This document shows, piece by piece, positions 1 through 26,983 of a DNA stretch of 26,983 nt (positions are counted from its first letter, which is position 1; every line of letters begins with the position of its first letter). Origin of the DNA: a virus. The translations under genes were made by a program, and so were the position numbers. The notes beneath the pieces are model-generated. The model worked only from the letters and a program-made list of their open reading frames with translations, had not been told where the DNA came from and did not search any database. The stretch is from IMG/VR virus record IMGVR_UViG_3300008459_008570, positions 1 through 26,983 of that record; one strand, 5' to 3'.

Positions 1-1
1 T

Positions 2-1774
2 GTTAAAGAATATTACGAATGTGCAAGCGACGGTCATTTCACTCTTGCTACCCCTGTGTTGGCTGGCCTCGGCACTACTACAAAGCAGTTTTCTTCTTGT
101 GTGCTCATTTCTAGCGACGATACTCTGGATAGCATTTTCGCCGCAGGCGAAATGATGGCCAAGTATGCCAGCAAGCGAGCAGGCATTGGTTTAGAAATTG
201 GAAGAATCCGCCCCCTGGGAGCACCGATCCGTAACGGAGAAATCAAGCACACTGGAATGGTCCCATTCCTTAAAAAATGGTTCTCCGATTTACGTAGTTG
301 TTCCCAGGGTGGCATCCGTAATGCATCGTGTACTGTAACCTACCCTATCTGGCATGCACAATTTGAAGACCTCATTGTTCTAAAGAACAACCAGGGTACT
401 GAAGAAACACGGGTAAGGCAGATGGATTATTCTGTAGTTGTTAGTGCGTTATTTTGGCGCCGTTACAAAAATGGCGAGAACATTACATTGTTTAACCCGG
501 CAGAAGTTCCAGATCTGTACGAAGCATATTATAGAGACAGCGCTGAGTTTGAAAAGTTATATCTAAATTACGAAAAGCATCCAACAATTAAAAAGAAGGT
601 CTTATCAGCTGTTGAAATATTTAAAAACGGCATCCTTAAAGAAAGAACTGATACTGGACGTATATATCTTGTTAACATCGATAATGTTATCAATCAGGGA
701 CCGTTTGATACAACAGTTGACCCTATATATCAAAGTAATCTTTGCCAAGAAATCCTTCTTCCAACAAAGCCTTTCCAGCGCATTGAAGACCCTACAGGCA
801 GAATTGCATTATGTACTCTCGGTTCTATTAATTGGGGAGCATTCCGCAACCCACAAGAAATGCGGAAAGCGTGTCGTGTTCTTGTAAGATCATTATCAAA
901 TCTCTTAAATTATCAAGACTTCTTATCAATACAGAGCAAGTTGGCTAATCAAGACTTTGAACCATTGGGTGTTGGCATTACAAATTTAGCCTACTGGCAT
1001 GCACGTAAAAGTTTTAAGTACGGTGAGCCCGAAGCACTGGCCGAAGTTAAACGCTGGATTGAACATCAATCATTCTATCTTACAGAAACAAGTGTTGAAC
1101 TTGCAAAAGAAAGAGGAGCATGTGAACGTAGCCAATATACTTACTATGGTAAGGGTATATTTCCATGGGAACGTCGAGCCGCAGGCGTAGACGAATTAAC
1201 AGATTTTACTCCTAGTGGAAATTTAGATTGGGAAGGACTACGTGCAAATCTAAAACAATACGGTATTCGTAATGCTACACTTATGGCCGTGGCACCGGTT
1301 GAGTCTAGCTCAGTTGTGTTAAACTCCACCAACGGAATCGAATTGCCGATGGAATTGATTTCTGTAAAGGAATCAAAAGCTGGATCGTTTGTACAGGTCG
1401 TGCCAGAGTACAAACGTCTTAAGAATCGTTATCAGTTAATGTGGGATCAAAAGGACTGTGTCGAATATCTAAAAACTGCCTGTGTATTGGCCGCCTATAT
1501 CGATCAAAGTTTATCAACTAACACATTTTATAATCCTGCACATTTTGCTGAAGGTAAAGTACCGGGTACCCTTGTTGCTAAAAATTTAATGTTGGCATAT
1601 AAGTGGGGCCTTAAAACTGTCTACTATAGTTTAATTAATAAAGTCGGTGCAAAGGTAAGTGTTACTGCAACTAATACTGTTCAGGTTAACGGAAACAATA
1701 CAGCAATCACAACGTACGATAATGCTATACTATATGAACCATTAGACGATGATTGTGAGGCCTGTAAACTATGA
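2..1774 (+). CDS. nrdA: Ribonucleoside-diphosphate reductase class Ia, large (alpha) subunit, 5'-truncated
   Basis: Catalytic subunit that reduces ribonucleoside diphosphates to deoxy forms for phage DNA synthesis. The frame is open from base 2, so the true start lies outside the window; GTG at 56 is an internal valine codon. Visible class Ia landmarks: SSCVLI (equivalent of E. coli Cys225), NLCQEI (Asn/Cys/Glu of the active site, Cys439 region), LCTLGSIN (Cys462 partner), KTVYY (the Tyr730/731 radical-transfer pair) and a C-terminal CEACKL tail with the two shuttle cysteines that glutaredoxin or thioredoxin re-reduces. The stop overlaps the next ATG (ATGA), so it is translationally coupled to the superoxide dismutase. 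Part of the ATP-cone/N-terminal region is missing only because of the window edge. Family assignment is very secure. Confidence 0.97.
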   Translation, partial: VKEYYECASDGHFTLATPVLAGLGTTTKQFSSCVLISSDDTLDSIFAAGEMMAKYASKRAGIGLEIGRIRPLGAPIRNGEIKHTGMVPFLKKWFSDLRSCSQGGIRNASCTVTYPIWHAQFEDLIVLKNNQGTEETRVRQMDYSVVVSALFWRRYKNGENITLFNPAEVPDLYEAYYRDSAEFEKLYLNYEKHPTIKKKVLSAVEIFKNGILKERTDTGRIYLVNIDNVINQGPFDTTVDPIYQSNLCQEILLPTKPFQRIEDPTGRIALCTLGSINWGAFRNPQEMRKACRVLVRSLSNLLNYQDFLSIQSKLANQDFEPLGVGITNLAYWHARKSFKYGEPEALAEVKRWIEHQSFYLTETSVELAKERGACERSQYTYYGKGIFPWERRAAGVDELTDFTPSGNLDWEGLRANLKQYGIRNATLMAVAPVESSSVVLNSTNGIELPMELISVKESKAGSFVQVVPEYKRLKNRYQLMWDQKDCVEYLKTACVLAAYIDQSLSTNTFYNPAHFAEGKVPGTLVAKNLMLAYKWGLKTVYYSLINKVGAKVSVTATNTVQVNGNNTAITTYDNAILYEPLDDDCEACKL

Positions 1775-2310
1775 CAATGAATTTTATTAAAAGAGTAATT
1801 CTAGAAGGCAAAAAAGAAAAATTAGAAATACTTCCTTTGCCTTATGATGCAGATGACCTGGATCCTTCTATCTCAGAGGCCACCATTAATTACCATTACG
1901 GAAAGTTAGCTAAAACTTACGCTAAAAGATATAATGCTAATGAGGGTGATCCAGATTTTAATGAAGCTGGTGTGTTCTTACATAACATTCTTTTTCAACA
2001 GTATCAAAGTCCTAAATCTAGTAACAAGCCTACAGGCGAGATTTTAGAATTTATCGAGAAACACTATACATCTTTCGATAAGTTTAAAGCAGAGTTTGAA
2101 AAGATAGCTATGAGCATCCAAGGCAGCGGCTGGGTGTATCTTGCCAAAGATGGCAAAATTAAAACTATAAAAAATCACGAAGTAAAAAATAATATAGTAT
2201 TATTAATTGATTGGTGGGAACATGCTTGGGCACTTGATTATCAACACGATAAGGCAAGGTACCTCGAAAATCAATGGAAAATTATAAATTGGGAAAAATG
2301 TAAATTATGA
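1771..2310 (+). CDS. sodB: Iron/manganese superoxide dismutase (SodB/SodA family)
   Basis: Converts superoxide to peroxide and oxygen. 179 residues, slightly short for the family (about 190-205). All four metal ligands can be placed: His42 in YHYGK, His71 in FLHN, Asp147 and His151 in DWWEHAWALDY; the gateway Tyr50 is kept. The residue four before the second His is Gly67, where E. coli FeSOD has Gln69; the second-sphere position supplied by Gln146 in MnSOD seems to be His136 (NHE), a pattern seen in some Fe or cambialistic enzymes. Metal choice therefore cannot be called. The second His of the usual KHH motif is Ala here. No signal peptide, so cytoplasmic. ATG overlaps the nrdA stop and its own stop overlaps the nrdB ATG, so it sits inside the reductase operon. 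An alternative ATG lies 6 bases downstream. Confidence 0.93.
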   Translation: MTMNFIKRVILEGKKEKLEILPLPYDADDLDPSISEATINYHYGKLAKTYAKRYNANEGDPDFNEAGVFLHNILFQQYQSPKSSNKPTGEILEFIEKHYTSFDKFKAEFEKIAMSIQGSGWVYLAKDGKIKTIKNHEVKNNIVLLIDWWEHAWALDYQHDKARYLENQWKIINWEKCKL

Positions 2311-3410
2311 GCAAAGCACAATACAACCTATCAAAACAAACCAACTACCTCAAGCGTAAAATGTTTTTGGATCCAGAAGGTCCGGTAACTGTACAGAGAT
2401 TTGAAGAAGTAAAGTATCCAAAGATTGCCAAGTACGAAGAACTAGCACGTGGTTTCTTTTGGGTGCCGGAAGAAATAAGTCTTACCAAAGACAAAATGGA
2501 TCACAAAGATTCTAGCGATGCAGTTAAACATATCTTTACCAGTAATCTACTTCGACAGACTGCTCTAGATAGTATCCAGGGTCGTGCGCCTAGTCAAGTA
2601 TTTTCGCCAGTTATTTCAATTCCAGAACTCGAGGCACTTGTTAGCAACTGGAGTTTCTTTGAAACTAATATTCATAGTAAATCTTACAGTCATATTATTC
2701 GTAACGTATACGGTGTGCCAAAAGAGGAATTTAACAAAATCCATGACACAGCCGAAATTGTTGGCATGGCAGCAAACATTGGTAGACACTACGAAAATCT
2801 ACATAAATTAAACTGCCAACAACAGTTGTTACCAATGGGTGTTCCAGAAGACGAACACATTAAAGCAATTTGGCTGGCATTGAACGCTAGCTATGCTCTT
2901 GAAGCCTTACGCTTCATGGTATCATTTGCAACAAGCCTAGCAATGGTAGAAAATAAAATCTATATCGGTAACGGTAACATTATTAGTTTAATTTTACAAG
3001 ATGAATTGTTGCATACAGAATGGACTGCTTGGTTAATTAATAATGTAGTTAAAGACGACGAACGATTTGTTAAAGCAAAAATAGAATGTGAAGCTGAAGT
3101 GTACCAAATGTACTTGGATGTTATTCAAGAAGAAAAAGAATGGGCAGATTATTTGTTTAAGCTAGGACCAGTGATTGGTCTTAATGCTACAATTTTAAAA
3201 GACTTTGTAGACTTTACAGCGTTTAATCGTCTTAAGGATATTGGAATTAAGTATGCAGACGAGCATCCTAGATCTAGTCCTATCCCTTGGTTTAATAAAC
3301 ACATCAATATTAATAAAAAACAAACAGCTTTACAAGAAAGTGAAAGCACCAATTATGTTATTGGTGTAATGAGCGACAATGTGAGCTACGAAGAATTACC
3401 AGATCTATAA
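2307..3410 (+). CDS. nrdB: Ribonucleoside-diphosphate reductase class Ia, small (beta) subunit
   Basis: Di-iron/tyrosyl-radical subunit that starts catalysis in NrdA. 367 residues, normal length. Iron ligands: Asp88 (LDSIQGR), Glu119 and His123 (FFETNIHSKSY), Glu215 (MVENK), Glu233 and His236 (DELLH). The radical Tyr is Tyr127, four residues after the His as in E. coli. Odd point: the first Glu/His pair is spaced E-x3-H, while E. coli and T4 NrdB have E-x2-H (SETIH), so one residue is inserted in an iron-binding helix or the ligand has moved. The acidic C-terminal tail ending EELPDL is the expected NrdA-docking peptide. ATG overlaps the sod stop (ATGA). Confidence 0.97.
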   Translation: MSKAQYNLSKQTNYLKRKMFLDPEGPVTVQRFEEVKYPKIAKYEELARGFFWVPEEISLTKDKMDHKDSSDAVKHIFTSNLLRQTALDSIQGRAPSQVFSPVISIPELEALVSNWSFFETNIHSKSYSHIIRNVYGVPKEEFNKIHDTAEIVGMAANIGRHYENLHKLNCQQQLLPMGVPEDEHIKAIWLALNASYALEALRFMVSFATSLAMVENKIYIGNGNIISLILQDELLHTEWTAWLINNVVKDDERFVKAKIECEAEVYQMYLDVIQEEKEWADYLFKLGPVIGLNATILKDFVDFTAFNRLKDIGIKYADEHPRSSPIPWFNKHININKKQTALQESESTNYVIGVMSDNVSYEELPDL

Positions 3411-3421
3411 GGAAATAAATT

Positions 3422-3646
3422 ATGAAAGCTATTGTATGGAGTAAGTATCACTGCCCCTATTGTGATCAGGCTAAAGCATTGCTAAAGCAAAAAGGTATCC
3501 CATTTGAAGAAAAGAAAATTGGTGATGGATATACTAAAGAAGAATTACTAGAGGCTGTTCCTACCGCTCGAACAGTTCCACAAATCTTTATTAACGAACA
3601 ATTGATTGGCGGTTTTAATGAACTGAAGGCACACTTAAATGGCTAA
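3422..3646 (+). CDS. grx: Glutaredoxin
   Basis: Small thiol-disulfide oxidoreductase, 74 residues, with the classic CPYC active site at residues 11-14, the cis-proline segment TVPQIFI near residue 53 and the glutathione-site GG motif (IGGFNEL). Position directly after nrdA-sod-nrdB indicates that it re-reduces the C-terminal cysteines of NrdA, like T4 NrdC. Shine-Dalgarno AAGGAA lies 7 bases before ATG. Its 3' end overlaps the next gene by 8 bases. Cytoplasmic; no other domain. Confidence 0.95.
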   Translation: MKAIVWSKYHCPYCDQAKALLKQKGIPFEEKKIGDGYTKEELLEAVPTARTVPQIFINEQLIGGFNELKAHLNG

Positions 3647-4112
3647 CAACACATATACATCAGAATGGGATGTTAAAGATATCCCTCCGATATCTATTGA
3701 TGATTTAGCATTAGGCTCAACTATCGATTTATCCAGCATTGCAGGTGCTACCGGCAATTATACTATTGGTACTAGCATGGGGTCAAACGGAACTTTCTAT
3801 ACTAACAATACTGCAAACAATTACACGTGGGCCACTAATAATACTAATCCATATGTAACAATCGGCAGCACGGGTTTGACAGGGTCAACTGGACTTAAAG
3901 TTACGTCAGACGCAGAGTTTGACGGTGATATCAAATGGAAAGGTCGTAGTCTAGGTAAGATGCTTGAGACTATTGAAGATAGGCTTGCTATTATTCAAGA
4001 TCCAGATCCAGAGAAACTTAAAAAATTTGCGGCTCTTAAAAAAGCCTATGACAATTATAAATTGTTAGAAAAACTTATCGGCGACGATTATGACGATAAA
4101 GAAGACAAGTGA
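3639..4112 (+). CDS. Conserved phage protein, probably virion-associated, function unknown
   Basis: 157 residues. The N-terminal two thirds are rich in Asn, Thr, Gly and Ser with few charges, as in fibre or adhesin-like beta structures. The segment around residues 85-105 (LKVTSDAEFDGDIKWKGRSL) begins a motif I associate with small structural or assembly proteins of marine T4-like phages, followed by an amphipathic helical tail with many Lys/Asp (EDRLAIIQDPDPEKLKKF). No enzymatic motif. The ATG overlaps the glutaredoxin end by 8 bases, so it is read from the reductase operon. The structural role is inferred from composition only. Confidence 0.75.
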   Translation: MANNTYTSEWDVKDIPPISIDDLALGSTIDLSSIAGATGNYTIGTSMGSNGTFYTNNTANNYTWATNNTNPYVTIGSTGLTGSTGLKVTSDAEFDGDIKWKGRSLGKMLETIEDRLAIIQDPDPEKLKKFAALKKAYDNYKLLEKLIGDDYDDKEDK

Positions 4113-4254
4113 AGTCGAAAAGTTAGAACAACAATTGACCCTGTTAACTAGACAGGTACTTGATATGGCTAAACGAATTCAATACCTCGAAAGAGAAAAT
4201 TCTCGCCGACGCGGAGAAGTGGGGCAAATTGCAGGACACTTAAATAGAAAATAA
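4090..4254 (+). CDS. Small coiled-coil protein (54 aa), function unknown
   Basis: ATG at 4090 opens a 54-codon frame ending TAA at 4252. The product is almost entirely one charged amphipathic helix (SEVEKLEQQLTLLTRQVLDM, then AKRIQYLERE) with Leu/Ile spacing of a coiled coil, followed by a basic patch NSRRRGE. It overlaps the upstream gene by 23 bases in another frame, an arrangement common in this genome, and fills an otherwise empty gap of about 150 bases. No good Shine-Dalgarno is visible, so translation probably depends on coupling. It could be a small scaffolding or chaperone-type phage protein; that is a guess. Confidence 0.6.
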   Translation: MTIKKTSEVEKLEQQLTLLTRQVLDMAKRIQYLERENSRRRGEVGQIAGHLNRK

Positions 4255-4268
4255 TACAAAGGAAAAAT

Positions 4269-4556
4269 ATGTTATTAAGTAAACCGATGGCAACAGGTGA
4301 TGTTGTAAGTATTAAATTAATCAACGGTGATGAACTCATTGCACGTTTAGAATCAGACGATCAACATGGTATTACTATTGATCGTCCATTAGCTCTTACT
4401 ATGCAAGGTGGTGGACTCGGTATGGTACCATGGGTATTACTCGGAGATAAAAATTCTATCACTCTACAAAGAGAGCACATTTTTGCCATGGTACCTAGCA
4501 AAAAAGATGCCGCTGATCAATATGTAGCCGGTACCACCGGAATTGCATTAAGTTAA
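4269..4556 (+). CDS. Small conserved phage protein with an LSm-like look, function unknown
   Basis: 95 residues. The opening GDVVSIKLINGDELIARLES resembles the first beta strands of an Sm/LSm-like barrel, followed by a glycine-rich turn (MQGGGLGMVPW) and a C-terminal TTGIALS tail. I recognise this type from T4-like aquatic phages but know no function. Shine-Dalgarno AAAGGAAA lies just before ATG. RNA binding is possible from the fold resemblance but is untested. Confidence 0.8.
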   Translation: MLLSKPMATGDVVSIKLINGDELIARLESDDQHGITIDRPLALTMQGGGLGMVPWVLLGDKNSITLQREHIFAMVPSKKDAADQYVAGTTGIALS

Positions 4557-4564
4557 GGAGTCCT

Positions 4565-5659
4565 ATGCCAGTAGAATACCCAGTAGTAATTGCAGCCATT
4601 AAGGAGTGGATCGGTAAGCATAAAACTATGCCCGACCCAGGAGTTGAGATTGGCGATCAACCTGCGGTACGTAAGGCTAGTGGGTCTGAAATGTTGTCCG
4701 CGGCATTTAAAGAATTAGGTACATTAGCAGTCACTGGAGGGTTTAATTTTGCAACAGGCGGCACTGAAGGTTTTAATAAATTTTTTGATTCCTTACCGCC
4801 AGCCCTAAAAGAACCATTAGGTGCATTAAAAGACACATTTGGAAATCTTACTTCGTCTATTCCTGGAAGTGGTACATTTACTGATGCCCTTTCATCAATA
4901 AAAGAAAATTTTATTAATCCTATCGGAGATTCGTTGACATCATTTAAAACTGCTGTGCTAGGTGATTCATCGAGTTTAACGTCATTGGCACAAACTTATG
5001 AAACAACTGATCCAAGTGTTTCAAGTTGGTTAACATCAGCTTCTACAACGTTAGGAACAACTGTAAAAAATGCAATCGACTCTGCTAAAAGTTGGAGTGA
5101 CAATTTGTCGCTAGGCGGCACCTACGTCAATGGAGTTTGGGAACCTAGCAGTTTTACATTAACTGATGCAATAAGTGCAACTAATAATGCTGGCCGTGAC
5201 TTCTTATCAAAATATGCAGGCATTACAGAAGCTCCTACTCTTACCGACCTTACAGGTACACTGGTTAAAGACAACTTGATAAATGATTTAAGTAGCAAAT
5301 TATCCATCGAAAGATTAGCAAGAGAAAAAGATTTGTCGGACCCAACTATCAATGTCGACACAGGAAAAACTAATTTACAAGAACACCAGCAGGCAGTTGC
5401 CGAAGTCGAAGAAGCGGCAATTGCACTACAGGATGAAGTTGACAGAAATAAAGAAAACGTAGCACGAATGTTGCAACAAGATTCAGCATTGGACGGAATT
5501 GCCAGCGTAACAAATACTCTTAACGGCATTCAAGATGAAGAGGCAATTGCTCTTTATAAGAAAACAATAAACCCAAATTTATTAAACACAGCTGAAAAGC
5601 TACAACCTTTAATGGCAGTAACTGTAGATACACCGAATGCGGGCGAAGCACCAACTTAA
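4565..5659 (+). CDS. Hypothetical phage protein, Ser/Thr-rich with C-terminal coiled coil
   Basis: 364 residues, not recognised. Residues 40-260 are rich in Ser, Thr, Gly and Leu with repeated amphipathic helices (ALKEPLGALKDTFGNL, TDALSSIKENF, SLTSFKTAV). Residues about 270-315 form an acidic helix that reads as a coiled coil (HQQAVAEVEEAAIALQDEV). No signal peptide, membrane segment or catalytic motif. Strong Shine-Dalgarno AAGGAG 6 bases before ATG. It ends the first transcription block: a new consensus promoter follows within 20 bases. A structural or internal head protein is plausible; no evidence decides it. Confidence 0.75.
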   Translation: MPVEYPVVIAAIKEWIGKHKTMPDPGVEIGDQPAVRKASGSEMLSAAFKELGTLAVTGGFNFATGGTEGFNKFFDSLPPALKEPLGALKDTFGNLTSSIPGSGTFTDALSSIKENFINPIGDSLTSFKTAVLGDSSSLTSLAQTYETTDPSVSSWLTSASTTLGTTVKNAIDSAKSWSDNLSLGGTYVNGVWEPSSFTLTDAISATNNAGRDFLSKYAGITEAPTLTDLTGTLVKDNLINDLSSKLSIERLAREKDLSDPTINVDTGKTNLQEHQQAVAEVEEAAIALQDEVDRNKENVARMLQQDSALDGIASVTNTLNGIQDEEAIALYKKTINPNLLNTAEKLQPLMAVTVDTPNAGEAPT

Positions 5660-5675
5660 TTGGTAAAATCAACAG

Positions 5676-5704
5676 TTGACATAGCCTCCAATTTATTGTA
5701 TTAT
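5676..5704 (+). promoter_or_regulatory. Sigma-70 type promoter for the 5.7-10.7 kb gene block
   Basis: TTGACA at 5676-5681, 17-bp spacer, TATTAT at 5699-5704 (a second A/T hexamer TATAAT at 5702-5707 overlaps it). Start of transcription would be near 5711, leaving a short leader with Shine-Dalgarno AAAGGAG before ATG 5724. It starts eight densely packed genes ending with the first glycosyltransferase. Confidence 0.8.
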
Positions 5705-5723
5705 AATACAAAGGAGATTAGCT

Positions 5724-6059
5724 ATGTCAGCACAAAACACCCTCAATAACCTAGAATCTTTTTGTCAAACTAACAGTGGTAACCCATTTATTTGGCAAGG
5801 TAAAAGTGGAACCTATCAGTGGAAACGTGGCAAAGATACTGCTACTGGATTAGTAAATGGTGTAGTACGAAAGTTAGCAGGGATCGATGCTTCCGGTCTA
5901 CAAATTTGGGTAGTAGCAGGATCTTTTAAAATTGATCCTAACGGTAATATTTTGCGCTTCACTGGATTGTCCAAAAGTGATCAAAAAACATTAAACTCTA
6001 TTATTACAATTCCTGCCACTGTATTAACACATGATCTACTTCAACCTGAACATTCGTAA
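5724..6059 (+). CDS. Hypothetical phage protein (111 aa)
   Basis: First gene after a consensus promoter, with Shine-Dalgarno AAAGGAG. The protein starts with a helical segment (TLNNLESFCQTN) followed by a mostly beta-like, Trp/Gly-containing body (FIWQGKSGTYQWKRGKD, LQIWVVAGSFKIDPNGN). No family recognised and no catalytic motif; length and basic central part would fit a small nucleic-acid-binding or host-takeover protein, but this is speculation. Its 3' end overlaps the next gene by 29 bases. Confidence 0.75.
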   Translation: MSAQNTLNNLESFCQTNSGNPFIWQGKSGTYQWKRGKDTATGLVNGVVRKLAGIDASGLQIWVVAGSFKIDPNGNILRFTGLSKSDQKTLNSIITIPATVLTHDLLQPEHS

Positions 6060-6327
6060 TCCTAGATGGGTCAATCGTTTTAAAGCCATTAAATGGTGGG
6101 CAGGTAAAACTCCATTTGAACACAAGTACTGGGAAGTACAAGTTATTAAAAACGATAATCTAGCTCGTCTAGAGTTTGAAATTACAACTCAACAAGATCA
6201 TGCAGGTTGTAATTTAGAACTAGGATTGTTTGGATACGAAATACATTTTACATTCTATGACAATCGTCATTGGAATTACGACGAACACCGTTGGATGTTT
6301 TACACAGAAGAAAAAGGATTGCACTAA
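6031..6327 (+). CDS. Conserved T4-like phage protein with DHAG and DNRHWN motifs
   Basis: 98 residues rich in aromatic residues. The segments DHAGCNLELGLFGYEIHF and YDNRHWNYDEHRW form a conserved pattern I recognise from hypothetical proteins of T4-like phages, where His, Asp and Trp residues recur; function unknown. No signal or membrane segment. Overlaps the previous gene by 29 bases and touches the next ATG through TAATG, so translation is coupled on both sides. Confidence 0.8.
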   Translation: MIYFNLNIRNPRWVNRFKAIKWWAGKTPFEHKYWEVQVIKNDNLARLEFEITTQQDHAGCNLELGLFGYEIHFTFYDNRHWNYDEHRWMFYTEEKGLH

Positions 6328-6716
6328 TGACTATGCATCTCGAAGGCCCTTGGCTCAGCACCACAGGCAAGAAAAAAGGTAAGGTTAAGTTCCGCAATGC
6401 CGAAGAAGCACGTAAGAGTCGTGAACTAGACGAGTCTTGGAAAGAACTTCAAAAGAAGTGGGCAGTAGAAGAGGAAGATAAGAAACGCAGACGTGCTCTT
6501 ACAGCAGAACCACTTTCTTATAAACTTTCAGTTCCTGCAGGTCGTAGCACTTCTCATATCAAGAGTCGAGGTGACTTCACTGGTAATGCAACTCTAGCAC
6601 CTGCCAAAGTCTACACAGGTACTAAAGTAAAAGGTATTGCTACAATGCATAAGAGCAATGCCGTTCCAGTTTTTAGTGACGAAGAGGCTGTAGACATCAG
6701 CCGTATGCGCCGATAA
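6327..6716 (+). CDS. Conserved phage protein ending MRR, function unknown
   Basis: 129 residues counting from ATG 6327, which overlaps the previous stop (TAATG) and follows AAGGA; an upstream in-frame start at 6270 would place the N-terminus inside the neighbour and is less likely. Features: HLEGPWLSTTGKKKGKVKF at the start, a basic/acidic helix (EEARKSRELDESWKELQKKW), then TMHKSNAVPVF and a terminal DISRMRR. This layout is familiar from T4-like aquatic phages. No enzyme motif; strongly basic overall, so DNA or RNA contact is possible. Confidence 0.8.
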   Translation: MTMHLEGPWLSTTGKKKGKVKFRNAEEARKSRELDESWKELQKKWAVEEEDKKRRRALTAEPLSYKLSVPAGRSTSHIKSRGDFTGNATLAPAKVYTGTKVKGIATMHKSNAVPVFSDEEAVDISRMRR

Positions 6717-6725
6717 ATATTATCT

Positions 6726-8099
6726 ATGAACCCTACATTTAATGACAAACTATTTGCATATCTGGTACTATTAAGCGGACTATTAATTTCCGGAGTAGCA
6801 GAGTATTACTCTATTATGGGGTTAATTGCTATCTATCCAGCGGCTGTGATACCTGTTGTAATAATGGGAGTTGTACTTGGACTAGGTAAAATTAGTGCCA
6901 CTATCTGGCTTAAACAAAATTGGAGTTGGAGTCCGTTCTTTGTCAAGGCCTATGTATTGCCTGCTATTGTTGTACTAATGCTAATTACCAGTTTAGGTGT
7001 GTTTGGATTTTTGAGTAAAGCACACTCTGATCAAAGTCTAGTGTCGGGCGATGTTCAAAGTAAAATTGCTGTATATGATGAAAAGATTAAAACTTCGAAG
7101 GATAATATAGATGCTAATCGTAAAGCACTCAAACAGATGGATGAAGCTGTGGATCAAGTCATGGGTCGCAGTAACGATGAAAAGGGTGCCGACAAAGCTG
7201 TACAAATACGTCGGGCCCAACTCAAAGAACGTGCTCGTTTACAAGCAGAAATCCAAGCCGAACAGAAAACAATTAGTAACCTTACTGAAGAACGGGCGCC
7301 TATTGCGGCTGAAGTCCGAAAGGTAGAAGCAGAAGTTGGTCCGATAAAATATATAGCACACTTGATCTATGGTGAGAACCCAGATGCTAATCTTCTAGAA
7401 AAAGCCGTTATATGGGTAACCATACTAATCGTTGTTGTGCTAGATCCCCTTGCAGTTATCTTGTTACTAGCAAGTCAATACAGTTTCCAAAGATTTCGAG
7501 AACAACAAGAAGAACAAGATGTTAAAGATTGGTTTACCGCCGGAAGAGAGAGAGCTCGCCAGTTAGACAAAGAAACCCCTGATCCTTATGTTGCGGATGT
7601 AGGAGAGAAACCTACAGAAGAAGAAAAACAAGAGATTGAACTTCATCAGCCCGAAACAAATAACGTTACAACTGTTACCTCTACAGTTAAAGAAATTACA
7701 CCGCAATCAGAAAGACCTATAGCAGAATCCCACCCATATCTAAATAAACCGTTTATACATTTTACTGATATGAAACCGCTGGCTTACAGAGCAGAAATGC
7801 CTTCTAAAGAAGAACTAAAATCTGTAGGAATCGATGTTGCTGATCCTGTTAAAGAAACATTAGAAGATAAAGTAAAAAAATATGGATATAGTGCAGACGG
7901 TAGCACTATTCGTATAGGCAACGGCGATATCTATACAAAAGAAGAATTTGACAAGTTAATGAATACTAGTTACGTTCAAAACGAAGAACAAGACCAAAGC
8001 GGTGTTTGGAATAAAGTAATTTCTGAACAAGAATATAGACAAAAAGCAGAAGAAAAATTAAAAAATGAGTTTAACAATAACCCTAATAACGCCACCTGA
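6726..8099 (+). CDS. Phage membrane protein with long central coiled coil
   Basis: 457 residues. Hydrophobic segments at about 9-27, 31-54, 73-97 and 226-250 predict four membrane spans. Residues about 105-205 form a charged heptad-rich coiled coil (IAVYDEKIKTSKDNI, QAEIQAEQKTISNLTEERA) between spans 3 and 4. The remaining 200 residues are hydrophilic and acidic with repeated KEE/KEEL motifs, probably cytoplasmic. I recognise this architecture from T4-like aquatic phages without a known role; inner-membrane remodelling, superinfection control or lysis timing could all fit. A GATAAATA sequence lies 6-13 bases before ATG. The next gene starts inside its 3' end. Confidence 0.8.
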   Translation: MNPTFNDKLFAYLVLLSGLLISGVAEYYSIMGLIAIYPAAVIPVVIMGVVLGLGKISATIWLKQNWSWSPFFVKAYVLPAIVVLMLITSLGVFGFLSKAHSDQSLVSGDVQSKIAVYDEKIKTSKDNIDANRKALKQMDEAVDQVMGRSNDEKGADKAVQIRRAQLKERARLQAEIQAEQKTISNLTEERAPIAAEVRKVEAEVGPIKYIAHLIYGENPDANLLEKAVIWVTILIVVVLDPLAVILLLASQYSFQRFREQQEEQDVKDWFTAGRERARQLDKETPDPYVADVGEKPTEEEKQEIELHQPETNNVTTVTSTVKEITPQSERPIAESHPYLNKPFIHFTDMKPLAYRAEMPSKEELKSVGIDVADPVKETLEDKVKKYGYSADGSTIRIGNGDIYTKEEFDKLMNTSYVQNEEQDQSGVWNKVISEQEYRQKAEEKLKNEFNNNPNNAT

Positions 8100-8469
8100 T
8101 ATCTTCGAAAATGACAGTACTGGAATCTTTCTTATAAATCTCACAGAAGAAGAGCAAGACGAAGCGACTAAATGGCTTGGAGAGTCTACTTTAGATCTAG
8201 ACGTTAACATTTATTTCTCACAAAATGAACCATACCCTGTATGGTTTTTGCATGCCTTGGCCTCTTCAAAACATAAGTATATTAACCTTGATAACACACA
8301 CGGTATGGTGGAACTTTTAGCCAGTTATATATTAAGCAAAACATCTACTTATTATTCACTAACTGATAAAAATAAACAAGCCGTACTGGATCACATTAAT
8401 GTAAACAGAGTCGAAAGTGTCAAGGACTTTTTAGAAAGAGTGTTAAGTGACAGTCAACAAAAACAATGA
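8065..8469 (+). CDS. Conserved phage protein, function unknown (134 aa)
   Basis: Begins MSLTITLITPPDIFENDSTG, continues IFLINLTEEEQDEATKWLG and carries a mixed alpha/beta body with a C-terminal helix (VESVKDFLERVLSD). I recognise the TPPD-x-F and NLTE-x-EQ pattern from T4-like phages, where the gene is conserved but unassigned. ATG lies 35 bases inside the preceding gene; its 3' end overlaps clpX by 23 bases. Continuous overlap from the membrane protein to clpX means the genes are cotranslated. Confidence 0.75.
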   Translation: MSLTITLITPPDIFENDSTGIFLINLTEEEQDEATKWLGESTLDLDVNIYFSQNEPYPVWFLHALASSKHKYINLDNTHGMVELLASYILSKTSTYYSLTDKNKQAVLDHINVNRVESVKDFLERVLSDSQQKQ

Positions 8470-9688
8470 ACACCATTGCGATTTCTGTGGAAAAAGCAAG
8501 CAGGACGTAGAAAAACTCATTGTGAGTGAAAACAGCGCAATCTGTAATGATTGTGTTGATCTTTGTGTCGATATACTCAAAGATGAAAAAATTAAAAAAT
8601 TTCCGTTAGATGATTATAAAACAGTATATAATCCTGTAAAGATTAAAGACTATCTAGACGAGTATATTATTGGCCAAGATGAAGCAAAGATAAGTTTAAG
8701 TGTTGCAGTATGTCAACATTTCAAGCGAATTACGCATCATAGGTCTGATATTGAATTAGAAAAGACTAACGTTCTTTTGCTTGGTCCTACTGGTTGTGGG
8801 AAAACATTTCTTGCAAAAAAACTTGCCGATTATTTGCAAATTCCGTTTGCCATATGCGATGCAACTGGAATTACAGAAGCTGGTTATGTGGGTGATGATG
8901 TGGAAAGTGTTCTTATAAGATTGCTAGCCAACGCTGACGGCGATATAGAAAAAGCCCAACGAGGTATTGTTTATATAGATGAAATTGATAAACTTGCTCG
9001 TAAGGGCGAGAGTATGAGCATTACCCGAGATGTAAGTGGAGAAGGAGTCCAACAAGGTCTGCTCAAAATGATCGAAGGTACAGTTATGCGATTGCCTTCT
9101 AGCGATAAACGTAAAAATCCCAAAGGGGATATGTTAGAAATGGATACTACTAGTATCCTTTTTATTTGCGGCGGAGCATTTGTTGGGCTTGACAAAATAA
9201 TCCAAAAACGTAAAGATGCTAACAGTATCGGGTTTAATAGTAAGGTAACAAGTAATAACGAATCTAGTACATACTATAATCAAGTTACAACTAAAGATCT
9301 TATTACATTTGGAATGATTCCCGAATTTATTGGACGATTTGGAATTATTACCAATGTAGAAGAGCTTAAAACTGAACAACTTGTACAAATTCTTAAAGAA
9401 CCTAAAAACAGTCTAGTAAGACAATACCAATATCTTTTTGAAATTGACGAAATTGAACTAGACTTCGAAGACGATGCATTTGAACAAATTGCCATTAAAT
9501 CTAAAGAACTTAAAACCAATGCTCGTGGTCTTAAAAATATTTTGGAAAAAGTCCTATTACCCTATCAATTTGATTCAATTAATCTAGTTGAAAGAGGTTT
9601 AACCAAAATTATTATAAGTAAAGAGTCTGTAGATGGAAATCCAGCCAAGCTAGTGTTTAATAAAAAGAATGACAAAAAATCCACGTAA
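8447..9688 (+). CDS. clpX: ATP-dependent unfoldase ClpX
   Basis: 413 residues, near the bacterial length of about 420. Order: N-terminal zinc domain with Cys11, Cys14, Cys33, Cys36; AAA+ module with Walker A GPTGCGKT (113-120), pore loop GYVGDD (146-151), Walker B IVYIDEID (174-181), arginine-finger segment EFIGRF (293-298), sensor-2 ARGLKNILE (359-367). The ClpP-docking tripeptide IGF is present (261-263), so it should be able to dock on host ClpP and redirect degradation. The zinc domain, where SspB-type adaptors bind, is kept. Start is GTG at 8447, overlapping the upstream gene; no ATG precedes the zinc domain. bS21 starts inside its 3' end. No clpP gene is in the window. Confidence 0.95.
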   Translation: MTVNKNNEHHCDFCGKSKQDVEKLIVSENSAICNDCVDLCVDILKDEKIKKFPLDDYKTVYNPVKIKDYLDEYIIGQDEAKISLSVAVCQHFKRITHHRSDIELEKTNVLLLGPTGCGKTFLAKKLADYLQIPFAICDATGITEAGYVGDDVESVLIRLLANADGDIEKAQRGIVYIDEIDKLARKGESMSITRDVSGEGVQQGLLKMIEGTVMRLPSSDKRKNPKGDMLEMDTTSILFICGGAFVGLDKIIQKRKDANSIGFNSKVTSNNESSTYYNQVTTKDLITFGMIPEFIGRFGIITNVEELKTEQLVQILKEPKNSLVRQYQYLFEIDEIELDFEDDAFEQIAIKSKELKTNARGLKNILEKVLLPYQFDSINLVERGLTKIIISKESVDGNPAKLVFNKKNDKKST

Positions 9689-9902
9689 AAAAGGTGTAGT
9701 TGTAGAAGTGAAAGATGGGAACATCAATTCTGCCCTTAAAAAATTCAAGAGAAAAATGGACGACAGTAACAAACTAGTCGACCTTCTGAGAAAAACAGCT
9801 TACGAAAAACCTACAGAGGAACGTAAACGTAAAAAAAGTGCCGCACGTAATAGGTGGCTTAAAAAGTTATCATCTGATAGTTTACCAAAGAAATTGTTTT
9901 GA
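9669..9902 (+). CDS. rpsU: Ribosomal protein bS21
   Basis: 77 residues matching bacterial bS21: N-terminal VVVEVKDGNINSALKKFKRK, then YEKPTEERKRKKSAARNRWL with the invariant YEKPT box and the basic C-terminal helix. bS21 sits on the 30S platform near the mRNA 3' end/anti-Shine-Dalgarno region and helps initiation. Phage-encoded bS21 is known from many aquatic viral genomes, including pelagiphages, and can join host ribosomes. Here it overlaps clpX by 20 bases and the next gene by 4 bases. A role in favouring phage mRNAs is inferred. Confidence 0.94.
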   Translation: MTKNPRKKGVVVEVKDGNINSALKKFKRKMDDSNKLVDLLRKTAYEKPTEERKRKKSAARNRWLKKLSSDSLPKKLF

Positions 9903-10657
9903 AAACTTGTTTTATATACCAACCCCAAGGTGTTGGGGATATTATATTCATTCAAAAAGTTGTACACCACTATAAATCTTTAGGGTACAAGATTGTTTTC
10001 CCATTGTATCCTTATTTTATTTGGCTTAAGACTTATCTAGCTCAAGACGGAGTAGAGTTTCCTATGCTAGGCGGAGATAGGAAAATTTTAGAACCTTTCG
10101 ATAACAGTGATAAATTTTTCTATCTTATGGGCAGTACATATGCCCTATTTAGAAAACCAGTTCATGCTGTAGATTTTGTTTATCTATCTTGCGGTCCGGC
10201 AACATTAGATGACGAAGAAATGATGACAGCAAAATACAGCGTAGCCGACATCGATTATGAAGGTTGGCAAGACTATGTTAAAATTAATAGAAATAAAGAA
10301 AAAGAAGACGAGTTATTTTATAATGTTCTAGGACTTCGTGATGACTCCGTTTTCACGCTGGTTAATGAATATTGTAGTAGCCATAAGATTGATATAGAAC
10401 CGGTAGGCAACACTGTCTATATGAAAACTATCACCGGATATACTTCTTTCGATTGGATCAAAGTAATTGAGCGGTGCAGTCGACTTATTACAATTGATAC
10501 AAGTATTCCAATCCTAGCCGAAGTCTATCTACCCAAACATGTACCCTGTCATCTCATCAATCGATATACTCCGGCCACTTTTGTAGATCTTCCAAAAATC
10601 TTTACTAGATTAAATTGGCAATATTGTATTACTCCTGCAGATATAAAGATTGACTAA
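9899..10657 (+). CDS. GT-B-like glycosyltransferase, resembling heptosyltransferases (GT9)
   Basis: 252 residues. The opening YQPQGVGDIIFIQKVVHHYK has the G-(V/L)-GD loop of GT-B transferases of the heptosyltransferase type, and the C-terminal RLITIDTSIPILAEVYLP resembles the usual donor-domain segment with its Asp/Ser. Shorter than GT9 enzymes (about 320-350), so a reduced version. Start is TTG at 9899, overlapping the bS21 stop (TTGA); no ATG gives the GVGD loop. Together with the second GT-like gene at 11.2 kb and the HldE-like kinase at 17.2 kb it suggests surface glycan modification. Substrate unknown. Confidence 0.7.
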   Translation: MKTCFIYQPQGVGDIIFIQKVVHHYKSLGYKIVFPLYPYFIWLKTYLAQDGVEFPMLGGDRKILEPFDNSDKFFYLMGSTYALFRKPVHAVDFVYLSCGPATLDDEEMMTAKYSVADIDYEGWQDYVKINRNKEKEDELFYNVLGLRDDSVFTLVNEYCSSHKIDIEPVGNTVYMKTITGYTSFDWIKVIERCSRLITIDTSIPILAEVYLPKHVPCHLINRYTPATFVDLPKIFTRLNWQYCITPADIKID

Positions 10658-10678
10658 CCTTAAATAATTTGCTATAAT
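10650..10678 (+). promoter_or_regulatory. Sigma-70 type promoter, possibly producing a leaderless mRNA
   Basis: TTGACT at 10650-10655, 17-bp spacer, TATAAT at 10673-10678. Expected transcription start is about 10685, at or inside the ATG (10684) of the exonuclease gene, which has no Shine-Dalgarno upstream. The -35 box overlaps the last codons of the preceding gene. Confidence 0.75.
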
Positions 10679-10683
10679 AGTTT

Positions 10684-11214
10684 ATGGCAAAACATTTAAT
10701 GATCGACATGGAGACTATGGCTGTCTCCCCAAGCGCAGTTGTCCTTTCTTTGGGCGCTGTACATTTTAATCCCTACGGCAATGGATACGGAGATAAAATT
10801 TATTTCCGTATTGACCTTGACGATCAAGATAAGTTGGGTAGAGAAATTGATCCCAATACTCTAGAATGGTGGGCTAAACAAGATCCTGCTATTATGGAAG
10901 AAGCATTTAGCCCGGACAATCGTGTTCCTCTAGCAGATGCAATGGATCAGTTCCATAAGTTTGCTTGGGGATGTGATGCATTTTGGTCACATGGCGCAAC
11001 TTTTGACCTAGTTATTATCGAGAACATTTACAGACAATTAAATAAACCACTTCCGTGGAGTTATTGGCAATTGCGTGATACTCGCACTATCTTTGATCTA
11101 GGATATGATCCAGATATGCCTCAAGGCGGGAAGCACGATGCCCTGCAGGATGCTATTCGGCAGGCAGTAGGTGTTCAAAACATCTACTCTAAACTTAAAA
11201 TTAGACCGAGATGA
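10684..11214 (+). CDS. DEDD-type 3'-5' exonuclease (DexA/Rv2179c-like)
   Basis: 176 residues, RNase H-like fold. Exo I motif DMET (residues 8-11, Asp and Glu ligands), Exo II in HGATFDLVIIE (Asp), Exo III KHDALQDA (His and Asp), which makes it DEDDh. EWWAKQD in the middle is typical of the exonuclease group related to T4 DexA and Rv2179c. It may degrade host DNA or trim RNA; the nucleic acid specificity cannot be read from sequence. ATG at 10684 follows a -10 box by only 5 bases and has no Shine-Dalgarno; a second in-frame ATG at 10699 would give MIDMETM. Its stop overlaps the next ATG (ATGA). Confidence 0.88.
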   Translation: MAKHLMIDMETMAVSPSAVVLSLGAVHFNPYGNGYGDKIYFRIDLDDQDKLGREIDPNTLEWWAKQDPAIMEEAFSPDNRVPLADAMDQFHKFAWGCDAFWSHGATFDLVIIENIYRQLNKPLPWSYWQLRDTRTIFDLGYDPDMPQGGKHDALQDAIRQAVGVQNIYSKLKIRPR

Positions 11215-11978
11215 AACCTTTTGAAAAATTATTTTTTGATAGTGCAGTTGGATTAGGCGATGCATTTGTAATGAATGGCATTGTCCATCATTATGGTAGA
11301 CTTTGCACTACCCTTTATTATCCTGCTCGTGCAGAGTTTTTTGATACGTTGACGTACCTATATAAAGATTATCCAAATATCGAAGTTTGGCGATTTTACG
11401 ACAACGAACAAGAAGATTTCTTTGTAGAAAACAACAAGTTACTACGTGTAAGAAGCACACCGCTTATTACAAGTGAAATACATCGAGTTGGTTGTGAACC
11501 GGAACGGATTCATGTACACTGGCCACAACAAATATATGATAACTTTGATATCCCATTTAAAATGAGATATTTAGATTTTCATATGCCCGATCATGTTGAG
11601 GGGTCTGAAGAATTGTACCAGCAACTCACTGGAGGCGAAACTGATTATGTTCTAGTACATAGATATGCTAGCGATCGTCCAGATGGCATTCATTTTGAAT
11701 TAGATGCCTTAAGAAAAGCCAAAGGACTTCCGGACAGAAAAATTATTGAAATCCGTGAAGGGCAGACTAAAAATATGTTACAATATAAGACGTTAATAGA
11801 AAGAGCTAGTGAAATACATTGTATTCCTAGTAGCTTCTTTAATTTTGTAGACAGTTTAATAACCAAAATTAATGCAACGTGTTTCTTTCACGATATACGG
11901 AAAAATTCGTTAATGAAAGTTAACAGTCGATGGAACGATCATAAGTGGAATGTAGTAACTTATGGAATACGGTTATAA
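11211..11978 (+). CDS. GT-B-like glycosyltransferase-related protein
   Basis: 255 residues. The N-terminal DSAVGLGDAFVMNGIVHHYG repeats the G-L-GD loop and downstream HHY of the gene at 9899, so the two appear to be distant paralogs. The C-terminal half has a LIERASEIHCIPSSFFNFVD segment where heptosyltransferase-like proteins hold the donor-site Ser. Donor and acceptor unknown; weaker similarity than for its paralog. Coupled to the exonuclease by ATGA. The block ends here; no clear terminator follows, only an A/T-rich tract before the next promoter. Confidence 0.6.
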   Translation: MKPFEKLFFDSAVGLGDAFVMNGIVHHYGRLCTTLYYPARAEFFDTLTYLYKDYPNIEVWRFYDNEQEDFFVENNKLLRVRSTPLITSEIHRVGCEPERIHVHWPQQIYDNFDIPFKMRYLDFHMPDHVEGSEELYQQLTGGETDYVLVHRYASDRPDGIHFELDALRKAKGLPDRKIIEIREGQTKNMLQYKTLIERASEIHCIPSSFFNFVDSLITKINATCFFHDIRKNSLMKVNSRWNDHKWNVVTYGIRL

Positions 11979-12016
11979 ATTGTTAGTTTTTTGGCTATTT
12001 TAGTACCATATAATTG

Positions 12017-12045
12017 TTGACAAGATAATTAAATGACACTATAAT
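12017..12045 (+). promoter_or_regulatory. Perfect consensus sigma-70 promoter
   Basis: TTGACA at 12017-12022, exactly 17 bp, TATAAT at 12040-12045: both hexamers and the spacing match the E. coli consensus. Predicted start near 12052, about 490 bases before the next long reading frame. It is one of the two strongest promoters in the window and implies abundant transcription of the gene-free stretch. Confidence 0.88.
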
Positions 12046-12051
12046 AATAAC

Positions 12052-12490
12052 ATAGAAAGCAAATTGTAAGGTTAGGTACAGCAATATTCATAATACTATG
12101 AATCGTTAGACCCTATGGTAGTTCGCTGGAGCGAAGCAGGTAACACTGTCTAGCATTGAAGGTGGCTATTGAAATAGACTAACAAGCTCAGAGTGATGGC
12201 CTGAGTAAAATAAAAGCAGTCAACAACTAGCCTGTTGAAGTATTCTAGGATGGATACAGCAATTTTTAACATTAAAGACGCACTTGATGCAGTAGACGGT
12301 GACCCGCAAGGTTGCAGTAGGTAAGACAGAAATGTTTAAGCCTACACGCTAACGGAACTGACGACATGATGGAAAGACATCTATGTTATCTAACGCAGAA
12401 TAAGTTAGGTTATGCTTGCGGAACTGAACCAATATACTGGGGATGGGGGTAAGCAGAAAATAAAAATCCGTTCCACCCATCCTGTTGTTT
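12052..12490 (+). ncRNA. Candidate structured non-coding RNA next to the Ro60-like gene
   Basis: About 430 bases without a long reading frame, behind a perfect promoter. Hairpins visible by eye: 12086-12103 (7 bp, loop ATAC), 12122-12135 (TTCGC/GCGAA, loop TGGA), 12186-12206, 12220-12238 (6 bp), 12240-12257, 12301-12313, 12364-12386 (8 bp, one bulge), 12388-12410 (7 bp), and a closing GGATGGG/CCCATCC stem (12441-12447 with 12476-12482) followed by TGTTGTTT, possibly a weak terminator. Two halves share a TACAGCAAT motif and a later GCAG..GGTAA element. It does not match the landmarks I know for tRNA, tmRNA, RNase P RNA, group I or II introns. A long regulatory leader of the downstream mRNA is the main alternative. 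A 24-codon frame (12250-12324) lies inside. Confidence 0.62.
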
Positions 12491-12493
12491 ATA

Positions 12494-12535
12494 AGGTTAT
12501 AGACAGCATTTTTTTATAAATGTAACCTGAAAGGA
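12494..12535 (+). promoter_or_regulatory. Late-type promoter and hairpin in the TROVE gene leader
   Basis: AGGTTA (12494-12499) pairs with TAACCT (12523-12528); inside it CATTT (12507-12511) pairs with AAATG (12518-12522), stacking on the 3' side. The T4-late-like sequence TATAAATG occupies 12515-12522. The Shine-Dalgarno AAAGGA follows at 12530-12535, outside the stem. Transcripts starting at the late motif would lack the 5' arm. One mismatch from TATAAATA, so the promoter call is moderate. Confidence 0.4.
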
Positions 12536-12543
12536 AAAAGAGA

Positions 12544-13941
12544 ATGAACTCTTTCGTTGAAGCAGTCTCCACTGTACAAATGGAAACTCGTACCGAAAAC
12601 GGTATGAAGACTTTTGATTCTAGCAAGAACTCTCTTGTGGACTTGTTCTTCACTATTGGTGCAAGCCGTGGTAAGGATCTTTCAAAGCAATTTATCACTG
12701 CCCTGAAGCAGGACGAAACTCTGGCTCTACGTCTATTGATGTGGGCTCGTGACGTTCGAGGCGGAGCGGGCGAACGTGATGTTGTGCGTACTATTTTGTT
12801 GGCCCTTGAAAAGAACTATCCAGAAGCCCTGGATCGTATCTTGCCACACTTGGCAGAATTCGGTCGTTGGGATGACTTGCTCATCTTCAAGACCAAGGAT
12901 GTAAAGGCCAAGGCCTTTACCCTAATCGGTAACGCTCTTCGTGAACGTAACGGTTTGGCGGCCAAGTGGATGCCTCGTCAAGGTCCACTTGCGGTAGAAA
13001 TCCGCACCTTCTTCGGTATGAGCCCAAAGTTCTACCGTAAGAGCCTTGTTGAAATGAGCAAGACTGTTGAACAGAACATGTGTGCAAACACTTGGGACGA
13101 AATCAACTACAGCCACGTACCATCGTTGGCGGCTGCTCGTTACCAAAAGGCTTTCAAGAAGCACGATCCAGTTGGATACGAAGCCTACAAGGCCAAGTTG
13201 ACTACTGGTGAAGCAAAGGTAAACGCTTCGGCTGTTTACCCATACGATGTAATCAAGAGCCGCAAGTTCGGTGGAGATGACAAGGTAATACAAGCCCAAT
13301 GGGATGCATTGCCTAACTACATCGGCGACGAGTTGGTCCTACCAGTGTGTGACGTTAGTGGGTCCATGTCGACTCCAGTTGGCGGAAACGCTAACTTGAC
13401 CTGCATGGATGTTTGCGTAAGCCTTGGCTTGTACTTGGCTGACAAGAACAAGGGACCGTTCAAGGACATGTTCCTAACTTTCTCTACCAAGAGCAAGTTG
13501 CAAGTCTTGAAGGGCAACCTGATTGACAAGCTGAACCAACTGCAAAGTGCAGATTGGGACATGAGCACTAACCTTCACAGCGCCTTCGAAGCAATTCTGG
13601 GCTACGCTGTTAAGGGTAATGTTTCGGCAAACGACATGCCAAAGTACATCCTTGTGATGTCTGACATGCAGTTTAACCAATGTGCCAAGCACGATGACTC
13701 GGCTATGCAAATGATCGAAAGAAAGTTTGCAGAAGCAGGATACACTGTTCCAAACATTGTATTCTGGAACTTGAACGCCAAGGCGGATCAAGTGCCTGTT
13801 AAGTTTGACAAGAAGGGTGTTGCGCTAGTCTCCGGATTTAGCCCAGCAATCATGCAGTCAATCTTGGCGGCAGAGGATCTAGATCCTACATCAGTAATGA
13901 TGCAGACTCTTAACAGTCCTCGTTACGCAGTAATTGCGTAA
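12544..13941 (+). CDS. Ro60-like TROVE/DUF2828-type RNA-binding protein with vWA domain
   Basis: 465 residues. The N-terminal part (about 10-255) is helical with the TROVE/DUF2828 signature LLMWARDVRGGAGERD (65-79) and LAEFGRWDDLL; such HEAT-like rings bind misfolded RNAs and Y RNAs. The C-terminal vWA domain starts near 262 and has an intact MIDAS: DVSGSMS (270-276), Thr in MSTNLHSAF and Asp in VMSDMQF. No catalytic motif. Codon use is unlike its neighbours: all 38 lysines read AAG on my count, G+C in sampled stretches is about 47-50% against 32-45% elsewhere, suggesting very high expression or foreign origin. Strong Shine-Dalgarno AAAGGA; a strong terminator follows. The hairpin-rich RNA upstream is a natural candidate partner. 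Confidence 0.88.
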   Translation: MNSFVEAVSTVQMETRTENGMKTFDSSKNSLVDLFFTIGASRGKDLSKQFITALKQDETLALRLLMWARDVRGGAGERDVVRTILLALEKNYPEALDRILPHLAEFGRWDDLLIFKTKDVKAKAFTLIGNALRERNGLAAKWMPRQGPLAVEIRTFFGMSPKFYRKSLVEMSKTVEQNMCANTWDEINYSHVPSLAAARYQKAFKKHDPVGYEAYKAKLTTGEAKVNASAVYPYDVIKSRKFGGDDKVIQAQWDALPNYIGDELVLPVCDVSGSMSTPVGGNANLTCMDVCVSLGLYLADKNKGPFKDMFLTFSTKSKLQVLKGNLIDKLNQLQSADWDMSTNLHSAFEAILGYAVKGNVSANDMPKYILVMSDMQFNQCAKHDDSAMQMIERKFAEAGYTVPNIVFWNLNAKADQVPVKFDKKGVALVSGFSPAIMQSILAAEDLDPTSVMMQTLNSPRYAVIA

Positions 13942-13949
13942 GTTGTGGG

Positions 13950-13983
13950 TAGGGCATGCCGTGAGGCATTGCCCTATTTTTTA
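13950..13983 (+). terminator. Strong rho-independent terminator after the TROVE gene
   Basis: TAGGGCA pairs with TGCCCTA and TGCC with GGCA (one bulged T), loop GTGA, followed directly by six T residues. It closes the TROVE transcript 8 bases after the stop codon. Confidence 0.92.
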
Positions 13984-13998
13984 AATTGAAAGGAGTTT

Positions 13999-14211
13999 AT
14001 GTACAAAGTAATTTGGAAAATAAACGACGACCAATTTGAACGAGAATTTGATAACCTAGAACCAGCAATGGAATGGGCAAAGTCACTAGCATTATTCGTA
14101 ACCATAACAGGTGGAGAATTTGAAATAGTGGGCAAATTTGGAGTTGACAGTATTAAAGATGGACTATGTCCAGATGGTATTGATTACAGTTGGAAAAAAC
14201 GTCGAATATAA
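13999..14211 (+). CDS. Small hypothetical phage protein (70 aa)
   Basis: Shine-Dalgarno AAAGGAG 5 bases before ATG. The protein has a YKVIWKINDDQFEREFDN beta-hairpin start, one helix (LEPAMEWAKSLALF), a second beta pair and a Lys/Arg-rich end. No recognised family. It lies between two terminators and has no clear promoter of its own, so it may be read by run-through from the TROVE gene. Confidence 0.75.
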   Translation: MYKVIWKINDDQFEREFDNLEPAMEWAKSLALFVTITGGEFEIVGKFGVDSIKDGLCPDGIDYSWKKRRI

Positions 14212-14214
14212 ATG

Positions 14215-14236
14215 GGCCGCAAGGCCTTTTTTTATT
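14215..14236 (+). terminator. Rho-independent terminator, short GGCC stem
   Basis: GGCC, tetraloop GCAA, GGCC followed by seven T residues, with A residues on the 5' side able to extend the stem into the T tract. It starts 3 bases after the stop codon and directly precedes a consensus promoter. Confidence 0.8.
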
Positions 14237-14238
14237 TC

Positions 14239-14267
14239 TTGACATACTGGTAAAAATATTGTATAAT
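14239..14267 (+). promoter_or_regulatory. Perfect consensus sigma-70 promoter for the 14.3-17.9 kb block
   Basis: TTGACA at 14239-14244, 17 bp, TATAAT at 14262-14267. Start expected near 14274, giving a leader of about 20 bases before ATG 14293. It heads the phosphoesterase, the small-protein array and the sugar kinase. Confidence 0.88.
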
Positions 14268-14292
14268 TAAGTTTCTCAATGAAAGAAATAAA

Positions 14293-15105
14293 ATGAACAT
14301 TTCCCTCGTAAGTGATTTACATTTAGAATTTGGATATCAAGAACTGCCCGGCGGTGATGTTCTCATTCTTGCAGGTGATATTTGTGAAGCACGTACTCTT
14401 AAGAATGAATTTCACAAAACCAAACTCTTGGACAGAGTGCCAGGTGCATTCAAATCCTACGACTTTTTCTACAGTGAATGTGCAAAGTATGACAAAGTGT
14501 TTTATGTTATGGGCAACCACGAACACTATCACGGTCGCTTTGACAAGACCTATAACGAACTCAAAAGTATTCTTCCTGAGAACGTTACCTTACTTGAAAA
14601 CGAAGTTGTTGAATATAATGGAGTTATGTTTTTAGGTGCTACATTATGGACTGACTTGAATAAGGGCGATCCTATTACTGTCTACACGATTAAAGGCTTT
14701 ATGAACGACTACAAATGCGTTCAAAACTTTTATCCAGAAAAGAGTCTTTACCATAAATTGACTCCGGAGCATACTGCGGGTGTACATCGTAAGACTAAAG
14801 AATATTTTTCCAAGGTACTTACTGAAAACAAAGATAAACCATTTGTTGTTGTTACACATATGGCTCCTAGTTTTCAAAGTGTAAACGAAAAGTTTATTCG
14901 TGAGACAACTACTAATGGCGGCTATGCCAGTTCTATGGACGAGTTTGTACTAGACCACGATAACATCAAAGTTTGGGTGCATGGTCACATGCACGATCCT
15001 GTAGACTATAAGATCGGTGATACTCGTGTTCTTGCAAACCCTAGAGGTTATACTCCATGGGAAGACGGAAACGGGTTTGAACCTGGACTTTACTTTGAGG
15101 TTTAA
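14293..15105 (+). CDS. Calcineurin-like metallophosphoesterase
   Basis: 270 residues with all five blocks of the binuclear phosphoesterase fold: SDLHLE (7-12), LAGDIC near 27, GNHEHY (76-81), VVTHMAP near 192, and VHGHMHDP near 233 (GHxH). Such enzymes hydrolyse phosphodiesters of nucleic acids, cyclic nucleotides, nucleotide sugars or phosphoproteins; the substrate cannot be read here. No signal peptide. First gene of a unit with a consensus promoter; its stop abuts the next ATG and GAGG near its end supplies the next ribosome binding site. Confidence 0.9.
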   Translation: MNISLVSDLHLEFGYQELPGGDVLILAGDICEARTLKNEFHKTKLLDRVPGAFKSYDFFYSECAKYDKVFYVMGNHEHYHGRFDKTYNELKSILPENVTLLENEVVEYNGVMFLGATLWTDLNKGDPITVYTIKGFMNDYKCVQNFYPEKSLYHKLTPEHTAGVHRKTKEYFSKVLTENKDKPFVVVTHMAPSFQSVNEKFIRETTTNGGYASSMDEFVLDHDNIKVWVHGHMHDPVDYKIGDTRVLANPRGYTPWEDGNGFEPGLYFEV

Positions 15106-15357
15106 ATGAGCTCAACTGTACGCATACCTTGGTCAAAAGATTTTGACAACGAGTATAAATGGAATGAAGTCTGTGCCTGGACAATTGAAAGATTTGGATT
15201 GCCAGGAGACAGATTTCAAACCAGTGCAAATGTTAACTATATGGACTTTGTTTTTAAAAGTAATAAAGATGCCTTACTGATGGCATTGATGTGGAACGGA
15301 CAAATTGTGCCCGATAACGATCTTACTGTAGAATTTGTAGGTTCAATGTTGTGGTAA
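15106..15357 (+). CDS. Small paralogous protein, array member 1
   Basis: 83 residues. Carries VCAWTIERFGLPGDRFQT, a version of the array motif W-(C/T)-I-E-(K/R)-F-G-x-x-G-x-R(W/F), then DFVFKSNKDALLMALMWNG corresponding to the F-x-F-x-D-x-x-D-x-x-x-F-x-L-R-W block. Unlike other members it has about 20 extra residues after that block. GAGG six bases before ATG. Function unknown. Confidence 0.75.
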   Translation: MSSTVRIPWSKDFDNEYKWNEVCAWTIERFGLPGDRFQTSANVNYMDFVFKSNKDALLMALMWNGQIVPDNDLTVEFVGSMLW

Positions 15358-15581
15358 CAAGAGTTAAAATCAAAGACAAAAATCCAAACGAAGTAATGGA
15401 CATTGTCAAAGATTTACGTGACCAACGTCTTATACAAGGAACTGATTTTGATTTTGCATATTTCCAATCTCAATATGATCCTATATCCGGGCATTTCATA
15501 GAGGGAAAACATACTGTGTTTACATTTTACATAGAAAAATATGCAACTTGGTTTGCATTAAAATACAGCGAATATCTATGA
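15351..15581 (+). CDS. Small paralogous protein, array member 2 (divergent)
   Basis: 76 residues from GTG 15351, which overlaps the last codons of the previous gene; no ATG fits. The end TFYIEKYATWFALKYSEYL corresponds to the FILRW end of the array family, but the central FG...RW motif is not evident, so it is either a divergent member or a different small protein. Coupled to the next gene by ATGA. Confidence 0.6.
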   Translation: MVTRVKIKDKNPNEVMDIVKDLRDQRLIQGTDFDFAYFQSQYDPISGHFIEGKHTVFTFYIEKYATWFALKYSEYL

Positions 15582-15874
15582 AAAAGAAAAGGGCACTGGC
15601 TAATAGTAGATGGGACGGATCTTTAGAAGATTCTGTAACTTACAGTATGGCCGAAGAAATAACACGTGAGATTGATAGAAGCATTGTATGGGGTGTTTTG
15701 GAGACTGACGGCTGGGTGCAGGTAAACCTTGAAAGATTCCAAAACAATCATCATGCTATCGACATCCGGGAGTGGATAGAAGACAAATGTCAAGGAAAGC
15801 ATCTTTCAAGTGGTAGTAACTTTATATTTAAAGACCCTAGAGATGCTACAATGTTTATATTGAGGTGGTCATGA
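15578..15874 (+). CDS. Small paralogous protein, array member 3
   Basis: 98 residues from ATG 15578, which overlaps the previous stop (ATGA); a TTG at 15548 would extend into the neighbour and is not needed. The C-terminal IREWIEDKCQGKHL followed by FIFKDPRDATMFILRWS is the family block. The codons for LRWS at its end read TTGAGGTGGTCATGA and contain both a GAGG ribosome binding site and the next ATG. Confidence 0.72.
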   Translation: MKKKRALANSRWDGSLEDSVTYSMAEEITREIDRSIVWGVLETDGWVQVNLERFQNNHHAIDIREWIEDKCQGKHLSSGSNFIFKDPRDATMFILRWS

Positions 15875-16122
15875 ACTCATTGCAAAGACGCAAAGGTCGT
15901 AGATTATTTAGAAAGCTACAACATAGTATTCTAATTGATGCTAAAAAACATAGGGACGCGGGTGAATGGTGTTTGGAAAATTTTGGTAAACGCTGGCAAG
16001 CTATAGACGGAACTGACGGTGCGTGGGCAATGTTTTGGGCAGGATCAAAACATCACAACAAATACATATTTCATTTTGTTGAAGAAAAGGACATGATGTG
16101 GTTTATATTGAAATGGGCATAA
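15871..16122 (+). CDS. Small paralogous protein, array member 4
   Basis: 83 residues from ATG 15871, five bases after the GAGG formed by the previous gene's LRW codons; an in-frame GTG two codons upstream (15865) is possible. Motif: AGEWCLENFGKRWQAI, then YIFHFVEEKDMMWFILKWA. The N-terminus is very basic (RRKGRRLFRK). Function unknown. Confidence 0.72.
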   Translation: MNSLQRRKGRRLFRKLQHSILIDAKKHRDAGEWCLENFGKRWQAIDGTDGAWAMFWAGSKHHNKYIFHFVEEKDMMWFILKWA

Positions 16123-16125
16123 CAA

Positions 16126-16323
16126 ATGATTCCAAGTAATGCAGTATTAGATCACGAATATCATATAGTAGAGTTATATAGATTTTCTCAAAATGCAATT
16201 GATTGGTGTATTGAAAAGTTTGGTCCTGAAGGCTATCGATGGTTCACTACTTCGTCTAACAATAGAAAAATATATTTTGCAGATCCTAAAGATCACTTAA
16301 TGTTTACTTTGAGGTGGTCATGA
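16126..16323 (+). CDS. Small paralogous protein, array member 5 (minimal form)
   Basis: 65 residues, nearly only the family core: AIDWCIEKFGPEGYRWFTT, then KIYFADPKDHLMFTLRWS. It best shows the consensus W-C-I-E-K-F-G-x-x-G-x-R-W, about 10 variable residues, then F-x-D-x-x-D-x-x-M-F-x-L-R-W-S. Ends in the same TTGAGGTGGTCATGA sequence as member 3. Confidence 0.72.
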   Translation: MIPSNAVLDHEYHIVELYRFSQNAIDWCIEKFGPEGYRWFTTSSNNRKIYFADPKDHLMFTLRWS

Positions 16324-16571
16324 CATTAATAATAGGCGATGAAAAAGAACGAGCTAAACGTAATCAATATTGGCAAATGCTTCGTAGAGCTAACGCAGAT
16401 TATCGTAAACAAGGGTTTACAGATGAGAGGATAGGCGACGATGCTTATGTCTATTATCTAAAACAAAAATACGGTATAGAGATTGAATTAATTGATGGTA
16501 AGATTACTTCAAACTATATTATAAGAGATGAAAAAAAGTATACAATATTTTTATTAAAGTATGGATCTTAA
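16320..16571 (+). CDS. Small paralogous protein, array member 6 (divergent)
   Basis: 83 residues from ATG 16320, with GAGG from the previous LRW codons 5 bases upstream; GTG 16314 is an alternative. The end NYIIRDEKKYTIFLLKYGS matches the terminal family block (D-x-K-x-x-x-F-x-L-(R/K)-(W/Y)); the WC..FG part is replaced by an unrelated helix with DYRKQGFTDERIGDDAY. Function unknown. Confidence 0.65.
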   Translation: MTLIIGDEKERAKRNQYWQMLRRANADYRKQGFTDERIGDDAYVYYLKQKYGIEIELIDGKITSNYIIRDEKKYTIFLLKYGS

Positions 16572-16878
16572 CATGGCAACAACAATACCTCAACCAAGCG
16601 TTCCAAATATCAGTAGTATTATAGGCGGTCTTAACATAGGATCTGATCATAAGTTGCGCCCTATGAAAACAGGAAAATCTAAAAGTTGGATAGGGGAATA
16701 CTATTGGGTGCAGACTCCAGTAACTGAAAAAAATAAAGATGACAATATTACTGAGCAGGCAACAGAGTGGTGCAGTAAACAATTTGGAAAAAGTGGCAGT
16801 AGATGGTATGAAAATTTAGGTAAATTCTTTTTTAAAGATGACAGAGATATGACTCTGTTTATCTTAAGATGGTCTTAA
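16561..16878 (+). CDS. Small paralogous protein, array member 7
   Basis: 105 residues from ATG 16561, or 101 from ATG 16573; neither has a strong ribosome binding site and the first overlaps the previous stop. A Ser/Pro/Gly-rich N-terminal half precedes the core ATEWCSKQFGKSGSRWYEN and FFFKDDRDMTLFILRWS. The codons for RWS again overlap the next start (ATGGTC). Confidence 0.7.
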   Translation: MDLNMATTIPQPSVPNISSIIGGLNIGSDHKLRPMKTGKSKSWIGEYYWVQTPVTEKNKDDNITEQATEWCSKQFGKSGSRWYENLGKFFFKDDRDMTLFILRWS

Positions 16879-17153
16879 TAGTGCTACGAATTGAAGAAAA
16901 CGAAAGTTATGAACAATGGCTTAATAGAGCGTGTGCTTATGAACACGCCCTTGCCCTCAAACGAATCGAAAAGGGTGAAGATATTAATCTAGTATTAGAA
17001 GAACTATCAAAAAATATTATGAAGAAATCCTTACATCCAATTCTTAAAGCTATAAAAGATATTCCTAATAACTATGATGCAGAGGCCAGTAGACGAGACT
17101 ATAAAGAAAAAATGGGCGGTCGGACAGGCGTTGCAGATCATGTAGACGATTAA
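16869..17153 (+). CDS. Small protein resembling the C-terminal dimerisation helix of glutamyl-tRNA reductase
   Basis: 94 residues, mostly helical. The stretch ALALKRIEKGEDINLVLEEL followed by SKNIMKKSLHPILKAI resembles the tail of HemA, where a G-x-D-x-x-x-V-L-x-x-L-(T/S)-x-x-(L/I)-x-x-K-x-L-H pattern forms the dimer interface. The catalytic and NADPH domains of HemA are absent. It might dimerise with or interfere with host HemA and so change heme supply; this is an inference from a short pattern. Not a member of the preceding array, but overlaps its last gene by 10 bases. Confidence 0.6.
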   Translation: MVLIVLRIEENESYEQWLNRACAYEHALALKRIEKGEDINLVLEELSKNIMKKSLHPILKAIKDIPNNYDAEASRRDYKEKMGGRTGVADHVDD

Positions 17154-17154
17154 T

Positions 17155-17910
17155 ATGACAAGAGTGTTACTTATTGGAGATACCTGTATAGATGAGTACC
17201 GTTACGGGACTGTGGATAGAATAAGTCCAGAAGCGCCTGTTCCTATATTCAAATTAAATGATGTGGAATGTAGGCCCGGGATGGGCGGCAATGTACAGAA
17301 GAATTTAGAAGCGTTTGGTCTTTCAGTCCATACACTATTTGGGAGTGAATCTAGAAAAACTAGGCTCATTGACCAACGAAGCAAACAACATGTATTGCGG
17401 ATAGATAACGACATAGAATCTGTTCCTATTAATATAGGCGAACTCAAAAATGATCTCAAGGTAGATGCTATAGTAATTTCTGACTATTGCAAAGGCTATA
17501 TAACCTACGAGTTCGTTGAAGAATTAAGGAAAAAATACAAAGGTCCGATCTTTATAGATACAAAAAAACGTGATCTAGCAAGATTTGATGGTTGTATTGT
17601 TAAAGTTAACGAACACGAATTTTCTCAAAGGTACAGTATTTGTAAAGACATTATTGTAACTTTAGGATCAAATGGGGCAATGTTAAAATCTTTTAAGAAA
17701 GAAGATGAATATTTCCCGCCATACCCTGCCGAAGTAGTAGACGTATGCGGTGCAGGCGATACATTTATTTCTGCACTAGTATACAGATACTTAATTTCTG
17801 GCAATCTTAACATAGCCATAGATTATGCCAATCAGGCTAGTTCTATCGCTGTCCAACATAGCGGTGTTTATACCTTAAAACCGGAAGATATTGAATTAAT
17901 AAAAATTTGA
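17155..17910 (+). CDS. PfkB-family sugar kinase, HldE/RfaE N-domain-like
   Basis: 251 residues resembling D-glycero-beta-D-manno-heptose-7-phosphate kinase. Landmarks: GDTCIDEY (8-15), VDRISPEAPVPIF (20-32), GMGGNVQKNL (42-51), KTRLIDQ and QHVLRID, SDYCKG (109-114), DTKKRD (135-140), DVCGAGDTF (196-204) with catalytic Asp202. HldE kinase domains are about 310-320 residues; here the 40-50 residues usually found between the GLSV strand and the KTR strand (about position 62) are missing, and there is no cytidylyltransferase domain. The active site is complete, so activity is plausible. With the two transferases at 9.9 and 11.2 kb it suggests heptose or similar sugar metabolism. ATG lies 1 base after the previous stop. 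Confidence 0.85.
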   Translation: MTRVLLIGDTCIDEYRYGTVDRISPEAPVPIFKLNDVECRPGMGGNVQKNLEAFGLSVHTLFGSESRKTRLIDQRSKQHVLRIDNDIESVPINIGELKNDLKVDAIVISDYCKGYITYEFVEELRKKYKGPIFIDTKKRDLARFDGCIVKVNEHEFSQRYSICKDIIVTLGSNGAMLKSFKKEDEYFPPYPAEVVDVCGAGDTFISALVYRYLISGNLNIAIDYANQASSIAVQHSGVYTLKPEDIELIKI

Positions 17911-17935
17911 CAATCTCGATTTTATAATGTATAAA
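17907..17935 (+). promoter_or_regulatory. Sigma-70 type promoter upstream of dnaK
   Basis: TTGACA at 17907-17912, overlapping the kinase stop codon, 17-bp spacer, TATAAA at 17930-17935. The start would be near 17942, giving a leader of about 70 bases before the dnaK ATG. Confidence 0.75.
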
Positions 17936-17937
17936 TA
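17930..17937 (+). promoter_or_regulatory. T4-type late promoter motif upstream of dnaK
   Basis: Exact TATAAATA, the -10 element used by T4 late transcription. It shares its bases with the -10 box of the sigma-70 promoter, so the same start could serve early and late transcription. Confidence 0.55.
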
Positions 17938-17941
17938 TATA

Positions 17942-17995
17942 GCTTCGATACTTTAAAGGTTGAAGCAGGGCTATAAGTGGCCAAAAATCTTGCTT
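17942..17995 (+). promoter_or_regulatory. dnaK leader with two mutually exclusive hairpins
   Basis: GCTTC (17942-17946) can pair with GAAGC (17962-17966). Alternatively AAGCA (17963-17967) pairs with TGCTT (17991-17995), enclosing a stable GGCTA-TAAG-TGGCC stem (17969-17982). The two folds share bases 17963-17966, so they exclude each other. The second ends 7 bases before the Shine-Dalgarno TAAGGAG. A switch or thermometer is possible but inferred. Confidence 0.4.
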
Positions 17996-18012
17996 AATAT
18001 AAGGAGAAAATT

Positions 18013-19908
18013 ATGAGCAAAGTCATCGGTATCGATTTAGGTACAACAAATTCATGCGTAGCCGTTATTGAAAACGGTGTCACAAAAGTAATCGAAAATG
18101 CAGAAGGCGCACGTACTACCCCTAGTATTGTTGCTTATGCTAACGACGAAATCCTAGTAGGTGCAAGCGCAAAACGCCAAGCAGTTACAAATCCTAAAAA
18201 TACAATATATGCATCAAAGCGTTTAATTGGACGTAAGTTTACAGAACAAGCAGTCCAAAAAGACATTGATCTAATGCCTTACAAAATTATCCAAGCAGAC
18301 AATGGTGATGCTTGGGTAGAAGCTAACGGTGAAAAGTTAGCACCTCCGCAAATTTCGGCGGAAGTTCTGCGTAAAATGAAGAAGACTGCCGAGGATTATT
18401 TAGGACATGATGTTACACAGGCCGTTATTACAGTGCCTGCATACTTTAATGACCAACAACGTCAGGCAACTAAAGATGCTGGACGTATTGCAGGGTTAGA
18501 AGTTTTACGTATTATTAACGAACCAACCGCGGCTGCATTGGCCTACGGTGTTGATAAACAAGATAAGAAGGACCGCAAGATTGCAGTATACGACCTAGGT
18601 GGCGGTACATTTGATGTTTCAATTATTGAACTTGCTAATATTGACGGCGACAAACAAATTGAGGTCTTGTCAACAAACGGTGATACGTTCCTAGGCGGTG
18701 AAGACTTTGACCAACGCATTATGGACTTTCTAGTTGATGAGTTTAAGAAAGACAATGGTATCGATCTTAAGAAAGACATGTTAGCTCTACAACGTCTTAA
18801 GGACGCCGCTGAAAAAGCTAAAATTGAATTGTCTAGTTCTGCACAAACAGATGTTAACCTACCATACATCACAGCAGACACGAGCGGTCCTAAACACATG
18901 AATGTTAAGATTACTCGAAGTAAGCTAGAGCAACTAGTTGAAGATCTTATTCAACGTTCTATTGAACCCTGCCGTATAGCCATGCAGGATGCAGGTGTAA
19001 GTGCAAATGACATCGACGAAGTTATTCTAGTTGGTGGTCAAACACGTATGCCTAAAGTACAAGAAGCAGTTGAGAAGTTGTTTGGCAAGGCTCCACGCAA
19101 GGATGTTAATCCAGACGAGGCAGTTGCCGCAGGTGCCGCAATTCAAGGCTCGGTATTAGCTGGTGATCGCACTGACGTTCTATTGTTAGACGTTACTCCG
19201 TTAAGCCTAGGTATTGAAACACAAGGTGGTATTATGACCAAGTTGATTCAGAAGAATACAACTATTCCTACTAAAGCATCTCAAGTGTTTTCAACAGCAG
19301 AAGATAATCAACCTGCCGTTACAATTAAAGTTCTACAAGGCGAACGCGAGTTTGTACAGTACAACAAACTACTAGGAGAATTTAATCTAGAAGGTATTGC
19401 TCCTGCCCGTAGAGGACAACCACAGATTGAAGTTACGTTTGACATTGATGCAAATGGTATTATGAAAATCAGTGCCAAAGACAAAGGTACAGGTAAAGCT
19501 AATAACATTACTATCAAGAGTGATAGCGGTTTAAGTAAAGAAGAAATTGAAAAGATGATTCAGGATGCCGAGGCCAATGCAGAATCAGATAAAACCCGTC
19601 GTGAACTTATTGACCGTAGAAACACAGCAGAAAGTTTTATGAACGAAGCAAAAACTGATCTAGAAAAATATGGTGATAAAATTACTGAAGAAGAGAAAAC
19701 AAAGCTCGAACAAGCTCTTAAAACTCTCGAAGAAACAGTTAAAGGTGAGGACGCTGAAAAGATTCATGCCGACACAATGACATTCATGGAAAGCTATAAT
19801 CCTCTTACTGCCGCTAAACATAAAGCTGAAAATCCAGAACCTGAAAACAAAGGTGATGGCAAAGATAAAGATGACGTAGTTGATGTAGAAGCTACTGAAG
19901 TTAAGTAA
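18013..19908 (+). CDS. dnaK: Chaperone DnaK (Hsp70)
   Basis: Full-length Hsp70, 631 residues. ATPase domain with [12 protein letters not shown] (6-17), the [12 protein letters not shown] segment near 170, [10 protein letters not shown] near 195, and LVGGQTRMP near 340; interdomain linker [13 protein letters not shown]; substrate-binding domain, helical lid, and an acidic tail [12 protein letters not shown] typical of bacterial DnaK. The segment [20 protein letters not shown] resembles betaproteobacterial DnaK, hinting at the donor or host. No dnaJ or grpE is in the window, so it would use host cochaperones. Shine-Dalgarno TAAGGAG. It could aid capsid folding or DNA replication. Complete dnaK genes in phages are uncommon. 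Confidence 0.97.
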
Positions 19909-19916
19909 TTTAAAAA

Positions 19917-19980
19917 TTGCGGTACCTTATGGGCCGCAACCCCCGGGCATGGTGCCCATATAATCTTACTTTTTTAAGGA
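19917..19980 (+). promoter_or_regulatory. Hairpin-rich leader between dnaK and hsp20
   Basis: TTGCGG (19917-19922) pairs with CCGCAA (19934-19939); GGGCA-TGG-TGCCC follows at 19945-19957; alternatively ATGGGC (19929-19934) pairs with GCCCAT (19954-19959). A TATAAT at 19959-19964 lacks a convincing -35. CTTA (19965-19968) can pair with TAAG (19975-19978) and cover the first bases of the Shine-Dalgarno AAGGAG. It may attenuate read-through or act as a thermosensor; neither is shown. Confidence 0.4.
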
Positions 19981-19988
19981 GAAATAAA

Positions 19989-20429
19989 ATGCAAGTAAAA
20001 TTAATTGATGCAAACGCTCTTAACCAATTGAATAGAGCACTTATAGGTTTTGATCGCTTATTTGAGGATTTTGAAAATCGTTGGGCAAATTCAGTCCAAA
20101 CAAATTATCCCCCTCATAATGTTTTAAGGACAGGAGATAACACTTACGAAATTCAATTGGCAGTAAGTGGTTTTGAAAAGAATGAAATTTCTGTAGAAGT
20201 TGACCAAGATCGTTTAGTCATCATAGGCGAACGTCTAAAAGACGAAGATACTCATGTTCAATATCTACATCGTGGATTAGCAACACGAGATTTCCAAAAA
20301 ATATTTCCGTTGGCCGAGCACGTTGAAGTGTGTAGCAGTTCTATTAAAAACGGTATTCTAACTGTTTACCTGGAAAGAATTGTGCCAGAAACACTCAAAC
20401 CGCGTAGGATTGAAATTTCAGGAGAATGA
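19989..20429 (+). CDS. Small heat shock protein Hsp20, IbpA-like
   Basis: 146 residues from ATG 19989, which has AAGGAGA 6 bases upstream; an in-frame TTG at 19917 would add a leader that reads through hairpins and is unlikely. N-terminal IGFDRLFEDFENR, an alpha-crystallin domain from YEIQLAVSGFEKNEISVEV to ILTVYLERIVPE, and a C-terminal RRIEI with the I-x-I motif used for oligomer assembly. The order and the ending PETLKPRRIEIS match proteobacterial IbpA. It holds unfolding proteins for DnaK, whose gene lies directly upstream. Hsp20 genes are common in T4-like cyanophages. Confidence 0.94.
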   Translation: MQVKLIDANALNQLNRALIGFDRLFEDFENRWANSVQTNYPPHNVLRTGDNTYEIQLAVSGFEKNEISVEVDQDRLVIIGERLKDEDTHVQYLHRGLATRDFQKIFPLAEHVEVCSSSIKNGILTVYLERIVPETLKPRRIEISGE

Positions 20430-20432
20430 ACA

Positions 20433-20455
20433 GGAAGGGCCTTGCGCCCTTTCTG
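20433..20455 (+). terminator. Probable terminator after hsp20
   Basis: GGAAGGGC pairs with GCCCTTTC (one G-T pair) across the loop CTTGC, 3 bases after the stop codon; the following T tract is short, so termination may be partial. Confidence 0.6.
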
Positions 20456-20470
20456 ATTGTAGTGTATAAT
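20442..20470 (+). promoter_or_regulatory. Probable sigma-70 promoter for clpS
   Basis: TATAAT at 20465-20470; the hexamer 17 bp upstream is TTGCGC (20442-20447), a half-match lying in the terminator stem. Leader of about 25 bases with Shine-Dalgarno AAAGGA. Confidence 0.5.
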
Positions 20471-20503
20471 AGTAAATAAGGTAAGATAATTTAAAGGATT
20501 TAC

Positions 20504-20806
20504 ATGGCAGAAACTATTGTTAAAACTAGAGACCTAGTCGTAACTAAAATTGGAGAACCTTGCAAATATAAAGTGCTGTTGTTCAATGACGACTATACCC
20601 CTGTAGATTTTGTAATTATACTCTTAATGTCTGTTTTTAAACATACTGAAGAGTCAGCTAAAACTATCACAATGAAAATTCATAATGAAGGTTCAGGAGT
20701 TGCTGGTGTATACACCTATGAAATTGCAGAACAAAAGGCATTAGATGCCACTATGATTTCTCGCAATAACAACCATCCGCTACAAATCAAACTAGAAGAA
20801 GAGTAA
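20504..20806 (+). CDS. clpS: ClpS, N-degron adaptor of the Clp protease
   Basis: 100 residues, full ClpS core. Pattern: YKVLLFNDDYTPVDFVIILL (22-41) with Asn28/Asp29/Asp30 of the N-degron pocket, IHNEGSGVAGVYTYEIAEQKA with the pocket His60, and the PLQIKLEEE end. The pocket gatekeeper that is Met40 in E. coli is Val34, which may widen N-terminal residue choice. ClpS delivers substrates to ClpAP, not ClpX; no clpA is visible here, so it would act on host ClpA and either redirect or compete. Shine-Dalgarno AAAGGA 8 bases before ATG. Confidence 0.94.
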   Translation: MAETIVKTRDLVVTKIGEPCKYKVLLFNDDYTPVDFVIILLMSVFKHTEESAKTITMKIHNEGSGVAGVYTYEIAEQKALDATMISRNNNHPLQIKLEEE

Positions 20807-20816
20807 TTTTTAGTTC

Positions 20817-20824
20817 TATAAATA
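20817..20824 (+). promoter_or_regulatory. T4-type late promoter before the heme oxygenase gene
   Basis: Exact TATAAATA 11 bases after the clpS stop. Transcription from it would start near 20830, keeping the Shine-Dalgarno GGAGG (20830-20834) but losing the 5' arm of the overlapping hairpin. Confidence 0.6.
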
Positions 20825-20842
20825 TCCTTGGAGGATATTTAT
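20818..20842 (+). promoter_or_regulatory. 11-bp hairpin hiding the heme oxygenase ribosome binding site
   Basis: ATAAATATCCT (20818-20828) is perfectly complementary to AGGATATTTAT (20832-20842), loop TGG. It covers the Shine-Dalgarno and the first two bases of the ATG. In read-through mRNA from clpS the start would be closed; in mRNA starting at the late promoter the 5' arm is missing and the start is open. Confidence 0.75.
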
Positions 20843-21380
20843 GAGTCTAAAAGAAATTACAAAAGAAGTACACCAAGCCGCAGAAGAAACGCATTTTATG
20901 AAATCTGTTTTTAAGAAACAGATGACAACAGAAGTTTGGTGCGATTATACATATAATAAAATGCTTTGGTACGGGGCTATTGAATGCAAAGCCCGTGCCG
21001 AAGGTCTTTTAAATGACTTGCCAGGTATCGAAAGAGCCTATTATCTTTATCAGGATTTTAAAGATCTAAAAGGTGATAGAGATTATCCAAAATTTACACC
21101 TGGAGCAATTGAATACCACCGTTACATACTAGACCTAGAACCAGGTAAAGTATTGGCACACCTATACACATGGCATATGGGTGATCTGTTCGGCGGGCAG
21201 ATGATCAAAAAAATGCTTCCACCACCTCATCGAAATCTTGAATTTAAAGATGTTGAAGGTCTTAAAACTGCGCTACGTGCTAAATTAACAGACGACCTTG
21301 GAGACGAAGCTATTTGTTCTTTTAACTGGGCCATACGAATTATGAATGAGTTCGCTCCAAGATTACCTGCTTTGGAATAA
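20841..21380 (+). CDS. ho: Heme oxygenase, HO-1 family
   Basis: Opens heme to biliverdin, CO and iron using reduced ferredoxin or another reductant. 179 residues, short against 215-240 for cyanobacterial and cyanophage enzymes; the missing part is at the C-terminus. Proximal ligand His11 lies in KEVHQAAEETHFM, matching the HO-1 first helix; the distal helix has the flexible Gly pair in HMGDLFGGQMIKK (about 113-125) with the conserved Asp. Cytoplasmic. First gene of a three-gene set with an alpha/beta hydrolase and a bilin reductase. Expression probably late because of the promoter/hairpin arrangement at its start. Confidence 0.93.
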   Translation: MSLKEITKEVHQAAEETHFMKSVFKKQMTTEVWCDYTYNKMLWYGAIECKARAEGLLNDLPGIERAYYLYQDFKDLKGDRDYPKFTPGAIEYHRYILDLEPGKVLAHLYTWHMGDLFGGQMIKKMLPPPHRNLEFKDVEGLKTALRAKLTDDLGDEAICSFNWAIRIMNEFAPRLPALE

Positions 21381-21394
21381 CTTGGACACGATTA

Positions 21395-21973
21395 ATGATT
21401 GTTTATATTCACGGAGCCAGCGCAACGGCCGAAAGTTTTAATTATATAAGAGAACATGTTAAAGGTCCAAACATCGCTATAGAATATGATAGTACTAATG
21501 GATTTAGAGATAACCTAGAAGAAATGAAGAAGGTTATACAAAAATATAGTAATGTTATATTTGTTGCACATAGTTTGGGAGGAATATATGCTCTTCATCT
21601 AGCAAATACTTTCCCTGATAGAGTCAAAGGGGCAATAACATTAAGTACGCCCTATGGCGGAGCAGAAGTAGCAGATTACGTCAAATATTTTTTACCATTT
21701 AGTAGACTTTTAAGGGACATAGGACCTAGTAGTTGGCCTATGAATTCTCTTAAAAAAATAAAAGTACAACATCCCTGGACAAATGTTATAACCACTGTAG
21801 GTAAAAGTCCATGGTTTAATGTGCCAAATGACGGAGTAGTAACTATATCAAGTATGAAACATAGGGACGATATGGAACATATCGAAATCGACCTTAATCA
21901 TTATGAAGTTGTTATAAGTCAAACAGCAGTAAACATTATAAACAGTAAGATAAAAGAGATACGACATGAGTAA
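21395..21973 (+). CDS. Alpha/beta hydrolase, lipase/esterase-like
   Basis: 192 residues. Nucleophile Ser60 in AHSLGG (G-x-S-x-G variant with Ala first), oxyanion segment YIHGAS at the N-terminus, probable acid Asp146 in PNDGVVT and catalytic His169 in LNHYE; triad complete. The STPYGG segment is typical of lipase or acylhydrolase relatives such as PGAP1-like proteins. No signal peptide. It lies between the heme oxygenase and the bilin reductase and overlaps the latter by 8 bases; whether it acts on a tetrapyrrole ester or a lipid is unknown. Confidence 0.85.
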   Translation: MIVYIHGASATAESFNYIREHVKGPNIAIEYDSTNGFRDNLEEMKKVIQKYSNVIFVAHSLGGIYALHLANTFPDRVKGAITLSTPYGGAEVADYVKYFLPFSRLLRDIGPSSWPMNSLKKIKVQHPWTNVITTVGKSPWFNVPNDGVVTISSMKHRDDMEHIEIDLNHYEVVISQTAVNIINSKIKEIRHE

Positions 21974-22637
21974 AGTATGGAATAAAATTGAATCACTGGC
22001 TAAACATTTTGAAGAACAGTTTAATCGAACTGGGGAACCGCTAGAGGACGGAATTGGTTCTGACTACGAATGGCACAATCAATTATGGACAAGTCCTGCA
22101 TATCGTAGAGCGCATTTAGAAATTGTTGACCATAGAGAATCACATAAACTTTACATAGTACATTGTACAATTTTCCCTCACCTTAACGATCCTAGTCCAA
22201 TATGGGGGTTTGATGCAGTATGTGGACCAAATAAAATTACAGGTGCATTTCATGATTTTAGCAACGGCGGAGATCCTACACATCCAATGATGCGTTGGTT
22301 TGCTGAAGAACGAAAAAGAGACGGCTGGCATAAACCTCGAGAATTACCTCCCTGGGCAAAAGCTATTTTTAGCCCTAGTATGATTGCCGCAGGTAACATA
22401 CACGAGGGCGACGAATTAGATGACCTTTGTAAGATTGCACTACAGAATCTAGATTATTACCTAGAAAATGTAGGATTTGCTCAGCAAGATGTTGCCAGCT
22501 TTGAAATGGCACAAAATAGATATTGTTACTACCAAAAACAGAACCCACATGTAGTTCGTAGTATGGTTAGCATGGGTATAGATGAGACTAAAATGAAGCG
22601 TTTTGTTAACGAAGTGCTGTTCCCCGAAATAGCATAA
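21966..22637 (+). CDS. Ferredoxin-dependent bilin reductase (PcyA/PcyX-like)
   Basis: Reduces biliverdin to a phycobilin with electrons from ferredoxin. 223 residues, usual for phage members. Alignable to PcyA by eye: YRRAHLE, IVHCTIFP, PIWGFDAVCGPNKITGAFHD, RELPPWAKAIFSP and RYCYYQKQN near the end. The PcyA catalytic set Glu76/His88/Asp105 corresponds to Glu52/His66/Asp83; spacing His-Asp is identical (17), and two residues are inserted between Glu and His. PcyX of oceanic phages is described with Asp in place of that Glu, so this enzyme differs. The conserved Asp of the C-terminal N-D motif (Asp220 in PcyA) is Pro194. Product, phycocyanobilin or phycoerythrobilin, cannot be decided. Needs host or distant phage ferredoxin. 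Confidence 0.9.
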   Translation: MSKVWNKIESLAKHFEEQFNRTGEPLEDGIGSDYEWHNQLWTSPAYRRAHLEIVDHRESHKLYIVHCTIFPHLNDPSPIWGFDAVCGPNKITGAFHDFSNGGDPTHPMMRWFAEERKRDGWHKPRELPPWAKAIFSPSMIAAGNIHEGDELDDLCKIALQNLDYYLENVGFAQQDVASFEMAQNRYCYYQKQNPHVVRSMVSMGIDETKMKRFVNEVLFPEIA

Positions 22638-22645
22638 ATATTTCT

Positions 22646-24043
22646 ATGAGAGCAAAAGAATTCCTTAACGAAGCATCCGTGCTTAACCTGAGCAAACTAA
22701 CAAAACGACCCGGTCGAGTTGATAAGTTTTTATCGCTTATCGGGCAAGAACATACATTCCAATCAAAGAATGGACCGGTACAACTTGACCCTACACAAAT
22801 AAGAAGCTTAAAAACAAAACTCAATCAGTCTGTTATCGGTGGCGGCACCCCAATGGTAAAAACTATTGACGGTGAAGTTATACCGATGAGCAATTTGTTC
22901 TACGATGAAGTAGCATGGAGTTCTGGTCCAGACGGCGTTGCTAAAGGTAGATTAGGTGATACAAGTGTTGATTTAAAACCTTCTAAAACGTTTGGTCACG
23001 GTAAGGTAGAAAAAGGTACCGTAATGACCCCTGACCTTGTAATATCGCTAGGGGCATTCCTTGCTGGACAATTAGGGGATAAAATTCAATCTAGTACGCA
23101 TTTAGATGAACAAGGTCCTGCAGGGGCTATAGTTAAACAAATGTCTAAAGAGATATCAGGAAAACAACTACCTGCTATACCTCAAGAAATAGTCAAAGAT
23201 AAAAGATTGTTAAGTAGTGTTCAAAACGATGCATTTGAATATCTAGGAGTGCAAGAACTTGTTGACGGTGTTGCTGAATTTCCAAATGCCGAAGCATTTT
23301 ATCAACATTTAGGTTCTGATCTACGTTCTCTAGTATTGTTCTTTCCAGGAAGTACCAATCACGCATTAGCAGACAGTTTTGCGCTGGTAAACAAGGCTAC
23401 AGAAAATACAGTGTATATGAGTAGCAAAGGCGGTAAACAGGGCGGTGCTCCATCTAGTATTAATGAATTAAAGATACCAGAAACAATGAAAAAGATGGTA
23501 GGTAAAGACCCTGCATTGAGCTTTATTAACCATCTACAGACTAATGCTAAACCAATGTGGCTCATGACATTTGAAGCCGCAAATTGGTTACATGAAAATT
23601 CTCCAGGAAGTTTAGGAGATTTAGAACAATTCTTACCGTTTAGTGACGAACTATACGTGTGGATTACTGGAGTATTGTCTAACGCCAATCAAGGTGTCCC
23701 TGCTACACTAGAGCAAATTCCCGAGCAATATCGCGGACTGTACACGTTAGTTCAAAATAGTAGAAAAACAGGCACCGCTGCCGTTGCTGAACTATTTTGG
23801 AATCTTAAAAATGTAGTTAAAACCTATGTTCACGATGCTGTAAACAAAGGTGCTGTTCCTCAATTTTCTGAAAGAATGATAGAACTTCTAGGTCAAAACT
23901 TTGTTTTATTAAAATCAAAACCAGTTGGCGGAAAAATGGTTACCAATGTAACATGGCCGTCTAAAATGGGTGGAAAAATTACATTAGAACATAAAGATGG
24001 TCCTACTAAATGGAATAGTGCCATTACCTGGAAACTGAACTAG
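22646..24043 (+). CDS. Putative capsid-internal protein with T4-type capsid-targeting sequence
   Basis: 465 residues, no enzyme family recognised. The first residues MRAKEFLNEAS resemble the T4 capsid-targeting sequence (MKTYQEFIAEA of internal proteins), including an L-x-E site (LNE) where the prohead protease gp21 would cut after residue 9. The rest is mixed alpha/beta with Gly-rich and aromatic segments and a basic end (MGGKITLEHKDGPTKW). If packaged, it would be injected with the DNA. A CATAAATA late-like motif overlaps the preceding stop 6-13 bases before ATG and there is no Shine-Dalgarno. The role is inferred from the N-terminus only. Confidence 0.7.
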   Translation: MRAKEFLNEASVLNLSKLTKRPGRVDKFLSLIGQEHTFQSKNGPVQLDPTQIRSLKTKLNQSVIGGGTPMVKTIDGEVIPMSNLFYDEVAWSSGPDGVAKGRLGDTSVDLKPSKTFGHGKVEKGTVMTPDLVISLGAFLAGQLGDKIQSSTHLDEQGPAGAIVKQMSKEISGKQLPAIPQEIVKDKRLLSSVQNDAFEYLGVQELVDGVAEFPNAEAFYQHLGSDLRSLVLFFPGSTNHALADSFALVNKATENTVYMSSKGGKQGGAPSSINELKIPETMKKMVGKDPALSFINHLQTNAKPMWLMTFEAANWLHENSPGSLGDLEQFLPFSDELYVWITGVLSNANQGVPATLEQIPEQYRGLYTLVQNSRKTGTAAVAELFWNLKNVVKTYVHDAVNKGAVPQFSERMIELLGQNFVLLKSKPVGGKMVTNVTWPSKMGGKITLEHKDGPTKWNSAITWKLN

Positions 24044-24078
24044 TAATTCGATTACTTAAACTGCTTACTGAATTCTCC

Positions 24079-24102
24079 CACAGATAGCTGTAAATATCTG
24101 TG
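24079..24102 (+). promoter_or_regulatory. Inverted repeat with late-like motif before csgF
   Basis: CACAGATA (24079-24086) and TATCTGTG (24095-24102) are perfect complements around an 8-base loop; TGTAAATA (24089-24096), one mismatch from the T4 late -10, overlaps loop and 3' arm. The csgF start is about 40 bases downstream with GGAG at 24127-24130. Confidence 0.4.
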
Positions 24103-24142
24103 ATATAAGGGATTTTCGTCTTATACGGAGATAAAAGTAATC

Positions 24143-24640
24143 ATGAAAAAAATTATTGTGTCTATGGGTATTCTGCTGAATATATCGGCCCTTACCTTTG
24201 CCGCAGAACTACAACATAGTTTTAATAGCCCTTCCTTTTCGGGAGCAGGTTTTAGTAGTCATATACTAACAATTAAACAATTAGAAGATCAGCAAAAAGA
24301 TAAAAATAAAAATACAGCTGATGCTCTAAAGGCTGCGGCAGAACGTGCCGAAGCAAACACGCCAGAAGCAAGATTCCTTGCTAATTTGGAAAATCGTATC
24401 TATACAGGCATTGCCGACAAGATGTATGATAGCATCTTTAAGTCTGGCAATCCATGTACCATTGGGGCGCCGTGCGGAACTATTCCCGACATGGGCGGCA
24501 AGTTTGTAAGCTGGACATTGGGCAACGACGGTTGGATCACAGTGACCATTACAGACAAGGCTAACACAGGTTTAAACTGTGCATCTACAAGTCCTTACTC
24601 TTGTTTAACAATCCGTGTACCGGAAAATTCATTTAATTAA
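24143..24640 (+). CDS. csgF: CsgF-like curli assembly protein
   Basis: 165 residues with a signal peptide ending near ALTFA/AEL (cleavage about residue 20). The mature start LQHSFNSPSFSGAGFSSHIL matches the CsgF region that inserts into the CsgG pore (E. coli: F-x-F-x-N-P-N-F-G-G). The middle helix FLANLENRIYTGIADKMYDSIF also fits CsgF. Residues 45-70 add a charged helix (QQKDKNKNTADALKAAAERA), longer than in E. coli CsgF (138 residues). Four cysteines (CTIGAPC, CASTSPYSC) suggest disulfides in the periplasm or outside. Followed 9 bases later by csgG. Confidence 0.88.
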   Translation: MKKIIVSMGILLNISALTFAAELQHSFNSPSFSGAGFSSHILTIKQLEDQQKDKNKNTADALKAAAERAEANTPEARFLANLENRIYTGIADKMYDSIFKSGNPCTIGAPCGTIPDMGGKFVSWTLGNDGWITVTITDKANTGLNCASTSPYSCLTIRVPENSFN

Positions 24641-24649
24641 GGATAGATC

Positions 24650-25870
24650 ATGAAATTAACAATCATATCATTGTCTATCGTAATTCTGTTATCAGGATGT
24701 GCTACTGGTTCTGCCATGCGCGAAAAGATAACGGGCAAACAATTTGACGAACCTGTAGTAGAACAAAACGTATATCTTAATAAAGATTCTAATAAACTAG
24801 TGCCACCGGAAGGGGGCCCAATCCATGTAGCAGTCTATGGATTTACAGATAAAACAGGGCAACGTAAAAGTATGCCAAACATTGCCAGTTTAAGTTCGGC
24901 TGTAACACAAGGTGCTGATGCTTACTTGATCAAGGCGCTACAAGACGTCGGTGATGCCCGTTGGTTTAAAGTATTAGAACGTGTGGGTCTAGATAACCTT
25001 ATTAAAGAGCGTCAAATGATTCGTCAGATGCGCGAGCTATATCAAGGAAAAGATGCTAAACCATTACCTCCTATGATGTTTGCAGGTATGATCTTTGAAG
25101 GTGGAATTATCGGCTATGACAGTAATACACTTACTGGAGGTAGCGGTGTAAGATTGCTAGGTATCGGTGCAAGCACACAATATCAAAGCGATACAGTTAC
25201 GATTAATTTACGCACAGTTTCAGTAAGCACAGGTGAAGTATTAACCAGTGTAACTGTAACTAAAACAGTTTTAAGTTACATGGATAAGTTTGGTGTTTTA
25301 AAATTTATTGATAGCGGAACCACAAGTGTAGAAGGCGAAATTGGCGGTAGCATAAATGAAAGTATTAATAAAGCAACAACATTAGCTATCCAAGCGGCCG
25401 TTGTAGATACCATTAGAGAAGGTGCTCGAAAGGGACACTGGAACTTTAAAAAGGAGAAAACAAATGAGTTGGTTCAACCACAAACCTCACAAACACCCGA
25501 AAGAGCCCCAGAGCCCCAGCCTGCCGCACAGACAGAGCCCAGCAACGCAGAGGGCAATGGAAAAGGCCAAAGAGTCGAGCCCAAGCCAGAAGTTAAACGA
25601 GAGCAAGAAGAATTAACAAAGACACCTATACTTACTCCACCAATAGATAAAGTTGAAGTAAAAGAAACTGTTACTACTAATATACAATATCTAAAAGAAG
25701 ACTCGTATGTATATAAAGATCAAAATGAAAAATCACAGAGAACCTGGCTATTAAAGAAGGGCCAAGAGTTTTCATCTACCAACGCCAATGCTGGCTGGGT
25801 AGCCGTTACCACCAAAGATGGTAAAAAAGGATTTGTTAGAGAAGAGGTGCTTACGTCTAACAAACCGTAA
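24650..25870 (+). CDS. csgG: CsgG-like outer-membrane secretion lipoprotein fused to an SH3-like domain
   Basis: 406 residues. Lipobox LSGC with lipidated Cys17. Residues about 45-270 follow CsgG: HVAVYGFTDKTGQRK, DARWFKVLERVGLDNLIKER, GGIIGYDSNTLTGGSGVRLLG, and NLRTVSVSTGEVLTSVTVTK, which form the periplasmic cage and the beta-barrel hairpins of the nonameric pore. CsgG normally ends here (277 residues in E. coli). This protein continues with a Pro/Gln/Glu-rich linker (about 272-330) and a beta-rich end (about 345-402: YVYKDQNEKSQRTWLLKKGQ, then WVAVTTKDGKKGFV) resembling a bacterial SH3 domain. The linker DNA also carries a second reading frame. Shine-Dalgarno AAGGA. Confidence 0.9.
   Translation: MKLTIISLSIVILLSGCATGSAMREKITGKQFDEPVVEQNVYLNKDSNKLVPPEGGPIHVAVYGFTDKTGQRKSMPNIASLSSAVTQGADAYLIKALQDVGDARWFKVLERVGLDNLIKERQMIRQMRELYQGKDAKPLPPMMFAGMIFEGGIIGYDSNTLTGGSGVRLLGIGASTQYQSDTVTINLRTVSVSTGEVLTSVTVTKTVLSYMDKFGVLKFIDSGTTSVEGEIGGSINESINKATTLAIQAAVVDTIREGARKGHWNFKKEKTNELVQPQTSQTPERAPEPQPAAQTEPSNAEGNGKGQRVEPKPEVKREQEELTKTPILTPPIDKVEVKETVTTNIQYLKEDSYVYKDQNEKSQRTWLLKKGQEFSSTNANAGWVAVTTKDGKKGFVREEVLTSNKP
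25464..25616 (+). CDS. Nested small ORF overprinting the csgG linker (50 aa)
   Basis: In the +1 frame relative to csgG, ATG 25464 follows a perfect AAGGAG (25451-25456) at 7-base spacing and runs 50 codons to TAA 25614. The product is very basic and rich in Pro, His, Lys and Ser (begins MSWFNHKPHKHPKEPQSPSL). Such short W-F-x-x-(K/R)-P-rich proteins remind me of small genes of T4-like aquatic phages, which would make it the older frame, but I cannot verify that. The csgG frame is open throughout, so a sequencing error is not needed to explain it. Confidence 0.45.
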   Translation: MSWFNHKPHKHPKEPQSPSLPHRQSPATQRAMEKAKESSPSQKLNESKKN

Positions 25871-25903
25871 TTCTGTGTAAGCGCGGGGGAAAGAAAAAAT
25901 AAA

Positions 25904-25947
25904 AGGTTATAACCTAGGAGACCAGATAGAAAAATAATAATCTATCT
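25904..25947 (+). promoter_or_regulatory. Palindrome and hairpin-bridged ribosome binding site before the curlin gene
   Basis: A 12-base palindrome AGGTTATAACCT (25904-25915) is followed by the Shine-Dalgarno TAGGAG (25915-25920), then by a 7-bp hairpin AGATAGA/TCTATCT (25924-25930 with 25941-25947, 10-base loop). No other Shine-Dalgarno lies nearer to ATG 25957; folding the hairpin shortens the spacing from 36 to about 12 bases. TATAAAAA at 25947-25954 is a weak late-like motif. Confidence 0.5.
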
Positions 25948-25956
25948 ATAAAAATT

Positions 25957-26718
25957 ATGAAACAGACAAGCCGCAACATTCTAAAAACTGTGGTTTTGGC
26001 AACACTAATGTTATACGGGCATGCCTTTGCCCAAGTTTTACCAGCAGTTGGTCCTAACAAGGTCTTTATTGAGCAGGTAGGAAGCCATAATACAGTCACT
26101 ATCCAACAGGTAGGAACAGGAAATCTAGTAGGTGGCACAGCAAGTGGTGGTCCGAGCAGTAGTAACTATGGAACCATTACTGGTAGCAATAATACCTTAA
26201 CGATGATTCAAACTGGAGATATAAACAAGGCACAATACAATTTACTAGCAAGTGACAGTAATTATACTAGCACCATGTTAGGTAGTAGTAACGAAACTAA
26301 ATTAACTATTGGTGACCTAAACAACGCAACTAATCTACGTGTAAATGTTACAGAAATAGTAACAGGTGATCAAAATAAATTAATACAAAACATCATTGGC
26401 AGCGATATCATCAGCAATATAACAATCACTGGTGATCAAAACGAAGTTAACAAAAATCTGTTAAGCAGTCTCGGCCAAACTACATTGACCGTCACAGGAG
26501 ACAACAACAAGTTTGATGTTGAACAAACTGGCATTGGTGGTGCTGCCGGTCATAAACTAACACAGGTGATCAATGGCGACTTCAACAGTATTGTTACTCA
26601 ACAACAAGGTAGCAATGACACAGTGGTCAACATTGCAGTAAACGGAGGTCACAACACTATCACGGTAAGAACTAGCAATGCGGCAATTGTAAATTCAATG
26701 ACAGCAGTAGCGAGGTAA
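25957..26718 (+). CDS. Curlin-repeat protein (CsgA/CsgB-like amyloid subunit)
   Basis: 253 residues. Signal peptide ending near GHAFA/QVL (about residue 25). The mature part has repeated curlin-type units of the form Q-x-G-x-x-N-x-(V/L)-x-(I/V)-x-Q-x-G: IEQVGSHNTVTIQQVGTGN near the start, then GSNNTLTMIQTGD, GDQNKLIQNIIG, GDQNEVNKNLL, GDNNKFDVEQTG, GDFNSIVTQQQGSNDTVVNI, GHNTITV. Asn/Gln ladders of this kind build the beta-solenoid of curli fibres. Spacing is less regular than in CsgA and several units lack the Gln. Presumed substrate of the CsgG/CsgF pore encoded just upstream. No CsgE chaperone gene is in the window. Confidence 0.85.
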   Translation: MKQTSRNILKTVVLATLMLYGHAFAQVLPAVGPNKVFIEQVGSHNTVTIQQVGTGNLVGGTASGGPSSSNYGTITGSNNTLTMIQTGDINKAQYNLLASDSNYTSTMLGSSNETKLTIGDLNNATNLRVNVTEIVTGDQNKLIQNIIGSDIISNITITGDQNEVNKNLLSSLGQTTLTVTGDNNKFDVEQTGIGGAAGHKLTQVINGDFNSIVTQQQGSNDTVVNIAVNGGHNTITVRTSNAAIVNSMTAVAR

Positions 26719-26720
26719 TT

Positions 26721-26983
26721 ATGAAGTTCCTTCTGTTAGCCCTACTGCTAACATTAAGTATATCTTCTTACTCGGCGGGCATAGGAAAAGTTTCTGATAA
26801 TAAAGGTACTGCTTGCGAAGTCCAACGAGGCAAGACAAAATTATCAGGAGTTAAAGGTGCTGACATTGAAAGCATGGATACCTATGTTACAGTAGGATGT
26901 GTGAGTAATATCACATTTAAAGATGATACTAAAGTAAAAGTAAATGAAAATAGTCGACTAGTCATAGACGACTTTGTATTTGA
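26721..26983 (+). CDS. FecR-domain secreted protein, 3'-truncated by window end
   Basis: ATG 26721 lies 2 bases after the curlin stop; 87 residues are visible and the frame is still open at 26983. A signal peptide (LLLALLLTLSISSYSA, cleavage about residue 19) precedes GIGKVSDNKGTACEVQRGKT, VKGADIESMDTYVTV and ITFKDDTKVKVNENSRLVID. This G-x-V-x-x-x-x-G-x-x-x-x-x-R-G ... G-x-x-I-x-x-x-D-x-x-x-T ... F-x-D-x-(S/T) layout is that of the FecR domain (PF04773). Its place next to curli genes suggests a periplasmic or surface role in fibre assembly or anchoring; unproven. A Cys pair (Cys33, Cys62) could form a disulfide. Confidence 0.75.
   Translation, partial: MKFLLLALLLTLSISSYSAGIGKVSDNKGTACEVQRGKTKLSGVKGADIESMDTYVTVGCVSNITFKDDTKVKVNENSRLVIDDFVF

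Follow-up and report, generated by a model that had tools for sequence, protein, structure and literature searches.

The purpose that phycobilins serve in phages lacking photosynthesis genes is a standing question, and it is raised again by a short cassette in the virus record analyzed here (the window, 26,983 bases, which is the entire record). Three genes follow one another on the plus strand at 20841-22637: a heme oxygenase (HO; 20841-21380, 179 aa), a lipase-like alpha/beta serine hydrolase (21395-21973, 192 aa) and a ferredoxin-dependent bilin reductase (FDBR; 21966-22637, 223 aa) of the PcyA/PcyX (AX) clade, which comprises PcyA of alphaproteobacteria and phage PcyX. The initial annotation had assigned and placed the genes in this way, and the open reading frames and family matches agree with it, all three frames being intact with catalytic residues present in each. 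HO is separated from the hydrolase by 14 bases, and the frames of the hydrolase and the FDBR overlap by 8 bases (21966-21973, plus strand), as had also been noted, which may allow translational coupling. The identical gene order is found in an independent contig, L033, and therefore an assembly artefact is unlikely. No tRNAs or Rfam RNAs were found within the window.

The two outer genes are readily placed in their families. The HO scores 67.9 bits against PF01126 (cut-off 23, E 1.4e-18) and conserves the proximal His11 and the GD-GGQ signature of the distal helix, here GDLFGGQ, whereas the FDBR scores 67 bits against PF05996 (cut-off 31, E 2.6e-18) and carries Asn193 together with the His88/Asp105 pair expected in the AX clade, present as His66 and Asp83. 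HO is thus predicted to open heme to biliverdin IX-alpha, with release of iron and CO, and the FDBR, using electrons from ferredoxin, would reduce biliverdin to a phycobilin, either PCB or PEB. No photosynthesis genes were found among the window proteins scanned. Likewise, in 30 related records, which may be incomplete, neither reaction-centre (psbA-family) genes nor a phytochrome that could act as bilin acceptor were found, and all phycobiliprotein-like matches fell below the family cut-off, inside large frames; AlaS is present in seven of these records. The proposal that this phage lineage, devoid of photosynthesis genes, encodes a route from heme to a phycobilin is accordingly supported by the protein families, the conserved residues and the 30 records without reaction-centre genes. 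The HO/FDBR pair itself is already known from pelagiphage-like myophages and is ordinary in such phages.

In order to approach the product of the reductase, the residue aligned with Glu76 of PcyA was considered. The closest solved structure to the window FDBR is that of PcyX (PDB 5owg, E 3e-52, 45% identity over 191 residues), but the window enzyme has Glu52 in the Glu76 column, as does PcyA, and not the Asp that is found there in 5owg and in the FDBR of Pelagibacter phage Mosig. Glu76 is described as specific to PcyA, required for 18-vinyl reduction and missing from PcyX (PMC10151467), and the fact that the CB_2 phage enzyme makes PCB has been attributed to the lack of the PcyX residue Asp55 (PMC11480375), which, judging from residue numbering, appears to be the same site. 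In an alignment of 178 FDBRs, which takes in near-copies and two references, this position is occupied by Asp in 100 sequences, Glu in 52, Ser in 13, Asn in 8 and other residues in 5. The Glu-type enzymes form one side of a branch with support 83. The tree built from the 178-sequence alignment has an uncertain root, owing to the great length of its PcyA outgroup branch. Moreover, two phage loci hold tandem FDBRs after HO (L001, 7327-8672; L148, 7325-8666), in both cases with a PcyX-like Asp-type enzyme first and an enzyme with the PcyA-like Glu second. This tandem arrangement appears to be new, as does a phage FDBR that falls in a branch with Glu, as in PCB-making PcyA, where characterized PcyX has Asp. 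The split suggests a division of such phages into possible makers of PCB and possible makers of PEB. Nevertheless, in work by Ledermann et al. in 2018, putting Glu back into PcyX reportedly did not turn it into PcyA, and for that reason Glu52 does not fix the product of the window enzyme. A broader scenario may be built on the same split, namely that within the PcyX clade a phage branch with many freshwater members carries the PcyA-type Glu and produces PCB, a bilin other than that of its marine relatives, that some members have both enzymes in tandem, and that a lipase-like hydrolase occupies, in two lineages, the place of the additional FDBR and acts together with the pigment operon in hosts that do not photosynthesize; we regard this scenario as unlikely.

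The gene in the middle of the cassette encodes a protein that matches Abhydrolase_6 (E 9.7e-7) and has the features of a lipase-like enzyme, namely a nucleophile elbow, an alpha/beta fold and a Ser60-Asp146-His169 triad that is invariant across 25 representatives. In its AlphaFold model (pLDDT 91) the nearest folds are small bacterial lipases of the Proteus type, and a signal peptide is not apparent. The family is large in viral contigs, where a first scan returned 96 relatives, whereas roughly 85,000 genomes of bacteria and archaea yielded a single match, on a 92-kb contig; the hydrolase belongs to a phage-restricted, lipase-like family, found almost only in phages. Heme, biliverdin and phycobilins have free propionates and no ester bond. 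Chlorophyllase and bilin esterase were considered as identities and rejected, as neither a sequence match nor a top-ranked fold match was obtained and the pathway is without an ester. The hydrolase would most likely act on a host lipid or host acyl ester and not on a bilin.

A survey of gene order bears directly on whether this enzyme belongs to the pathway. Relatives of the three proteins were gathered from viral contigs and mapped by profile HMMs. HO is followed by the FDBR in 145 of 172 distinct HO/FDBR loci, and in 135 of these 145 pairs the two genes overlap or directly abut, so that no further gene could fit between them. Among the matches listed by two alignment-based scans, which gave the best 80 out of over 550 relatives, the window and L033 alone place the hydrolase between HO and FDBR (2/145 pairs), and further cases may exist. 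In these loci the three genes do not behave as a conserved bilin operon. The hydrolase is encoded far from the cassette in six of the 29 other HO/FDBR phage records, and so more often than inside it; most of these distant copies adjoin a conserved protein roughly 90 aa long, and the one in L402 also a desaturase. The initial annotation had suggested that the hydrolase performs a third pathway step and had called for a survey of whether it always accompanies the pair; in these loci it does not, and the suggestion is not supported. Instead, the HO|FDBR junction accepts varied cargo genes: the second FDBR of L001 and L148, two fatty-acid desaturases in L221, where HO, both desaturases and FDBR form an overlapping series (8001-10744), a DUF2452 protein in L224, and small ORFs in others.

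Based on these observations, we consider it probable that a known phage HO-FDBR bilin operon, of the pelagiphage/freshwater-myophage kind, carries a separately evolving lipase-like hydrolase as cargo in its HO|FDBR junction. The hydrolase would have entered the junction, where it would share the operon and possibly be translationally coupled to the FDBR, and it would most likely cut a host lipid or acyl ester; the enzyme activities, the co-transcription, the lipid substrate and the purpose during infection are all points that we infer. One observation runs counter to simple cargo: the hydrolases of the window and L033 are sisters (support 97/92), yet the HOs beside them have different origins and do not form one clade (AU p 0.0005). 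This hints at more than accident, in that a hydrolase sub-branch either kept its place in the cassette while HO at least was exchanged, or moved between cassettes, and since a single clade for the FDBRs of the window and L033 is not rejected (p 0.29), hydrolase and FDBR may have travelled together. It is on account of these sister hydrolases beside HOs of different origin that we keep, at very low probability, the idea of a true third step, in which the enzyme would free or modify heme or bilin through ester or thioester cleavage, or remove a bilin adduct. Its position between HO and FDBR with the 8-base overlap and the recurrence of this gene order in L033, an independent contig whose HO is diverged, speak for such a step, but the hydrolase is missing from almost all HO/FDBR pairs among the matches listed and occurs elsewhere without HO/FDBR beside it, the bilin pathway offers no ester, and the fold is that of a lipase. 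A role in the bilin pathway is hence unlikely, and a probable false lead concerning a pathway enzyme is removed.

At the other extreme, the hydrolase might be a neutral passenger kept by chance and without function in infection, as its rarity at the junction and the several unrelated cargos found there would allow; however, the intact triad in 25 diverged representatives and a partner 73% identical imply selection on the protein, and we find this view hard to credit. Somewhat less remote, although still improbable, is an operon that couples lipid remodelling with bilin synthesis, for example with desaturase, HO and FDBR all using ferredoxin and the hydrolase supplying or trimming acyl chains. 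Of 32 non-redundant hydrolase loci, 10 have a fatty-acid desaturase gene within 5 kb, compared with just 4 of 103 FDBR loci (Fisher p 8e-5), a comparison that draws on different phage lineages; the enrichment near hydrolases favors such coupling, together with the HO-desaturase-desaturase-FDBR series of L221 and a published scaffold with desaturase, FDBR, HemO and AlaS (PMC11480375), whereas the scarcity near FDBRs argues against it. In addition, neither the window nor the examined stretch of L033 yielded a desaturase, and a motif search found no ferredoxin-motif ORF in the window and none convincing near FDBR loci. The link between hydrolase and desaturase is one of guilt by association. In several loci (L101, L107, L092) the genes for isocitrate lyase, hydrolase and desaturase overlap or almost do, and in L101 (5372-7871) and L107 (6723-9286) they form a tight phage operon, which suggests lipid use during infection.

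With the hydrolase regarded as cargo, the purpose of the bilin operon may be sought in its surroundings. Upstream of it, on the plus strand, lie genes for DnaK (Hsp70; 18013-19908, PF00012 E 1e-260), which begins a conserved block, the small heat-shock protein Hsp20 (19989-20429, PF00011 E 7e-17) and, directly upstream of HO, the adaptor ClpS (20504-20806, PF02617 E 1e-28). Upstream sequence was long enough for comparison in 124 distinct HO/FDBR loci, of which 97 have ClpS immediately 5' of HO, 103 have Hsp20 within 3 kb upstream and 75 have DnaK within 4 kb upstream. Among the best phage-labelled matches to the window DnaK, several come from short or unannotated records that may represent bacterial contamination. 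A ClpX-like AAA protein with a C4 zinc finger is encoded in the same record (8447-9688) and makes up, with ClpS, DnaK and Hsp20, a phage proteostasis set. The record also encodes an Fe/Mn superoxide dismutase (1771-2310, PF02777 E 2e-24), between two ribonucleotide reductase subunit genes, and a glutaredoxin (3422-3646). As the operon follows DnaK-Hsp20-ClpS in a record with superoxide dismutase and glutaredoxin, our best guess is that it would serve heme turnover at times of stress during infection. A T4-late-promoter-like motif upstream of HO, TATAAATA (20817-20824, plus strand), is a weak lead; as a conserved signal it was rejected, being found in only 4 of 143 related loci and not over-represented in the window. 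The heat-shock neighborhood, the variable-cargo junction and the Glu/Asp split now offer sharper handles on why such phages make bilins.

Compared with known systems, the window shows both shared and distinct traits. Its reductase shares the conserved His/Asp pair with PcyX (PDB 5owg), a PEB synthase, from which it differs at Glu52. Mosig (EXVC030M) is the isolated phage with the closest FDBR, about 40% identical (42% in tblastn), and its cassette is preceded by 2OG-Fe(II) oxygenases where the window has DnaK-Hsp20-ClpS. The hydrolase has the fold and Ser-Asp-His triad of Proteus mirabilis lipase and other small Abhydrolase_6 lipases, but at about 15% identity, with 192 aa, no apparent secretion signal and a distribution almost only in phages. 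On the 3' side of the cassette, an ORF of unknown family precedes three genes (24143-26718), those for CsgF and CsgG and one whose product begins with a signal-peptide-like segment and contains three stretches of curlin repeats (PF07012). According to PMC9004378, csgGF but not csgA/B occurs in the Melnitz phages and in described pelagimyophages, and the curlin-repeat protein is therefore a candidate curli subunit of a phage, encoded next to its pore. Finally, in the phage HemO-PcyX and vAlaS-HemO-PcyA/X cassettes, including that of Mosig, HO is likewise followed by an AX-clade FDBR, and those described in PMC11480375, whose main text does not mention DnaK, Hsp20 or ClpS, also reside in myophages related to pelagiphages and may include a third gene; there, however, the third gene is AlaS, whereas in the window it is a lipase-like hydrolase placed between the pair.
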